This document shows positions 1-64,000 of a stretch of DNA of 64,000 nt, piece after piece; position 1 is the stretch's first letter, and each line of letters opens with the position of its first letter. The stretch spans positions 1 through 64,000 of the forward strand of contig NZ_QLZR01000007.1 of the NCBI RefSeq assembly GCF_003289955.1, given 5' to 3'. Under the pieces are notes generated by a model, which worked only from the letters and a program-made list of their open reading frames with translations, searched no databases and was not told the DNA's origin. Source of the DNA: Planococcus halotolerans (GTDB lineage Bacteria > Bacillota > Bacilli > Bacillales_A > Planococcaceae). Both the position numbers and the translations under genes were made by a program.

Positions 1-105
1 ATCGCAAAAGCCGTTCTCGCGCCGAGGCGCTCGTGACGTCTTTCGTTGACGTTTTGCTGTTCAGTTTTCAAGGTTCAAATTTATAACGCCGCGCTCATTG
101 GCGAC
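1..105 (-). other. rRNA operon leader (16S gene lies beyond the left edge)
   Basis: Read on the minus strand, the segment carries CTTGAAAACTGAACA, the leader motif found just upstream of 16S rRNA genes in Bacillales, followed by two small GC-rich hairpins (AACGTCAACGAAAGACGT and GAGCGCCTCGGCGC). No protein frame crosses it and a strong promoter lies directly upstream. A similar motif can occur in the 16S-23S spacer, but the adjacent promoter favours a leader. The mature rRNA itself is not in the window, so this stays an inference. Confidence 0.6.
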
Positions 106-111
106 TTTATT

Positions 112-140
112 AATATATCCTATTTCAACTTCGAAGTCAA
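112..140 (-). promoter_or_regulatory. Strong sigma-A promoter of the rRNA leader
   Basis: On the minus strand, TTGACT (135-140) and TATATT (112-117) are separated by exactly 17 bases. An A/T-only tract lies just upstream of the -35 (about 141-160) and resembles an UP element. The start site would fall near 105. This is the expected architecture of a Bacillales rRNA promoter. Confidence 0.65.
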
Positions 141-211
141 TACTATTTTAAAATATTTTTTCGAGGTGTTTTTAAGGACATGTATTAATATAAACCCCTG
201 ACGGAAAAAAA

Positions 212-1114
212 TCAAGGGAAAACCTTAAAAAAGATTTTTTTAATTTTTACATAGTCAACTATGAAAAAGAGAATGCCTGTGATCACAATTGTACCCCCGA
301 TGATCTGACTGGCGCTCAACAGCTCTCCGAGTATAAAATACGCTAATATTGCTGCGCCAACCGGCTCAAAAAGTATAGCTATTGAAATGACATTAGTACT
401 TACCCACTTTAACGCCCAATTAAATAATGTGTGCCCAAACAAGTTAGGTATCAAAGCTAAAAGAACAAACCACAACCATTCCTGAGCTGGGTACGGTCCA
501 AAAGATTCGCCTTTAATAATTATATAGAAGAATAATGTTATTGTACTAACGCCATAGACAACAAATGTATATGTCATTAATGATAGCCGTTTGCGGACAT
601 CCTGGCCGAATAATAAATAAGCTGTTATCAGCGCACATGCTATCAATGCCAAAATATCGCCAAATAAAGCCTGCCCGCTTATCTGGAAATCTCCGTAAGC
701 AATAAGTACACTGCCTCCTATTGCTATGAGTGCCGAAACAATTGTTTTGATCGACAGGCTTTCTTTAAAGAAAAAGTATGTTCCGGCAAACGCAAATAGC
801 GGCTGTAAAGTCACCAAGACTGTAGAACTCGCCACAGAAGTGTAGTTCAACGACTCAAACCATAAAATAAAATGGAAAGCCAGGAAGATTCCCGCTATTG
901 TCGTGAAGCCCCAATCTCTTTTGCTTAGTTTCTTTAATTCGTGGGTATATTTTAAAAAGAATACCGGACTCATTATAACAATGGAAAATAGCATCCTGTA
1001 GAAAGCTGTAACACCAGAGTCTGCCGTTGTCATTTTCACGAAGATAGCGGACATCGCAACTGAAATAACTCCAATTATAATTGGTATATATGGATGGATT
1101 GCAGGTTTTTCCAT
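212..1114 (-). CDS. DMT superfamily permease (two EamA domains)
   Basis: A 300-residue protein of about ten hydrophobic helices arranged as two tandem EamA repeats (roughly residues 10-140 and 155-288). It belongs to the drug/metabolite transporter superfamily in the plasma membrane; such proteins export amino acids, nucleosides or other metabolites, and the substrate cannot be read from sequence. The second repeat keeps the helix ALKWVSTNVISIAILFEPVG typical of EamA proteins. The start has GAGGTGCAACC upstream. It is monocistronic and divergent from the MgtC gene. It sits just upstream of the outward rRNA promoter. Confidence 0.85.
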   Translation of the reverse strand: MEKPAIHPYIPIIIGVISVAMSAIFVKMTTADSGVTAFYRMLFSIVIMSPVFFLKYTHELKKLSKRDWGFTTIAGIFLAFHFILWFESLNYTSVASSTVLVTLQPLFAFAGTYFFFKESLSIKTIVSALIAIGGSVLIAYGDFQISGQALFGDILALIACALITAYLLFGQDVRKRLSLMTYTFVVYGVSTITLFFYIIIKGESFGPYPAQEWLWFVLLALIPNLFGHTLFNWALKWVSTNVISIAILFEPVGAAILAYFILGELLSASQIIGGTIVITGILFFIVDYVKIKKIFFKVFP

Positions 1115-1220
1115 GGTTGCACCTCGAATTTTTATCTATGTATAATTAAATCATTACTGATTAGTTTGCCATTTCATAGTAATAGAAGCAATCACGAAAT
1201 AAAAAATCGGGGGTTTTTAT

Positions 1221-1958
1221 ATGGAATTTTTCAGTGCTTTACAGATTTCTTCGTTAGAAACTTTTCTTAAACTCCTGATTGCAGCCGCACTCAGTTTGGT
1301 TATCGGGTTGGAAAGAGAGTTAAAAAGAAAACCAGTAGGCTTGAAAACCAGTGTGGTAATTTCAACATTCAGCTGCCTGCTGACAATCATCTCGATTGAG
1401 TCTGCGTATATTGCCCAAGGCAGCGAATATGAAAATGTAAATATAACGATGGATCCTTTGCGTTTGGCAGCACAAATTGTTTCTGGTATCGGTTTCCTTG
1501 GTGCTGGCGTGATTCTTAAGAGAGGCAATGATTCGATTTCCGGTTTGACTACTGCTGCAATGATTTGGGGAGCCGGCGGCATCGGCATAGCTGTAGCTGC
1601 CGGGTTCTATCTGGAAGCCGCTCTTGCTGTCCTTATAGTTTTATTGTCAATTGAGTTATTGCCTCCTTTGATGACGAAGCTTGGTCCTTCCCGTCTTCGG
1701 ATGGCTGAGGCAACGGTTAGAATTTTCATATTGGAAAGGCAGTATATTAAACCGGTCATTGAAGAACTGAAAAAATCCGGGATTACCATCGAAGGCATTT
1801 CAATCACCCATCCTAATAATGAAGCAAGTACAGGATCAGGTTATCATGAACTTTTTATCCGTGTATCATATCTTCAGGATAAAGATACTTTGGATTTATA
1901 TCAGGATCTCTATTCAATTAATAACGTGGAACAAGTGGATATTGAAATTACAAATTAA
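1221..1958 (+). CDS. MgtC/SapB family membrane protein
   Basis: A 245-residue protein. Residues about 15-145 form the four-to-five-helix MgtC/SapB domain with the motif LERELKRKPVGLKT and a GxGFLGAG turn. The C-terminal 80 residues form a soluble ACT-like domain. Family members are linked to Mg2+ limitation, membrane potential and, in pathogens, F-ATPase modulation; the precise role here is unknown. The start follows a GGGGG ribosome site seven bases upstream. The gene is single, with a shared terminator directly after the stop. Confidence 0.88.
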   Translation: MEFFSALQISSLETFLKLLIAAALSLVIGLERELKRKPVGLKTSVVISTFSCLLTIISIESAYIAQGSEYENVNITMDPLRLAAQIVSGIGFLGAGVILKRGNDSISGLTTAAMIWGAGGIGIAVAAGFYLEAALAVLIVLLSIELLPPLMTKLGPSRLRMAEATVRIFILERQYIKPVIEELKKSGITIEGISITHPNNEASTGSGYHELFIRVSYLQDKDTLDLYQDLYSINNVEQVDIEITN

Positions 1959-1959
1959 A

Positions 1960-1999
1960 AAAACTGCTTGAGCTGGTTAGCTCAAGCAGTTTTAATTTT
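1960..1999. terminator. Bidirectional rho-independent terminator
   Basis: A 15-bp perfect stem (1960-1974 with 1979-1993), loop GGTT, with A/T tails on both sides. It serves the mgtC gene on the plus strand and the alcohol dehydrogenase on the minus strand. Confidence 0.9.
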
Positions 2000-3161
2000 A
2001 TACAGACGCCTGAAGAATTTCACGTACGTCTTTGTCATTCAGTTTATTGAAGTTACCAAATTCTCCGTACACCAACGTTTTTTCGATAATGGATTCGAAA
2101 CTAGAGTCATCAATCTTGTAATCTTCAAGTTTCGATGGAGCTCCCAACGATGTCCAGAATGCAGACAGGCGATCGATGCCTTCAAGGGCAGTTTCTTCGT
2201 CCGACTTCCCTTCAGCATCTACCCCAAATACTCGAACTGCTAATTGCGCAAATCTTGCCGGGTCTACTTTGACATTATGGCGCATCCAATGCGGGAAAAG
2301 GATTGCCAATCCGCCGGCGTGTGGAATATCGTAAACAGCTGAAACTGCATGTTCGATGTTATGTGTTGCCCAGTCGCCGTTGTAACCCATCTGTAGGAAA
2401 TTATTCAATCCCATTGTTCCTGCAAAGAGAATGGTTTCTCTGTGTTCATAGCTCTGCAGATCTTCCATCAACTTAGGAGCCGTTTCAATAACTGCTCGCA
2501 ATACACCTTCGATCATTTGATCTTGTACTGGCGTATTTTTTGCATTATGGAAATATTGCTCGAACATATGGGACATCATATCAACGATTCCATAAATTGT
2601 TTGGTCTTCTGGAACCGTCATAGTATATGTAGGGTCCAAAATTGAGAATTTAGGGAATGATAAAGGACTCCCCCAACCATACTTTTCTTGTGTTTCTTCA
2701 TTAGTAATAACCGAACCTGCATTCATTTCTGAACCTGTCGCAGCAAGCGTCAGAACCGTTCCAAACGGTAAAGCTTCTTTTGGTTGAGCTTTACGGGATA
2801 CAAAATCCCAAGCATCGCCATCATATTTAGCACCTGAAGCAATGAGTTTTGTACAGTCGATAACGGAACCGCCACCAACAGCCAATAGGACATCGATATC
2901 TTCGTTTTTGCAAATTTCGATCCCCTTTTTCGCTGTAGATAAGCGAGGGTTAGGCTCCACCCCGGATAGTTCAAATACTTCCATATTAGCAGATGTTAAA
3001 GTTTCCATAACTTCATCATACAGGCCGTTCTTCTTAATGCTTCCCCCGCCGTAAACAACTAGTACTTTTTTACCATATTTTGGCAATTCTGTTTTGACAG
3101 CCTCTAACTGGCCTTTACCGAAAATAAGTTTTACTGGATTGTAAAATGTGAATTTATTCAA
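1998..3161 (-). CDS. yugJ: Iron-containing alcohol dehydrogenase (YugJ/butanol dehydrogenase type)
   Basis: A 387-residue group III alcohol dehydrogenase that reduces aldehydes to alcohols with NAD(P)H. The cofactor motif GGGSVIDC is at 96-103. The metal ligands fit D194, H198, H267 and H281 with the family spacing. B. subtilis YugJ/YugK are close relatives of this length. The start is a TTG preceded by GAGGAGG with about ten bases spacing; no ATG is better placed. It sits between the mgtC gene and gudB, as a single gene with the shared terminator behind it. Physiological substrate is not evident. Confidence 0.9.
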
Positions 3162-3230
3162 TATTATTCAGCCTCCTCTTCCTCATTTATTATGTAGCTT
3201 ATTTTTTTCAATTGCAAAAGATTGGATTAG

Positions 3231-3260
3231 AAAAACCGCCTGGATATAATATCCAGGCGG
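3231..3260 (-). terminator. Terminator downstream of gudB
   Basis: A perfect 12-bp stem around CCGCCTGGATAT (3236-3260), followed on the minus strand by TTTTT. It ends the gudB transcript just before the yugJ ribosome site. Confidence 0.9.
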
Positions 3261-3274
3261 CTCTTTCATGAAGT

Positions 3275-4519
3275 TTATACCCACCCGCGGAAACGTGCAG
3301 CTTCCGCTGTTCTGCGGGCTCCCACCATATAAGCGGCGAGGCGCATATCAATATTTCGTGTAGTAGCAACATTGTAGATGTTTTCGAAAGCATCAACTAA
3401 TTTCTTGTTTAGTCTTTCGTCCACTTCTTCCTGTGTCCAGTAATAACCTTGGTTGTTCTGTACCCATTCAAAGTAGGATACAGTAACGCCTCCGGAACTT
3501 GCCAGAACGTCAGGAACCAGCAGTACTCCACGGTCAGTCAGCATTTTTGTAGCTTCTGCTGTTGTTGGGCCGTTCGCTGCTTCCACTACGATTGAAGCTT
3601 TTATGTCATTGGCATTCTCTGCTGTGATCTGGTTGGAAATTGCAGCAGGCACAAGAATGTCACAATCAAGCTCAAACAACTCTTTGTTGGAAATTGTATT
3701 GTCAAACAAGTTTGTCACCGTACCGAAGCTATCCCGGCGATCAAGAAGATAATCGATATCCAAGCCGTTCGGATCATGCAACGCGCCGTACGCGTCAGAA
3801 ATACCGACTACTTTAGCTCCAGCATCGTGAAGGAATTTCGCGAGGAAACTTCCTGCGTTGCCGAATCCTTGAATAACCACACGGGCTCCTTGCATATCAA
3901 GGCCCCGTTTTTTGGCTGCTTCATTGATAACAATTGTAACACCCTGGGCAGTCGCTTTATCGCGTCCCTGTGAACCTCCAAGTACAATCGGCTTACCTGT
4001 AATGAAACCAGGAGAGTTAAATTCATCAATTTTGCTGTACTCATCGAACATCCAGGCCATAATTTGTGAATTCGTAAAGACGTCCGGTGCAGGAATATCT
4101 TTGTTCGGTCCAACTATCTGACTGATGGCACGGACATAGCCGCGGCTCAACTTTTCAATTTCATGCATAGACATTTCACGGGGGTCGCAGATGATTCCGC
4201 CTTTACCGCCGCCGTAAGGAAGATCGACGATACCACATTTCAACGTCATCCACATGGACAGGGCCATAACTTCCTCACGGTTGACATCCGGGTGGAAACG
4301 CACGCCTCCCTTAGTAGGTCCTACCGCGTCGTTATGCTGTGCACGAAATCCAGTAAAGACCTTCGTTTTTCCATCATCCATACGAACAGGAATACGGACT
4401 TCCAGGATTCGCATAGGTTCTTTCAGCAGTTCGTACATCGATTCTTCGTATCCGAGCTTTTCCAATGCAGTTCTGATTACGTTCTGCGTTGACGTCAACA
4501 AGTTCAAGTTTTCAGCCAT
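3275..4519 (-). CDS. gudB: NAD-specific glutamate dehydrogenase
   Basis: A 414-residue catabolic glutamate dehydrogenase (RocG/GudB family) that converts glutamate to 2-oxoglutarate and ammonium. Substrate-binding lysines K70 (GPTKGG) and K94 (MTLKCG) and the catalytic K106 (GGGKGG) are all present, and a Rossmann motif GFGNAG lies near 218. The active-site region reads through intact, without a tandem duplication of the kind that silences gudB in B. subtilis 168. Its place behind rocD and rocA makes a complete arginine/ornithine/proline-to-2-oxoglutarate route. Ribosome site is AAAGAGGCG. Whether it is the RocG or GudB orthologue cannot be settled here. Confidence 0.92.
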   Translation of the reverse strand: MAENLNLLTSTQNVIRTALEKLGYEESMYELLKEPMRILEVRIPVRMDDGKTKVFTGFRAQHNDAVGPTKGGVRFHPDVNREEVMALSMWMTLKCGIVDLPYGGGKGGIICDPREMSMHEIEKLSRGYVRAISQIVGPNKDIPAPDVFTNSQIMAWMFDEYSKIDEFNSPGFITGKPIVLGGSQGRDKATAQGVTIVINEAAKKRGLDMQGARVVIQGFGNAGSFLAKFLHDAGAKVVGISDAYGALHDPNGLDIDYLLDRRDSFGTVTNLFDNTISNKELFELDCDILVPAAISNQITAENANDIKASIVVEAANGPTTAEATKMLTDRGVLLVPDVLASSGGVTVSYFEWVQNNQGYYWTQEEVDERLNKKLVDAFENIYNVATTRNIDMRLAAYMVGARRTAEAARFRGWV

Positions 4520-4601
4520 TTTATTAGTTCGCCTCTTTGTATTTTAGTAATTACTCCGCATACAGTGTAACACAGTTCAATAATGCTTTGCTATACAGAT
4601 A

Positions 4602-5795
4602 TTATTTAGCGAATACTTTCCGGATTCGCTCCAAAGCCCAGTCCAAATCTTCTTTACTGATGATTAACGGTGGAGCGAAACGGATCACTGTATCGTGGGT
4701 TTCCTTACACAGTAAACCGAGTTCCTTCAATTCTTCACAATACGGGCGCGCAGCTTCATTTAACTCCATTCCGATAAACAAACCGCGTCCACGCACTTCT
4801 TTAATAGAAGGATGTGAAATTTCTTTTAACTGGTCCATAAAGTATTCACCGAGTTCCTGCGAACGTTCAGCCAGCTTTTCGTCCTGGAGAACTTCGATTG
4901 AAGCGATGGATACTGCACATGCCAGCGGATTTCCGCCGAATGTTGAACCGTGTGATCCCGGGTTGAAAACGCCAAGGATTTCATCATCAGCAACTACACA
5001 GGAAATCGGGAATACGCCGCCTCCTAATGCTTTACCGAGAATATACATATCCGGGTTAACGTCTTCCCATTCGCAAGCGAACATTTTACCGGTACGGCCA
5101 AGCCCTGCCTGGATTTCATCTGCAATGAAGAGGACATTGTTTTCGCGGCAAAGTTCTCTGGCAGCTTTCAGGAATCCTGGCGGTGGAATGATGATTCCAG
5201 CTTCGCCTTGAATTGGTTCAATCAGAAATGCAGCTGTATTTGGCGTAATTGCATTTTTTAAAGCGTCCAAATCACCGAAAGGAACAATATTGATGCCAGG
5301 AAGCATTGGTCCAAAGCCTTTACGGTATTCAGGGTCCGATGACAATGAAACAGCAGTCATTGTGCGGCCATGGAAGTTTCCTTCACAAGCGATGATTTCC
5401 GCTTTATTTTCTTCTACACCTTTTACGTTATATGCCCAGCGGCGAGCTGCTTTCACAGCCGTTTCCACTGCTTCTGCACCAGTATTCATCGGCAAAGCCA
5501 TTTCTTTACCGGAAACTTTGCAGATCATTTCATACCAAGGTGCCAGCATATCGTTATGGAAAGCACGGGAAGTCAAAGTCACACGGTCAGCCTGGTCTTT
5601 CAGAGCCTGGATGATTTTCGGGTGTCTGTGCCCCTGGTTGACTGCGGAATATGCAGACAGCATATCCATGAATTTATTGCCTTCCGGGTCTTTTACCCAT
5701 ACACCTTCTGCTTCCGCAATAACGATTGGCAGCGGATGATAGTTTGGTGCACCGTATTGTTCAGTTTGCTTAATAATTTCCTGTGTTTTTGTCAT
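4602..5795 (-). CDS. rocD: Ornithine aminotransferase
   Basis: A 397-residue class III PLP aminotransferase converting ornithine plus 2-oxoglutarate to glutamate-5-semialdehyde plus glutamate in arginine breakdown. The PLP lysine is K255 in LGKALGGG, the cofactor aspartate D226 is in IADEIQAG, and length is family-typical. AAAAGGAGG lies directly upstream of the ATG. It stands between rocA and gudB. A terminator hairpin ends only four bases before its ribosome site, so expression depends on read-through from rocA or on a promoter inside the rocA 3' end. Confidence 0.95.
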
Positions 5796-5813
5796 TAATA
5801 ATTCCTCCTTTTG

Positions 5814-5839
5814 AAAAAGGCAGACTCACTGTCTGCCTT
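5814..5839 (-). terminator. Intra-cluster terminator between rocA and rocD
   Basis: The 9-bp stem AAGGCAGAC/GTCTGCCTT (5817-5825 with 5831-5839) continues on the minus strand into TTTTTC, which lies immediately before the rocD ribosome site. It probably lowers rather than abolishes read-through into rocD. Confidence 0.8.
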
Positions 5840-5874
5840 CCCATTCAATATTTTCTTACCCTAATTCACATTGA

Positions 5875-7419
5875 TTAGAACATTTCAGAAGTAATTTTTG
5901 CTTGCATATGAAGAGGAAGATAATCAGGTCCGCCCGCTTTTGAATCCGTACCGGACATGTTGAATCCGCCGAATGATTGATAGCCGACGATTGCGCCTGT
6001 GCATCCACGGTTGAAGTATAGGTTACCAACATGGAATTCTTCACGTGCATATTCAAGGTGTTCGCGGTTGTTTGTTACAACTCCGCCAGTCAATCCATAT
6101 TCCGTGTTATTGGCGATGTCGATGGCTTCCTTGAAATCTTTTGCTTTCATCAAGCCGACAACCGGCCCGAAGATTTCTTCCTGCATGATGCGCGCTTTCG
6201 GATCAAGGTCAGCGAAAACTGTCGGGTTTACGAAGAAGCCTTTTGAATCGTCTCCATCTCCACCTGCAACCAGGCGTCCTTCGCCTTTGCCGATTTCGAT
6301 ATAATCCATGATTTTTTTATAAGAGTTGCTGTCAATGACAGGGCCCATATAATTGTTTTGCTCAACCGGATCACCGATCGTCAATTCTTTTGTCAATTCG
6401 ATAACACGTTCAAGCACTTCATCGTAAGCGTCTTCGACGATTACCGCACGGGATCCTGCAGAACATTTCTGTCCGCTGAAACCGAAGGCCGATTTTACAA
6501 TCGACTGTGCTGCAAGCTCAAGATCTGCATCTTTATCGATGACCATCGTGTTTTTACCGCCCATTTCAGCAATCAGGCGTTTCATCCAGATTTGGCCTTC
6601 GTTCACTTTGGAAGAACGTTCGGCAATACGAAGCCCGACTTCTTTAGAACCTGTGAATGAAATAAAGCGTGTGTTCGGGTGGTCTACAAGATAGTCGCCT
6701 ACTTCAGAACCTGGTCCTGGAATGTAGTTTACGACACCAGCAGGCATGCCCGCTTCTTCAAGAACTTCGATGAATTTATATGCTACCACCGGAGTTGTTG
6801 AAGCCGGTTTCAACAGAACTGTATTTCCTGCAACCATTGCTGCAACTGTCGTACCTGCCATAATGGCAAATGCAAAGTTCCAAGGTGAAATGACAACGCC
6901 TACTCCGAGAGGAATATAAGAATAGCGGTTATCTTCGCCTGGACGGCTTTCGACATGCATGCCGTCTTTAAGGCGCAGCATTTGGCGGCCGTAATATTCA
7001 AGGAAATCAATTGCTTCTGCAGTATCTGCATCCGCTTCATTCCATGGCTTTCCTGCTTCTTTCGTTAAAAGAGCGGAGAATTCATGCTTGCGGCGGCGAA
7101 TGATTGCTGCTGCTTTAAACAATACATCCGCGCGTACTTCAGGTTTTACTTTTTTCCAAGTTTTAAAGGCTTCATCAGCACTTTGCATCGCTTTTTCAGC
7201 CAAGTCTTTGTTTGATTTTGATACACGGCCAACAATTTCTTCTTTATTTGCCGGATTGAATGAAACAATTTTATCATCAGTCGTTACTCGTTCTCCACCG
7301 ATGATCAATGGATAGTCCTGGCCAAGGTAAGCCTCGACAGTTTTCAAGCCTTCCAAATAATCGTTACGGTTTTTGTCGATCGAGAAATCTGTGAATGGTT
7401 CGTGTTTGTAGGGAATCAT
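5875..7419 (-). CDS. rocA: 1-pyrroline-5-carboxylate dehydrogenase
   Basis: A 514-residue aldehyde dehydrogenase oxidising P5C/glutamate semialdehyde to glutamate with NAD+. The catalytic cysteine C319 lies in [10 protein letters not shown], the general base E285 in IAEMGGKN, and the NAD site in ISPWNFAF (177-184). Length matches RocA/PutC of Bacillales. Ribosome site is AAGGAGG eight bases before the ATG. First gene of the rocA-rocD-gudB series and divergent from the RocR-like regulator, which presumably controls it. Confidence 0.95.
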
Positions 7420-7548
7420 TGATAAATCCTCCTTGAATATGGTTTAAGCGCAAAAAAAATTTGCACTTATAAAGCGTTTCCACTTATAATAATGCAAAAG
7501 ATCTCTGCATAATTCAAGTATTTTCGTTTGAAATATTAAAAAAATTTT
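7420..7548. promoter_or_regulatory. Divergent rocA / rocR-like control region with cre-like site
   Basis: An AT-rich 130-base intergenic region. On the minus strand TGGAAACGCTTTAT (7469-7482) matches the CcpA cre core TGNAARCG but is weak in its 3' half. Several TGCA-containing repeats (7461-7466, 7492-7497, 7506-7510) form a loose dyad that could bind the regulator. No convincing -24/-12 (TGGCAC-N5-TTGCA) sigma-54 promoter is seen before rocA, in contrast to B. subtilis rocABC. Confidence 0.45.
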
Positions 7549-7560
7549 GAGGTGGCTGAC

Positions 7561-8877
7561 ATGAAGCAAGTAAAAGTGGATCTTAACCCATTTTATAAAT
7601 TCGCTTCAGAGCATGTGGGAGTAGGTGTCCATGCTGTTGATCCGAAAGGGAAAACGATTTTATACAATAAAAAGATGAAAGATATCGAAGGATTTGATTT
7701 CGAAGAATTGGCGGACCGGTCGCTGTTGGAAATGTTCCGTTTTGATCAGGCAGAAAGCACATTGCTGAAAGTTCTGCAAAGCGGGTCTCCGGTTTTAAAT
7801 TCGAAACAGACTTATTGGAACCGCAAGGGCCAGGAAATCACAACGATCAATGATACTTATCCTGTTTTTGAAAATGGGCAAATGATTGGAGCCATCGAAT
7901 TGGCGCGGGATGTTACAACATTAGAAAAGGTCGTTTATCAGCCTTTGAAGAAATACGAAGAACCGATTACCTTCAATAGCATCACAGCAGTTTCGGCAAG
8001 CATGAAAAAAGTGATTGCAACTGCAGAAAAAGCGGCGTTGGCCAAACTTCCCGTATTGCTGGTTGGTGAATCTGGCACAGGCAAAGAATTGATTGCCGAA
8101 GCGATCCACCGGGCACATTATGACGGTTCTGAGGAAATGTCGGTTCTTTTTTCACACGGCACCACAGTTGAGTCGATTGCTCAATTGTCTGAGGAAATGA
8201 AGAAAAAGACAGGCGGCACCGTATATTGCGAGAGAATTGATATGCTGACGATTCCGATGCAGCTGAAGCTTCTTGAAATGGTCAAAGAACATTCGGGGAG
8301 CGATACTTATTTCATCGCGAGTGTCGGGGAAGATCCTGTCGAATTGATTTCGGGGAAAAAATTATTGAAAGAACTTTATTATTTCTTTTCGGCAATGGCG
8401 ATTCCAATTCAACCGCTTCGGAGAAGAAAAGAAGACATCATGCCGTTTGTATCGGATTATTTCTCCCGGCACCGGATGAAGTTCGGTTCCATGGTCCGTC
8501 AGGTTGATGGTCAGGTTGAAAAGTTGCTGCTGTCCTATGACTGGCCGGGCAATCTGAAAGAACTGGAATTACTGCTGGATGAAATCACTTCCATGCTGAC
8601 GACTGAAGAAACGGTCGGTGTGGAATTGCTCCCCTACCATTTCAAGTTGAAAACGGAAAAGAAGGGAACTCTCCAACCCGAGGATTTCATTGTGCAATCC
8701 CATAAAGAACTGCTTCCACTGGAGGAATATTTGTTCGAAGCTGAAATCTATTACCTGCAAAAAGCGATGGATCTGCATAACGGCAATGTCACGAAAGCAG
8801 CGGCGGCTCTGGGTATGAGCCGTCAGAATCTGCAATACCGCTTACGGAAAATAAAAAAAAATGAAGGGCAGACCTGA
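7561..8877 (+). CDS. RocR-like AAA+ activator lacking the GAFTGA loop
   Basis: Domains in order: a PAS sensor (about 10-115), an AAA+ domain (about 135-345) with intact Walker A GESGTGKE (169-176), and a Fis-type helix-turn-helix (about 388-435, KAAAALGMSRQNLQYRL). Position, divergent to rocA, points to an arginine/ornithine catabolism regulator. Odd: the segment that should hold the sigma-54-contacting GAFTGA loop has no such motif, and the Walker B region reads GGTVYCERID instead of the usual GGTLFLDEI type. It therefore may not activate sigma-54 and could work with sigma-A, as TyrR does. I chose ATG 7561, with GAGGTGG just upstream, over GTG 7552. Product is 438 residues. Confidence 0.82.
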   Translation: MKQVKVDLNPFYKFASEHVGVGVHAVDPKGKTILYNKKMKDIEGFDFEELADRSLLEMFRFDQAESTLLKVLQSGSPVLNSKQTYWNRKGQEITTINDTYPVFENGQMIGAIELARDVTTLEKVVYQPLKKYEEPITFNSITAVSASMKKVIATAEKAALAKLPVLLVGESGTGKELIAEAIHRAHYDGSEEMSVLFSHGTTVESIAQLSEEMKKKTGGTVYCERIDMLTIPMQLKLLEMVKEHSGSDTYFIASVGEDPVELISGKKLLKELYYFFSAMAIPIQPLRRRKEDIMPFVSDYFSRHRMKFGSMVRQVDGQVEKLLLSYDWPGNLKELELLLDEITSMLTTEETVGVELLPYHFKLKTEKKGTLQPEDFIVQSHKELLPLEEYLFEAEIYYLQKAMDLHNGNVTKAAAALGMSRQNLQYRLRKIKKNEGQT

Positions 8878-8893
8878 GTCTGCCCTTCATTTT
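8858..8893 (+). terminator. Terminator overlapping the rocR-like stop codon
   Basis: A 16-bp perfect stem (8858-8873 with 8878-8893) followed by TTGTTTTG. The TGA stop lies in the four-base loop, so the last codons of the gene form the 5' arm. Confidence 0.92.
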
Positions 8894-8905
8894 TGTTTTG
8901 CTTAC

Positions 8906-9028
8906 TGTCCAGACTCCGGCGGTCCAGCTCTTCGGGTCATAAGCCGACCTAGCTATGCGGCTGAAAAGATGCCGCTTCGCTACTCCGTCTTATGCCTTTC
9001 AGAGCTTAACGGGCGCCGTCGCTTTTCT
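8906..9028. repeat. Dispersed palindromic intergenic repeat, copy 1
   Basis: A noncoding GC-rich element starting TGTCCAGACTCC and ending GTCGCTTTTCT, with internal partly palindromic segments (GCGGC...GATGCCGC and GGCG...CGCC). It has the same ends and terminator-adjacent placement as the element at 53799-53946. CTTACTGTCCAGA occurs at both 8901-8913 and 9031-9043, bracketing the unit; the right copy is also the end of yugI. Family name and mobility are unknown. Confidence 0.65.
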
Positions 9029-9031
9029 TAC

Positions 9032-9406
9032 TTACTGTCCAGAACGCTTGATCCACTCTTGCATTTTGTCTTTCAACGAGTTGAATCCTTCAGAATCATT
9101 TTCGTTTACATGTGACTGAAGTGACTGTTTAGGTTTTTCTGTGCGCTGAGCTGCTGGTGGCTGCTCCTGCAATGCACGGATTGAAAGGCTGATTTTTTTC
9201 GATTTTTCATCAACTTCCAAAACTTTAACATCAACTTCCTGTCCCACTGACAAATACTCACTTACTTCTTTCACGTAACCATGAGTGATTTCTGAGATGT
9301 GGACCAAACCTTGAGTCTGTTCGTCAAGTGCTACGAAAGCTCCGTATGGCTGGATTCCTGTTACTTTACCTGATACTGTGTCACCTGTTTGATATGTTTT
9401 TGTCAT
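9032..9406 (-). CDS. yugI: S1-domain RNA-binding protein (general stress protein 13 type)
   Basis: A 124-residue cytosolic protein with one S1 OB-fold domain (about residues 5-76, GDTVSGKVTGIQPYGAFVAL and GLVHISEI) followed by a hydrophilic tail rich in Q/E/K. YugI of B. subtilis (GSP13) has the same domain and length and associates with ribosomes. Single gene. Its stop codon overlaps the right member of a 13-bp direct repeat that brackets the intergenic repeat element, suggesting the element inserted at or copied the gene end. Confidence 0.9.
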   Translation of the reverse strand: MTKTYQTGDTVSGKVTGIQPYGAFVALDEQTQGLVHISEITHGYVKEVSEYLSVGQEVDVKVLEVDEKSKKISLSIRALQEQPPAAQRTEKPKQSLQSHVNENDSEGFNSLKDKMQEWIKRSGQ

Positions 9407-9494
9407 GTTCTACCCGCTCCTAGTCTTATCTATATTATCCTATACACCTATTGGCATCTGTATATTATAGCACAGATAGATGAGCTTCGTAAAA

Positions 9495-12119
9495 TTAATA
9501 GCCAAACATGTCACCAATCATCCAGGAATCCCCCACTTTTTCCATGTGCATGTAGCGGCTGTCTTCCATTGTTTCAGACTTCATCCTGATATCCACGCCA
9601 CCGCGTATCCCGGAAAAACCTATATTAAAGGTATCCGCAATAAAGGAAATCCCCGTCATTTTCGAATAAGCAGTCAGATGGCCATTCAGCCACCTTTCCT
9701 TGAATTCTTCATCACTGATGGAGTCATCCATTTCGTGCACCATCAAACGCATCGTTTCAATGTCTTCTTTCTCAAGCGCCAAAAGGAATACGCCTGCTAT
9801 TTCTGCTGGTGTAGCCAACTGAATCGCATCCAAACTTACACTTTCCGTTATGTCCTTATAGTATTTCTGGACACTTGTGTCAAAGGGTTCGAAATTTTCA
9901 TCCTTGGTATAATGCTCATCTATTTGATGCTGCATCAGCCAGATTTGGTCTCTTTCACTGACGAGTGTAAAGTTATTTGTTGTTATGCGATAATCGTCGC
10001 TGGCTTCGATATTTTGGCCAAATGCCATAAGATAAACTTTTCTTCCCTGGCGGTGCAGGTTTTCACTGTAAATTTCAATGTTCCGCATGGTTTCTGCAAT
10101 TTCCGGACGCTTTCTCCATTCTTTAGTGTATTGCTCAAGTGAAGGTTTGAGTTCATCTTCAGCTGTCAGATGCCACATTGTTTCGACGTCCTCAATTTTA
10201 TTGGCGTAATGATACATTTTGATGATTTCCATCGGTTCAACTCCAGACAAGAGTTGAAGATCGTAAGTCGCTGCAAATTTCTCGTACAGGGGTTGGATAT
10301 CGCTGTAATCGTAATCCTCCACTTCAAAATTGACAGTTTCTATCTTCAAGTCCCCATTAGGCAATTTTTCGGCCAGCTCACCGTTTTTTTCGAGATCAAT
10401 TGCATAAAGTATATCCGGGTATGCCATCTGCTCATAATGTGCGGATTCCTTCCATCCGCTTTCTTCAAACTCCTCCAGAATCGGCAGCATCATGAAAGTG
10501 ACCGGATTGCTGTTGTGCTGGAGTAAACTTTCCCATGCCAATTGAAATTCCTCTTTGACTATTCCCTTTTTATCAAATATTTCGGTATGTTCGTCACCTT
10601 TAAGCAAGGTATGGAATGCATGAATCAATTGAGGCTCGACTATTCCTTGCAACACTGGATCTGCCATTGGATCGCTTAAGAATGACGACATTGTAATGAT
10701 GGATTGCGGTAAGTGTTCAATCGGCCACAGCATGCCCGTTTCATCAAAGACCGGCGTGGCCCAAAGAACATCCAGGTATTGCATGCTCATCATATCCGAA
10801 TTGAATGGATGAATCTCATAAAATTTAGTGATGTCTCTCATTATCCGGAAACGTTCTTCATTGGGATGAACCGAATATTGAAAAGTATACTCCCTCAAGG
10901 AAGAGGTCAGATTTTCAATTTCCTCAGGATAATCTTCACGGCTATGCATGAGTTTTTCAGGTGACAACTGTCCGTTCACTTCTGCCTTTGTAAGTTCATC
11001 TTTATATTTTTTCAGCAAACCATCGGCTATCGCCATCAACTGCTCTGTTTTTTCTGTATAAATGACCAGGAATTTGCTGGTTTCTGAAGATAAAAGCCTA
11101 TAATCGTCTACCGAATCAAGCATCCCTTTCGGTGTATGGATATTCAGCATCAGGACATCTACCTGCTCCTGCATCCGCTTTGGATCGTCCTGCAGCTGTT
11201 TGACGTTCTGGCGGCTGAAGGTACGCTCTTTTAAGGCATCAGCTTTTTTGACATATTCCAGCTGTTCGAATGTTTCCTCAGATAATCCGAGGCTGTCCGG
11301 AGCAGCTGCGCGAATTTCTTCATATTCCGCTTCCCATTTTTTGACCATCGCCTTGGTGACGGTCGTCGGATTCTCTTCTTCTGCCGCTGTCTGCTGCGTT
11401 TCTGCAGGCTGATCGTTGAACAGGAATGATGCGCCGATTACTGCTGACAGGAACAGACTTGCGCCTGCCAGTGTAGCTAAAGTTTTCTTATTTACAGGTG
11501 CTTTTCCTTCTTTTCTCACCTCGGCAGCCGGTTCTTCTGAGGGGGACACCTCTTCAGGCACAATATCGTTCTCTTCGGTAAATTCGACCCTGTTGTAGGA
11601 CTTCGCTAATAAATCCAGGCGCTTCTGAACATCGCCCTTCCCTTCAACAACGAGGTTTTTCTCCAGATCCCTGATTGCAGCTTCAAGTGCAGAATCAACA
11701 GAGGCTTCGAAATTGCCCATGATGGCAGAAACATCTTCCTGATTCTTGCCGTGAAACTGAAACAGAATTAGAGCCAGTTTTTCTGTCTGTGGGAGTTTTT
11801 GGATTGCTTGATGTGTTTCTTCGTCTTCTTCAAATTTAAATGAAGCCTCATCGTTTTTATTGATGGAATCAGTTTTCCCGTTCTTCAATAACCGGACGGC
11901 CGATTCGATTATTTTATTCTCCGTGTTGTGGCCTTCGATTGTTTCCAGGTTGCTGCCGATATCCTTAATTACTTCAAGCTGAAATCCACGTATTTCCTCT
12001 TTTGGTATGCCCGCCTGGTAGGCGAACCTGGCAATCAATGGCGTAAAGTTCCTGCTCCAGGCAATCAGCGACTGATTGTCACCCTCTTTTGCTTTATTCA
12101 ATAAATCATCAGTTTGCAT
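9495..12119 (-). CDS. Membrane-anchored ECF-sigma-like protein with large extracytoplasmic domain
   Basis: An 874-residue protein not recognised as a named family. Residues 1-85 resemble sigma-70 region 2 of ECF factors (LLNKAKEGDNQSL onward). Residues 100-156 resemble region 4 (AIQKLPQTEKLALILF, then a helix-turn-helix-like QEDVSAIMGNFEASVDSAL). After an acidic linker there is one transmembrane helix at 212-234 with KK on its inner side, so residues 235-874 should lie outside. The C-terminus holds two NTF2-like repeats (about 630-737 and 771-874, each with a D-x-E-T-M helix start). It could be a membrane-tethered transcription regulator or a sensor using a dead sigma fold. Single gene; the start is ATG 12119. 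Confidence 0.75.
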   Translation of the reverse strand: MQTDDLLNKAKEGDNQSLIAWSRNFTPLIARFAYQAGIPKEEIRGFQLEVIKDIGSNLETIEGHNTENKIIESAVRLLKNGKTDSINKNDEASFKFEEDEETHQAIQKLPQTEKLALILFQFHGKNQEDVSAIMGNFEASVDSALEAAIRDLEKNLVVEGKGDVQKRLDLLAKSYNRVEFTEENDIVPEEVSPSEEPAAEVRKEGKAPVNKKTLATLAGASLFLSAVIGASFLFNDQPAETQQTAAEEENPTTVTKAMVKKWEAEYEEIRAAAPDSLGLSEETFEQLEYVKKADALKERTFSRQNVKQLQDDPKRMQEQVDVLMLNIHTPKGMLDSVDDYRLLSSETSKFLVIYTEKTEQLMAIADGLLKKYKDELTKAEVNGQLSPEKLMHSREDYPEEIENLTSSLREYTFQYSVHPNEERFRIMRDITKFYEIHPFNSDMMSMQYLDVLWATPVFDETGMLWPIEHLPQSIITMSSFLSDPMADPVLQGIVEPQLIHAFHTLLKGDEHTEIFDKKGIVKEEFQLAWESLLQHNSNPVTFMMLPILEEFEESGWKESAHYEQMAYPDILYAIDLEKNGELAEKLPNGDLKIETVNFEVEDYDYSDIQPLYEKFAATYDLQLLSGVEPMEIIKMYHYANKIEDVETMWHLTAEDELKPSLEQYTKEWRKRPEIAETMRNIEIYSENLHRQGRKVYLMAFGQNIEASDDYRITTNNFTLVSERDQIWLMQHQIDEHYTKDENFEPFDTSVQKYYKDITESVSLDAIQLATPAEIAGVFLLALEKEDIETMRLMVHEMDDSISDEEFKERWLNGHLTAYSKMTGISFIADTFNIGFSGIRGGVDIRMKSETMEDSRYMHMEKVGDSWMIGDMFGY

Positions 12120-12270
12120 TCAAAGAACCCCTTTTAAAATCGAAATATTCAATCTCTTCCTTTATATGTTTATTATACGATACGAAATCAGTGAAGTTTC
12201 AAATTTATCTATTTTTTTGCAGGTTGCTCGTGTAGAATGAAAAAATCTAATTGAAATAGGAGTGAAGATA

Positions 12271-13605
12271 ATGGAGAAACGTGAGCAATGGGCATCAAAA
12301 CTCGGATTCATCCTGGCAGCTGCCGGCAGTGCCATCGGACTGGGTGCAATCTGGAAATTCCCTTATGAAACAGGTGCCAACGGAGGCAGTGTTTTTATAT
12401 TATTATTCATCATCAGTACCATATTCATCGGACTGCCGATTTTGCTCGCAGAATTTGTCATCGGACGCCGGGGACAGGCTGATGCCGTCACCGGACTTAA
12501 GAAACAGGCTCCGGGTAAACCTTGGTTTCTGATCGGCTGGTCAGGATTCATCTTCGCATTCCTGATATTGTCTTTCTATAGTGTAGTCGGTGGATGGATC
12601 CTATCGTATCTGGTAAGGGCAATATTATTCCAGCTATCCGATTACAGTGACAGCGGATTCGGCGAGCTATTCACAAATATCATCGCAAACCCTCTGGAAG
12701 TACTGATTGCGCAAGCAGCATTCATGTTCTTGACGATTTTCATCGTACAGGGAGGCATCAAATCAGGAATTGAACGCGCCAGCAAGATCATGATGCCGGC
12801 GTTGCTGATTTTCTTCGTCATCCTGATGATCAGGTCGTTGACGCTGGATGGCGCAATGGAAGGCGTACGCTTCATGTTCGTGCCGGACTGGTCTTTCTTC
12901 AACTTTGAAACAGCATTGACTGCTCTTGGGCAGGCGTTCTTTTCACTCAGTGTCGGCGTGGCTGGGATGATCACTTATGCATCTTATTTGCCGAAGACAG
13001 AAAATCTTGGCCGCTCTGCAGTCAGTGTTGTAACTTTGAATATCGTTATCTCGATTATGGCGGGACTCATCATATTCCCTGCCGTATTCGCATTGGATTA
13101 CTTGCCGGATCAAGGTCCCGGGCTCGTCTTCATCATTTTACCGGCCATTTTTAATGAGTTATTCATGGGGCAATTTTTGATCATCTTATTCTTCATCCTG
13201 CTTCTTTTCGCAACATTGACTTCATCCATTTCAATGCTTGAAATCACTGTCTCGATTGCAGTTAAAGATAAATATGATAAACGCGGTAAAATTTCATGGC
13301 TTGCGGGACTCGCGATATTCATTGTCGGAATTCCAAGCGCATTATCATACGGTGTTTTTTCAGATCCTATATTCTTCGGCTATACATTCTTCGATTTCAT
13401 GGATATTTTGACGAGCCGAATCGGATTGCCGCTTGGCGCTTTATTTATATCCTTGTTCGCCGGCTATGTGCTGACCAAGAAAGATGCGCATGCGGAAATG
13501 CATGAACAGCACCTGTTGGTTGATGTTTGGCGCGTGCTGTTGAGATACATCGCCCCGATTGCAATCATTGTAGTATTTATACGGGGAATCATCGATATCT
13601 TCTGA
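12271..13605 (+). CDS. NSS-family Na+-dependent transporter
   Basis: A 444-residue neurotransmitter:sodium symporter homologue with 11-12 hydrophobic helices. The first helix carries the family signature GSAIGLGAIWKFPYETGANGG, which supplies Na+ and substrate contacts. Such bacterial proteins import amino acids in the plasma membrane; the substrate is not predictable. The start chosen is ATG 12271 with AGGAG eight bases upstream, not the GTG nine bases earlier. Unlike the second NSS gene at 39860, no MetS-type small subunit follows it. Single gene divergent from the sigma-like gene. Confidence 0.9.
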   Translation: MEKREQWASKLGFILAAAGSAIGLGAIWKFPYETGANGGSVFILLFIISTIFIGLPILLAEFVIGRRGQADAVTGLKKQAPGKPWFLIGWSGFIFAFLILSFYSVVGGWILSYLVRAILFQLSDYSDSGFGELFTNIIANPLEVLIAQAAFMFLTIFIVQGGIKSGIERASKIMMPALLIFFVILMIRSLTLDGAMEGVRFMFVPDWSFFNFETALTALGQAFFSLSVGVAGMITYASYLPKTENLGRSAVSVVTLNIVISIMAGLIIFPAVFALDYLPDQGPGLVFIILPAIFNELFMGQFLIILFFILLLFATLTSSISMLEITVSIAVKDKYDKRGKISWLAGLAIFIVGIPSALSYGVFSDPIFFGYTFFDFMDILTSRIGLPLGALFISLFAGYVLTKKDAHAEMHEQHLLVDVWRVLLRYIAPIAIIVVFIRGIIDIF

Positions 13606-13705
13606 AAATTGTTCATAAAATGACATAATTTCGCAAAACGAAACGGTTGCTTTATGTTATGCTTTATTTAGAAGAAAGTACCATTTTAAAAAGGAGTGTA
13701 TGAAT

Positions 13706-13924
13706 ATGCGTAAAGATTTACACGCCCAGCTTAAGTTCCTGCGGGAAGAGCGCAATTTGTCCCTCGACGATCTTGCTTTAAAAACAAGAGTCGGAGTGGC
13801 AAGACTTCACTCATATGAAACAGGAGAGGAAATCCCTTCTGTTCAGACCATCATGAAGCTTTCAAATGCGCTTGAAGTTCCCGCTTCCAATCTGCTTGAC
13901 GGAATGGAACCAGTAGAACAATAA
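13706..13924 (+). CDS. Small XRE-family transcriptional regulator
   Basis: A 72-residue protein that is almost entirely one HTH_3 (Cro/CI) domain: LRKDLHAQ... LSLDDLALKTRVGVARLHSYETGEEIPS, then a short helix ending NLLDGMEP. It lacks a sensing domain, so it is a minimal DNA-binding regulator, probably dimeric. AAGGAG at 13691-13696 fits ATG 13706 (nine-base spacing) better than ATG 13700. It is followed at once by a terminator. Target genes are unknown. Confidence 0.85.
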   Translation: MRKDLHAQLKFLREERNLSLDDLALKTRVGVARLHSYETGEEIPSVQTIMKLSNALEVPASNLLDGMEPVEQ

Positions 13925-13926
13925 AC

Positions 13927-13968
13927 AAAAAAGAGTTTCCGGTTAAGACTGACCGGAAACTCTTTTTT
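13927..13968. terminator. Bidirectional terminator (XRE gene / yugE)
   Basis: Near-perfect stem AAAAAAGAGTTTCCGGT paired with ACCGGAAACTCTTTTTT. Both flanks are A/T runs, so it can end the XRE gene and the converging yugE gene. Confidence 0.9.
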
Positions 13969-14228
13969 TATATTATACTTTTTGCTTCAAATTTCAACGC
14001 CAGCAGTTTATAGGAGACAGCCACACATTTCTCCAGCGGGATCCATACCCCGTAAGCTATTTGATAGATGCTTTGGATATTTTTCGCCAGGCTGCTGGGG
14101 TCGTTAAGCAGCTGCAATTGAGCAAGAACCCCTGTTATTTGCTCGCTGTACTTGTCGCCGCCGATAGAGAAAGGATCCCATTCCTCCATTACTTTACCAG
14201 CCCGCAGATTCATTTCATTGATTCCCAT
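13968..14228 (-). CDS. yugE: DUF1871 family protein (YugE-like)
   Basis: An 86-residue cytosolic protein with the DUF1871 pattern: VMEEWDPF near the N-terminus, LAKNIQSIYQIA in the centre, and WIPLEKC before a C-terminal helix. Function in the family is unknown. The start chosen is ATG 14228, which has AGGTGG eight bases upstream and gives the usual family length; an ATG six codons earlier would place the ribosome site inside the frame. Single gene, converging on the XRE regulator and divergent from patB. Confidence 0.8.
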   Translation of the reverse strand: MGINEMNLRAGKVMEEWDPFSIGGDKYSEQITGVLAQLQLLNDPSSLAKNIQSIYQIAYGVWIPLEKCVAVSYKLLALKFEAKSII

Positions 14229-14303
14229 AAGTTTTCCACCTAACATTCTGTTGTGCTAAAAGCTATAATATCATAGAAACCTTATAGAAAAGAGGAGATT
14301 GTG

Positions 14304-15473
14304 TTGAGTTTATTCGAAGAAGTGCATGAACGAAGAAAAACCCGCTCAGTCAAATGGGATCTGATGGAAATGATCTACGAAGTGGAAGATGCGTCAGAAA
14401 TCCTGCCGCTCTGGGTCGCGGATATGGATTTCCCTGCTCCTCCGCCGGTTACAGAAGCCTTGAAAAAGAGGCTGGAACACCCGATTCTCGGTTATACGTA
14501 CATGGATGATGATATTAAAAGTGCAGTAGCTGCCTGGCAATCAAGACGCAATGACTGGCAAATCAAAGAAGAGGAAATCATGTTCCAGTCCGGGGTGATT
14601 CCCGCGATCGCCGCAATTCTCCAAGTGTTTACCAATCCGGGCGACGCTGTGGTTGTGACACCGCCGGTCTACCCTCCCTTCTTCTCAATTCCTGAAAATC
14701 AGGGAAGAAAAGTGCTCTACAGCGAATTAATGCAGAAAGACGGCGAATTCAGTTTCGATTTTGCTGATTTGGAAGAAAAGTTTTCGAAAGCTTCTTTCTT
14801 CATCTTCTGCCATCCGCATAATCCAGGGGGCAAAGTCTGGAAAGAAGAAGAAATGAAAGAAGTTCTTCGACTGGCCGAAAAACATGATGTATTGATCATT
14901 TCAGACGAAATCCATTCGGATTTGGTCCTGAAGCCACATCAGCATATTCCTTTGGCTAAAATCGCAGGCGATCAGGCACATCGCATCTTCACTTGCATAG
15001 CGCCGACTAAAACATTCAATCTTGCAGGCATACAAGCTTCAATGCTGGTCGTTACAGACCCTAAAAAACGGCTGCGTCTGGAAAATCATGCCGCTGCCAA
15101 TGGCACAGGCATGATGAACGCATTTGCACCGGTTGCTTTAAAAGCTGCCTACGAAGAAGGAGATGCGTGGCTGGATGAGTTATTGGAAGTTCTTTCTTCC
15201 AATATGGATACTGTGATCCAGAAGCTCGGTGAATCCATTCCTTCCATAAAAGTGATGAAACCGGAGTCCACTTATCTGATGTGGCTGGATTGCCGTGAGC
15301 TCGGGATCGAAGAATCGGAAATTATGGACAAGCTTCTGAATATCGGTAAAGTTGCCTTGGAACCGGGTTCTAAGTACGGCGAATCCGGCACCGGATTCCT
15401 GCGTTTAAATGTGGCTTGTCCACCGTCTGTCCTCGAAGATGGAGTCAACCGCATTATTAAAGCGCTTGGATGA
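14304..15473 (+). CDS. patB: PatB/MalY-type cystathionine beta-lyase (PLP C-S lyase)
   Basis: A 389-residue fold-type I PLP enzyme. The Schiff-base lysine is K236 (APTKTFNL); N173, D201 and Y123 fill the usual cofactor-binding positions. The N-terminal SVKWD and LPLWVADMDF motifs are typical of MalY/PatB proteins, which cleave cystathionine or cysteine to homocysteine/sulfide, pyruvate and ammonia. The start is TTG 14304, six bases after GAGGAG, or GTG 14301. A bidirectional terminator follows. It is a single gene next to yugE, as in the B. subtilis yug region. Confidence 0.9.
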   Translation: MSLFEEVHERRKTRSVKWDLMEMIYEVEDASEILPLWVADMDFPAPPPVTEALKKRLEHPILGYTYMDDDIKSAVAAWQSRRNDWQIKEEEIMFQSGVIPAIAAILQVFTNPGDAVVVTPPVYPPFFSIPENQGRKVLYSELMQKDGEFSFDFADLEEKFSKASFFIFCHPHNPGGKVWKEEEMKEVLRLAEKHDVLIISDEIHSDLVLKPHQHIPLAKIAGDQAHRIFTCIAPTKTFNLAGIQASMLVVTDPKKRLRLENHAAANGTGMMNAFAPVALKAAYEEGDAWLDELLEVLSSNMDTVIQKLGESIPSIKVMKPESTYLMWLDCRELGIEESEIMDKLLNIGKVALEPGSKYGESGTGFLRLNVACPPSVLEDGVNRIIKALG

Positions 15474-15493
15474 AAGTACTCCTATAAGCAATA

Positions 15494-15526
15494 AAAAAGG
15501 AAGATCCTCTGTGGATCTTCCTTTTT
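15494..15526. terminator. Bidirectional terminator (patB / cyclophilin)
   Basis: Stem AAAAAGGAAGATCC/GGATCTTCCTTTTT with a five-base loop. It lies between two converging genes and has T-runs in both directions. Confidence 0.92.
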
Positions 15527-15527
15527 C

Positions 15528-16241
15528 TTATTCCTGGATGATGTCGATGGATTCGATAACTATATCTTCTGCAGGACGGTCTCCGTGGATCGTTTCGACT
15601 TCAGCGATGGCATCGACGATATCCATGCCTTCGACAACATGGCCGAATACGGTGTGTTTGCCATCAAGCCATGGCGTCCCGCCATTTGCTGCATATTCTT
15701 CTCTTACTTCTTCCGGATAATCAGCCGGCGGCAGTCCTTCTTCCGGCAATTCAGGAAGCTGGACAATGAAGAACTGGCTGCCGTTCGTTCCAGGACCGGC
15801 GTTTGCCATGGATAGAGCCCCCCGGAAGTTATAGAGGCGATCAGAAATTTCATCTTCAAAGCCTTTTCCGTAGATGCTTTCTCCGCCTCTGCCTGTTCCT
15901 TCAGGATCTCCTCCCTGAATCATAAAATCCTTGATGACCCGATGGAAGATTACGCCATCGTAATAACCATCTTTTGCATGAGTCAGGAAATTCTCCACCG
16001 TTTTTGGAGCAAGTTCGGGAAATAATTTTATCTTAATCGTTCCCATGGATGTATTCATATCCACTAAAGCTTCGTTTTCGGCAACTTCATCTGTCAATTG
16101 TGGAAAATCTCCACTGGATTCAACAGTCGAAGCTGTTTGTTGTTCCGTTGGTTCTTTGTCTGATTCTTTATCTGCTTCCTGCGTTCCGCATGCGGTCAGC
16201 AAGGCTGTTGCCATTAAAATAGGCATCAGTAATTTTTTCAT
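15528..16241 (-). CDS. Cyclophilin-type peptidyl-prolyl isomerase lipoprotein
   Basis: A 237-residue lipoprotein. The signal peptide [18 protein letters not shown] ends in a lipobox with the acylated cysteine at 18, followed by an acidic linker and a cyclophilin domain (about 62-235) with [15 protein letters not shown] and NGSQFFI. It should help fold secreted proteins on the outer face of the membrane. The frame stays open 65 codons upstream, but ATG 16241 has GGGGTGA correctly spaced and begins the signal peptide. Divergent from the MFS gene. Confidence 0.92.
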
Positions 16242-16371
16242 TTTGCATTCACCCCGCTTTATTCTAGCACAATAAATTTCGGAATTCACTGGTAATTTAT
16301 CTTTCTTTTTTCGAGTAGCGAAATAATATATAATAGAAGCAAATGCACGTTTCAGAAAGAAGGTATCCGTT

Positions 16372-17604
16372 ATGGATGTGCAAAAAAGAAATTTCATTAT
16401 CATCATGGTCACGAACTTTCTGGTAGCAGGAAGCACGACGATGATTATGCCTTTTTTATCCCTTTATATAGAGTCGCTCGGAGATTTTTCGGATGAATAC
16501 GTTCAGCGCTGGGCCGGGCTGGTGTTCGGTGTAACATTTGTCGCTGCATTATTCATGTCACCCATATGGGGGCGAATCGCAGACCGCTACGGCTATAAAC
16601 CGATATTGATCATCAATGGTTTCGGTATTGCAATCAGTATTTATCTGATGGGAGCTGCAGATTCCGTCCATGAATTATTCATGATCCGTTTGTTCATGGG
16701 CGTTGTGACAGGATTCATCCCGACTTCACTGGCATTTGTCAGCACACAGACACCGAAGGAAATTGCCGGAAAAACACTTGGTACATTACAGATGGGCAGT
16801 GTTTCCGGGACTTTGTTCGGACCGGTAATCGGAGGTCTCATGGCCGATTCTTTCGGTTTTGACTATACTTTCATTATTACAGCCGTTGTCATCGGGATTG
16901 CTGCATCGCTTGTTGCCTTGGGAATCAAAGAAGTTAAAAAAGTTGCCAATAAAGACGCCCATGTCTATGCACGCAAAACGATCATCCAAGGGATTCTGCA
17001 CCACCGGCTGCTGATCAATGTGATGATCATCACTTCATTGATCCAAGTCGGGAATTTCAGCATCCAGCCATTATTATCGCTTTATGTGGCAGAACTCACA
17101 GTCGACAGTTCACAGGTTGCTTTCCTGGCCGGTGTAACTTTCAGTGCTGCCGGTGTCGGCAATCTGCTGTTTGCACGCCGCTGGGGCCGGCTCGGAGATT
17201 CAATCGGTTATGAAAAAGTACTGGGCTTTCTCCTGTTGTTGTCGTTCACCTTCATTGTGCCGCAGGCTTTTGTTACAGAGCTCTGGCAATTGATGGTGCT
17301 GCGTCTGCTGTTTGGAGTTGCAGTCGGCGGTATGATTCCAACAACCACTGCGTTGATGCGGCGGGAAGCACCTGTCGAGATACAAGGCGAAATTATGGGC
17401 TATAACACAAGTTTCCGTTTTCTAGGAAATATAATTGGACCGGTATTCGGCGGAATCGTCAGTGGTTTTATCGGAATCTCTTCTGTGTTCATCGTTACCG
17501 GGGTATTGTTCGTTTTGGCTTTTGCCTTTTTGAAATATACTTTGGCAAAACCCGAGCAGGATTTCGAAGACGTGCTGCTCGAGCAGGAAATGAAATCGAT
17601 GTAG
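16372..17604 (+). CDS. yuxJ: MFS efflux transporter (YuxJ-like)
   Basis: A 410-residue major facilitator protein with 12 predicted helices. Motif A is seen as [11 protein letters not shown] after helix 2, and helix 5 has the antiporter-type GPVIGG motif, pointing to drug/proton antiport. Ribosome site GAAGG precedes ATG 16372. Position immediately upstream of mrp matches B. subtilis yuxJ, but the substrate is unknown. Single gene with its own terminator. Confidence 0.88.
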
Positions 17605-17644
17605 CCCTAACAATTTAATATTCTGTTTAGAACCACTTCCCGGA

Positions 17645-17675
17645 AGACGGATTTCGAAAAGAAATCCGTCTTTTC
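17645..17675 (+). terminator. Terminator after the MFS gene
   Basis: Stem AGACGGATTTC/GAAATCCGTCT (17645-17655 with 17661-17671) followed by TTTCT. Confidence 0.88.
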
Positions 17676-17740
17676 TATGCGATAAAAATGATTTTCACCG
17701 AAAAAATTTTCGTTTTTTCGAGTGAGTTTCTTCCTATCTT

Positions 17741-17862
17741 TATAATCCTTTGAAAATGTGTCGTTTTCCTTTCAAATAAACGCCCAACAATGCAAAGCGG
17801 ATGGATTTACGTTATAATTTTTTTAGCAACTCATCATGTATATGCTCGAAAGGAGGATTCTT
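17741..17862 (+). promoter_or_regulatory. mrp operon upstream region
   Basis: Two TATAAT hexamers (17741-17746 and 17813-17818) lie between the MFS terminator and mrpA. Neither has a good -35 at 17 bases. The nearer one would start the transcript around 17825. AAGGAGG (17850-17856) is the ribosome site for mrpA. Confidence 0.4.
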
Positions 17863-20274
17863 TTGTCACTCGTATTATTAATTTTTCTGCCCATTATTGC
17901 GGCTCTGTTTATTCCGCTGCTGTTCAAAAAAGTCGGACAGATCCATACGGGCTGGTTTGTATTGCTGGTCCCTGCAGCATTATTCATCTATTACTCCACT
18001 TTGCTTCCCTCAATTGCAGAAGGCGGCAATCGTGTGTCCGAACTGCAATGGATTCCTTCGCTTGATATCGCATTTATCGCCTATATCGACGGATTGAGTT
18101 TATTGTTTTCATTGCTTATCACGGGCATTGGAGCTCTAGTCGTACTCTATTCCATATTCTATCTGGATAAGTACCGCGAACAACTACATAATTTCTATGT
18201 TTATCTCCTGATGTTCATGACAGCGATGCTCGGGGTTGTTCAGTCTGACCACTTGATCTCGCTGTACCTGTTCTGGGAATTGACCTCCATTTCATCTTTC
18301 CTGCTCATCGGCTATTGGTATACACGCGACCGTTCAAGATTCGGTGCGCTGAAGTCAATGATAATTACCGTATTTGGCGGATTGATGATGCTTGGGGGCT
18401 TTGTGCTGCTCGGAATTATGGGCAACACTTATTCAATCCGCGAGCTGATTTCCCAGGCTCCGGAATTGGTAGGCCATGACTTTTTCGTCTGGGCGCTCGT
18501 GCTGATTCTTCTCGGAGCGTTTACGAAATCCGCACAGTTCCCGTTCTACATCTGGTTGCCGGATGCCATGGAAGCGCCGACTCCGGTCAGTGCTTATCTG
18601 CATTCTGCAACAATGGTAAAAGCAGGACTATACCTGGTTGCCCGCTTCACACCTATATTTGCCGCATCCGGCACGTGGGTTTGGCTGGTGACGGGTATCG
18701 GGTTGTTCACCATGCTTTGGGGTTCTTTCTTCGCCTTGAAGCAAAAAGACCTAAAAGGCATTCTGGCGTTCTCCACTGTTTCCCAGCTTGGTTTGATCAT
18801 GTCACTGCTCGGCGTATCAGCTGCTGGATTCCATGTTGAAAACGCCACAGAAATCGCTTTGAACTACGCAGGCTTTGCGGCGATCTTCCACTTGATCAAC
18901 CATGCTGTCTTTAAAGGCAGCCTGTTCATGATCGCCGGAATTGTAGACCATGAAACAGGAACACGCGATATCCGGAAACTCGGCGGTTTGATGAGTTTGA
19001 TGCCGATCAGTTTCACGGTAGCTATGATCGGTGCATTTTCGATGGCCGGTTTGCCGCCGTTTGGTGGTTTCCTGAGTAAGGAAATGTTCCTGACCGGTAT
19101 GGTCGCTTTAACCGAATTTGATTTATTCTCAATGGATGTATGGGGAATCCTGTTCCCGGTAATCGCCTGGATCGGTTCCGTTTTCACATTCATCTACAGT
19201 TTCTATTTTGTATTCCATACATTTGCAGGAAAACACAAACCGGAAGAATTGCCGAAACCGGCACATGAAGCACCAAAAGGCATGCTGATTTCACCGGTCT
19301 TCCTGGCTATTTTGGCAGTCGTCATCTTCTTTATCCCGAATATTGTCGGCGAATGGCTCGTTAAACCAGCCGTAGCTGCTATTCAGCCCTTTATGTATGA
19401 TTCACCATCCGATGTCCATGTCCATGTCGCTGCCTGGCACGGTTACATTACACCGGAGCTGTGGATGACCATCGGAATTTTTGCAGTCGGCGGTTTGATG
19501 TTCTGGACGCTGCGCAAATGGCAGCATCAATATGAACGCTTCCCGAATACTTTGAACAGCCTGTACGATAAAGGGATGTTCCTGAGCGATACAGGAGCCA
19601 ACCGTTTCTCAAGACTTTATATGACCGGTTTTATCCGTTCGTATCTAGTTTACATGTTCAGTTTCCTCATTATTATCGTTCTTGGCACATTTGTTTTAAA
19701 TGACGCTTTCGCGATTGATATGAATAACTTGGCTCCGGTCGGTTTGTATGAAATCGTCATTATGCTGGCACTGCTCGGTTCAACAGTGACGATCCTATTT
19801 TCGAAATCCCGTCTTACTGCGATCATCGCACTCGGGGCAGTCGGTTATTCGGTGGCCTTGTTCTTCGTCATTTTCCGAGCTCCGGATCTTGCGTTGACCC
19901 AATTAGTCATTGAAACGATATCTGTAGCATTGTTCCTGCTCGCTTTCTATCATCTGCCGCAGATCAGCAGAAAAGAAGAGCGGATGCGTTTCCGTTTCGG
20001 TAACGCTGTGATTGCTGTCGGCGTGGGTGTTACGATGACACTTGTCGCTTTGGCGGCACATTCCGGTAAAGCCCTTCCTTCCATTTCCGAGTTCTATAAG
20101 GAAACTGTTTATACGGAAGCGGGCGGCGGAAACATCGTTAACGTAATTCTTGTCGATTACCGTGGATTTGATACTTTGTTTGAGATCGGTGTTCTTGGAA
20201 TCGCCGGTATCGGCATCATTACTCTGATCAAGCTGCGACTTACGAAAAAGGAGGGTCAGCATGAAAACAAATGA
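17863..20274 (+). CDS. mrpA: Mrp Na+/H+ antiporter subunit A
   Basis: An 803-residue polytopic subunit of the hetero-oligomeric Mrp antiporter, homologous to NuoL with a C-terminal MrpA-specific extension. Motifs include the helix WELTSISSFLLIGYW, with its conserved glutamate, and KSAQFPFYIWLPDAMEAPTPVSA and HAVFKGSLFM around the proton-path lysines and histidine. Start is TTG 17863, six bases after AGGAGG, giving the same N-terminus as B. subtilis MrpA; an in-frame ATG at 17836 lies upstream of that site. First of seven overlapping genes. The complex expels Na+ and protons drive it, supporting pH and salt tolerance. Confidence 0.95.
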   Translation: MSLVLLIFLPIIAALFIPLLFKKVGQIHTGWFVLLVPAALFIYYSTLLPSIAEGGNRVSELQWIPSLDIAFIAYIDGLSLLFSLLITGIGALVVLYSIFYLDKYREQLHNFYVYLLMFMTAMLGVVQSDHLISLYLFWELTSISSFLLIGYWYTRDRSRFGALKSMIITVFGGLMMLGGFVLLGIMGNTYSIRELISQAPELVGHDFFVWALVLILLGAFTKSAQFPFYIWLPDAMEAPTPVSAYLHSATMVKAGLYLVARFTPIFAASGTWVWLVTGIGLFTMLWGSFFALKQKDLKGILAFSTVSQLGLIMSLLGVSAAGFHVENATEIALNYAGFAAIFHLINHAVFKGSLFMIAGIVDHETGTRDIRKLGGLMSLMPISFTVAMIGAFSMAGLPPFGGFLSKEMFLTGMVALTEFDLFSMDVWGILFPVIAWIGSVFTFIYSFYFVFHTFAGKHKPEELPKPAHEAPKGMLISPVFLAILAVVIFFIPNIVGEWLVKPAVAAIQPFMYDSPSDVHVHVAAWHGYITPELWMTIGIFAVGGLMFWTLRKWQHQYERFPNTLNSLYDKGMFLSDTGANRFSRLYMTGFIRSYLVYMFSFLIIIVLGTFVLNDAFAIDMNNLAPVGLYEIVIMLALLGSTVTILFSKSRLTAIIALGAVGYSVALFFVIFRAPDLALTQLVIETISVALFLLAFYHLPQISRKEERMRFRFGNAVIAVGVGVTMTLVALAAHSGKALPSISEFYKETVYTEAGGGNIVNVILVDYRGFDTLFEIGVLGIAGIGIITLIKLRLTKKEGQHENK

Positions 20275-20683
20275 TGTCATGCTTCAAACGGTTACGAAAG
20301 TCGTAACCTTCATCATTCTGATGTTCGCTGTCCATATCTTTTTCGCAGGCCATTACACGCCCGGCGGCGGATTTGTCGGCGGTTTGCTGACAGCGAGCGC
20401 AATTGTTCTGTTGATGCTTGCTTTCGGAATCCGGACGGTTAAAAAAATCATTCCCGTCAATTATGTCGTCATGACTTCGGTTGGACTGCTTGTGGCGATT
20501 GGTACAGCTGCTGCATCTATACTGTTTGACGTTCCATTCTTTACACACGCATATGATTATTTTGAATTGCCGCTGTTCGGCGAAACATCCCTGCATTCAG
20601 CTTTGCTTTTTGATGTAGGAGTCTATTTGGTTGTTGTTGGAGTTACGATGACCATTATTCAAACGATTGGAGAGGATGAATAA
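20261..20683 (+). CDS. mrpB: Mrp Na+/H+ antiporter subunit B
   Basis: A 140-residue four-helix membrane protein with the MrpB signature [17 protein letters not shown] (about 28-44). Its start overlaps the end of mrpA by 14 bases and its stop overlaps the mrpC start, so translation is coupled. Needed for assembly of the MrpABCDEFG antiporter. Confidence 0.95.
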
Positions 20684-21030
20684 TGGAAATTATCATGTCG
20701 GTTGTCATAGGCTTTATGTTCATGGCAGCTGTTTACCTAATGCTTTCGAAAAGCCTGATCCGCATTATTATCGGTACCGGCCTCCTCAGCCATGGCGCCC
20801 ATTTGCTTCTATTGACAATGGGCGGCCTTGGCGGAGAAGCACCGCCGGTTGTCGCGTACGGTGTGTCTGTTTCTGATTATGCAGATCCTCTGCCGCAGGC
20901 TCTAATATTGACAGCAATCGTAATTTCGTTTGCTGTTACATCTTTCTTTCTAGTTGTTGCTTACCGGGCTTATCAGGAGCTTGGTACTGACAATATGGAA
21001 TTGCTGAAAGGAACTGAAGACCATGAGTAA
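20683..21030 (+). CDS. mrpC: Mrp Na+/H+ antiporter subunit C
   Basis: A 115-residue NuoK-like subunit with three helices and the motifs [12 protein letters not shown] and [17 protein letters not shown] typical of MrpC. It shares one base with the mrpB stop and overlaps mrpD by eight bases. Part of the antiporter membrane domain. Confidence 0.95.
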
Positions 21031-22504
21031 TCTATTATTGTTCCCGATCATCATTCCATTGATAATGGCTACAATCCTGATGCTGTTTCCGAATAAAATC
21101 AAAATGCAGCGTTTGGTCGCACTTCTTAGTGCTCTAGTCACTCTTATTGCTTCCTTATTCCTGCTATTCAAAGTATATAACGATGGAATACAAGTAGTGA
21201 CACTGGGAAGCTGGCCGGCACCATTCGGCATCTCGATGGTGTCGGACCTCTTCTCCGCACTGCTGGTCGTCACGACATCGCTTATTGTGTTGTTTGTCGT
21301 ACTTTACAGCTTCCCGACGATCGGGATAAAACGTGAGCAATCGTTCTACTACCCGGCAGTCCTGTTCCTGTTGACAGGTGTCAATGGAGCTTTTACGACC
21401 GGCGATATATTCAACTTATTCGTTTTTGTCGAAGTTCTGTTGATGGCATCATATACATTGATTGTCCACGGCGGTGAACGCCAGCAGCTTCGTGAATCAA
21501 TCAAGTATTTGCTGGTCAATATCATTTCGTCCGCATTATTTGTAGCCGCTGTCGCGCTTCTCTACTCAGTGACAGGGACTTTGAATATGGCGGATCTGGC
21601 CGTCAAGATACCACAAATTGAAAATACCGGTATTCTGACAGTTATAGCTGTGTTGTTCCTGGTGGTTTTCGGCTTCAAGGCCGCAATCTTCCCATTGTAC
21701 TTCTGGCTGCCAGCTTCTTACCATGCACCTCCAATGCCGATTCTTGCATTATTCGGAGCGCTGCTGACAAAAGTTGGTGTCTACGCCATCATGCGTACAT
21801 ACACGCTGTTCTTTACAATGAATGTCGGATTTACCCATGAATTATTGGCCATCATCGCCATCCTGACCATATTGGCCGGATGTGTCGGTGCTCTAGCCTA
21901 TTTCGATGTAAAGAAGATTATCATCTACAACATCATCATTGCAGTCGGAGTCATCCTGTTCGGAGTATCTCAGCTGAATGAAGCTGGTGTCCAAGGTTCG
22001 ATTCTTTATCTGATTCATGACATGATGATTAAAGCGGCGTTATTTTTCCTTGTCGGAATTGTAGCTGTCATATTCGGGACTTCAAACCTGCGCAAAATGG
22101 GCGGATTGATGAAAACCTACCCAGTGCTCGGCTGGACTTATCTGGTTGCAGCATTCGGGCTTGCGGGAATACCTCCACTTAGCGGTTTCCCCGGTAAGCT
22201 GCTGATTGTCCAAGGCGGATTTGAAGGTCCGCAGTTCTGGGGAAGCATTGTCATTCTCGCTACAAGCCTCATCGTGCTGTTAAGTGCGGTTCGCATATTT
22301 ATTTATGCATTCTGGGGTGAACCTGTAGAAACTGAACCTTTAAAAAAATCAGCTTATCACGCTATGCTGATCCCTTCGATGTTACTGGTTGCCATAACAG
22401 TGTTCTTCGGAGTCGGTGCGGAACTCTTCATGCCACTCGTTTCTGGTGCGGCTGAAGTGCTGCTGAATCCATCGCTTTATATTGAAGCGGTATTTAAGGA
22501 GTAG
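21023..22504 (+). CDS. mrpD: Mrp Na+/H+ antiporter subunit D
   Basis: A 493-residue NuoM/NuoN-like subunit with about 14 helices. The helix [15 protein letters not shown] carries the essential glutamate, and the helices around [20 protein letters not shown] and [14 protein letters not shown] carry the conserved lysines of this family. It and MrpA form the ion-translocating core. Translationally coupled to mrpC. Confidence 0.95.
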
Positions 22505-22509
22505 ATGAT

Positions 22510-22989
22510 ATGTCTTCACAAATCCTATTGAACTTCTTTCTGGCAATCGTTTGGATGTTCATCTCGGTGTCCTTTACTCCTTCCGGATTCGCCATCGGCT
22601 TTTTGGTCGGCTTAGGAATCATTATCCTGATGCGCCGATTCTTTAAAGGGAGATTGTATTTGACCCGCGTATGGGCAGTACTTTCTTTATTCATCCTTTT
22701 CCTGAAAGAATTGACGTTATCAAGCCTGCAGGTTTTGCGCATCGTTCTGCGCCCAAAAATGAATATCAGGCCTGCCATTTTTGAAATGGAAACGGAATTA
22801 CAAAAAGATTGGGAAGTAACATTGCTATCAGCATTGATTACACTGACTCCCGGAACCCTTGTTGTTGGAATATCCGATGACCAGAAAAGGCTTTATATCC
22901 ATGCGCTCGACTTTGAAGATATCGATGAAGCCGTATCTTCCATTAAGAATACTTTTGAGCGTGCCATACTGGAGGTGAGCCGCCCATGA
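22510..22989 (+). CDS. mrpE: Mrp Na+/H+ antiporter subunit E
   Basis: A 159-residue protein with two N-terminal helices and a soluble C-terminal domain containing LLSALITLTPGTLVVGISDD, the MrpE family core. Start follows GGAGTAGATGAT and lies five bases after mrpD. It overlaps mrpF by four bases. It contributes to complex stability. Confidence 0.95.
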   Translation: MSSQILLNFFLAIVWMFISVSFTPSGFAIGFLVGLGIIILMRRFFKGRLYLTRVWAVLSLFILFLKELTLSSLQVLRIVLRPKMNIRPAIFEMETELQKDWEVTLLSALITLTPGTLVVGISDDQKRLYIHALDFEDIDEAVSSIKNTFERAILEVSRP

Positions 22990-23267
22990 TGATGTTTTAT
23001 TGGGTTTCGCTGGCTGTCGTCAGCATCGCTTTTGCGGGTCTCCTATTCCGTTTGGTCAAAGGGCCAACAGTCGCTGACCGGGTTGTGGCACTTGATGCAA
23101 TCGGAATCAGCCTGGTTTCCATCGTGGCCCTCCTGTCTCTGATTATCGAAACGGAATTCTTCCTGGAGATTATCCTGTTGCTGAGCATCTTGTCATTTAT
23201 CGGCACAGCAGCATTCGCTAAATTCATCGAGAGAGGAGAGATTTTCGATCGTGACAACAATCGCTAA
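22986..23267 (+). CDS. mrpF: Mrp Na+/H+ antiporter subunit F
   Basis: A 93-residue three-helix subunit with the family motif RLVKGPTVADRVVALDAIG (about 22-40). GGAGGTGAG lies upstream within mrpE. MrpF is also required for bile-salt efflux in B. subtilis. Overlaps mrpG by 17 bases. Confidence 0.95.
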   Translation: MMMFYWVSLAVVSIAFAGLLFRLVKGPTVADRVVALDAIGISLVSIVALLSLIIETEFFLEIILLLSILSFIGTAAFAKFIERGEIFDRDNNR

Positions 23268-23631
23268 CATCCTCATCATAATTTTGATCAGCGCAGGTGT
23301 CCTTTTCAGCGTTGTAACAGCTCTTGGGCTTGTACGTTTGCCGGATGTCTACACACGCACGCATGCTGCCTCCAAGAGTTCTACACTGGGGGTATTGGCC
23401 ATCCTGTCGGGTACATTTATCCACTTTTGGCTGATAGAAGGTATTTTCAACACACAGATGATCATTGCCATCGCCTTTCTGTTCATAACGGCTCCGGTTG
23501 GAGGCCATTTAATCGGACGTGCTGCCTATATATCAGGCACTAAAGTGGCAGAGCAGACAGTACGGGACGATTTGGGGCCTGCTGTGGAGCGCAAGAAAAA
23601 AAGATTTGCATTGAAAAAAGAATCAAATTGA
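23251..23631 (+). CDS. mrpG: Mrp Na+/H+ antiporter subunit G
   Basis: A 126-residue last subunit with three helices and the motif LGLVRLPDVYTRTHAASKSS (about 26-45). It begins with GTG 23251, ten bases after GAGAGGAGAG, and ends the operon with a lysine-rich cytosolic tail. A bidirectional terminator follows. Confidence 0.94.
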   Translation: MTTIANILIIILISAGVLFSVVTALGLVRLPDVYTRTHAASKSSTLGVLAILSGTFIHFWLIEGIFNTQMIIAIAFLFITAPVGGHLIGRAAYISGTKVAEQTVRDDLGPAVERKKKRFALKKESN

Positions 23632-23665
23632 AAAAACCTGCAGACAATTGAGTCTGCAGGTTTTT
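23632..23665. terminator. Bidirectional terminator (mrpG / pepA)
   Basis: Perfect 14-bp stem AAAAACCTGCAGAC/GTCTGCAGGTTTTT with a six-base loop between converging genes. Confidence 0.93.
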
Positions 23666-23672
23666 CTTTTGG

Positions 23673-25166
23673 TTATTTTTCTTCAGCCAAACTTTCGACC
23701 ATCATCGCCAACGTTCTGACCATCGCTCCTGTACCGCCTTTAGGTCCCAGATCATGAGCAGCTGCTGTAAATGATGTTCCCGCTATATCCAAATGGATCC
23801 ACGGTGTGTCTTCAACAAATTCCCCGACAAACCCGCCGCCGAAAATCATATGGCCATCGCGTCCCGGTGAGTTATTCAAATCAGCCACGTCGCTTTTACG
23901 CAGACGTTTTTTGTCATTTTCGGTTAATGGCAGACGCCATACAAATTCCCCTGTTTCATTGGATGCTTCCAGGAATTCCTCGAAAAATGCTTCGTCATTC
24001 GTGAGTGCCCCTGTTTTGTCCATACCAAGAGCAACGATAACGCCGCCTGTAAGCGTAGCAACATCAATGATGCGGGTTGCACCCAATTGCTTGGCGTATG
24101 TAACGGAATCGGCCAGCACTAATCGCCCTTCAGCATCTGTATTAAGAATTTCAATCGTTTTCCCGCTTAACGAAGTGATGACATCATCCGGTTTGAATGC
24201 ATTGCCTGATACCATATTGTCAGTGGATGCGATGACCGCTACAACGTTCTTGGCCGGTTTTAATTCCCCAATGATTTTCATGGCTCCAAGTACTGCTGCA
24301 GCTCCGCCCATATCGCCTTTCATACCGACAATACCGTCTTTCGGTTTCAATGAATAGCCGCCTGTATCAAATGTGATCCCTTTGCCGACAAGCGCAAGCG
24401 GATCTTCAAATGACTCTGTTGCTTTATATTTCATCACAATCAAGCGGGGTTCTTCTACAGAACCCTGGTTGACGGCCAAAATGGCCCCCATGCCCAATTC
24501 TTCCATCTGTGCTTTGTCGAGGATGTCCATCTCAAAGCCGTATTGCTCACCGAGTTCCTGTGCATAGTCAGCGAGTGCTGTAGCAGTTAGAATATTCCCA
24601 GGCATATTGACCAGTGTGCGCGCTTCGTTAACCGACTCGCCGAATACCTGGCCGATTCGCGCCGCAGCCTCTACGTCTTCAGAACTTTCCTCTGACAGGA
24701 TTGTTAAGTCCTCAAGCTCTATTTCCGTTTCATTTGAAGAAGTTTTATAGTCAGCAAAGCTGTACATGCCCATACTGATTCCTTCCGCAGCAAGGTAAGC
24801 TGCATCTTCCGCACCGACTTCGTCATTTTGGAATGAATCGAGATAGATGGCCGCATGTTTGATTTTTTTCTTGACCAGCTCTTTGCCTGCCAAGCCGAAA
24901 GCTGCACGGATATCATCTTCATCCAATTTTTTTCGGTCGTCCAAGCCGATGAACATAACCCGTGGGATGCTGCCGGACAAGGATGGATATGTAATAATAT
25001 TATTCTTATCGAAAGAAAGTTCGTTTTTCACCCAATCCTGCAGCTTTCCATCGAATCTCTCTGAGAACTGGTTCCAGCCTTTTGTGTTCTCCGGATGGCG
25101 TGTAAGGCCAACGATCAAAATCTCTGCTTCATTGTGCTGCTCAGTGCTGTGTACTGAAATATTCAT
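23673..25166 (-). CDS. pepA: Cytosol (leucyl) aminopeptidase, M17 family
   Basis: A 497-residue dinuclear-metal aminopeptidase that removes N-terminal amino acids from peptides. The macro-like N-terminal domain is followed by the catalytic domain with KGITFDTGGYSLKP, MKGDMGGAAAV and the M17 signature NTDAEGRLVLAD, which together supply the metal-binding D/E/K and the catalytic arginine. Start is ATG 25166 behind AGAGGAGGAG; an upstream in-frame ATG nine codons earlier would contain that site. Single gene, orthologous in place to B. subtilis yuiE. Confidence 0.94.
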   Translation of the reverse strand: MNISVHSTEQHNEAEILIVGLTRHPENTKGWNQFSERFDGKLQDWVKNELSFDKNNIITYPSLSGSIPRVMFIGLDDRKKLDEDDIRAAFGLAGKELVKKKIKHAAIYLDSFQNDEVGAEDAAYLAAEGISMGMYSFADYKTSSNETEIELEDLTILSEESSEDVEAAARIGQVFGESVNEARTLVNMPGNILTATALADYAQELGEQYGFEMDILDKAQMEELGMGAILAVNQGSVEEPRLIVMKYKATESFEDPLALVGKGITFDTGGYSLKPKDGIVGMKGDMGGAAAVLGAMKIIGELKPAKNVVAVIASTDNMVSGNAFKPDDVITSLSGKTIEILNTDAEGRLVLADSVTYAKQLGATRIIDVATLTGGVIVALGMDKTGALTNDEAFFEEFLEASNETGEFVWRLPLTENDKKRLRKSDVADLNNSPGRDGHMIFGGGFVGEFVEDTPWIHLDIAGTSFTAAAHDLGPKGGTGAMVRTLAMMVESLAEEK

Positions 25167-25315
25167 AAGTCTCCTCCTCTTTATCTGTTCCATATAAGTT
25201 TAGCATGGAATTCAAGAGCTTAGTAGTTCGAGCTTCGAAATTGTTTTGGAGTTTGGAGAGAATGGATTATGTTATACTGAATCAATAAATTTTATTTTGA
25301 AAGGTTGATTATTGG

Positions 25316-25792
25316 ATGGAATTATTCACGAATACACCATTAATGATTGCACTTTTTGCAATCATCTTTGCCCAGTTCATAAAAATTCCCATTCAATACG
25401 CCGTTACTCGGGAATTAGATTGGAAACTCTTTACTTCAACTGGGGGAATGCCCAGTTCACACTCTGCCGCTGTCACTTCCCTGACTACTGCAGTTGCCTA
25501 TGAGCACGGAGTTGGTTCAACGATTTTCGCAGTTTCGACCATGTTTGCGGTCATCACGATGTATGATGCCACCGGCGTCAGATTCCAGGCAGGCCAGCAG
25601 GCATTAACGATCAATAAGATGCGGACGGATCTCCAGCTGTTCATGAATGAAACGAGGAATTGGCCCAAGAAAAAAGAAGAAGAGAAAATTGAGGAATTAA
25701 AAACATTGCTTGGCCATAAACCCAGCGAAGTCTTTATGGGTGCTTTGACGGGGATTGCGATTTCTGCCATTGTCTATAGTTTAATTCTATAA
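25316..25792 (+). CDS. yuiD: Divergent PAP2 family membrane protein (YuiD)
   Basis: A 158-residue protein of the DUF212 family (distantly related to acid phosphatase/vanadium haloperoxidase). Visible motifs are GGMPSSHSAAVTSLTTAVA (about 43-61), YDATGVRFQAGQQA and the C-terminal GHKPSEVFMGALTGI. Three to four membrane helices surround a hydrophilic central segment. Enzymatic activity is not established for the family. Divergent from pepA with AAAGG before the ATG. Confidence 0.9.
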   Translation: MELFTNTPLMIALFAIIFAQFIKIPIQYAVTRELDWKLFTSTGGMPSSHSAAVTSLTTAVAYEHGVGSTIFAVSTMFAVITMYDATGVRFQAGQQALTINKMRTDLQLFMNETRNWPKKKEEEKIEELKTLLGHKPSEVFMGALTGIAISAIVYSLIL

Positions 25793-25828
25793 AAAAACCG
25801 TGCAGCCCAATTGGCTCGCACGGTTTTT
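25793..25828. terminator. Bidirectional terminator (yuiD / yuiB)
   Basis: Stem AAAAACCGTGC paired with GCACGGTTTTT plus inner AGCC/GGCT pairing, lying directly between converging stop codons. Confidence 0.9.
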
Positions 25829-25830
25829 CA

Positions 25831-26160
25831 TTAGAACATCTGGTATCCCATTTTGCGCAAAACTTTCATGACGAACCCGGCAGTAATTGCGCCGGCAAAG
25901 CCTGATAGCAGAACAGCGATATCCGTTCCCGTCAGAGATGTGATGGTATCACCCAGCATTGAGAAGGACTGGCCAGGATCCGTAAAATAGTCAAAGAAGC
26001 CAACATCGTCAATAACAAGCAGGATGACGACCGGATAGACGATTGCCATAAGCCACGTCATACGCAACAGCATATTCAGGAGAAAGCCGATGCCGAAAAA
26101 CATTACATAAAATAAAAGCATTGAAATGATTAATTGAACAATAGTGAATGAACTATTCAT
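25831..26160 (-). CDS. yuiB: YuiB-like membrane protein
   Basis: A 109-residue membrane protein with three helices (about 5-30, 35-55 and 76-96), with length and residue pattern like B. subtilis YuiB. The family has no known function. The frame extends 31 codons upstream, but ATG 26160 follows GGAGG correctly and starts the first helix. It lies just downstream of yuiA on the same strand, as in B. subtilis, although a terminator separates them. Confidence 0.82.
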   Translation of the reverse strand: MNSSFTIVQLIISMLLFYVMFFGIGFLLNMLLRMTWLMAIVYPVVILLVIDDVGFFDYFTDPGQSFSMLGDTITSLTGTDIAVLLSGFAGAITAGFVMKVLRKMGYQMF

Positions 26161-26273
26161 ATATAATCTAACCTCCGATATTCCTCTAACCAGTTTAACT
26201 GAAATAACGGGGCCTTTCAATCCAGGAACGCAGAGTTCATCACATTGACACAACGCATCGGAATTTTCTCCTC

Positions 26274-26306
26274 AAAAAAGAACCCGCATTTGGAAATGCG
26301 GGTTCT
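26274..26306 (-). terminator. Terminator after yuiA
   Basis: Stem AGAACCCGCATTT/AAATGCGGGTTCT followed on the minus strand by TTTTTTGAGG. Confidence 0.9.
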
Positions 26307-26331
26307 GCAGCCATCATCAAATTTTAAATTC

Positions 26332-26457
26332 TTATTTCTTTCCAGATCCCGAGCAGCAAGAGCACGTTTCCGATCCGCCCAAACGCAATTGGAAATAACC
26401 TTGGCCTGCGCAATATGGGCATTGGTTTGTTGGTTTTACTTGTTTGAAATTCTTCAT
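26332..26457 (-). CDS. yuiA: YuiA-like mini zinc-finger protein (41 aa)
   Basis: A short gene: ATG 26457 preceded by AGGAGGAGG with proper spacing, 41 codons, then TAA and a terminator. The product has two DnaJ-like half-motifs, CPYCAGQGYF (13-22) and CSCCSGSG (32-39), so four to five cysteines could bind one zinc. It matches the short YuiA proteins of Bacillales, found beside YuiB. Function unknown; a zinc-stabilised RNA- or protein-binding knuckle is an inference. Confidence 0.85.
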   Translation of the reverse strand: MKNFKQVKPTNQCPYCAGQGYFQLRLGGSETCSCCSGSGKK

Positions 26458-26634
26458 CCGAAACACCTCCTCCTGCTATTGTTTATAATATTCTGATAAT
26501 ATATCACGGCGCTATAAAACAAGCAAGAGAAAGAAATGAATGTAAGCGGATACATTTAAATTATTTTTCTATTATCATAAAATGGACACATTATTCACAA
26601 TTATTAACTAATTTTTAAGGAAATGCATAAAAAT

Positions 26635-26660
26635 AAAGAAGCCTCCGTGACGGAGGCTTC
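26635..26660 (-). terminator. Terminator after yumB
   Basis: Perfect 10-bp stem GAAGCCTCCG/CGGAGGCTTC with a TCA loop on the minus strand, followed by TTTATTTTTATG. Confidence 0.88.
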
Positions 26661-26670
26661 TGCTCTAATA

Positions 26671-27885
26671 TTACAGTACGTTGAATTTACCTTTTTTTAT
26701 GACCAATTTTGGTCCACCCACCATATAAAGTGCACGGTTGTCGATCATTTTTTTCATGAATGAGGCTCTCTTGCCAGTGACTTTCTTACCGAACACAACT
26801 CCGATTGCATCGTCATCACCAAGTGAACAAACAGTACCTTTAAGGTCCGGAATAAATTCCTGAGTTGTCTGGCCCTGGATCAATGCTTTAATATTCGCTG
26901 CAGCTGCTTCTGCTTGCTGCATAGCAATCTGTGCCGTCGGTGGATATGGACGGTTTGTTTCTTCATTGATCATCAATGCACAATCGCCAATGATGAATAC
27001 ATCAGGGAAAGCTGGTGCACGAAGATCTTTCTCAACTTTTACGCGAGCACGCATATTTTCGATTGGGGTAGTTTCAATCAATCTGTTGCCGCGGACTCCG
27101 GCAGCCCAAACGACTGTGCCGGCTTTGATGAATTCAAACTCATCATCGCTCTTTTTAATGTTGACGCCTTCAGGAGTCGCTTCCACAACCGGAGTACCGA
27201 TTGAGAATTCAATTCCTTTAGATTCCAGATGGCCCACTGCATAGTTGACCAATTCAGGATCAAATCCAGGCAATACCATTGGAGCAGCCTCAACGCAAAT
27301 TACGCGGACTTTTTCACGCGGCACATCAAACTCTTTGCAGAGTTCAGGTACGCGGTTAGCCAGTTCGCCAAGGAATTCGATGCCTGTAAATCCGGCACCG
27401 CCGACAACTATATTCAAGCGGCTGTCATCTTTGACTTCTTCTGCAGACCAAGTGGCAAATTGGAATTCAATGTGTTCACGGATGTAACGCGCCGCTTTCA
27501 CATTAGCAATTGATAATGCGTATTTATCAAGTCCTTCAATTCCGAAAGTCTCCCCTTCGAATCCAAGAGCAATGACGATATAATCGTATGTAAATTCGCC
27601 ATTATCTGTAAGGACTTTCTTGCCGGCAACATCGATTGCTTCCACTGTTGCCTGAACGAATCTAACTTTAACAGGATCGATTACTTCTTTGATATCGTAA
27701 CGCACCTGTTCTGGAGTCATTGTTCCAGCGGCAGCTTCGTGAAGCCATGTGCTTTCATAATGGTATTCGTTTTTGTTGATCAACGTGATATCGACTTCGT
27801 CTGTTCCCATGATTTTTTGCAGATTCACTACAGTAGTCAATCCACCGTAGCCTGCTCCTAATACTAAAATTGACGGTCTTTTCAA
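26671..27885 (-). CDS. yumB: Type II NADH dehydrogenase (YumB-like)
   Basis: A roughly 404-residue NDH-2 flavoprotein that passes electrons from NADH to menaquinone without pumping protons. The FAD motif GAGYGGLTT lies at the N-terminus, the NADH-binding [14 protein letters not shown] in the centre, and GDCALM plus [10 protein letters not shown] near the FAD-isoalloxazine side. The amphipathic C-terminus probably contacts the membrane. The start is uncertain: TTG 27885 begins at the FAD motif as in relatives with AAGGTGG 11 bases upstream, whereas GTG 27900 overlaps that site. A second NDH-2-like gene lies at 36382. Confidence 0.9.
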
Positions 27886-28071
27886 TCTAATCGCAACCAC
27901 CTTCGAGTCATTTTTTAAATCGGAAAACCAGTATAATTAATAAAGTTATTGTTTCCAATTTACTCCTACACTCTATATTAGCCTTTTTAACTAGTGATTT
28001 CAACTGGATAGCACCAGATATTAGGGCGATACAAGTAAACAGATTATTCCCCATTATACAGAAAAAAACCT

Positions 28072-28101
28072 CCTGCGCAACTTGTTGTAAGCAGAAGGTT
28101 T
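28072..28101 (-). terminator. Probable terminator after yutM
   Basis: Imperfect stem AAACCTTCTGC/GCAGGAGGTTT, followed on the minus strand by TTTT. Confidence 0.65.
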
Positions 28102-28118
28102 ATCTCAATTGTTGCATG

Positions 28119-28481
28119 TCAGCAGCTTTCAGGTGTTCCCGCTTTTTTAGCAGTACGGAAAGAAGTGCCGCATCCGCATGAAGCAATGGCATTAGGGTTT
28201 TCTATAGTGAAGCCCCCGCCCATCAGCGATTGTTTATAATCGACTACTGTGCCTTTAAGAATCGGTGCATCGTCTTTCGCAACCAGGATTGGAATCCCGA
28301 ACTGTTCATAGAGGTCATCTTCTGCACCTTGCTCTTTTTCAAATCCCATGCCGTACGTCAAACCGCTGCAGCCTCCGCCTTTTACGGCTACACGCAGGAA
28401 AGAATCTTCCTCTTCATTATGTCGCATCATTTCTTTTACCTGAAAAGAAGCGGCTTCTGTAATTTCAACTACCTGTTCCAT
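28119..28481 (-). CDS. yutM: A-type Fe-S carrier (IscA/HesB family, YutM)
   Basis: A 120-residue A-type carrier that delivers Fe-S clusters to apoproteins. The three cluster cysteines are C38 (GGGCSG), C102 and C104 (SCGCG). An extra C-terminal cysteine ends the protein. It lies downstream of the NfuA-like yutI on the same strand with a terminator between them. With suf at 45881-51058 it completes the Fe-S assembly set of the window. Confidence 0.92.
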   Translation of the reverse strand: MEQVVEITEAASFQVKEMMRHNEEEDSFLRVAVKGGGCSGLTYGMGFEKEQGAEDDLYEQFGIPILVAKDDAPILKGTVVDYKQSLMGGGFTIENPNAIASCGCGTSFRTAKKAGTPESC

Positions 28482-28570
28482 TACCTGTCACCCTTTCCTT
28501 TCGAATATCATATCAATAAATCCTGGCTCAGTTCAAGAAAGCTGACTTTCTTGAACTGCTATATAAACAG

Positions 28571-28596
28571 AAAAAGGGACCTGCAACAGGTCCCTT
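28571..28596 (-). terminator. Terminator after yutI
   Basis: Stem AAGGGACCTG/CAGGTCCCTT with a TTG-type loop, followed on the minus strand by TTTCTG. Confidence 0.85.
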
Positions 28597-28600
28597 GGCT

Positions 28601-28837
28601 TTAAAATACTTGTTCTACTTCAACTATGCCAGGAACTTCCTCCGTTAATGCGCGTTCAATTCCAGCTTTCAATGTAATTGTCGAACTCGGGCAGCTTCCG
28701 CATGCTCCAAGCAGACGAAGTTTCACGATGCCATCTTCTATGTCGACGAGTTCACAGTCTCCTCCGTCACGTAAAAGGAATGGACGTAATTTATCTAAGA
28801 CTTCCATTACTTGATCTTCCAGCAAAGCTTCAGTCAT
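28601..28837 (-). CDS. yutI: NfuA-like Fe-S scaffold (NifU C-terminal domain, YutI)
   Basis: A 78-residue protein consisting only of the NifU C-terminal domain. The cluster-binding CxxC is C46-x-x-C49 in [10 protein letters not shown]. Homologues bind a 4Fe-4S cluster at the dimer interface and pass it to client enzymes. Ribosome site AAAGGAG lies well spaced before ATG. Single transcript between two terminators or promoters, divergent from yuzD. Confidence 0.93.
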
Positions 28838-28920
28838 TTATATCGACTCCTTTCATTATAATCATTATAATGTGATTAGAGAGAAAAAGCCACTATTGAA
28901 TTTCCAGGAGGTCCAAATTT

Positions 28921-29244
28921 ATGACGAAAAATATAGCCATCGAAGTTTACGGAGCAGAAGTAATCTGCGCCAGTTGTGTAAATGCTCCTTCCTCGATCGA
29001 TACATTCGAGTGGCTGCAGGCTGCCATACCAAGAAAATATAAAGATCAGCCATTTTCAATTACTTATATCGATATTGAGAAAGAACCGGAAAACGATCGC
29101 CAAAAAGATTATATTCAGCGTATACAAAATGATGAATTTTTTTATCCTTTAATCCTTGTTGAAGACGAAGTCGCAGCAGAAGGGTATGTTCAATTAAAAC
29201 CGATCTATAAAGAACTTGAAAGGCACGGTTTTAAGGCAGAATAA
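28921..29244 (+). CDS. yuzD: YuzD family thioredoxin-fold protein
   Basis: A 107-residue DUF1462/YuzD protein with a thioredoxin-like N-terminus: beta strand NIAIEVYGAEV, then C16-x-x-C19 (ICASCVNAPSS). The cysteines could act in redox or metal chemistry; no activity is established. CCAGGAGG lies upstream. Divergent from yutI, as in B. subtilis. It marks the last gene of the conserved block before the polysaccharide operon. Confidence 0.9.
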   Translation: MTKNIAIEVYGAEVICASCVNAPSSIDTFEWLQAAIPRKYKDQPFSITYIDIEKEPENDRQKDYIQRIQNDEFFYPLILVEDEVAAEGYVQLKPIYKELERHGFKAE

Positions 29245-29280
29245 AAGAGCAAAAAGGGATATGTCCCTTTTTGCTCTTTT
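29243..29280. terminator. Bidirectional terminator (yuzD / polysaccharide operon)
   Basis: Long perfect stem AAAAGAGCAAAAAGGGA paired with its complement ending GCTCTTTT. It ends yuzD and the six-gene minus-strand operon. Confidence 0.93.
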
Positions 29281-29285
29281 TGAAT

Positions 29286-30203
29286 TTATTGGAAATTATG
29301 CCGTTCGCTCCTCATTATTTGAAAATGAATGAAGTCGAAAAAGTGCAGCTTCTCTGCCCCTTCTTCCTCTGCCAACGATTGAGCCCGCAAGAATGCTGCT
29401 TCTGCAAATTCACCCTGTCCAATTCGCTTGAAATACTGCCATAAATAATAATAAACAGCAAGAGACTCATAATCGACAGCAGGTTTCCCAGTCTTCCGAA
29501 TGTAACGGCCATAAACTTTTTGTTGAGTGGTCCATATCTCAATTAACCAGTTTTCGAACGGAGTTGTCTGTATGCCTTGATCTAAGCGATTAATGGCAAT
29601 CAAAAACTGATCGATCATATGAACTTCCTTACTTTCGATAAATTGCTTTTTATAGAAATCATAGTATTCAGGTGAAAAAAGCTGTTCTTTCCCGGTCTCC
29701 AGCATTTCGAACGACTGTCTGTGAACACTCAACTCGGCAATCAAGTAACTAAGTGTCAGACGGTTCCCTACAAGTTTATAGGACCAATCGTAATAATCGG
29801 TGACAATTCCTTGCCGATGCTGAAGGCCTTCTATGGCGGAGAGTATTTGATCGGAGATTTTCTGGTACACGGGTTCGCTGAAACTAACTGCAGCATTTCT
29901 CAAAACAGCTGCAATTCTCACATCATCAATCATTGCATTAACGTTCGCTTTTTTATACAAACGCCAAGGAATAAAAAAATGTCCTTCCTTTTCAATCAGA
30001 AAATGATCTTTTAATATGGTAACTTGCTTCTTAAAGTTTTCTTCATCACTCACTTGTAGTAAGTATTGCATATACAGTCCGATACTTTCTGATAAACACT
30101 CGGATGACCAGTCTTTCGGATAGGCATGGATGGTACCTTCGTCATTTATATAGTGGGCATTAACTGTTTCTAGAACCGTTTCTTCTTGTCTGTTCGGCAT
30201 CAT
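29286..30203 (-). CDS. GH8-like (YdaJ-type) protein without signal peptide
   Basis: A 305-residue all-helical protein resembling glycosyl hydrolase family 8 and B. subtilis YdaJ. The motif LSESIGLYMQYL keeps the SE that includes the GH8 acid, and NAMIDDVRIAAVL matches the DLDIA-type helix. It is a paralogue of the lipoprotein at 32834 but starts without a signal sequence (MMPNRQEE), so it should stay in the cytosol unless the gene has lost its 5' end. Last gene of the operon, 63 bases after the second YdaK-like gene. Activity is unproven. Confidence 0.75.
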   Translation of the reverse strand: MMPNRQEETVLETVNAHYINDEGTIHAYPKDWSSECLSESIGLYMQYLLQVSDEENFKKQVTILKDHFLIEKEGHFFIPWRLYKKANVNAMIDDVRIAAVLRNAAVSFSEPVYQKISDQILSAIEGLQHRQGIVTDYYDWSYKLVGNRLTLSYLIAELSVHRQSFEMLETGKEQLFSPEYYDFYKKQFIESKEVHMIDQFLIAINRLDQGIQTTPFENWLIEIWTTQQKVYGRYIRKTGKPAVDYESLAVYYYLWQYFKRIGQGEFAEAAFLRAQSLAEEEGAEKLHFFDFIHFQIMRSERHNFQ

Positions 30204-30266
30204 GTATCCCCCAATCGATTAAATCAGGTTTATTTAATAATGTAGACAAGAACTCCCCTAACAGAC

Positions 30267-30977
30267 TCAACTAAGTAAACTGTCCATTTCGCAAACTTTT
30301 GTAATGATTGTCTTTTTGATTTCGTAGCCAGCAGACTGATTTTTTTGGTCTATTGCTTTATCCAGATGTTTTAATAAGGAGTGTATAGATTCCTGTTCAG
30401 TTTCTTTAACTAGTAAATAGACTGTCCCGTGCTTACTCGTCACCAAATCACGCTCCTTGGCGATGGAACCCAGTACCGCTTGTTCCATTCTCCCTCTTTC
30501 TGCCAGGCTATTGATTGCTGGTACGACTTCCATAAGCCAGATACGCTCTTTTCGGCTACTCATTCTTAACAGCCAAAACGCCTGTTCAATAAATTCCTGC
30601 AAGCTCAGTACTTTTATTTCTCCATCACTTTGCAACAATTCCTGACGCTGTACTTTTAGACGGTTCATATCTTCCAACAGCTGCTGGATATAGTCTGCAA
30701 TCGACCATATTGATAATTGGAAAATTAAAAATAAGAAATAAGTAACGAACGTCTCAAGCAGATTGTCCAGTTCCTGTAAAGCAAATACCATTAAAACAAG
30801 CAAAGCGCCAAACATAAATATCGGTATTTTCCTGCTGGTAAGAAACAGAAGGATTGGAACTGAAGCAATAGCCACGATCAATGCCTGGGTGGCAAACGGC
30901 CATGGCAAATAAAACAATGCTGCCCCAGCCATGAGAGCAGGAATCATATAGAGTGGTACTAATTTAAATTTATTCAT
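30267..30977 (-). CDS. Membrane protein with degenerate GGDEF-like domain, copy 2 (YdaK-like)
   Basis: A 236-residue protein: four to five helices in the first 100 residues, then a soluble domain that aligns with GGDEF domains. Where active cyclases read GGDEF, this has HGTVY (in SKHGTVYLLV); the I-site register is KERD rather than RxxD. It therefore should not make c-di-GMP but may bind it or another ligand. It is paralogous to the gene at 35043. A 154-base gap with AT-rich sequence separates it from the DUF2334 gene, so it may have its own promoter. Confidence 0.65.
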   Translation of the reverse strand: MNKFKLVPLYMIPALMAGAALFYLPWPFATQALIVAIASVPILLFLTSRKIPIFMFGALLVLMVFALQELDNLLETFVTYFLFLIFQLSIWSIADYIQQLLEDMNRLKVQRQELLQSDGEIKVLSLQEFIEQAFWLLRMSSRKERIWLMEVVPAINSLAERGRMEQAVLGSIAKERDLVTSKHGTVYLLVKETEQESIHSLLKHLDKAIDQKNQSAGYEIKKTIITKVCEMDSLLS

Positions 30978-31131
30978 TAAACTCTCTTCCTTACTCGATA
31001 GTCAGCACGAATTGTAAAATGACTTCTAAATTCGTCACCAAAATCATCTTACCTTAGCAAAGCAGAAAAAACTATGGTTCACTGAAATTCACTGTTGCTT
31101 TTTTGATGATTTAGTAAGTTTAACCGATTTA

Positions 31132-32817
31132 TCACTTCAACCAAAAATCCTTTTCAGTTTTCCGTCCACGAATTTTCGGTAAAATTGAAGCGAGGGCAAT
31201 AATGATGAAGATTACGATTGGTACAGCTACCCACCAGTAATTCTTCATCGTTTCTGACATACGCATATTAATCGGACGAGATACATCAATCTCTCCTGCT
31301 GCTGTTTCTACTACAATGCCATTCACTTCGGTTTTATGATCCCTCTCTTTCAAATCAACCCACTCATATTGGTCAAACTTCTGCATTTTCTCCATAACTT
31401 TCTCGAAGGTCTCAATACCAAGATACGGATGGTAAAAAAAAGACAGATAGCTGTCGCTGAATTGCTCGACATAATCTGCTTCTTCAATCAATTCCTCGAC
31501 AGCATTTGGATTTTCTGGGTTAATGTAACCCAATGTTTCCGGAATCACTTTCATTCCATGAAGACCCGCCGGTTCTGATTCATAGACAGGACTGTATGTC
31601 CCATTATATGTGCGATCGGATATTTGGATTTGACCGACATATGTTGTAAAATACATTGACAATTCTTTATACCCCGTTTGTGACATCGAATAATGGGGCG
31701 CTTCAAAAGCAATTGGATATAGCCCCTCTGCTGTCATTTCTTTGACCCCGTTAACAATTGAGCTATAAATATAATCCTGCTCATATGACACTCCAACATT
31801 TCGAACGAAGTCCCGGTATTCTTCATCAGAAGCGAAATCTTCGCGTAATTTCACTTTAGCATCATGAGATTGATAAATCGGGCGGTCATTATCAACGTCC
31901 CAATATTCAAAGCCTTCCCCGGTTTCATCTTTGCGGTATTGATGAAGATAGCCGTGCTGAATAAGACTAGCTCCATTTTCCTGCATTTCCTTCAATACAT
32001 CCACCAGTTCCATTGCTTGCGATAAATGGATCCTATCGCCGGTTTCTGGATTCGTATAAACCGGGATAACGGTCACCGCATATGGTATATCCCGCTCCGC
32101 CAAATAGTCCCCTACTTGCTTGAGGAGTTTCGGATCGCTCCGCGGATGGATGTCTTCCAGACGGATCAGTTTTTGGGGTGGGAATTTGTCCGCCTCAAAA
32201 AAATCGAAAAGAGATTCTCCTACTGCATCGCTTAGCCTTCCCGTAATCGAGTTTGCAGCAACATAGTAAACATCCCCATTTTTAAAAATGAGAGGATAAT
32301 CACCGTCTGATGCTACGCCTTCGTATAGAACTTCCATAGTGTCAACACTATTCACCAGCATCATATCTTTTTCTTCTTTTAATTGGATCATTATTCCATC
32401 TCCACTAACCGCTTCGATTTTTCGATAATCCCTGATACTTAGGTTCTGCGCGTCCTTAAAATACTCAAAAAAGTTTCCTATGAACATTTTTTTGATATCT
32501 TCATACTGATCTACGATAAATAATTCTTCCTCTGTCAAACTCCTTTTCGCCAGACCAAAATAAATCACATGTGTGTAATCGCCTTTATCATATTCGGCCG
32601 CAGCTTCTTCAATTGACTGAATTGTAATTTTCGAACTGAAATGGCCGACCAACAAATCCAATATCGTCAATTCCTCTTTTTGGGTTTGCTCTTCCGCATG
32701 ATACAGAATCAATACTTTCGGTTCACTGCTTGACATTTCCTCATCTGCTGCAGCATTTTGCCAAGGAATGAGAGCGAGGAAGACACCTAATAACACGAAA
32801 GGTAAAATTTTTCTCAT
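31132..32817 (-). CDS. DUF2334 polysaccharide-deacetylase-like membrane protein (YdaL-type)
   Basis: A 561-residue protein. An N-terminal signal peptide (MRKILPFVLLGVFLALI) precedes an extracellular domain; residues about 235-470 form a DUF2334/NodB-like barrel with RLEDIHP, HGYLHQY and FEAPHYSM, which place an Asp and two His for metal. One transmembrane helix near 530-552 anchors the C-terminus with a basic tail inside. It probably modifies the nascent polysaccharide on the cell surface. Start ATG 32817 follows AAAGGGG; the earlier in-frame ATG overlaps the preceding gene. Confidence 0.82.
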   Translation of the reverse strand: MRKILPFVLLGVFLALIPWQNAAADEEMSSSEPKVLILYHAEEQTQKEELTILDLLVGHFSSKITIQSIEEAAAEYDKGDYTHVIYFGLAKRSLTEEELFIVDQYEDIKKMFIGNFFEYFKDAQNLSIRDYRKIEAVSGDGIMIQLKEEKDMMLVNSVDTMEVLYEGVASDGDYPLIFKNGDVYYVAANSITGRLSDAVGESLFDFFEADKFPPQKLIRLEDIHPRSDPKLLKQVGDYLAERDIPYAVTVIPVYTNPETGDRIHLSQAMELVDVLKEMQENGASLIQHGYLHQYRKDETGEGFEYWDVDNDRPIYQSHDAKVKLREDFASDEEYRDFVRNVGVSYEQDYIYSSIVNGVKEMTAEGLYPIAFEAPHYSMSQTGYKELSMYFTTYVGQIQISDRTYNGTYSPVYESEPAGLHGMKVIPETLGYINPENPNAVEELIEEADYVEQFSDSYLSFFYHPYLGIETFEKVMEKMQKFDQYEWVDLKERDHKTEVNGIVVETAAGEIDVSRPINMRMSETMKNYWWVAVPIVIFIIIALASILPKIRGRKTEKDFWLK

Positions 32818-32833
32818 CGAAAAAGCCCCTTTC

Positions 32834-33817
32834 TTACTTAGTGTCATCTTCCATCATGAGATGATAATGGATAAAATCGAAGAAATGTGTTTCTGCTGTT
32901 CCATTCGTTTCTATAATTGCCGTCGCACGCTCTTTCACTTCCTCTGCTTTTTCATCTTCCCCAATGACCAAAAAATATTCATTCATATAAAAATACATTG
33001 CAAGTGATTCGTACATGACCCTCGGTTCATGGGTTTCCCGGTCATATCTGCCGAACAGCCTGCCTTCTTCTTCCCACTCAGTAATCAGCCATTCTTCAAA
33101 TAATCCTGAAGAAAGTCCTATTCGCTCCTTGTTGATTGCTATCAGCAGTTGATCAATCATATGGACAACTTCATTTTTCACATAGACTTCTTCCAAAACA
33201 TCGAAATACTCTGGAAAGAAAACAGCATCTGCGTCTACATTCTCAAGCAAGCGATCTGCATTCAAATTCTCTGGAACATCTGATATCAAATAGCTTAAAG
33301 TAACGCGCTGGGCAGGAGACTCGATTTCCCAGTCGTAATAATCCACCGTATAATTATTGTTCGTCTGAATACGGGAAATCGTTCCGATTATTTTATCTGC
33401 AGTTTTGGAATATTCAGGTTGGTCAAACAATTTATCGGCTTCCCTCAACGCTGCAGCAATTCGGATATCATCAATCAATGCATTTACTGTTGCATCTTCA
33501 AAAATTAGCCAATTGACGAAAAGATTTTCTTCTCCTTCTTCAGTTATAAATTCGTTTAAAAGGTTGTCGTACTGCTCAGCAAATTTTTCTTCGTCTTCCA
33601 TCAACACTAAATACTCCATATACAAACCGATACTTTCAGACAAATACTGAGAATCCTTAGCATTAGGATAGGCGTGAATATACTTTTCTTCATTAAAATA
33701 ACTTTCAGCAAAATCTTGTGGAACCACTTTTTTTTCAGGCGCCGACACGCTGCCGCTATTATCACAAGCACTAAGTGCCAATATGAGTAAGGTGAACGGC
33801 AAAAACAATCTCCTCAT
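32834..33817 (-). CDS. GH8-like lipoprotein (YdaJ-type)
   Basis: A 327-residue lipoprotein with lipobox LALSAC (cysteine 18). The mature part is an all-helical GH8-like fold: LSESIGLYMEYLV retains the SE of the catalytic acid and NALIDDIRIAAAL the following conserved helix. It may trim or process exopolysaccharide outside the cell. It overlaps the glycosyltransferase by four bases, so the two are co-translated. Paralogue of the shorter gene at 29286, with closely parallel sequence through the C-terminal HFFDFIH motif. Confidence 0.8.
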   Translation of the reverse strand: MRRLFLPFTLLILALSACDNSGSVSAPEKKVVPQDFAESYFNEEKYIHAYPNAKDSQYLSESIGLYMEYLVLMEDEEKFAEQYDNLLNEFITEEGEENLFVNWLIFEDATVNALIDDIRIAAALREADKLFDQPEYSKTADKIIGTISRIQTNNNYTVDYYDWEIESPAQRVTLSYLISDVPENLNADRLLENVDADAVFFPEYFDVLEEVYVKNEVVHMIDQLLIAINKERIGLSSGLFEEWLITEWEEEGRLFGRYDRETHEPRVMYESLAMYFYMNEYFLVIGEDEKAEEVKERATAIIETNGTAETHFFDFIHYHLMMEDDTK

Positions 33818-35046
33818 GAATGCACTCTCCCCTTGAAACGCTGCGTCTTATCCCAAGCAATCGTTTTATTGCGCAATTTACTCCAAGTATATTTCGTCAG
33901 GCTCAGAGCCAACAAGAGGATGAATATTTGAGCATACGTAAAGTACATAATCAACACATACAGTACATTCGCAGGTGAAACGTTCCGATCAATTACAATC
34001 GCACTTAGAAGCTGAGCAGTATAGACAATATATGTCATAAACCAAAGTATCATGAGCGGGGCAGTAATGATTGGCATATCCACTCCTGAAATGCTCAAGA
34101 TAAAAAATAAATCTGAAATCAGAAGCATCAGCACAAATATAAAATATGTTAAGAGATGCTGCATACTTAGGATGAATGTTCTGCCGCGCCAATGCGACCA
34201 GTCTTTAAGGGATTTCTCCAGCAAATATAAATTTCCTGTTAGCCATCTTGTCCGCTGTTTGATAAACGCTTTTAGCGTTTCCGGTTCTTGTTCCCATGTA
34301 CGTGAAGTTGGAACTACAGGCAGCTTATAGCCCGCAGCAGTCAGGCGAACGGTCAATTCTGCGTCTTCAGCCAGTGCAAAGACATCATAACCACCGAGTT
34401 CCTCGATGACGGAACGGCGCAACAACATATTTGTCCCCGCAAGAGATCCTAGTCCGAAAAGTGCCCAGCGTCCACATTGCATCAATAATTGAAACACCTG
34501 GAATTCCAATGCGATCATCCGGGTTAAAACATTTTTATCGACATTTTTAGTTTTAACATAGCCGACTGCCCCGGCTGCATTCTGTACGATCTCTGCTGCC
34601 TGAACCAATTTCTCAAGAGCTCTCGGTTCAGGTTCATTATCAGCATCGTAGACAACAAAATAATCCGAATCCGTAATGCTCAGCCCATAATTTAAAACAC
34701 GGGATTTGCCTTTGGGATTTCCCTGTGGAACTGGAATATAATGAATCCTGGAAAAAACTTCTGCAAACTCCTGGACAATATTGGCGGTTCCGTCTTTTGA
34801 ACTGTCATCTAAAACATAAATATCAAGTTGCCCCTCATACTTCAATCTGGCCATAGCACGTAATGTATTTTCAATAACAATTTCTTCATTATGAGCAGGA
34901 ATCAGCAATGCTACGCTCGGATAATGGCTGATTTTTGGCGGGTTCTGAAACCTGAGGCGATACCAGACACCGCTTATTGTCACCGCTGAATAGAATAACA
35001 GCAGAATCCAAAACAAAACGACAGTGGCAGTAATGAGTATATTCAT
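33814..35046 (-). CDS. Processive family 2 glycosyltransferase (YdaM/PgaC-like)
   Basis: A 410-residue membrane GT2. One N-terminal helix, a cytosolic catalytic domain with PAHNEE, DDSSKDGT, DADNEP (DxD metal site), LAEDAEL (base) and QRTRW (QxxRW), then three to four C-terminal helices forming the channel. This is the architecture of polysaccharide synthases such as PgaC and B. subtilis YdaM. Overlaps its neighbours on both sides by four bases. The sugar donor is unknown. Confidence 0.88.
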   Translation of the reverse strand: MNILITATVVLFWILLLFYSAVTISGVWYRLRFQNPPKISHYPSVALLIPAHNEEIVIENTLRAMARLKYEGQLDIYVLDDSSKDGTANIVQEFAEVFSRIHYIPVPQGNPKGKSRVLNYGLSITDSDYFVVYDADNEPEPRALEKLVQAAEIVQNAAGAVGYVKTKNVDKNVLTRMIALEFQVFQLLMQCGRWALFGLGSLAGTNMLLRRSVIEELGGYDVFALAEDAELTVRLTAAGYKLPVVPTSRTWEQEPETLKAFIKQRTRWLTGNLYLLEKSLKDWSHWRGRTFILSMQHLLTYFIFVLMLLISDLFFILSISGVDMPIITAPLMILWFMTYIVYTAQLLSAIVIDRNVSPANVLYVLIMYFTYAQIFILLLALSLTKYTWSKLRNKTIAWDKTQRFKGRVHS

Positions 35047-35804
35047 ATAGCCTTACCCAAGGCACGCGACAATTCATTCAGATTTGACACCTGCTCCTTT
35101 CTCACAGTATATGGTGAATCAAGCAGGTTCAATTCCTGTTTCACTTTATCGCGGTATTGCTCGAGCATCAGGCGAACTCCATCTTCATCGATATCTTTCA
35201 ATAGAAGATATATCGAGTGCCTTGTCGAAGTTGCAAGGTCAAACTTTGGGCGTATTGTAGAAAGTGTTGCGCGCTCGAGTGATTCCTTAATATTCTGCTC
35301 TGTTCGTTTGTTTTTCGAATTAATCATTATTTCTACGAACCAGGCTTCTTCCTGGCGCCGTTCAGTCGTCTTCAGTACCCATTGTGCTTGCTCCGAGAAT
35401 TCATTCTCTGTCAGAATATCAGTTTCACCGTGATACTTCTGAAGCAATTGCACTTGCCGGCTCAGTTCACTAGCTTCATAGCCGATCTGCTTAATCTGGT
35501 TCAGCAAGAGCCAGAAGGATAGTATGAATCCGGTAAACAACAAATGACTATATACATACATCAGTTCCAAATCGGGGCGCTGTGTGAAGAAAAAAGCATA
35601 AATGGTCAAAAACGCACCATAACTCAAAATGATACTGATACCGTATAAAAATACATATCGTTCATGGATTATTGTCATAAATAGGATTGAAATTCCTGCC
35701 ACAATCAACACTTCTGTAGAAAAAGGCAGAACCCGTGAAAATAAAGCCCAACCAAATCCAAGGACCAACAGAATCAAAATGCCGAGCTTCAAATTATTCT
35801 TCAT
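35043..35804 (-). CDS. Membrane protein with degenerate GGDEF-like domain, copy 1 (YdaK-like)
   Basis: A 253-residue protein with four N-terminal helices, a short coiled segment (ASELSRQVQLLQKYHGE) and a GGDEF-like domain. The active-site motif is replaced by RHSIY (in STRHSIYLLL) and the inhibitory site by RPKFD, one residue longer than RxxD. Predicted to be a catalytically dead c-di-GMP receptor, as shown for YdaK in B. subtilis, which would control the synthase encoded next. First gene of the operon; start ATG 35804 after GGGGTG. Confidence 0.7.
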   Translation of the reverse strand: MKNNLKLGILILLVLGFGWALFSRVLPFSTEVLIVAGISILFMTIIHERYVFLYGISIILSYGAFLTIYAFFFTQRPDLELMYVYSHLLFTGFILSFWLLLNQIKQIGYEASELSRQVQLLQKYHGETDILTENEFSEQAQWVLKTTERRQEEAWFVEIMINSKNKRTEQNIKESLERATLSTIRPKFDLATSTRHSIYLLLKDIDEDGVRLMLEQYRDKVKQELNLLDSPYTVRKEQVSNLNELSRALGKAI

Positions 35805-36292
35805 CCTTAACACCCCACTGTATAGGTAAAAACACCTTATATTTATTACAATTTTCTAAAAACTTAAATATCATAAACACATACTACTACAATAAATATC
35901 AAAAAACTAGCATAAAATTGTTAAAATTAATAATTAACTGTTTATTTAACAAGCTTTTTAAGATTAATTCTACTTTACTCTTACGTTTTAAAAATGGTAT
36001 TTTCATTTTAATGAAGTCAAGAAAGCCTTATACAGAGGTAATGAAAGCGGATACAATAAGTGGCATTATTGCCCTGTTTTTCGGGGACAATCGAGTAATC
36101 ATTGATACTACAAAAGAAACAACCAATGGCCGGTGCGGCAGTAAACTCAAAATTTCCTACGATGGCAATACTCATTTTGGATACCATGACATAAGAAAAA
36201 TCGCCGCCCGGCTGTGTTCGGTTTATTGATATGCTAAAAAACAATGTAGGGCTGACGGTTCAAGTATCAATCTGTATAAAAAGCAAAAATAA
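35805..36292. other. AT-rich promoter region and a doubtful 72-codon frame
   Basis: Upstream of the polysaccharide operon, 35830-36000 is very AT-rich with several possible -10/-35 pairs for the minus strand and no clear favourite. On the plus strand 36013-36229 stays open for 72 codons, but its ATG has no ribosome site and the product matches no family I know. It may be a gene remnant or chance. No c-di-GMP riboswitch core was recognised on either strand. Confidence 0.4.
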
Positions 36293-36327
36293 AAGGCAAG
36301 GCTGACTCATTCGAGTCTCCTTGCCTT
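36293..36327. terminator. Terminator downstream of yutJ
   Basis: Hairpin AAGGCAAGG...CCTTGCCTT with inner GACTC/GAGTC, tail TTTTATTTTT on the minus strand and TCTTTTC on the plus strand. Confidence 0.85.
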
Positions 36328-36381
36328 CTTTTCAATTGGTGAGCGGTAAGTACAGTTGCGCTTTTTGTTCTGAATCTGCCA

Positions 36382-37449
36382 TCATCCATTATGCCATTTA
36401 TACATCCACAGCACACCGGACTTCATGAGGCGTGCAATGCGGCCTGTTACTGTACGGTCTGCGAGATAAGCGAAGCCTTGTTTCTTGCCTAGAGAACCCA
36501 GGAATCCTTTCAGCTTGATCTCAGGCATCGTTTCAGGAAGTTCTTCACCTTTCCAGCGCATCTTAAGAACTTTGACTATCTGTTCCGCCTGCTCTTCAGC
36601 AAGCTGCGCAGAAGGCGCCATCGGCAAAGCTGCACAATCTCCTACGACATAGATATTCTCATTGGCAGGCAATTGGTGGTATTGGTTAATAACTACGCGC
36701 CCGATTGAATCACTCTCAAGCCCCAGTTCCCGAACCGGTTTAACCGGTTGGATACCCGCCGTCCAAACAACTGCATCAACAGGGATCGTCTCTTCATGGT
36801 TATATAGAAGATTCGGCTCCACTTTTGTGATATTGGAGTTTGAAACAACATCAACGTTATGGCTGTCAAACCACTTTTTCACGAAATTGCTCAAGCGTTC
36901 CGGGAAATCGCGCAAAATACGTGGACTGCGGTCAAATAACTTGATCTGCAAATCTTCACGGCTTTCACGAAGTTCACTCGCCAGTTCGATTCCACTTAGT
37001 CCCGCTCCAACTATTCCAACAACAGCATTTGCCGGCAAGCCTAAAAGGGCCTGATAAGTCTGCCTTGACTGTCCGATTGTCTGTATACTGTATGTGTATT
37101 GATCTGCACCGGGAACGCTATGGTATTTATCTTCACAACCCAGTCCAATAACCAAATCGTCAAAGTCGATTCGTTGGCCGTTTTCCATGAATATGCATTT
37201 TTCATCAATGCCGATTTCAAGAATTTCGCCATTGACGATTTTTAAGCGCTCATGCTCCGGAAAATCAACCCGAACATCCTGATCAGATTCTGTACCGGCA
37301 GCCAAAGCGTAAAATTCTGTTTTCATGCTGTGGAATGGCGTACGGTCGATTAATGTGATTTCGACATCCTGTGGCAAACTGCTGGGCAATAAACGAAGCA
37401 ATATTCTCATATTGCCGTAACCGCCGCCTAATAAGACTAGTTTTCGCAT
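36382..37449 (-). CDS. yutJ: NDH-2-like FAD/NAD(P)-dependent oxidoreductase (YutJ)
   Basis: A 355-residue flavoprotein of the NDH-2 family. FAD motif GGGYGNMR (8-15), NADH motif GIVGAGLSGIELASELRE in the middle, GDCAALPMAPSAQLA near the C-terminus. It is shorter than YumB at its C-terminal end and ends in YKWHNG, so membrane contact may differ. A Rex-type operator covers the -35 of its promoter, implying induction when NADH is high or oxygen low. Divergent from yuzB, as in B. subtilis. Confidence 0.9.
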   Translation of the reverse strand: MRKLVLLGGGYGNMRILLRLLPSSLPQDVEITLIDRTPFHSMKTEFYALAAGTESDQDVRVDFPEHERLKIVNGEILEIGIDEKCIFMENGQRIDFDDLVIGLGCEDKYHSVPGADQYTYSIQTIGQSRQTYQALLGLPANAVVGIVGAGLSGIELASELRESREDLQIKLFDRSPRILRDFPERLSNFVKKWFDSHNVDVVSNSNITKVEPNLLYNHEETIPVDAVVWTAGIQPVKPVRELGLESDSIGRVVINQYHQLPANENIYVVGDCAALPMAPSAQLAEEQAEQIVKVLKMRWKGEELPETMPEIKLKGFLGSLGKKQGFAYLADRTVTGRIARLMKSGVLWMYKWHNG

Positions 37450-37495
37450 AAAAATCTCCTTTAACTTTCATCTGTCTACTACTATCTCATTTAGC

Positions 37496-37524
37496 ATTAT
37501 ATCGGATTGTGATAAGTTTCACAA
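37496..37524 (-). promoter_or_regulatory. yutJ promoter overlapped by a Rex operator
   Basis: On the minus strand TTGTGA (37519-37524) and TATAAT (37496-37501) are spaced 17 bases. The -35 lies in the palindrome TTGTGATAAGTTTCACAA (37507-37524), which fits the Rex consensus TTGTGA-N6-TCACAA exactly. Binding of Rex would block the polymerase when NADH/NAD+ is low. Confidence 0.8.
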
Positions 37525-37599
37525 TAACTCCAGAAGAAATCAAATAATTGACTTTCCCCCTGAAAAAAGGTAGGATTTCGAAGTAGCGAGGTGACCTAA

Positions 37600-37836
37600 A
37601 TGAATCCGATTGTTGAATTTTGCGTCAGCAATATCGTAAACGGGGCCCAGGAAGCTTTTGAAAAACTCGATCGGGATCCAAATCTCGATGTGTTGGAATA
37701 TGGCTGCCTGAGTTATTGTACTAAATGCGCCGAAACCCTGTATGCCTTAGTGAACGGCGAAATCGTCGAAGCAGATACACCCGAAGAACTGACACGCAAA
37801 GTGTATGAGTTTATAGAAGAAAACCCATTGTTTTAA
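37600..37836 (+). CDS. yuzB: YuzB family protein (DUF1450)
   Basis: A 78-residue cytosolic protein of the YuzB/DUF1450 family. Three cysteines, EFCVSN near the N-terminus and YGCLSYCTKC (34-43) in the centre, suggest metal or cluster binding, but no function is established. GAGGTG precedes the ATG. It shares the yutJ intergenic region and may also respond to the Rex site. Confidence 0.9.
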   Translation: MNPIVEFCVSNIVNGAQEAFEKLDRDPNLDVLEYGCLSYCTKCAETLYALVNGEIVEADTPEELTRKVYEFIEENPLF

Positions 37837-37860
37837 GCCATCATTCCGATGGCTTTTTTA
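37835..37860 (+). terminator. Terminator after yuzB
   Basis: Stem AAGCCATC/GATGGCTT followed by TTTT. The stop codon of yuzB lies in the 5' arm. Confidence 0.85.
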
Positions 37861-38622
37861 TATTTCCCAAAAACTGAGGTTTTCAATTGCATAGGTAGGA
37901 GAAACTTCTTTTTTAATAGCCTCTTCCATTGGTGTTACGCCAGTATTGACATGAATTGTATCTATCCCGAAGCGGATTCCTGCCTGAATATCGGTATCGT
38001 AGTTATCCCCGACCATTACCATTCCCTCTTTATCGCAACCATTTTCATATTGTATCGCTTCGAGCATATGCATTTCCGGTTTGCCGATGAATACAGGTTC
38101 TACCCCTGTTGACGAAGAAACCACTTTCGTAAAAGCGCCGTTGCCAGGCATAAAGCCCCTTTCAGATGGAAAGGCCAAATCCCGGTTTGTCGATAGAAAG
38201 ACCGCCCCTTTACGGACTTCCAGGCAGGCGGTCGCCAGTTTCTGAAAGTTGATGTTCCGGTCAATACCCATTAGGACGATATCCGCATCTTCATAAACCC
38301 TTTCAATTCCTTCACTCTTAAGCGCTTCTTCCACGCCGTCTGTGCCGATCATAAAAACTTTCTTTCCCGGATACCATCTTTTGATGTATTTTGCTGCTGC
38401 AATTGCTGAAGTCATAATATGGTCAGCAGGTGACACGATACCAAACGACTCCAGCTTTTCTGCAAATTGCTGCTGAGTCATGGATGCATTATTCGTTACA
38501 TAATAAGGTTCCATGCCCTTCTTTTGAAGGCGGTGAATAAAATCGGCAGTTTCAGGTATCAATTCACTGCCTCTAAATACCGTACCATCCAAATCAAGGC
38601 AATAAACATTATAGTCCTTCAT
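37858..38622 (-). CDS. yutF: HAD-superfamily phosphatase (YutF, NagD-type)
   Basis: A 254-residue HAD hydrolase of the subfamily IIA (TIGR01457). Motif I is D10-x-D12 in CLDLDGTVFRG with a C2A cap; VTNNAS is motif II; GKPEMHMLEA and MVGDNYDTD give the lysine and motif IV. Likely dephosphorylates sugar or nucleotide phosphates in the cytosol. Start ATG 38622 follows CTGAGG; the frame upstream overlaps yutE. Start overlaps the yutE stop by 14 bases. Confidence 0.92.
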   Translation of the reverse strand: MKDYNVYCLDLDGTVFRGSELIPETADFIHRLQKKGMEPYYVTNNASMTQQQFAEKLESFGIVSPADHIMTSAIAAAKYIKRWYPGKKVFMIGTDGVEEALKSEGIERVYEDADIVLMGIDRNINFQKLATACLEVRKGAVFLSTNRDLAFPSERGFMPGNGAFTKVVSSSTGVEPVFIGKPEMHMLEAIQYENGCDKEGMVMVGDNYDTDIQAGIRFGIDTIHVNTGVTPMEEAIKKEVSPTYAIENLSFWEI

Positions 38623-39067
38623 TTTTTGCCTCAGGGATAAATGCTGATACCGGTCCAAGCTCATGGACTAGATAATGCTCCACTTTGGGGCCGAACGATT
38701 CCAATTCAGTAATAGCACCGTTCAGAACTTCAATAATTTTTGCATGATCCATCTTCATAAAATCACGCACCAACGATTTCCGTAAACCGATCACCCTTTT
38801 CAAAGGCGCATCCATTTCAGGCGAAATCACTCCTTCATCAGTTAAAATATCTATGATGTCATCATAACTGCCGGGATCTCTCATGATGAATCCATCAATC
38901 ATGCTATTGCCGACATCTATGATGGATTCGACGATGTTATGCGTAAGCCGCTCCAATGCCAATTGGTCTTCGAGGCTGTTCCATTCCGATTTGGTTTTAT
39001 ATAACTCCAATAAGGAATTCATATAAGCGATTGTTTCTGTAATTTTGCTGCGGTCAATAAAATACAT
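38609..39067 (-). CDS. yutE: DUF86/HepT-fold protein with degenerate toxin motif (YutE)
   Basis: A 152-residue helical protein of the DUF86 (HepT-like) family. The HepT RNase/AMPylation-target motif Rx4HxY should lie at 96-103, but here reads R-KSLV-R-D-F, so both the histidine and the tyrosine are missing. No MNT-type antitoxin gene is adjacent; it is coupled with yutF instead. It therefore seems to be a housekeeping relative rather than a working toxin. GGAGGG lies before the ATG. Confidence 0.85.
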   Translation of the reverse strand: MYFIDRSKITETIAYMNSLLELYKTKSEWNSLEDQLALERLTHNIVESIIDVGNSMIDGFIMRDPGSYDDIIDILTDEGVISPEMDAPLKRVIGLRKSLVRDFMKMDHAKIIEVLNGAITELESFGPKVEHYLVHELGPVSAFIPEAKNEGL

Positions 39068-39133
39068 GTGTAACCCTCCAACAGGTATAGTTTCTATCTA
39101 TATATTATCATTACCTATAATAGCATATTGGCA

Positions 39134-39172
39134 TAAAAAAACCCCGCTGCATCATGCTTCCGCAACGGGATT
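39134..39172 (-). terminator. Terminator overlapping the yutD stop
   Basis: Stem TCCCGTTGC/GCAGCGGGG with an 11-base loop on the minus strand, then TTTTTTT. The last yutD codons are in the loop and 5' arm. Confidence 0.82.
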
Positions 39173-39526
39173 TTCCTGTGTTGACTGATCGGTTTGTTCT
39201 TCTTCTGTTTGATCTGCGGCTTCCTGTTCAGGCTCAGGCGCTTTGCCGACTTTCTTGATGACGAAATAAGCACAGCCGAAATTGCAGTATTCATATAAAT
39301 AATCCTGCAAAGTGCTGATTTTGGTGTCATAGCTGGCTTTATGGTTGGTGTCTTCAAAGAAGCCCTTCAACCGCAGCTGGCCATAGCCCCAATCTCCAAG
39401 TATGTAATCATACTTGCCTAAAATCTCACTATACCGGTTATTTATGGCTTCTTCCTGAAATCCTTCACGGTAATCGATGACAATTTCATAATTCCACTGG
39501 TCTATCGTAATCAAAATATTCACCAT
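39152..39526 (-). CDS. yutD: YutD family protein
   Basis: A 124-residue DUF1027/YutD protein. The conserved core runs from YEIVIDYREGF to ILGDWGYGQLRLKGF and YLYEYCNFGCAYFVIKK (about 12-90), followed by a disordered acidic Q/E/T-rich tail of some 35 residues. Function unknown. The ribosome site is poor (GGATGG); a strong AAAAGGAG stands 90 bases further up without a long frame behind it. Confidence 0.82.
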   Translation of the reverse strand: MVNILITIDQWNYEIVIDYREGFQEEAINNRYSEILGKYDYILGDWGYGQLRLKGFFEDTNHKASYDTKISTLQDYLYEYCNFGCAYFVIKKVGKAPEPEQEAADQTEEEQTDQSTQENPVAEA

Positions 39527-39675
39527 CCATTTACTTTAGCCTTCAGGCAAAGGCTTGTTTTTCACTGGCGCATTGCAAACAATCTCCTTTTGAAAACCTG
39601 GAAGCCTGTCAACCATTCTCTTTCCCAAATGTACCATAAAGCCGCTAGCCTAACAAGGAACAGTCCTGCCAAAAC

Positions 39676-39710
39676 AAAAACCCTGGAAACATGAAGTTTC
39701 CAGGGTTTTT
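39676..39710 (-). terminator. Terminator after metPS
   Basis: Perfect 15-bp stem AAAAACCCTGGAAAC/GTTTCCAGGGTTTTT with a five-base loop. Confidence 0.92.
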
Positions 39711-39723
39711 ATTATTCTTTACA

Positions 39724-39846
39724 TCAAGCTGCGTTATCTGCCTTATTCTTTTTACCGCTTCGTACTGCATTAAAAATACTGGCAGCCAAACCGCCCCATA
39801 AAAGCACCATACCGATAATCATAACTACGATTGCGCTTACTTCCAT
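39724..39846 (-). CDS. metS: MetS-like small subunit of NSS transporter (40 aa)
   Basis: A 40-residue single-span membrane protein: MEVSAIVVMIIGMVLLWGG, then a basic tail RSGKKNK. ATG 39846 follows AAGGGGG with eight-base spacing, and the gene starts 13 bases after the transporter stop. In Corynebacterium, MetS is the small subunit needed by the NSS-type methionine/alanine importer MetP, and this gene has the same size, topology and position. Too short for most gene finders. Confidence 0.85.
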   Translation of the reverse strand: MEVSAIVVMIIGMVLLWGGLAASIFNAVRSGKKNKADNAA

Positions 39847-39859
39847 AGCGTTAACCCCC

Positions 39860-41380
39860 TTATTTTTCTTCTTCGAATTGCGCATGGCTCTTATGCCATT
39901 TGCCGAGTGAGAACAAGATTCCTAAGATTAAAGCACCAGCTGCTACAGCGACGCCTCCGAATAATGTAAACATATCGGAATAGCCTTCATAGTTACCTGT
40001 TTCTGTTTCAAATCCTTTAAGGATATTAAGTCTCAGCAATCCGAACATCATATAACCCAACACGATTGGAGTTATGACCCCAAGGCTGAATTTCCACCAG
40101 CCACCAAGCTGGATGTCAGAAATTGCATTTGCATGATTTTTAAGGTTATCTGCTTTACGCAGAACCCATACAACCATGACAACTTCAATAAGACCGACTG
40201 CTGCAACACCAAATTGGTTGATGTAGTAATCTGCAAGGTCAAGGAAGTAAAGACCGCCTTGAGTAGCGAACAGAATGGAAATTAATGCAGCCAATCCGCC
40301 ACCGAAAGCAACCGCTTTGCGGCGTGAAGTTCCGAATTTCTCAGAAATTGCTGCTACATACGTTTCTGTGATTGACATCAAGGAAGTTAATCCTGCAAGA
40401 GTCAATGACAGGAAGAACAGGACACCGAAGAGTCCATTCAATCCTGGGAACTGGTTGATGATTTGCGGGAATACCACAAATGCCAAACCGACTCCGCCAG
40501 CTGCTACGTCAGCTACTTCTACACCGGATTGCGCCGCCATGAAGCCGAGTGCAGCGAATACCCCAATCCCTGCAAGCAACTCAAAGCTTGAGTTGGCAAA
40601 TCCGGTAATGAAAGCGTTATTTGTGATATCCGATTTTTTCGGAAGATAACTTGAATAAGTTATCATTATGGCAAAGGCTACGGATAAACTGAAGAAAATA
40701 TGTCCGTAAGCAGCAACCCAAACCGACGGATCCATGATGGCATCAAAATTCGGTTCGAAGAATGCGTTTAGACCCATCATCGCACCATCCAAAGTAACAG
40801 CGCGGATAACAATAATAAGGAAGATGACCACCAATGTCGGAATGAAAATCCGGTTGGCAGCTTCAATCCCTTTCTTGACTCCAGCTAAAAGAATTCCAAG
40901 AGTGATAGCCCATACCAGCGCTAGCGGGATAAAAATACCCCAGACGATATCGCCGGTTTGTCCCGGGACGTCTCCAAGCTGCAGAAAATCTGCAAACAAG
41001 AATGTTTCTGTGTCAGTGCCCCATGCCTGGTTAATTGCAAAAATCGTATATCGCATTGCCCAGGCGATGATGACTGCATAATAAACGGATATGACGAATG
41101 ATACGATTACTGCCCACCAGCCCAGCCATTCCGCTTTCTTGCCGCTCATGCGGAAGAATGATAATGGCGCTGATCCACGGTATCTGTGCCCGATGGTGAA
41201 TTCTAAGATTAGAATCGGTATCCCTGCAGTTAACAGAGCGAATAAGTACGGTATAAAGAATGCTCCTCCACCATTTTCATAGGCCACATACGGAAAGCGC
41301 CAAATGTTTCCCAAACCGATTGCCGAGCCGACTGCCGCCATGATAAAACCGGCGCGTGTCCCCCATTGCGAACGTTCCAT
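39860..41380 (-). CDS. metP: NSS-family Na+-dependent methionine/alanine transporter (MetP-like)
   Basis: A 506-residue neurotransmitter:sodium symporter with 12 helices. Helix 1 carries VGSAIGLGNIWRFPYVAYENGGG, the hallmark Na+/substrate loop, and the paired small gene (39724) points to the MetPS subtype importing methionine or alanine. Ribosome site GAGGGGGAG. A promoter is visible at 41469-41497. No riboswitch was seen in its leader, unlike metNIQ. Confidence 0.9.
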   Translation of the reverse strand: MERSQWGTRAGFIMAAVGSAIGLGNIWRFPYVAYENGGGAFFIPYLFALLTAGIPILILEFTIGHRYRGSAPLSFFRMSGKKAEWLGWWAVIVSFVISVYYAVIIAWAMRYTIFAINQAWGTDTETFLFADFLQLGDVPGQTGDIVWGIFIPLALVWAITLGILLAGVKKGIEAANRIFIPTLVVIFLIIVIRAVTLDGAMMGLNAFFEPNFDAIMDPSVWVAAYGHIFFSLSVAFAIMITYSSYLPKKSDITNNAFITGFANSSFELLAGIGVFAALGFMAAQSGVEVADVAAGGVGLAFVVFPQIINQFPGLNGLFGVLFFLSLTLAGLTSLMSITETYVAAISEKFGTSRRKAVAFGGGLAALISILFATQGGLYFLDLADYYINQFGVAAVGLIEVVMVVWVLRKADNLKNHANAISDIQLGGWWKFSLGVITPIVLGYMMFGLLRLNILKGFETETGNYEGYSDMFTLFGGVAVAAGALILGILFSLGKWHKSHAQFEEEK

Positions 41381-41468
41381 AATTTCTCCCCCTCTTTACG
41401 AACTTCCAATTCTCTTACAGAAAAATGGGAAGTTTGTATATTTTCAGATTATTATTTAATCTAAAAAT

Positions 41469-41497
41469 AGTATACCGAGCGGGTAGTTCAAAGTAAA
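41469..41497 (-). promoter_or_regulatory. Promoter of metPS
   Basis: Minus strand TTTACT (41492-41497) and TATACT (41469-41474) separated by 17 bases; start near 41461, giving an 80-base leader. Confidence 0.6.
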
Positions 41498-41541
41498 GAC
41501 GATTTCATATATTTTTTTAAAAAAACTATTCCTATAATAAT

Positions 41542-41570
41542 AAAAAAACGGAGAGGAATTCTCTCCGCTT
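41542..41570 (-). terminator. Terminator after the lysine transporter
   Basis: Stem CGGAGAG/CTCTCCG with loop AATTC and a TTTTTTT tail on the minus strand. Confidence 0.88.
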
Positions 41571-41575
41571 TCTAT

Positions 41576-43153
41576 TTACTGAGCATTTCTGGCTCTTTCA
41601 AGTGTAGTTGTTCTTTGTGACCAAACCACAAATAGTATTGTAAGGATAATAACAACAGCCAATAAAGACCATAAAAGCGAACCAGTAAGACCTATGACCA
41701 AATACCCTACTGCCGCGATTGCCGCAGCTGTCAATGCATAAGGAAGCTGTGTAGCGACGTGGTCCATATGATTACTTCCTGCGCCAGTCGAGGACAAGAT
41801 TGTCGTGTCTGAAATCGGTGAACAATGGTCACCGAAAACCGCACCTGCAAGAACTGCTGACAAAGATGCCAATAATAATTCCGGTGCAGCTTCAATCATG
41901 ATGGTTCCGGCAATCGGCAACAGGATACCGAATGACCCCCACGATGTACCGGTTGAAAACGCCATTACTCCCGCCAGAAGGAATAGCATGACCGGAAGAA
42001 CTGAAACTGGAATATTACCATCACTCACAATTCCCGCAAGATAAGTGCCTGTCTCAAGTGCGCCGATAAGGTAAGTCAGAGACCAGGCGAAAATCAGAAT
42101 CAGGACAGCTCCCATCATCGATTTGATCCCTGCCCAGATTCCTTTGCCGATCCATCCGGCATTGGCAGTTTCGTTTTTGTTCATTTGCAGCAAATACAGA
42201 ACGATGGATGTAATTGTTCCTAAAAGTCCACCAACCAGCAATGATAGAGGAACATCGGTGTTTTCAAATATCAGCCAGATATCCAGCTGCTGACCGGCAT
42301 TTTGATAACCCGTCCACAGCATTGCGGCGATTGTTCCTGCAACCAACACGAGGATTGGAAGCAGTAGATCAAGTACACGCCCATGGGAATGGGACGGGAA
42401 TTCTTCTTTCATTTCTCCTGGAATCGATTTCTCAGGATCATAAAGCTGTCCGTTCTCGATAGCATTCACTTCGTGCTTTTTCATTTCACCGAAATCTACA
42501 TCACGGTAAGCTACGAAAAATACGATGGCGAGTGCCGCGATAACATAAAAGTTCATCGGCGCCATCCATAGGAATGCTTCCAAAGCCGAATATTCCACGA
42601 ATGTTTGACCTGCGAGAATCGTTGCGATGATCCCAATGATTGCTGCGCCCCAACTTGAAACCGGTGAAACCACGCAGACAGGAGCTGCAGTGGAATCGAT
42701 GAAATAAGCGAGTTTCGCACGTGACACCTTGTAGCGGTCGGTTATTGGGCGAGCAACCTGTCCGACTGCCAGTGCATTGAAATAATCATCGATGAAGATA
42801 AGAATACCAAGCGCTACCGTAAGCATTTTTGCCCCGCGGCGGGATTTGACCCGTTTTGAAGCCCAGTCGGCAAAAGCGTGGCTTCCTCCGGACAAACTGA
42901 CGAATGCAGTAATTATACCCAGCAATAGCAAGAATAGAAGAATAAAGACATTATATGCGTTAAAGCCTTCATCCCAGAAAATTACCTGAAATGATGTAAA
43001 TAATTCCTGCAGTGTACCAACTGGGGCAAATGATGTTAAAATGAGCGCCGCCGAAATGATACCTACACCCAGTGATAAAAGTACCCGCCGTGTCAGCAAC
43101 ACCATTACGATTGCGATAATCGGCGGCAGGATCGAGAAGATCGTGTTTTCCAT
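41576..43153 (-). CDS. NhaC-family transporter, predicted lysine importer (LysW type)
   Basis: A 525-residue protein of the NhaC Na+/H+ antiporter family with 12-14 helices; motifs GDHCSPISDTTILSSTGAG and FIDDYFNALAVG are typical. On sequence alone it would be called a sodium antiporter. The complete lysine riboswitch in its leader points instead to lysine transport, as described for lysine-riboswitch-controlled NhaC homologues (LysW) in other Firmicutes. Start ATG 43153 follows AGGAGG. Transport direction and ion coupling are inferred. Confidence 0.85.
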   Translation of the reverse strand: MENTIFSILPPIIAIVMVLLTRRVLLSLGVGIISAALILTSFAPVGTLQELFTSFQVIFWDEGFNAYNVFILLFLLLLGIITAFVSLSGGSHAFADWASKRVKSRRGAKMLTVALGILIFIDDYFNALAVGQVARPITDRYKVSRAKLAYFIDSTAAPVCVVSPVSSWGAAIIGIIATILAGQTFVEYSALEAFLWMAPMNFYVIAALAIVFFVAYRDVDFGEMKKHEVNAIENGQLYDPEKSIPGEMKEEFPSHSHGRVLDLLLPILVLVAGTIAAMLWTGYQNAGQQLDIWLIFENTDVPLSLLVGGLLGTITSIVLYLLQMNKNETANAGWIGKGIWAGIKSMMGAVLILIFAWSLTYLIGALETGTYLAGIVSDGNIPVSVLPVMLFLLAGVMAFSTGTSWGSFGILLPIAGTIMIEAAPELLLASLSAVLAGAVFGDHCSPISDTTILSSTGAGSNHMDHVATQLPYALTAAAIAAVGYLVIGLTGSLLWSLLAVVIILTILFVVWSQRTTTLERARNAQ

Positions 43154-43194
43154 GAATAGTTTCCTCCTATTTTTTGATGGAATAGAATGGAGAA

Positions 43195-43440
43195 AAAAAG
43201 CCGGCTCTATCCTAAGGGATAAGTCGGCTTTCTACAATTCGTCTGTGCGGTAAAACATCAAACAACCCTGTAGCTCTCCATTTATGCAAGCATAAATGAC
43301 AGTGGCATCCCTATTAAGGATGCCCCCAGCCTCACTTCCCGGTGACAACGGAAAATGGACTTCGGCAAAACCGCCTTTCAAATATGATCATCGCTGTCAC
43401 GCTCACATATTTTACTGATCGGTTTTGCAGCCTCTACCCA
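43195..43440 (-). promoter_or_regulatory. Lysine riboswitch (L box) with terminator
   Basis: Read on the minus strand from 43438: AGAGGCTGC, ATCAGTAA, GGCGGTTTTGCCGAAG, GGCTGGGGGCATC, GATGCCACTGTC and GGAGAGCTAC occur in the order of the L-box aptamer (to about 43266). A terminator hairpin (AAGCCGGC...GTCGGCTT, 43199-43231, then TTTTTTTC) precedes the coding start. Lysine should favour termination, so the gene is on when lysine is scarce. Confidence 0.93.
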
Positions 43441-43460
43441 TCGATATACAATTCTTTGTT

Positions 43461-43489
43461 AGCATATACTAAAATTGTCTTAAAATCAA
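43461..43489 (-). promoter_or_regulatory. Promoter of the L-box transcript
   Basis: Minus strand TTGATT (43484-43489) and TATGCT (43461-43466) with 17 bases between them; the start falls about 15 bases before the aptamer. Confidence 0.55.
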
Positions 43490-43515
43490 GGTCAATTTCA
43501 GACCGGACAGTCCAC

Positions 43516-44859
43516 TTACTGCACTGTATTGCGCGAGAAATAATCGCTGAAGACGTCCCGGATAAACTCCGGCATGAAATAGGTTTTCGGAGAACGCTTG
43601 AATTCCGGAAAGAAATAACCGAAAGTAAACATGTCCAACGTGATGAGCCTATACACTCTGTTACTGTCTGCAAGCTTATTATTGATATATAACTGATGAT
43701 TGTCCATATCCATTCCTGTACGGATCATCTTCCCAAAAACAGCACCTCTGAAGCCCAGGCCTTTCAATTCAAGCTGCGGCCATTCGGAGTTCATCGACTG
43801 GAGATAAATTTCCTTCAATTCCGCGCCGGTCAGTTCGATCATACACGGATTGATGGGATGCGGCAGCATCCGGTGGAAATCGTAACGGGTGATTTCGCCA
43901 AGCGGCATATCTTCCATAAACAAGCCGGCATTGAATAGCGCACAATCCGCTCCCGAAAATTCAATCATGGCCTTTCCGAATAACTGAGCCATCTCCGACT
44001 CCTTAAACCATTCGGCTTTGAGGGCTGCATCGTTATAGAATACAGCATCCCTCATCAAATCTTTTCCATTCTCCCGCAGCTTTTGGTCATAGCTTTCATC
44101 CGGATTATCCAATTTCTCTGTTTCAATTAAATACGCTTTTTTCTTTTTTAAATCTTCATCTATAATAACGTGGCCAAGATAAGCTCCAAACTTACCTGCA
44201 GCTCCGAGCAGCACATTGCCGATCATTTTACCATCATGAAAAATATGATGGGTATGCGCACCTAATATCAAATCAATTTCCGGACAGCTCTCAGCAAGTA
44301 GTTCGTCTTCCCTTATCCCAAGATGTGATAAACAGACGATAAAGTCCGTATCTGCTTTAATCTGTTCTACCGATTGAAGTATGGATTCCCTTGCAGCAGT
44401 CACTTTCCAGCCTAATCTTTCATAAAAAGGAGTGAATTCAGCAGTGGCACCGACAAGACCGATCCGTTTTCCTTCAGATGTCCGAATAATTTTATGCGGC
44501 TTCGCCCAATCCGGCCGATCACCGTTTTCAGCTAAGAGATTGGATAGGATAATATCAAAATTCGCATCCTTATATAAATCATCCAATTCCTCTTTTGACA
44601 AAGTAATGCCTTCATTATTGCCTATCGTTACTGCATCATAACCAGCTTCATTCAACAATTCCACATTCCCTTTTCCTGCTGTCCCTTCTGTATAAGGGTG
44701 AGAACGGTCCACATGATCTCCGATATCCAAAATAAGACAGAAATCACCCATTTCTTCGTGCCAGCGCTTCCGTTCAGCCAAAAAAGCATGGATACTGGGC
44801 CAATTGCCAAAATGGCTGTGCAGATCATTTGTGTGATATATATGAATAGTTTCAGCCAT
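43516..44859 (-). CDS. yunD: 5'-nucleotidase/metallophosphoesterase (YunD)
   Basis: A 447-residue two-domain enzyme: calcineurin-like metallophosphatase (about 1-250, with YHTNDLHSH, DIGDHVDRS, GNNEG and LGAHTHH supplying metal ligands) and a 5'-nucleotidase C-terminal domain (about 270-440). There is no signal peptide, so it acts in the cytosol or is released otherwise. It is predicted to hydrolyse nucleotide or nucleotide-sugar phosphates. Adjacent to yunF as in B. subtilis. Confidence 0.9.
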   Translation of the reverse strand: MAETIHIYHTNDLHSHFGNWPSIHAFLAERKRWHEEMGDFCLILDIGDHVDRSHPYTEGTAGKGNVELLNEAGYDAVTIGNNEGITLSKEELDDLYKDANFDIILSNLLAENGDRPDWAKPHKIIRTSEGKRIGLVGATAEFTPFYERLGWKVTAARESILQSVEQIKADTDFIVCLSHLGIREDELLAESCPEIDLILGAHTHHIFHDGKMIGNVLLGAAGKFGAYLGHVIIDEDLKKKKAYLIETEKLDNPDESYDQKLRENGKDLMRDAVFYNDAALKAEWFKESEMAQLFGKAMIEFSGADCALFNAGLFMEDMPLGEITRYDFHRMLPHPINPCMIELTGAELKEIYLQSMNSEWPQLELKGLGFRGAVFGKMIRTGMDMDNHQLYINNKLADSNRVYRLITLDMFTFGYFFPEFKRSPKTYFMPEFIRDVFSDYFSRNTVQ

Positions 44860-44886
44860 TTTAAAACACCTCTTTATTGCCTCTCG

Positions 44887-45747
44887 TTAAAATTCCTCTT
44901 CAAAAAGATCCATTTGTTTCGGTGCAAGATCTTCGAAGGTCAAGTCATTCATTTGCCGGAATTGTTTTGCATCTCCTGCAGCATGGCCGCCGGAGTTGTT
45001 ATTAAAAATGACATACACATTGTCAGCCTGTTCCGCCAGCTTATTTGCTGCCTTGCTGATTTCCGTTAATTCTTCGTCGTTGTAATCGTATAAATAGCGG
45101 ACTTCCCGCCAGTTCTTTGAGTTCCCCACGTTCTGCCATCCGTGAACATTGCGACCATGGAGACGGAACAAGACTTTATCTTTTCTTGTTGAAACAGGCA
45201 CCAGTGGAATTGATCCATCGCCCGCCTGCGGTTCATCACAAACAGAATGGATCAAATTATGTTCCCGAAGAAATTCAAAGGTTTTTTCCCGGAATCCCTC
45301 AGCGTACCAAGATTGATGGCGAAATTCGATCGCCAAATCAAATTCACTTAACTTGTTCGTTATCCGCCTTATCTCGTCCACGTTTTCTTTGACACAATCA
45401 AACCAAGGCGGAAATTGCAGCAAGACCATCGCTAGCTTGCCGGCTTCCTTCAGCGGCCTGATGGATTTTATATAGGCTTCATACATTTCCTCTTCTGTAT
45501 CAAAAGGGTTTTCTCCGCGTAAATGTCCGGTCATCGCCTGATATGCTTTAACAATAAACTGAAAAGAATCAGGTGTCTCGGCAATCCATTTTCTTATATT
45601 TCTTTCGGGTTGCACGGCATAAAAAGAAGAATCCAATTCCACGATTGGAAAATGCCCTGTGTAATCAGTCAATCTGTCTTTTTGCTTAGATCCCGGACTG
45701 TAAACATCCGGATGATCTCCCCAACCCGTTAATCCAGCGTAAATCAT
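44887..45747 (-). CDS. yunF: DUF72 TIM-barrel protein (YunF)
   Basis: A 286-residue DUF72 protein with an N-terminal YAGLTGWGDHP and the conserved FPIVELDSSFYAV, DLAIEFRHQSWY and FRLHGRN motifs. The fold is a TIM barrel; no reaction is established, though a nuclease-like role has been proposed for relatives. Lies 27 bases upstream of yunD and probably shares its transcript. Confidence 0.88.
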   Translation of the reverse strand: MIYAGLTGWGDHPDVYSPGSKQKDRLTDYTGHFPIVELDSSFYAVQPERNIRKWIAETPDSFQFIVKAYQAMTGHLRGENPFDTEEEMYEAYIKSIRPLKEAGKLAMVLLQFPPWFDCVKENVDEIRRITNKLSEFDLAIEFRHQSWYAEGFREKTFEFLREHNLIHSVCDEPQAGDGSIPLVPVSTRKDKVLFRLHGRNVHGWQNVGNSKNWREVRYLYDYNDEELTEISKAANKLAEQADNVYVIFNNNSGGHAAGDAKQFRQMNDLTFEDLAPKQMDLFEEEF

Positions 45748-45836
45748 TCCGCCACCTCCGAGATACTGTTAGTTAAATGATAGCATAGAAAAAATAGAAC
45801 GTCCTATCCCAGCTTTACCCGTATATGGCAGAAAAA

Positions 45837-45866
45837 AATCCCCATTGCTTTTTAGCAATGGGGATT
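45837..45866 (-). terminator. Terminator of the suf operon
   Basis: Perfect 12-bp stem AATCCCCATTGC/GCAATGGGGATT with a six-base loop and TTTTT on the minus strand. Confidence 0.92.
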
Positions 45867-45880
45867 TGTTAAAGAATTTA

Positions 45881-47278
45881 TTAACCGATTGAACCTTCCA
45901 TTTCGAACTTGATCAAACGGTTCATTTCAACCGCATATTCCATTGGAAGTTCTTTTGTGAATGGCTCGATGAAGCCCATAACGATCATTTCAGTAGCTTC
46001 CTGTTCAGAAACGCCACGGCTCATCAAGTAGAACAATTGCTCTTCGGATACTTTTGAAACTTTCGCTTCATGTTCCAAAGATACATTGTCGTTCAGGATT
46101 TCATTGTATGGGATCGTATCAGATGTGGACAGGTTGTCCATGATCAACGTATCACATTCAATGTTCGAACGGGCTCCGTCAGCTTTACGGCCGAAGCGGA
46201 CAATCCCGCGGTACGAAACTTTACCGCCCTGTTTCGAAATTGATTTCGAAACGATGGAAGATGAAGTATTCGGTGCCATGTGGATCATTTTAGCGCCCGC
46301 ATCCTGGTGCTGGCCTTTGCCTGCGATTGCAATTGATAATGTCATACCGCGTGCGCCTTCACCGCGAAGGTAAACTGCAGGGTATTTCATCGTCAATTTA
46401 GAACCGATATTCCCATCGATCCATTCCATTGTGCCATTGGCATCAACAAACGCACGTTTTGTAACAAGGTTATAGACGTTGTTTGCCCAGTTCTGGATTG
46501 TTGTGTAACGGCAATAAGCGTCTTTTTTAACGATGATTTCAACTACAGCAGAGTGCAGTGAATTCGTCGTATAAACCGGTGCTGTACAGCCTTCTACGTA
46601 ATGAACGCTCGCGCCTTCATCCACGATGATCATCGTACGCTCGAACTGCCCCATGTTTTCCGAGTTGATACGGAAATAAGCTTGCAGCGGAGATTCAACT
46701 TTAACATTTGGCGGAACATAAATGAATGAGCCGCCTGACCAAACAGCTGTGTTTAGAGCCGCGAATTTATTGTCGGCAGCCGGAATGACTGTCTGGAAGT
46801 ATTCGCGGAACAAGTCTTCGTTTTCACGAAGTGCAGCATCTGTATCTTTAAAGATGATGCCCATGTCTTCAAGTTCAACTTTCATGTTGTGGTAGACAAC
46901 TTCTGATTCATACTGTGCAGAAACACCTGCAAGGTATTTTTGTTCCGCTTCCGGGATACCTAATTTATCAAAAGTCTGTTTGATTTCATCCGGTACTTCA
47001 TCCCATGAAGTTTGGCTGGCTTCCGATGGTTTAACGTAATAAGTGATTTCGTCAAAATTCAACGGTGCCAGATCGCCACCCCATTGTGGCATTGGCATAG
47101 AATAAAACAATTTAAGAGCTTTCAAACGAGATTCAAGCATCCATTCAGGCTCGCTCTTGATATTAGAAATTTCTCTGACGATATCTTCAGTCAATCCGCG
47201 TTTTGAGCGGAAAATCGAGACGTCTTTGTCATGGAACCCGTATTTATAATCACCGATTTCAGGCATTTTTTTAGCCAT
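45881..47278 (-). CDS. sufB: Fe-S scaffold subunit SufB
   Basis: A 465-residue right-handed beta-helix protein that with SufC and SufD forms the SufBC2D scaffold on which clusters are built. Contains the SufBD core with [18 protein letters not shown] (metal/cluster site at the SufB-SufD interface) and [17 protein letters not shown] near the C-terminus. Last gene of sufCDSUB, 21 bases after sufU. Uniform orientation and close spacing show one operon. Confidence 0.96.
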
Positions 47279-47299
47279 TATCGTTCCTCCGTTCTTGTG

Positions 47300-50263
<2,964 letters not shown>

Positions 50264-50281
50264 GCCAGTCTCTCCCTTCAA

Positions 50282-51058
50282 TTATGCTTGTCCTACTGTC
50301 TCGTCTTCAATTCCAAGTTCTTGCTTGATCCAGTCATAGCCTTCAGCTTCCAATTTATGCGCAAGTTCTGCTCCGCCTGATTTAACAACGCGGCCCTGCA
50401 TCATAACGTGGACATGGTCCGGCGTGATGTAATTCAATAGACGCTGATAGTGAGTAATGATCAGGCAGCCGAAATCTTCGCCTTTCATTTGGTTGATGCC
50501 GTCAGAAACGACTTTCAAAGCGTCAATATCCAAACCGGAGTCAATTTCATCCAAAACAGCGATTGTCGGTTTGATCATCATCATTTGAAGGATTTCATTG
50601 CGTTTCTTTTCTCCGCCTGAGAAGCCTTCATTCAAGTAACGCTGCGCCATGTCCTGATCCATATCAAGGACTTCCATTTTGCTGTCAAGTTCGCGGATGA
50701 ATTTCATCAATGAAATCTCATCGCCTTCTTCGCGGCGTGCGTTCATGGCAGAGCGCATGAAGTCAGCATTTGTTACTCCAGAAATTTCGCTTGGGTATTG
50801 CATTGCAAGGAAAAGTCCAGCGCGTGCACGCTCGTCAACTTCCATATCCAAAACGTCTTCTCCGTCCAAAGTGATGGAACCAGACGTTACTTCATATTTC
50901 GGGTGGCCCATGATAGCAGAAGCCAATGTTGATTTACCTGTACCGTTCGGACCCATGATTGCATGAATCTCGCTTGTATTAATAGTTAAGTTTACACCTT
51001 TTAAAATCTCTTTACCTTCGATTTCAACGTGTAAATCCTTGATGACCAAAGTTGACAT
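50282..51058 (-). CDS. sufC: Fe-S assembly ATPase SufC
   Basis: A 258-residue soluble ABC ATPase. Walker [10 protein letters not shown] (36-44), signature [10 protein letters not shown], Walker [12 protein letters not shown] and switch histidine in IITHYQ are all present. It powers conformational change of SufBC2D. First gene of the operon, start ATG with TGGAGG upstream; promoter and a dyad operator candidate lie at 51105-51147. Confidence 0.96.
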
Positions 51059-51104
51059 GTAAATACCTCCATATAGTTAATGTTGAACGGATAACCATTC
51101 TTAA

Positions 51105-51147
51105 TTAGTATCATTCTAATCTTAACCGATATTGACTGCTCTGGCAA
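51105..51147 (-). promoter_or_regulatory. suf promoter with a 7-1-7 Fur/PerR-like dyad
   Basis: Minus strand TTGCCA (51142-51147) and TAAGAT (51119-51124), 17-base spacer. Immediately downstream TTAGAATGATACTAA (51105-51119) is a 7-1-7 inverted repeat with one mismatch between arms; 12 of 15 positions agree with the PerR consensus TTATAATNATTATAA. Its place over the start region would suit a repressor. Which regulator, if any, binds cannot be told. Confidence 0.5.
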
Positions 51148-51362
51148 ATCATTAAACCGGGTTTGCAAACCAGGCTGAAACAATTTAAAACTCTGTATTT
51201 TTAAAGTGCCGAACGATTATTTCAAAAAAAAAGTTAATTATTTTCATTTTCAATGAATGGGATTTAATTGAGAATGGCTTTCAGTAAGAAAATCCAGTAG
51301 ACCTTGGCAACCAACCTGATTGTGCCAGCCTAATTTGAGTGAGTAAGCTTCCTTCGCAATTG

Positions 51363-51392
51363 AAAAAAGCCGATGCACAAGGCATCGGCTTT
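51363..51392 (-). terminator. Terminator behind the small ORF
   Basis: Stem AGCCGATGC/GCATCGGCT with a five-base loop, followed on the minus strand by TTTTTTC. Confidence 0.85.
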
Positions 51393-51418
51393 ACTATCAG
51401 CTTTCAACTGAATTTATT

Positions 51419-51613
51419 TTATATATCACGGTGTACTTGACGCTCTAACTGAGAAACAATTCTTTGGCTGTCATTGTAATCCATATCTCTTCGTTGTTCC
51501 ACTTCAATTATCTTTCCCGGATCGTTCTGATACTCATTGATTCCAAAACCATGTGCATTTCTAAATGCCTGTTCCATTTTCTCAGTATGCTCGATACCGT
51601 TTGACTCGATAAT
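51419..51613 (-). CDS. Putative small protein with non-canonical ATT start
   Basis: An open frame of 64 codons ending 27 bases before a good terminator. The predicted protein is hydrophilic (contains EQAFRNAHGFGINEYQ and DYNDSQRIVSQLERQ) and looks coding. The only ribosome site, AAAGGA, lies seven bases before an ATT (51613), with the next ATG 12 codons in (51577) lacking one. Either ATT/ATC is used as start, the shorter 52-residue form is made, or the gene has lost its start. No family recognised. Confidence 0.5.
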   Translation of the reverse strand: MIESNGIEHTEKMEQAFRNAHGFGINEYQNDPGKIIEVEQRRDMDYNDSQRIVSQLERQVHRDI

Positions 51614-51732
51614 AAATCATTCCTTTCAAATTTTCTTACAGTAACCATTATACCCCAATGAAATTGCCATAAACGTAAAATGAACTAATTTGTCTGAAAA
51701 TGGACCTATCGTCATAGTTTATGGAAAATATA

Positions 51733-51763
51733 AGAAAAAGCCTGACATCTGTATGTCAGGCTT
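51733..51763 (-). terminator. Terminator after the lipoprotein gene
   Basis: Stem AAAGCCTGACA/TGTCAGGCTTT followed on the minus strand by TTCTTATA. Confidence 0.85.
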
Positions 51764-51782
51764 TGTTTTTCTTCTGAATTTA

Positions 51783-52307
51783 TTATTTTACTTCATTTTG
51801 AATACTGGAAGGAATCAATTCATGCTCTTCCAGGATAGAGTTGAAAATTTCATCTGCTTCTGCGAATTTTTCATTTGCAGCTTCAAGTGAGGTTTCTTCT
51901 TCAGCAAGGGCAGCAGCTTTCATATCGTATGATTCTGAAATCATGCCAAGTGCTGACTCGATGTCTTCTTTTTTATCATTTAATGCTTCTGGAATTTCAA
52001 TTCCTTCAACCGCTTGGGAAGCTTCTTCAGCAGAACTTGCAGCCGCTTCTTTCACCGCTGTCAATTCATCGCCTTCAGGTAGAATCCCTTCTTCCTGCTG
52101 CTGTTCAAAAGTATTCAAATCGCCGTCCACTTCGTTGATCGTATTAGGCACAGCCATATAAAATCTCATCAATTCTTTTTTCACTTCAGCATTGTCTGTT
52201 GAAGCCGTTTCGCCAGCAGATGAATCTGTCGTTTCAGTCGTTTCTTCAGAACTGCAAGCACTTAAAAAAAGAAATGAAGATAAACCGATAACCAATAATT
52301 TTTTCAT
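51783..52307 (-). CDS. Hypothetical acidic helical lipoprotein
   Basis: A 174-residue lipoprotein: signal peptide MKKLLVIGLSSFLFLSAC with the acylated cysteine at 18, an S/T/E-rich linker, then a mostly helical, strongly acidic domain rich in Ala and Glu. No catalytic motif is visible. It is expected on the outer face of the membrane. Single gene with its own terminator. Function unknown. Confidence 0.8.
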   Translation of the reverse strand: MKKLLVIGLSSFLFLSACSSEETTETTDSSAGETASTDNAEVKKELMRFYMAVPNTINEVDGDLNTFEQQQEEGILPEGDELTAVKEAAASSAEEASQAVEGIEIPEALNDKKEDIESALGMISESYDMKAAALAEEETSLEAANEKFAEADEIFNSILEEHELIPSSIQNEVK

Positions 52308-52410
52308 GGTGTTTCCTCCCTATTCTCAATACTTCGATATATTACCATAGCTTAATCGAAGAGTATAGAGAATAGAAAATAGCCGAAATCCATAGAATTC
52401 TGTCACTTTT

Positions 52411-53577
52411 CTAAACTTTCCGTCCGTTTGTCAACCGGTCGACAATATTGGTCAACGCGCCATCGCCGGTAACATTCGCGGCTGTTCCGAAACTGTCCTG
52501 AGCCATATAAAGTGCAATCATCAACGCCACCATCGTCGCATCGAAACCGAGCATGCTTTGAAGCAAGCCGATAGCCGCCATGACTGCGCCACCCGGTACT
52601 CCGGGAGCAGCTATCATCGTAACCCCAAGCATCAGGATAAACGGAAAGAAGGAGCCGAATTCAGGTGTTTGGCCAGTAAGCAGAACAACTCCGATCGCAC
52701 AGGATACAAGTGTAATCGTACTGCCTGATAAATGGATTGTTGCAAAAAGAGGAACAGAGAAATCAGCAATTCGCTCATCTGCACCTGTTTTACGCGCCTG
52801 GCGAAGAGTAACCGGAATCGTCGCAGCAGATGACTGTGTACCAAGTGCTGTGAAATAAGCCGGCATCATCGTCTTAAGCAGTTTGAATGGATTCTTTTTC
52901 ACCAAAGTACCAGCAGTAGTGTATTGAATGAGCAGCATCAGCCAATGCAAGATGATGATCATAACAAATACAATTCCGAATAACGATAGGATTTCCATTA
53001 CCGCTCCGCCATATGCCATGTTGGCAAAAATGCCGAAAATATAGAAAGGCAATAGTGGAATGATGATAATCGAGATCGTTTTCTCAATAATTGCCTGGAA
53101 TTCATCAAAGAAGGAAATCATTGTTTTACTGCCTGTTGAGGCCATTCCGATTCCAAGAAGAAATGCAAGGATCAAAGCGGACATTACACCAAACAACGGG
53201 GCCATTTCCAACTCGATAAACGTTTTAGCCAAGGCATGTTCAGGATCGTCCAGGCTTGTAAGTGCCCGTCCTTCCATAAAACCAGGAAGAATAAGCATAG
53301 CTGCGCCGAATGCAAAAACACCGGCAAGGACCGTCGAACTGTATGCAACCAGTGTTGAAACCCCCAGCAGCTTGCCGGACCCTTTACCCAATTTCGCAAT
53401 TCCAGGTGCGATAAATCCGAGAATGATCAGCGGCACGATAAAGTTCAAGAAATTGCCGAAGATGGACGTGAAAGTAGCAAATAACCTGACAATATTTTCT
53501 GAAGCAATGGAACCAATTAAAACTCCCAATACAATTGCCACAATAATTCTTGGCAGTAAACCGAATTTAAACTTCAT
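52411..53577 (-). CDS. Dicarboxylate/amino acid:cation symporter (DAACS/GltP family)
   Basis: A 388-residue symporter of the GltPh family with eight helices and two re-entrant hairpins. The serine-rich hairpin 1 is seen as ALGTQSSAATIPVTL; helix 7 as ATIHLSGSTITL; hairpin 2 as APGVPGGAV; helix 8 ends QDSFGTAANVTGDGA with substrate-binding D and N. Likely Na+- or H+-driven uptake of glutamate, aspartate or a small neutral amino acid. Single gene. Confidence 0.9.
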   Translation of the reverse strand: MKFKFGLLPRIIVAIVLGVLIGSIASENIVRLFATFTSIFGNFLNFIVPLIILGFIAPGIAKLGKGSGKLLGVSTLVAYSSTVLAGVFAFGAAMLILPGFMEGRALTSLDDPEHALAKTFIELEMAPLFGVMSALILAFLLGIGMASTGSKTMISFFDEFQAIIEKTISIIIIPLLPFYIFGIFANMAYGGAVMEILSLFGIVFVMIIILHWLMLLIQYTTAGTLVKKNPFKLLKTMMPAYFTALGTQSSAATIPVTLRQARKTGADERIADFSVPLFATIHLSGSTITLVSCAIGVVLLTGQTPEFGSFFPFILMLGVTMIAAPGVPGGAVMAAIGLLQSMLGFDATMVALMIALYMAQDSFGTAANVTGDGALTNIVDRLTNGRKV

Positions 53578-53765
53578 TGCATGTCCCCCCTATGTGTACA
53601 AATGCTTTTGTAATAGATATCAAACTACCACAGAAAGTGAAATAAGATAAGCCATTTGAAAATACACGGAATATTACATCATTTAACTATATCAAAATAA
53701 TCATTATCCATAGTTTATCTTTCCTAATTAATTGCATACTTTTTACCAATCTCCCGATAACGTAC

Positions 53766-53791
53766 AAAAAGCATCCCGAAGGATGCTTTTG
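53766..53791 (-). terminator. Terminator near the end of metNIQ
   Basis: Stem AAAAGCATCC/GGATGCTTTT with loop TTCG on the minus strand, followed by TTGTACG. It lies beyond the repeat element behind metQ. Confidence 0.82.
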
Positions 53792-53798
53792 TTTTTCT

Positions 53799-53946
53799 TT
53801 GTCCAGACTCCCACCGCCCAGCTATGAGGTCAAGACCACTCCGCTGGACTGCTTATAACTATGTTGCTCCTGCATCGCTGCGCTAGCTTCGTCGCAAAGA
53901 GATGGCCCAAATTCTATTTGGCCCATCTCTTCACAGTCGCTTTTCT
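53799..53946. repeat. Dispersed palindromic intergenic repeat, copy 2
   Basis: Begins TTGTCCAGACTCC and ends GTCGCTTTTCT like the element at 8906-9028. Internally it holds GCTCCTGCATCGCTG...TTCGTCGCAAAG, also seen at 60601-60634, and a strong hairpin GAGATGGGCC/GGCCCATCTC. Noncoding, between metQ and a terminator. Confidence 0.65.
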
Positions 53947-53951
53947 GTAAA

Positions 53952-54797
53952 TTAGTCAACCGGTACTACAGAGCCGCCCCATTCTTCCAAGATGAAATCC
54001 TGAATTTCCTGGGATTTAAGAGCTTCTACCAACGCTTGTACCTCTTCATTGTCTTCATCGCCTGAACGAACTGCGATAATATTTACATATGGTGAATCTG
54101 AATCTTCAAGTGCGATTGAATCTTCCTGCGGGTTAATGCCGGCGTCGATTGCGTAGTTGGAGTTGATCAGTACTGCATCTCCTTCACCCTGTTCATACAT
54201 TTGTACCAATAGAGCCGCTTCGTAATCTGTTTCAAATTGCAGATCTTTCGGGTTTTCAGTAATATCACTTACTTCAGCTTTTGTTTTGTCGATGTCTTCA
54301 GCTAAAGTGATCAATCCCTGAGCTTCTAACATAGAAAGAATACGCCCGTGGTCAGCTACTGAACTGCTCATTAAAATAGTAGCGCCTTCTGGAAGCTCTT
54401 CTAAAGAATCATATTCCTGCGAGTAAACGCCGATTGGTTCGATGTGGATACCGCCGGCATTTGCAAAATCATAACCGTGCTCTTCCATTTGAGATTCGAA
54501 GTAAGGAATATGCTGGAAGTAGTTAGCGTCAATTTCGCCGGAATCCAAATCTTCATTCGGGAATATATAATCCTGATACGTTTCGATTTGCAGTTCGATC
54601 CCCTGCTCTTCCAGGATCGGCTGTACCTGTTCCAAAATCTCTGCGTGCGGCACATTTGAAGCCCCGACTTTAATCGTGCTTGTTTCGCTTTCTCCAGATC
54701 CGCCGTTGCTTGAGTCAGTTCCAGTTTCATTGCTGTCGCTGCCGCATCCTGCAAGTGCTAGTGTTGCCAATAAAGTTCCTGTTAAAAGTTTTTTCAT
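53952..54797 (-). CDS. metQ: Methionine-binding lipoprotein MetQ
   Basis: A 281-residue NLPA-family lipoprotein (lipobox LALAGC, cysteine 18) that captures methionine outside the membrane and hands it to MetI/MetN. Contains YQDYIFPNEDLDSGEIDANYFQH-type NLPA motifs around residues 75-100, split by the consensus N..FQH. Third gene of the SAM-riboswitch-controlled operon. Confidence 0.94.
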   Translation of the reverse strand: MKKLLTGTLLATLALAGCGSDSNETGTDSSNGGSGESETSTIKVGASNVPHAEILEQVQPILEEQGIELQIETYQDYIFPNEDLDSGEIDANYFQHIPYFESQMEEHGYDFANAGGIHIEPIGVYSQEYDSLEELPEGATILMSSSVADHGRILSMLEAQGLITLAEDIDKTKAEVSDITENPKDLQFETDYEAALLVQMYEQGEGDAVLINSNYAIDAGINPQEDSIALEDSDSPYVNIIAVRSGDEDNEEVQALVEALKSQEIQDFILEEWGGSVVPVD

Positions 54798-54854
54798 AAT
54801 GTGTAATCTCCCTTTTCTCTGTAGTTGTTTTTTATGTCAACGGAAATTCCGTCA

Positions 54855-55523
54855 TCAACGTTTGTCTGCTTTTTTAGTTAACGCATCACCGATAAATTGG
54901 ATGATGAATACGATGATCAAAATTAAAATAGTAGCCATTAATACAACGTCCGGGCGGCTGCGCTGGAATCCATCCAGGAATGCCAAAGTTCCAAGTCCGC
55001 CAGCACCAATGACCCCAGCCATTGCAGTATATCCAACCAATGCAATGGAAGTGACCGTAATCCCTGAAATCAAAGCGGGTTTTGATTCCGGCAATAAGAC
55101 TTTCCGGATAATGGTCCCTGTTGTGGCTCCCATCGACCGAGCGGCTTCAATGACACCTTTGTCGATTTCCTGGAAAGCAATCAGAACCAGCCTCGCATAG
55201 AATGGAGCTGCCCCGATAATCAATGCCGGCAATGCGGCGTTCGGTCCCCGAATGGTTCCGATCAGGAAGCTTGTGAAAGGAATCAGCAAAATGATCAAAA
55301 TGATAAACGGTATGGAACGGAAAACATTGACGAAAACTCCTGTCAGCCAATTGACGATTTTATTGGCCCATAATTGTTTTGGTGCAGTTAAGAATAAGAT
55401 GATGCCAAGGACCAGGCCGATGATGAATGTGAATAGTGTGGACATTGCTGTCATATAGATGGTTTCGTATGTTGCTTCCCACATCTTATCCCAGTCGACA
55501 TTCGGAAATAATGACTCAATCAT
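54855..55523 (-). CDS. metI: Methionine ABC transporter permease
   Basis: A 222-residue permease with five helices and the EAA loop IEAARSMGATTGTIIRKVLL (about 130-149) that docks on MetN. Also called metP in B. subtilis. It overlaps metN by eight bases. Confidence 0.95.
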   Translation of the reverse strand: MIESLFPNVDWDKMWEATYETIYMTAMSTLFTFIIGLVLGIILFLTAPKQLWANKIVNWLTGVFVNVFRSIPFIILIILLIPFTSFLIGTIRGPNAALPALIIGAAPFYARLVLIAFQEIDKGVIEAARSMGATTGTIIRKVLLPESKPALISGITVTSIALVGYTAMAGVIGAGGLGTLAFLDGFQRSRPDVVLMATILILIIVFIIQFIGDALTKKADKR

Positions 55524-56541
55524 TTGCCATCACCTCCGCCTGCACATTTTCCTGATTGAGAAACTCGAGCGCTTGCCGAATTTCTGCATCCGTGCCTTTT
55601 AACTGCAGGATCAATGTTCCATAGGCTCCCCGCTGTGTATGGGATACTTTCCCCTGAACAATATTGATTTCCACCGGATGCTTCCGGATCAGCTGAGTCA
55701 ATATCGGCTGCTCCGCCTGTTCACCGACGAATACGAGCTTCACCAGTTCCCCTGTTGGATATAATTCCCGAAGGTGCTTAATGGTTTCGCTTGAATCCTC
55801 TGACTCGGTGACTTGCGCAACAAAGCGTTTGGTGATTTCCTGTTTCGGTGTTTGGAAAATCTCCAGCACATCTCCAAGTTCCACCACTTTACCGCCTTCC
55901 ATTACAGCAACACGATGGCAGATTTTCCGGATTACATGCATTTCGTGTGTAATCAGAACAATTGTTAAACCGAGGCGTTTATTGATATCGACCAGCAAAT
56001 CCAATATAGCGTCCGTTGTTTCAGGATCAAGTGCTGAAGTGGCTTCGTCACATAGGAGCACTTCCGGATCGTTTGCCAACGCGCGGGCTATACCGACCCG
56101 TTGTTTCTGTCCGCCTGACAGCTGGGACGGATAAGCATGCTCCCGGCCAGCCAGCCCCACCAATTCAACCAGTTCCTTTACTTTTTCGACTCTTTTCGCT
56201 TTTGGCACACCGGCAATCTCAAGTGGAAATTCAATATTTTCCTGCACTGTCCGGGACCAAAGAAGATTGAAATGCTGGAAAATCATACTTACCTTTTGGC
56301 GTGCCTTGCGCAACTCGGCACCTTTGATATCAGTAATTTTTTGTCCGTTTATATCCACTGTCCCGGAAGTTGGTTTTTCCAAACCGTTCAGTATGCGGAT
56401 CAGCGTACTCTTGCCGGCACCGCTGTAGCCGATAATGCCGAAGATCTCTCCGTCTGCAATCGTCAGATTTACATCATCCACAGCTGTCAATGTGGTTTTG
56501 CCGACATCGAAGGTCTTCGTCAATTGCTTTAACTCAATCAT
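55516..56541 (-). CDS. metN: Methionine ABC transporter ATPase MetN
   Basis: A 341-residue ATPase: Walker A GYSGAGKST, Q-loop, signature LSGGQKQR, Walker B VLLCDEATSALD, H-loop ITHEMH, and a C-terminal NIL domain (about 265-338) that binds methionine for trans-inhibition. First gene of the operon behind the S-box; start ATG after AGGAGAG. Confidence 0.96.
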   Translation of the reverse strand: MIELKQLTKTFDVGKTTLTAVDDVNLTIADGEIFGIIGYSGAGKSTLIRILNGLEKPTSGTVDINGQKITDIKGAELRKARQKVSMIFQHFNLLWSRTVQENIEFPLEIAGVPKAKRVEKVKELVELVGLAGREHAYPSQLSGGQKQRVGIARALANDPEVLLCDEATSALDPETTDAILDLLVDINKRLGLTIVLITHEMHVIRKICHRVAVMEGGKVVELGDVLEIFQTPKQEITKRFVAQVTESEDSSETIKHLRELYPTGELVKLVFVGEQAEQPILTQLIRKHPVEINIVQGKVSHTQRGAYGTLILQLKGTDAEIRQALEFLNQENVQAEVMAND

Positions 56542-56564
56542 TGATACACTCTCCTACTTCAAAA

Positions 56565-56735
56565 TAAAAAGCCCTTCCGCTCAGAAATGAGCAGAAGGGC
56601 ACGCGTAAAAATATATACGTTAACCGTTCTCTCATCTTCCAAAGCTTTCGCTTTGTGTGACTTGGCACCATTTCATTTTCATGACGGTTGCCGGGCTTCA
56701 CAGGGCACTTCCCTCCACCACTCTTTATAAGAGTT
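56565..56735 (-). promoter_or_regulatory. SAM-I riboswitch (S box) with terminator
   Basis: On the minus strand from 56733: CTCTTATAAAGAG, GTGGAGGGA, TGCCC, GAAGCCCGGCAACC, TGGTGCCA and GATGAGAG occur in S-box order, with P1 closing against the last. A terminator (GCCCTTCTGCTC.../...GAGCGGAAGGGC then TTTTT, 56566-56600) precedes metN. SAM should turn the importer off. Confidence 0.95.
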
Positions 56736-56764
56736 ACGTTATTAAGTTTGTAGTTCAGGATATT

Positions 56765-56793
56765 AATTTATCACGGCTCGTTTTATACGTCAA
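56765..56793 (-). promoter_or_regulatory. Promoter of the metNIQ leader
   Basis: Minus strand TTGACG (56788-56793) and TAAATT (56765-56770) with a 17-base spacer. The -35 lies within the last codons of yusE, and the start falls about 20 bases before the aptamer. Confidence 0.65.
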
Positions 56794-57094
56794 CAGTTTT
56801 TAACTTTTCATAGATATAAGGAACAGAATGAAATGCATAAACTTTTTCTTTTAGCTTGCCGTTCTCTGTTATCAACAGGCACGGAACGCTTTCAATTTCA
56901 TATAAAGAAGCGATTTCCTGTACATAATTCAAGTTTGCTTTGCCAATCGGCAAATCCGGCATGGCCGCGACTACAACTTCAAGCATTTTTGAAGCCAGCT
57001 GGCAAGTGCCGCACATGGGTGTGTATAGGTAATAAGCCGCCAGCTTATTGGTGTTTTTTGCTTTGCTCCACTCTTTATGGTTCCATTCTTTCAT
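56783..57094 (-). CDS. yusE: Thioredoxin-like protein (YusE)
   Basis: A 103-residue thioredoxin-fold protein with active-site C28-G-T-C31 and cis-proline segment ESVPCLL. Cytosolic; likely a disulfide reductase or redox partner, target unknown. It starts six bases after yusF, with AAGGATG upstream, so the two are co-translated. Its 3' end carries the metN -35. Confidence 0.9.
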   Translation of the reverse strand: MKEWNHKEWSKAKNTNKLAAYYLYTPMCGTCQLASKMLEVVVAAMPDLPIGKANLNYVQEIASLYEIESVPCLLITENGKLKEKVYAFHSVPYIYEKLKTVDV

Positions 57095-57100
57095 GTTTCG

Positions 57101-57439
57101 TCATCCTTCGGCTAATAGGTTATTGACTCGGACATTTGCTGCAATAAGAACATCAGTAAGAATACGCAAAGGGGTTGTAGCCACTTCCTTGTAGCTCCGA
57201 TCAATATAAAAATGGCGGGCTTCCGGAAATTCACGTTTGACCAGCTTCCTGAGCTTTTCACCTGATTTATCTGCATCCACCAAAACAATGATATCCTGCC
57301 CTTCAAATGGCAACAGCAATTCTTCGAGCCTGGTTGCACTCACTGTACCATTTGTGCAAAGAATCGTCACGGATTCTGCAATGAGCGGCGCAATTCTGTT
57401 TTTATCCGAAATTCCCTCCACCACAATCACTTTATCCAT
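57101..57439 (-). CDS. yusF: TOPRIM-domain protein (YusF)
   Basis: A 112-residue protein that is mainly one TOPRIM domain: the glutamate in VVEGISDK (8-15) and the DxD in LVDADKSG are the expected metal ligands. Related to RNase M5/DnaG-type TOPRIM but stand-alone and short; a nucleic-acid role is inferred. Start ATG 57439 after GGGGTG. Confidence 0.88.
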   Translation of the reverse strand: MDKVIVVEGISDKNRIAPLIAESVTILCTNGTVSATRLEELLLPFEGQDIIVLVDADKSGEKLRKLVKREFPEARHFYIDRSYKEVATTPLRILTDVLIAANVRVNNLLAEG

Positions 57440-57582
57440 AATCCAACACCCCACTGAATAATTGGAATAGAAAGCATGTCGATATCTATCTATATTATAT
57501 ACCCGTTACACCCTTATCAATTGATATGCTCGCCTCATCGATCAGTATTTCAAATATGATTCCCGTGCAATAAATGCTTATT

Positions 57583-57609
57583 AAAAAAAGCGCCGAAAAA
57601 CAGGCGCTT
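57583..57609 (-). terminator. Terminator after gcvH
   Basis: Stem AAGCGCC/GGCGCTT with an eight-base loop and TTTTT on the minus strand. Confidence 0.82.
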
Positions 57610-57617
57610 ACTGGTTC

Positions 57618-57998
57618 TTACTCGTTTGTCATTTCTTTGTATTGGTCAGCATCCATCAAATCGCCCATTTCATCTTCAGAAGGAGCTCCAATGACTACCA
57701 TCCAAGCCTGCTCGTATGGAGACTCGTTAACAAATTCCGGGCTGTCTTCCAGCTCAGAGTTAACTTCAACCACTTTGCCGCTGACTGGTGCATATAGTTC
57801 CGATACCGTCTTAACAGATTCAACGCTGCCGAATGGTTCATTTTTCTTAAGTTCGTCGCCGACCTGCGGCAATTCAACGAAAACGATATCTCCAAGCTCA
57901 GCTTGCGCGAAATGAGTAATGCCGATGCGTGCTTTACCATCTTCAAGTTTTACCCATTCATGTTCTTTTGAATAACGAAGTTCTTGTGGTGTGCTCAT
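57618..57998 (-). CDS. gcvH: Glycine cleavage system H / lipoyl-relay protein
   Basis: A 126-residue H protein. The lipoylated lysine is K63 in [10 protein letters not shown]. It carries aminomethyl groups in glycine cleavage and, in Bacillales, relays octanoyl/lipoyl groups to other complexes. No gcvT/P genes are adjacent, which fits the relay role. ATG 57998 follows GGAGGCG; the open frame upstream is not coding-like. Confidence 0.94.
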
Positions 57999-58076
57999 CC
58001 AAACGCCTCCAAAATATGTAGTAGCTTCAATTTCAGTTTGACATATTAACCGTCCAATTACAAGATTGCACATTAC

Positions 58077-58430
58077 TTAAGACCAGGTATTTTTATAACT
58101 CTCTTCCTTGAATCCAACAGTCGCCTCCGTGCCATTCCATGCGAGCGGACGCTTGATCAGCATGCCATTTGAAGCCAGCAGTTCCAGCTTTTCATCTTCG
58201 GACATTTCAGGGAGCCTATCCTTTAACTGAAGTTCGCGGTACTGCTGCCCGCTTGTATTGAAAAACTTCTTCAAATCGATTCCGCTGGCATCCACCATTC
58301 TTCTCAACTCATCCTTTGCCGGCGGGTTATCGACGATATGTATTTCCTTGAAGTCCACCCCGTTCGCGGTCAACCACTTTTTCGCTTTTTGGCAAGTACT
58401 GCATTTCGGGTACCAATAAAAATCCAACAT
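58077..58430 (-). CDS. yusI: ArsC/Spx-family protein (YusI)
   Basis: A 117-residue thioredoxin-fold protein of the ArsC/Spx family with C10-S-T-C13 near the N-terminus and the C-terminal LIKRPLAWNG motif. Not a proven arsenate reductase; Spx-like RNA polymerase contact is possible but the Spx RPB helix signature is not evident. AAAGGAGG precedes ATG. Beside gcvH as in B. subtilis. Confidence 0.88.
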   Translation of the reverse strand: MLDFYWYPKCSTCQKAKKWLTANGVDFKEIHIVDNPPAKDELRRMVDASGIDLKKFFNTSGQQYRELQLKDRLPEMSEDEKLELLASNGMLIKRPLAWNGTEATVGFKEESYKNTWS

Positions 58431-58484
58431 ATTTAAAACCTCCTTCTCATTACTATTCTAGCAAAGGCATGGTATGCGGGCGAA

Positions 58485-58513
58485 TAAAAAAGAGCCGCCA
58501 AAAAGATGGCGGC
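58485..58513 (-). terminator. Terminator after fadE
   Basis: Stem GCCGCCA/TGGCGGC with a seven-base loop, followed on the minus strand by TCTTTTTTATTCG. Confidence 0.9.
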
Positions 58514-58528
58514 CTTTCAAATAGTCTA

Positions 58529-60310
58529 TTAAACTACGTATTTTTCAACATCGATCAACTTAACAGCAGCTTCGCGTTTTTTAGCGATTACATTGTAAGG
58601 AGTTGAACGAGTCAATTTGCGTAATGCTGAAAGCATCATGCGCTGGTTGTCGCCATCAATTGCAGCGATCAAAGTTTCCTTCGCATCTTTTTCGATCTTG
58701 TCGAATGCTTCCTGGCAATAGATTTGTGTATAAAGAAGTTTTTGCTTCGCTTTTTCTTCACCTGAAGCAGCGATTGCTTTCTCAGTACGCAGAACAGCTG
58801 ATTCCATAGCGAATACATTGCTGACGATATCAGCGATGTTCACAAGAACTTCCTGTTCCTGTTCCAATTTCGTGCCGTAAATTTGAGCAGCAAGGCCAGC
58901 AGCAAGGATTGCGATTTTCTTCGCGTTGCCTACCAGATATTTTTCCTGAGCCAATGCTTCAGTGCCGACTTCTTCCGGCATCATCATCAACAACTCTTCC
59001 TGAAGTTTTTGAGCGTGCTGCAATAGTGGCAATTCGCCTTTCATTGCTTTACGCAACAATGTACCAGGAACCAGCAAACGGTTGATTTCGTTTGTTCCTT
59101 CAAAAATACGGTTGATGCGTGAGTCGCGGTAAATGCGCTCGATTTCATATTCCTGCATGAAGCCGTAACCGCCATGCAGCTGAACGCCTTCGTCAACGAT
59201 AAAGTCCAGTGTTTCTGTACCGAAGAATTTATTCATCGAACATTCCACTGCAAATTCAGCGATTGAATCCGCAACCAATTTACCGTTCGCGTGTTCTTCA
59301 TCCGTAAAGCCGCTCATGCGGTCCTCGAATAAACCAACAGTGCGGTAAACCGAGCTTTCAAGTGCATACAGTTGTGAAGCCATCGTCGCAAGTTTTTCAC
59401 GAGTCAGGTTGAATGATGAAATAGGTGTTTTGAATTGCTGGCGCTGGTTCGTGTAAGGAATCGTGATTTCCATCGCACGTTTTGAAGCTCCGATAGTGCC
59501 TACTCCCAATTTGTAACGGCCAATGTTCAGGATGTTGAAGGCGATGATGTGTCCACGGCCAGCTTCTCCCAACAGGTTTTCAACAGGCACTTCTGCATCT
59601 TCAAGGATCAGTGTACGAGTTGAAGATGATTTAATCCCCATTTTCTTCTCTTCAGGTCCTACAGAAACGCCTGTGAATTGGCGCTCAACGATGAATGCAG
59701 AGAACTGCTCTCCGTCGATTTTCGCGTAAACTACGAATACATCCGCAAATCCAGCGTTTGTAATCCATTGTTTTTCGCCGTTCAATACGTAGTGTGTGCC
59801 TGCTTCGTTCAACTTGGCAGTCGTTTTAGCGCCAAGTGCATCCGATCCAGAGCTTGGTTCAGTCAATGCATATGCAGCGATCATTTCACCAGTTGCAAGG
59901 CGTGGCAGGTAGCTTTGTTTTTGCTCTTCGTTACCGAAAAGAACAATCGGCAATGAACCGATACCAACGTGGGCACCGTGAGTGATCGAGAAACCGCCTG
60001 CTTTGGACATTTTTTCAGCAATCAAAGCTGAAGCGATTTTATCGAGGCCTAAACCACCGTATTGTTCAGGAACGTCAGCTCCTAAAAGACCAAGGTCTCC
60101 TGCTGTTTTCAGAAGGCGTATGGAATGGTCGAATTCATGGTTTTCAAGGTTTTCAACAACCGGCATTACTTCTGTGTTCACGTAATCCTCAGTTGTTTTA
60201 GCGATCATCTTATGTTCTTCTGTGAAATCTTCCGGTGTAAATACGCGTGAAAGATCAGCGTCTTCGATCAGGAAGCTTCCGCCTTTAATTAATGTTTTTG
60301 ATTCTGACAT
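58529..60310 (-). CDS. fadE: Acyl-CoA dehydrogenase
   Basis: A 593-residue VLCAD-like acyl-CoA dehydrogenase starting each beta-oxidation cycle with FAD. Acyl-CoA dehydrogenase N, middle and C domains occupy about 30-420, with YALTEPSSGSDA (FAD/substrate loop), QLHGGYGFMQEYEIERIYRD and IFEGTNEINR containing the base Glu; an extra helical C-terminal domain follows. Matches YusJ in B. subtilis. Unlike the tight fadNAE operon there, 398 bases containing a repeat separate it from fadA. Ribosome site AGGAGG. Confidence 0.95.
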   Translation of the reverse strand: MSESKTLIKGGSFLIEDADLSRVFTPEDFTEEHKMIAKTTEDYVNTEVMPVVENLENHEFDHSIRLLKTAGDLGLLGADVPEQYGGLGLDKIASALIAEKMSKAGGFSITHGAHVGIGSLPIVLFGNEEQKQSYLPRLATGEMIAAYALTEPSSGSDALGAKTTAKLNEAGTHYVLNGEKQWITNAGFADVFVVYAKIDGEQFSAFIVERQFTGVSVGPEEKKMGIKSSSTRTLILEDAEVPVENLLGEAGRGHIIAFNILNIGRYKLGVGTIGASKRAMEITIPYTNQRQQFKTPISSFNLTREKLATMASQLYALESSVYRTVGLFEDRMSGFTDEEHANGKLVADSIAEFAVECSMNKFFGTETLDFIVDEGVQLHGGYGFMQEYEIERIYRDSRINRIFEGTNEINRLLVPGTLLRKAMKGELPLLQHAQKLQEELLMMMPEEVGTEALAQEKYLVGNAKKIAILAAGLAAQIYGTKLEQEQEVLVNIADIVSNVFAMESAVLRTEKAIAASGEEKAKQKLLYTQIYCQEAFDKIEKDAKETLIAAIDGDNQRMMLSALRKLTRSTPYNVIAKKREAAVKLIDVEKYVV

Positions 60311-60389
60311 TTTATATTCCTCCTATTTTATAAAGCCTTATGAGATAAAAAAGCAGTTACTTTATACACCGTTTCGGCGCTTTGAACAG

Positions 60390-60690
60390 TGCAAAGATTA
60401 TGCTCCTGCGCACTGCTCGTCGCAAAGGATACGCCATCTTCGTATGGCGAACCTTGCCTCCCACAATAAGCCGAGAAGACCACTCGTCTTTGCTCCGTCG
60501 GCATTCGCCTGCTCCTGAGCCGCGCCGGCACTTAAAGAATGGCTTAGATATGGAGCAAAACAGCGCAGACGCCCAGGGGAGCCCCCAGGCAAAACCATTG
60601 TGCTCCTGAATCGCTACGCTGCTTCGTCGCAAAGACTTAGCCTTGCAAGCTTCGGCTAATGTCTTCGAAGCTGTTTTGCGGAATATCGGT
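60390..60690. repeat. Dispersed palindromic repeat element inside the fad operon
   Basis: A noncoding insert between fadA and fadE. The module TGCTCCTG...CGTCGCAAAG occurs twice (60401-60427 and 60601-60634), and the second copy closely matches 53866-53899. Several hairpins are present (GCCATCTTCGTATGGC, GCCCAGGGGAGCCCCCAGGC, TTAGCC...GGCTAA). It is GC-rich against its flanks, and any frames crossing it lack ribosome sites. Confidence 0.65.
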
Positions 60691-60708
60691 TATACATTTT
60701 AATGAATC

Positions 60709-61884
60709 CTACAGCATTTCAAAGACGCCTGCTGCGCCCATTCCTCCGCCGATGCACATTGTGACTACGCCGAATTGTTTGCCTTGGCGCTTCAGTTCAC
60801 TCATCATACGGATTGTCAGGATTGAACCGGTTGCACCCAGTGGGTGCCCAAGCGCAATTGCTCCGCCGTTCAAGTTGACTTTATCGATGTCGATGTTCAA
60901 TTTTCTGATGACTGCAAGTGATTGTGAAGCGAAAGCTTCGTTCAGTTCCCACACATCAATATCACTGACCGACAGGCCAGCAAGTTTCAATGCTTTTGGA
61001 ATCGCTTCAATCGGTCCGATTCCCATTACTTCCGGCGGCACGCCGCCTGTAGCGAATGAACGGAATTTCGCAATCGGTTTGAGGCCGAGTGCTTCCGCTT
61101 TTTCACGTTCCATTACAAGCAAAGCACCTGCGCCGTCGGATGTTTGCGAAGAGTTACCCGCTGTTACTGAACCGCGTGCAGAGAATGCCGCGCGCAGTTT
61201 GTTCAATGTCTGCACAGTCGTACCGTGGCGGACGCCTTCATCCATTTCGAACATGAAAGATTTTTCCTGGTATTTATTGTTTTCATCAACGTATCTTTTC
61301 GTAACTTCAACAGGCACGATTTCTTCATCAAAATGCCCTTTTTCAATAGCAGCTGCCGCATTTTCATGGGAGCGTACTGAGAAAGCATCCTGATCTTCAC
61401 GGCTGACGCCGTATTGAGTCGCTACCTGCTCAGCTGTGTGGCCCATGCTCATGTAATACTGAGGAGCTGTTTCAGCCAATTTCGCATTAGGACGGATGAC
61501 ATTCCCCATCATCGGCACCATACTCATCGATTCAACACCGCCAGCGATGATCGCTTCGGCGTGTCCAACCATGATGCGTTCTGCTGCATAGGCGATTGTC
61601 TGCAAGCCTGATGAACAGAAACGGTTGACTGTTACGGCAGGTGTCGTATCCGGCAAGCCTGCCAACGCTCCGATGTTGCGGGCGATGTTCATGCCTTGCT
61701 CGGCTTCCGGCATTGCACAGCCCATGATCAAATCATCTATAGGGCCGTCGTATCCGCCTGCCCGTTTTAATGTTTCCCGTACAGCGAGTGCACCGAAATC
61801 ATCCGGGCGCACCGATGCAAGAGAACCTTTTTTCGCTTTTCCGACCGGTGTTCTGGCACTGGCCACGATTACTGCTTCGCGCAT
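60709..61884 (-). CDS. fadA: Acetyl-CoA C-acyltransferase (3-ketoacyl-CoA thiolase)
   Basis: A 391-residue thiolase releasing acetyl-CoA from 3-ketoacyl-CoA. The nucleophile is C90 (VNRFCSSGLQ), the histidine is in GGAIALGHPLGATGS, and the second cysteine is C379 in CIGGGMGAAG. Matches YusK. Starts 27 bases downstream of fadN with GGAGGAAAAA upstream, so it is in one transcript with fadN. Confidence 0.95.
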   Translation of the reverse strand: MREAVIVASARTPVGKAKKGSLASVRPDDFGALAVRETLKRAGGYDGPIDDLIMGCAMPEAEQGMNIARNIGALAGLPDTTPAVTVNRFCSSGLQTIAYAAERIMVGHAEAIIAGGVESMSMVPMMGNVIRPNAKLAETAPQYYMSMGHTAEQVATQYGVSREDQDAFSVRSHENAAAAIEKGHFDEEIVPVEVTKRYVDENNKYQEKSFMFEMDEGVRHGTTVQTLNKLRAAFSARGSVTAGNSSQTSDGAGALLVMEREKAEALGLKPIAKFRSFATGGVPPEVMGIGPIEAIPKALKLAGLSVSDIDVWELNEAFASQSLAVIRKLNIDIDKVNLNGGAIALGHPLGATGSILTIRMMSELKRQGKQFGVVTMCIGGGMGAAGVFEML

Positions 61885-61911
61885 ATTTTTTCCTCCTTTA
61901 ATATCTTTGGA

Positions 61912-64000
61912 TCAGTTGCGTAACGGTTTGCCTTTGACCAGCATATGCTGCATGCGCTGCTGTGACTTCGGCTGCGCCACTAAGCTCAGGAATGCCTGGC
62001 GTTCAAGGTCAAGCAAATATTGTTCATCCACTTTCGTGCCGTATGGAACTTTGCCTCCCGATAGTACAAACGCCAATTTCTGGGCGATTTTTAGATCGTA
62101 TTCGCTGATATAGCCTGACAGGAACATTCCTTCCGCTCCAAGCAATAAAGTCGCGTATCCCGGTTCACCGGTAACAGGCACTTTTTCACGTTTCGGAGCC
62201 TGGTAGCCGTTTTCAAACAAAGACAATGCAGCCTGTTTTGCATCATAGATAAGGTGGTCGCTGTTGACGCTGATGCCATCGACAAAGTTCAGGAAGTTAT
62301 TTTCACGCGCTTCTTCTGCAGAAGTCGAAACTTTTGCCATCGCGATTGATTCGAAAACTTTGCTTGCTACATTCTGCAAGTCGAAGTCGATGCCATTCGG
62401 CAATCCTTTTAAGTGTTTCATATAAAGTTCTTTGTTTCCGCCGCCGCCAGGAATCAGCCCAACGCCCGCTTCTACTAAGCCCATATAAGTTTCCATTGAA
62501 GCCTGGATATGTGCAGCTGGAAGAGCCACTTCCGCTCCGCCTCCAAGTGCCATTCCAAATGGTGCCGCTACTACAGGTTTTGAACTGTATTTGATTTTCA
62601 TCATTGCCTTCTGGAATGTTTTGATAGTGAAATCAAGTTCGAAGATATTATCATCCTGAGCTTCCATCAAAATCATGCCCAGGTTTGCACCGACGCAGAA
62701 GTTCTTGCCCTGGTTGCCGATTACAAGCCCTTTGTAATTCTTCTCGACTTCATCAATCGCAAAATTGATCATTTGCATGATATCAAGGCCGATTGCATTC
62801 GATTGTGAATGGAACTCCAGAAGCGCAATGCCGTCTCCAAGGTCAATCAGGCTTGCACCAGAATTTGATTTGATGACGCCATGTTTTTTCTTATAACGTT
62901 TCAAGTCGATCACTTTTTCATTGACCGGAACAGCTTCGTAATCTGAACCATTGAAGAAATGAAGATCGCCGTCAACTTCTTTATAGAAAGTTTCGTTGCC
63001 GCTGTCCAGCAGGCTTTGGGCGAAAGCAGGAACGTTATGTCCTTCTTCTTTCATTTTTGCAACGGATTTCTGAACGCCGATTGCATCCCAAATTTCGAAA
63101 GGTCCTTGGTTCCAGCCGAAGCCCCATTTCATGGCATTGTCGATAGAGACGATGTCATCTGCGATTTCGCCATTCAATTCAGCGGAGTAGCGAAGAACCG
63201 GAGCCAGGATGTTCCATAATAATTCACCTGTGCGGTCATCTGCATAAACAAGCGTTTTCATCTTCGCAGAAAAACCTTTTTGTGCTTTAGCCATTTCCTG
63301 TGAAGGCGTTTTCAATTTGCCGGCAGGGCGGTATTCCAAAGTTTCAGGATCCAGTTCAAGAATTTCTTTGTCTTTTTTAAGGAAGAAACCTTGGCCGGAT
63401 TTAGCGCCGATCCATCCGTTCTCAACCATTTTTTTCATGAATTCAGGAGCTTCAAACACTTTTTGCTCTTCGCCTTCGGTTTTATCGTAGACGTTCTTCG
63501 CAACGTGCATGAATGTATCGAGGCCAACTACGTCCAATGTACGGAATGTCGCCGATTTCGGACGCCCGATTAAAGGTCCAGTGACGGAATCCACTTCACC
63601 GATTGAATAGCCACGGTTCTGCATTTCACGAAGTGTAACCAATAAACCATAAGTGCCGATGCGGTTTGCAATAAAGTTAGGTGTATCTTTTGCGATAACT
63701 ACGCCTTTGCCAAGAACATCTTCACCGAAAGCAGTCATGAACTCAACAACTTCAGGTGCAGTAGATGCCGCTGGAATTACTTCCAAAAGTTTCAGGTAGC
63801 GCGGCGGGTTAAAAAAATGAGTACCCAGGAAATGCTTGCTGAAATCCTCTGAACGGCCTTCAGCCATCGCATCGATGCTGATTCCCGAAGTGTTGGAGGA
63901 TACGATTGTGCCAGGCTTTCTTACAGCATCAATTTTTTCATACATAGATTTTTTTACATCGAGATTTTCTACGATTACTTCAACGACCCAATCAACGTCT
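61912..64000 (-). CDS. fadN: 3-hydroxyacyl-CoA dehydrogenase / enoyl-CoA hydratase (partial)
   Basis: The 5' end lies beyond the right edge; the frame is open to 64000 and the residues before the first internal Met (DVDWVVEVIVENLDVKKS) belong to the dehydrogenase Rossmann domain. Then come IVSSNTSGI, FFNPPRYLKLLEVIP and the 3HCDH C-terminal domains, followed by an enoyl-CoA hydratase domain (YKGLVIGNQGKNFCVGANLG, AALPAAHIQ). YusL (FadN) has this order. Catalyses hydration and NAD-dependent oxidation steps, upstream of fadA. Confidence 0.94.
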   Translation of the reverse strand, partial: DVDWVVEVIVENLDVKKSMYEKIDAVRKPGTIVSSNTSGISIDAMAEGRSEDFSKHFLGTHFFNPPRYLKLLEVIPAASTAPEVVEFMTAFGEDVLGKGVVIAKDTPNFIANRIGTYGLLVTLREMQNRGYSIGEVDSVTGPLIGRPKSATFRTLDVVGLDTFMHVAKNVYDKTEGEEQKVFEAPEFMKKMVENGWIGAKSGQGFFLKKDKEILELDPETLEYRPAGKLKTPSQEMAKAQKGFSAKMKTLVYADDRTGELLWNILAPVLRYSAELNGEIADDIVSIDNAMKWGFGWNQGPFEIWDAIGVQKSVAKMKEEGHNVPAFAQSLLDSGNETFYKEVDGDLHFFNGSDYEAVPVNEKVIDLKRYKKKHGVIKSNSGASLIDLGDGIALLEFHSQSNAIGLDIMQMINFAIDEVEKNYKGLVIGNQGKNFCVGANLGMILMEAQDDNIFELDFTIKTFQKAMMKIKYSSKPVVAAPFGMALGGGAEVALPAAHIQASMETYMGLVEAGVGLIPGGGGNKELYMKHLKGLPNGIDFDLQNVASKVFESIAMAKVSTSAEEARENNFLNFVDGISVNSDHLIYDAKQAALSLFENGYQAPKREKVPVTGEPGYATLLLGAEGMFLSGYISEYDLKIAQKLAFVLSGGKVPYGTKVDEQYLLDLERQAFLSLVAQPKSQQRMQHMLVKGKPLRN

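Follow-up and report, generated by a model that had tools for sequence, protein, structure and literature searches.

The window, a stretch of 64,000 nucleotides of the Planococcus halotolerans genome (contig NZ_QLZR01000007.1, positions 1 to 64,000), carries on its minus strand an ATG-started reading frame (9495-12119) for a protein of 874 amino acids, made up of a sigma-like head, a single transmembrane (TM) helix and a large outer part (Table 1).

Table 1. Features of the 874-aa reading frame and of its upstream region.
Feature	Positions	Strand	Remarks
Whole 874-aa gene: pseudo-sigma head, anti-sigma segment, TM helix and outer part	9495..12119	-	Homologues in 45/46 genus genomes
Apparently decayed ECF sigma domain (sigma2 + sigma4), residues 1-156	11652..12119	-	
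Region 4.1 segment FEEDEETHQAIQKL, residues 96-109	11793..11834	-	F96, E98, D99 invariant in 43/43, conserved in free sigmas
Former -35 recognition helix, residues 138-156	11652..11708	-	Net charge -3 in window vs +4 to +5 in 24 free sigmas
Anti-sigma helix 1 (KRLDLLAKSYNR), residues 157-182	11574..11651	-	Corresponds to start of second gene in relatives
Acidic linker, residues 183-210	11490..11573	-	Model confidence low from 194; here the fusion has lost helix 2 of the free anti-sigma
Transmembrane helix, residues 211-233, KK on inner side	11421..11489	-	From sequence; low-confidence helix in model
Mostly helical outer domain, residues 234-590, without clear known fold	10350..11420	-	
Probable NTF2-like domain 1, residues about 591-733	9921..10349	-	Model and PDB fold matches
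Probable NTF2-like domain 2, residues 734-874	9498..9920	-	Model, PDB and Pfam matches; terminal module resembles one at other loci in Bacilli
Promoter-like TGAAAC-N16-CGTATAAT, 82 bases before ATG	12172..12201	-	Sigma-W-type spacing plus TATAAT box

Judged by profile searches, the matches of the head to sigma families are real but weak: Pfam Sigma70_r4_2 was matched at residues 101-151 (E 3.5e-5, 23.8 bits), just below its cut-off of 25.7, no region-2 match appeared in the Pfam search of the window protein, and NCBIfam sigma70-ECF was matched at residues 79-156 with 24.1 bits, its cut-off being 42.9. A PHROGs search of the window protein gave weak sigma matches and unnamed families only. The presence of ECF regions 2 and 4 in residues 1-156, detected by sequence only as the sub-cut-off region 4, was nevertheless confirmed in the AlphaFold2 model of the window protein (mean pLDDT 84.2), where residues 1-160 form a complete ECF sigma fold that includes both regions (about 150 residues aligned with SigW and CnrH at Z 16-17). 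The best folds were SigW-RsiW (5wuq chain B; Z 16.7, rmsd 2.5 over 148) and CnrH-CnrY (4cxf; Z 16.8, rmsd 3.2 over 153), while among the matches listed whole sigmas in polymerase complexes gave an rmsd of 21-28, and other anti-sigma complexes (RseA, MucA, RskA, RsbN) matched one domain only or with an rmsd of 10-13. As modelled, the head is closed in the manner of SigW-RsiW, i.e. in the anti-sigma-bound conformation, and this may echo training on anti-sigma-bound structures. The sigma-like domain of PhyR with NepR (4qic) matched the head model with Z 13.1, and the three Pfam families listed for the window protein (E up to 10) include no receiver domain. The acidic linker followed by a single TM helix was also borne out, this helix being plain in the sequence at about 211-233 and modelled at 211-231 with pLDDT mostly <50; the fused relatives have a hydropathy peak near residues 190-235.

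The outer part is large, as described at the outset, and the two NTF2-like repeats that had been read in it are plausible, with residues about 591-733 and 734-874 each modelled as helices followed by a curved sheet and with NTF2-like PDB matches at low Z values of 5-8 (best, YchJ, Z 8.1, rmsd 4.1 over 112). Further fold matches of the outer part were the N-terminal domains of PBP5 (Z 6.1-6.8) and the NTF2 domain of RsgI9 (Z 6.3), and Pfam MecA_N was matched by the window protein only at E 0.049 and by 7/43 members at E up to 1. The fold matches of residues 234-590 were confined to helical proteins at low Z, 14-3-3 among them, and we take this as a common helical arrangement. A PDB sequence search with a profile of the outer part returned nothing to E 1, and no match at E <=0.001 came from Foldseek.

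The gene was found in 45 of the 46 genomes of the genus, with one full-length frame in 43, so that chance or a reading-frame artefact can be ruled out and the expected conservation of the fusion among homologues holds. It is absent from the intact slot in genome G022, frameshifted in G016 and broken in G028, and is therefore dispensable in places. In 55 pairs, dN over gene-wide dS averaged 0.25 for the head and 0.12-0.15 for the outer part (dN by a simple Nei-Gojobori count, with dS saturated in some pairs and the pairs non-independent). Because of this ratio and of its complete sigma model, the head is not junk and has some role that cannot be read from its sequence.

In other genera of the family the same chromosomal slot, with an S1-domain neighbour gene in 56/56 loci searched, holds two overlapping genes, one for a normal ECF sigma of ~184 aa and the other for a membrane anti-sigma. 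In loci from genera g8, g12, g13, g17 and g19 positions 2-160 of the profile are covered by the ~184-aa frame, and the match of the second frame, whose TM helix lies near residue 60, begins at about 155-161; the overlap has one identical frame offset in all 25 real sigma/anti-sigma pairs. The free sigmas are normal ECFs, with 49-55 bits to Pfam r2 and 59-64 bits to r4_2 in 4/4 tested and 95-105 bits to TIGR02937 in 3/3 tested. The pair was found in genera g4, g8, g10 to g13, g17 and g19 of the family and in six loci from three other families of the class (f14, f33 and f44), which is why the two-gene state is taken as ancestral. Compared in this way, the window protein is a fusion of overlapping ECF sigma and membrane anti-sigma genes, its sigma domain, anti-sigma domain, TM helix and outer part lying in one chain homologous to the pair. 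The remark in the original prediction that no anti-sigma gene is adjacent is wrong: the "missing" anti-sigma sits inside the chain, and other genera have it as a gene of its own that overlaps the sigma gene. Residues R167, S174 and R177 of anti-sigma helix 1 are present in 43/43 genus homologues; helix 2 is lost in the fusion, its Ile being found in 23/24 two-gene proteins vs 8/43 genus rows. A quick, unrooted tree required at least three changes between the fused and split states, and a single fused clade was rejected in it (p-AU 1.3e-45). In six g17 loci (L073, L075, L092, L095, L096 and L097) the sigma/anti-sigma pair adjoins fused paralogues.

These counts come from a search of 261 genomes of the family (the "order" search covered the same 261), with at most three candidates scored per genome and copy numbers standing as lower bounds among the matches listed, from which 40 family loci were picked by hand and not at random. 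The 24 free sigmas are 26 sorted frames minus two from L074, a cut-short sigma, which is still counted in the 25 pairs, and a fused-head piece; a false L074 pair is not counted. The frame at 10252-11769 of L079, although sorted with the free anti-sigmas, comes from a broken tandem copy of the fused gene; it was in the 79-row tree and omitted later. That at 5548-7182 of L098, a fused copy cut short, is among the 33 fused frames in everything from the pairs to the promoter counts and the helix-2 comparison, and is not in the 61-row quick tree, which leaves out, from the 79 rows, three of the L074, L079 and L098 rows just named, the fused rows of five g17 loci and 7/20 genus rows.

Against a free-sigma profile, the 24 free sigmas scored 313-342 bits, the window protein 49 and the 43 genus heads 10-77. 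The comparison by region uses region names (2.1 to 4.2) and single-residue roles that we assign from general knowledge, together with 17 distant control ECFs that are presumed functional and include eight near-copies of a SigW-like sigma and, in three cases, the 641-aa protein. Of the conserved free-sigma residues, the genus retains 17% in region 2.2, 12% in 2.3-2.4 and 24% in 4.2, and the controls 43%, 45% and 57%; for regions 2.1 and 4.1 the figures are 39% and 56% in the genus vs 9% and 44% in the controls. Trp69 is present in 24/24 free sigmas, 17/17 controls and 0/43 genus heads, and Arg165 in 24/24, 17/17 and 5%, respectively; Lys160 and Arg162 are, like Trp69, lost in 43/43 genus heads, with Lys160 kept by 15/17 controls. 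Some free-sigma contact residues are family-specific, the controls keeping R162 in 10/17 and having neither R79 nor Y82 among their listed residues. The net charge of the recognition helix averages +4.9 in the free sigmas, +4.7 in the controls and -2.4 in the genus. The genus heads thus lack the promoter- and polymerase-contact signature of a functional ECF sigma (regions 2.2, 2.3-2.4 and 4.2), and eight residues (Q35, G37, F96, E98, D99, R167, S174 and R177) are invariant in 43/43 genus homologues. The g12 fusions are the least decayed, with 64% of the conserved residues of region 2.3-2.4 and 50% of those of 4.2 kept, and a recognition-helix charge of 0 vs +4.9 in free sigmas. With most DNA- and polymerase-contact residues lost in all 43 intact genus homologues, the sigma half of the window protein looks retired. 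Such a loss in homologues, named beforehand as what would speak against a sigma, is largely found within the genus and is partial in the g12 fusions. The sigma/anti-sigma dN ratio has a median of 0.42 in two-gene loci (16 comparisons, all <=0.56) and is 1.65 in the genus (161 comparisons, 96% >1) and 1.06 in the other fused proteins (19 comparisons); by this measure the rate is reversed, the sigma half evolving slower than the anti-sigma in the two-gene state and faster in the genus.

No free cognate sigma was found in any of the 46 genus genomes, the best match in each scoring about 104-108 bits. A cognate elsewhere in the genome was rejected; the top match in the window genome is what we take by eye to be a SigW-like sigma with an RsiW-like neighbour. 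Upstream regions were scanned for the promoter motif with spacers of 15-18 allowed and single-letter shuffles as expectation. TGAAAC-N17-CGT was counted at 22/24 two-gene loci (0.15 expected), and at the other two, L087 and L107, whose start codons are placed too far upstream, the motif can be seen by inspection of the sequence. TATAAT-like boxes occur at 10/24 two-gene loci too, and are therefore not diagnostic. None of the genus genomes scanned (13 of group B and 30 of group A) showed the N17 promoter: the motif was counted in 0/13 of group B and in 18/30 of group A, always with N16. The g12 fusions have the N17 promoter in 2/2, and 29 g17 and g2 fusions gave two motif matches, one of them 182 bases upstream and the other in the broken L098 copy. 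From these sequences, the two-gene promoter is lost or altered in the genus, and the ECF-like promoter kept by 18/30 group A genomes means that the gene may still belong to the regulon of an ECF sigma.

We consider it probable that a sigma and an anti-sigma gene were fused, that the sigma half decayed, and that the resulting pseudo-sigma, locked in cis, has been kept as part of an envelope receptor or structural protein. Comparison among genomes shows the ECF sigma gene and the overlapping membrane anti-sigma gene joined in a single reading frame, with the sigma half subsequently losing the signature of a working sigma. Judging from the model and from the surviving residues, by which sigma region 4 could be bound to anti-sigma helix 1, region 4 most likely stays folded on this helix within one chain and serves as a permanent lock or interaction module in the cytoplasm. 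The stronger constraint on the large outer part points to the product being kept for it at the cell envelope, in a receptor or structural role, and the promoter sequences suggest a shift of expression from control by its own sigma to a promoter of sigma-W-like or housekeeping type. Of the three roles first proposed, an inactive sigma fold serving as an interaction module is the best supported.

The same surviving residues might instead serve a PhyR-like regulator acting in trans, with the head titrating the anti-sigma of another ECF pair or the anti-sigma helix capturing another sigma. PhyR itself is a precedent that matches the head in fold, pairs lie beside fused paralogues in the six g17 loci, and what is kept are family-specific residues in regions 2.1 and 4.1 and anti-sigma helix 1; however, no cognate free sigma was found in the genus, so that a partner in trans would there be distant, and a cis contact accounts more simply for those residues, which makes this reading unlikely. 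We give still less credit to an active one-component membrane sigma in which proteolysis near the TM helix would free the head to bring polymerase to altered promoters, a layout identical to that of IutY, where cleavage by Prc and RseP frees an active sigma (PMC5411451). The modelled overall fold of the head, the purifying selection on it and the g12 fusions, with their partly kept contact regions and N17 promoters, would agree with such activity, but the net negative -35 helix and the three residues gone from all genus heads do not, since the control ECFs keep the charge, Trp69 (all 17) and mostly Lys160 (15). Even the g12 fusions lack the recognition-helix charge, and no N17 promoter was seen in the genus. 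The sequence argues strongly against the head driving transcription once freed, and the originally proposed sensor recruiting polymerase at the membrane is disfavoured for the same loss of DNA- and polymerase-contact residues within the genus. Least credible of all is a decaying pseudogene whose head drifts since nothing needs it: the broken, frameshifted and absent copies would fit, but not the full-length frame in 43/46 genomes, the dN/dS values of both parts or the eight invariant residues.

Sigma/anti-sigma fusions are usually read as one-component sigma factors. The pseudo-sigma locked in cis that we favour is found in a family with at least three separate fused groups, all with weakened promoter recognition, and with the g12 fusions caught part-way, their -35 helix charge gone and region 2.3-2.4 mostly present, which suggests that fusion can be a first step in retiring the sigma while the sensor is kept. 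More tentatively, and with considerable doubt, Bacilli may at least three times have turned a sigma/anti-sigma switch into a membrane receptor that has ceased to signal through its own promoters; an outer signal would open the cis lock and expose the pseudo-sigma or the anti-sigma helix to another partner, as a PhyR-like switch in one chain. These findings warn against annotating such fused proteins as transcription factors, and the natural series from two genes to slightly and then strongly decayed fusions lets the key sigma/anti-sigma contacts be read off.

Among the titles and abstract openings listed in the literature, which included reviews and papers on IutY-like fusions, none concerned a decayed-sigma fusion in this family, and a literature search on ECF and anti-sigma factors in Planococcus, Sporosarcina and Lysinibacillus returned none. 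The layout as such is not new, contrary to what was originally supposed: IutY and members of ECF36, ECF48, ECF52 and ECF53 are described as sigma/anti-sigma fusions (PMC8999054; PMC5411451). Like IutY of Pseudomonas putida (ECF243), the ECF52 protein SCO4117 and the ECF48, ECF53 and ECF36 members, as outlined there, the window protein has a cytosolic ECF sigma, an anti-sigma region and a TM helix in one chain. IutY works as a sigma once proteolysis has freed it, and the same is expected of the others, whereas the sigma half described here is without most of the DNA- and polymerase-contact signature; it also differs from all of them in its Bacilli lineage and its outer part. SigW-RsiW and CnrH-CnrY, the closest solved folds to residues 1-160, are likewise anti-sigma-bound, but consist of two separate chains. 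The short anti-sigma segment recalls the class II anti-sigma CnrY, whose first helix binds sigma4 (PMC7406223), although the window protein lacks a second anti-sigma helix. Anti-sigmas of that class have a short segment of two helices, with helix 1 on sigma4 and the last one on sigma2. The head resembles the sigma-like domain of PhyR in fold, but the window protein is membrane-bound and has its partner in cis. In PhyR, a soluble protein with a receiver domain that acts in trans on NepR, the sigma-like domain captures an anti-sigma, making protein contacts instead of binding promoters. The direct relative is the two-gene ECF sigma/anti-sigma pair of Bacilli, which lies at this slot in those loci of the family that were checked and differs from the window protein in its overlapping separate genes, its intact sigma and, in most loci, its N17 promoter.

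A profile built from the genus proteins (A1) was run on 261 genomes of the family and matched 255 of them at E 0.01, probably including generic ECF sigmas, and 165 at E 1e-12. Of the 40 family loci fetched, 25 have a pair of frames, either in place of the single one or in addition to it. The first frame of these pairs (about 184 aa) matches A1 positions 2-160, and Pfam regions 2 and 4 were clear in all four free sigmas tested; the second matches A1 from about position 155-161 and has a transmembrane (TM) helix near its residue 60. No Pfam family above cut-off (4/4 tested) and no NCBIfam family (3/3 tested) was matched by the second protein, which consists of an N-terminal MDDKQFExRMxLLKKSYERVP, a second helix DxDEVLxKIEEE, the TM helix and an outer part. 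This anti-sigma layout, along with the pairing with a sigma, suggests that it is an anti-sigma, and since its start corresponds to an internal segment of the window protein (see table), the anti-sigma would there be fused to the sigma. In all 25 pairs the frames overlapped and the offset never varied, so that one small indel at this place could fuse the pair; overlaps measured 11-29 bases except in one pair (89), whose start was called long. Within the class, the anti-sigma profile matched 59 of 398 genomes. In three other families (f14, f33 and f44; loci L128-L132 and L136) a sigma scoring 223-236 bits adjoins a membrane protein of 548-568 aa, and the fused form was not seen in 12 loci opened outside the family. 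Two genes are taken here as the ancestral state.

Features of the window protein and its gene
Feature	Position	Strand	Remark
874-aa frame, ATG to stop	12119 down to 9495	minus	
TGAAAC-N16-CGTATAAT	12201-12172	minus	promoter-like, before window gene
Anti-sigma segment	residues 157-210		corresponds to second-gene start in relatives

The gene was matched in 45 of the 46 genomes of the genus, with one match found in the window genome, and is a single full-length frame in 43, the products being 27-83% identical to the window protein by alignment (Planomicrobium sp. Y74 is a named member, at 83%). The copy in genome G028 is broken. In G022 (L149, 2466-4597) the slot is empty, and about 400 bases separate the S1-domain gene from its direct neighbour, the SNF-family transporter gene. 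The S1-domain neighbour of the window gene was present in all 56 loci examined, fused or split alike; the slot is thus common to both states. In G016 (L047/L150) the fused gene carries a frameshift near the TM helix, and a 236-aa head frame overlaps a 670-aa TM/outer frame; the pair resembles the ancestral layout, and either a mutation or an assembly error could have produced it.

A sigma gene and the overlapping gene of its membrane partner have been fused in at least three separate groups. An unrooted maximum-likelihood tree computed without the head, from the anti-sigma segment, TM helix and outer part (quick search with SH-aLRT support), needed three changes between the fused and split states, each forced by starred branches: one for the main clade, formed by the window genus, the related genera g5 and g2 and most g17 copies; another for two g12 fused proteins nested within g12 two-gene proteins; and the last for three g17 fused proteins nested within g17 two-gene proteins. 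The nesting agrees in a FastTree tree. Because the root was not inferred, the direction of change rests on the distribution and on decay. A single clade of all fused proteins was also considered and was rejected (p-AU 1.3e-45). Tandem arrays of fused copies were observed in g17 (L073, L076, L077, L078, L079, L091, L093-L096), with a sigma/anti-sigma pair alongside or none, and some copies are broken (L074, L079, L098).

In sequence, the promoter and polymerase signature is mostly gone from the fused sigma halves. Sigma region 4 is the sole Pfam view of the window protein (101-151, E 3.5e-5, 23.8 bits vs. a cut-off of 25.7), and the generic ECF model of NCBIfam gives 24.1 bits vs. a cut-off of 42.9. 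With a free-sigma profile, 24 free sigmas scored 313-342 bits, the two g12 fusions 222 and 187, and the window protein 49, all 43 genus heads lying at 10-77. Decay was scored at 78 positions conserved in free sigmas, of which genus heads retain 17% in r2.2, 12% in r2.3-2.4, 24% in r4.2, 39% in r2.1 and 56% in r4.1; this is opposite to the pattern in 17 distant control ECF sigmas, presumed functional (43, 45, 57, 9 and 44%, respectively). Trp69 and Arg165 occur in 17/17 controls, Lys160 in 15/17 and Arg162 in 10/17, and positions 79 and 82 are hydrophobic for the most part; not all residues conserved in free sigmas are universal. The recognition helix has a net charge of +4.9 in the 24 free sigmas, +5.1 in nine from other loci, +4.7 in the controls and -2.4 in the 43 genus heads. 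Both g12 fusions have a helix charge of 0, the charge of r2.3-2.4 being still +3, which suggests that -35 recognition is lost first. These proteins (L082, 2647-5334; L083, 5105-7810), with region 2 largely kept, an N17 promoter and a neutral recognition helix, are good test cases. The relative substitution rate of the sigma and anti-sigma halves is also reversed after fusion, the median dN ratio (sigma/anti-sigma) being 0.42 in 16 two-gene comparisons vs. 1.65 in 161 genus comparisons; the ratio was 1.06 (0.79-3.98) in 19 other fused comparisons. Mean dN over gene-wide dS (55 pairs) was 0.25 for the head, 0.16 for the anti-sigma segment, 0.37 for the linker, 0.08 for the TM helix and 0.12-0.15 for the outer part, the first value indicating that drift of the head is constrained.

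The two-gene promoter has likewise been lost or changed in the strongly decayed fusions. TG[AT]AAC-N17-CGT was found upstream of 22 of 24 two-gene loci (0.15 expected from shuffles), and in the remaining two once the start codon was trimmed; further two-gene loci had the motif in 9/9 cases, with spacer N17 (7) or N16 (2). TATAAT-like boxes accompany 10 of the 24. Among genus loci, the motif is present in 18/30 of group A, always with N16 and in 10 cases then reading CGTATAAT, and in 0/13 of group B, all with TATAAT-like boxes. It was found in 0/2 g5 loci, 2/29 g17 and g2 fusions and 2/2 g12 fusions, the latter with N17. The element before the window gene resembles a promoter of sigma-W or mixed type, because in the window genome, as in at least four others of the genus, the SigW-like gene carries TGAAAC-N16-CGTATATA. 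TGAAAC-N15..17-CGTA occurs once in the window vs. 0.36 expected by chance, and so the weight lies in its repeated position across genomes and not in the single match. The SigW/RsiW-like pair with that promoter in the window genome (L123, 34-1245, contig 14) includes the genome's best match to the free-sigma profile.

The AlphaFold2 model of the window protein (43 genus homologues) had a mean pLDDT of 84.2 and dropped to low confidence round the membrane stretch (about 194-249). In structure comparisons residues 1-160 matched both domains of ECF sigmas, the top matches being anti-sigma-bound sigmas: SigW-RsiW (5wuq; Z 16.7, rmsd 2.5 over 148), CnrH-CnrY (4cxf; Z 16.8, rmsd 3.2 over 153) and RpoE-NepR (5uxx; Z 16.0, rmsd 3.0 over 149). 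RskA and RsbN complexes gave rmsd 10-13, and matches to RseA and MucA complexes were limited to region 2. The close fit to bound SigW and CnrH, compared with rmsd 21-28 for whole sigmas from polymerase complexes among the matches listed, places the modelled head in a closed state, like a sigma under RsiW and CnrY.

Eight residues are invariant in the 43 genus proteins: Q35, G37, F96, E98 and D99, which fall on sites that free sigmas conserve too, and R167, S174 and R177, located in anti-sigma helix 1. The helix 1 motif L-x-K-S-Y-x-R is largely kept in the 31 other fused proteins as well (L 31, K 21, S 30, Y 28, R 31). Helix 2 has gone from the genus proteins: 23/24 two-gene proteins have its Ile vs. 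8/43 genus rows. Co-evolution and structures place the first anti-sigma helix on sigma4 and the last on sigma2, at the polymerase site (PMC7406223). The surviving residues would fit a sigma4-helix 1 lock from which the polymerase-blocking arm is gone, region 4 being held in cis by helix 1 of the same chain.

Predicted on its own, the outer part gave a good model (pLDDT 88.6, pTM 0.81). Residues at about 591-733 and 734-874 have an NTF2-like look in structure comparisons, with low scores; outer-domain matches included the NTF2 domain of RsgI9 (Z 6.3) and PBP5 N-terminal domains (Z 6.1-6.8), and MecA_N was a Pfam match (E 0.049). Sequence and structure searches of the outer part gave no clear match for the helical part, 234-590. 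The terminal domain also matches proteins at other Bacilli loci, and an ECF sigma gene adjoins the match in four of six opened (L133-L135, L137-L139), as in the window genome. There a protein of 263 aa (L140, 1305-3316, contig 1) overlaps an ECF sigma gene upstream, and another such gene lies downstream; the protein's C-terminal 127 residues match the terminal module with 54 bits.

Three genus genomes encode a 641-aa protein (L119, 2501-4426; L120, 1998-3923; L121, 1354-3279) with an ECF sigma domain, its recognition helix still positive, and then about 460 residues in which no TM helix was seen by eye; this is an extended ECF sigma of a distinct type.

The window protein would have no sigma activity and would function at the envelope. 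By layout it is a sigma/anti-sigma fusion, as is IutY of Pseudomonas putida (PMC8999054, PMC5411451), but by signature it falls outside the functional ECF sigmas. Compared with known systems, the window protein probably works most like a membrane anti-sigma bearing its own dead sigma.
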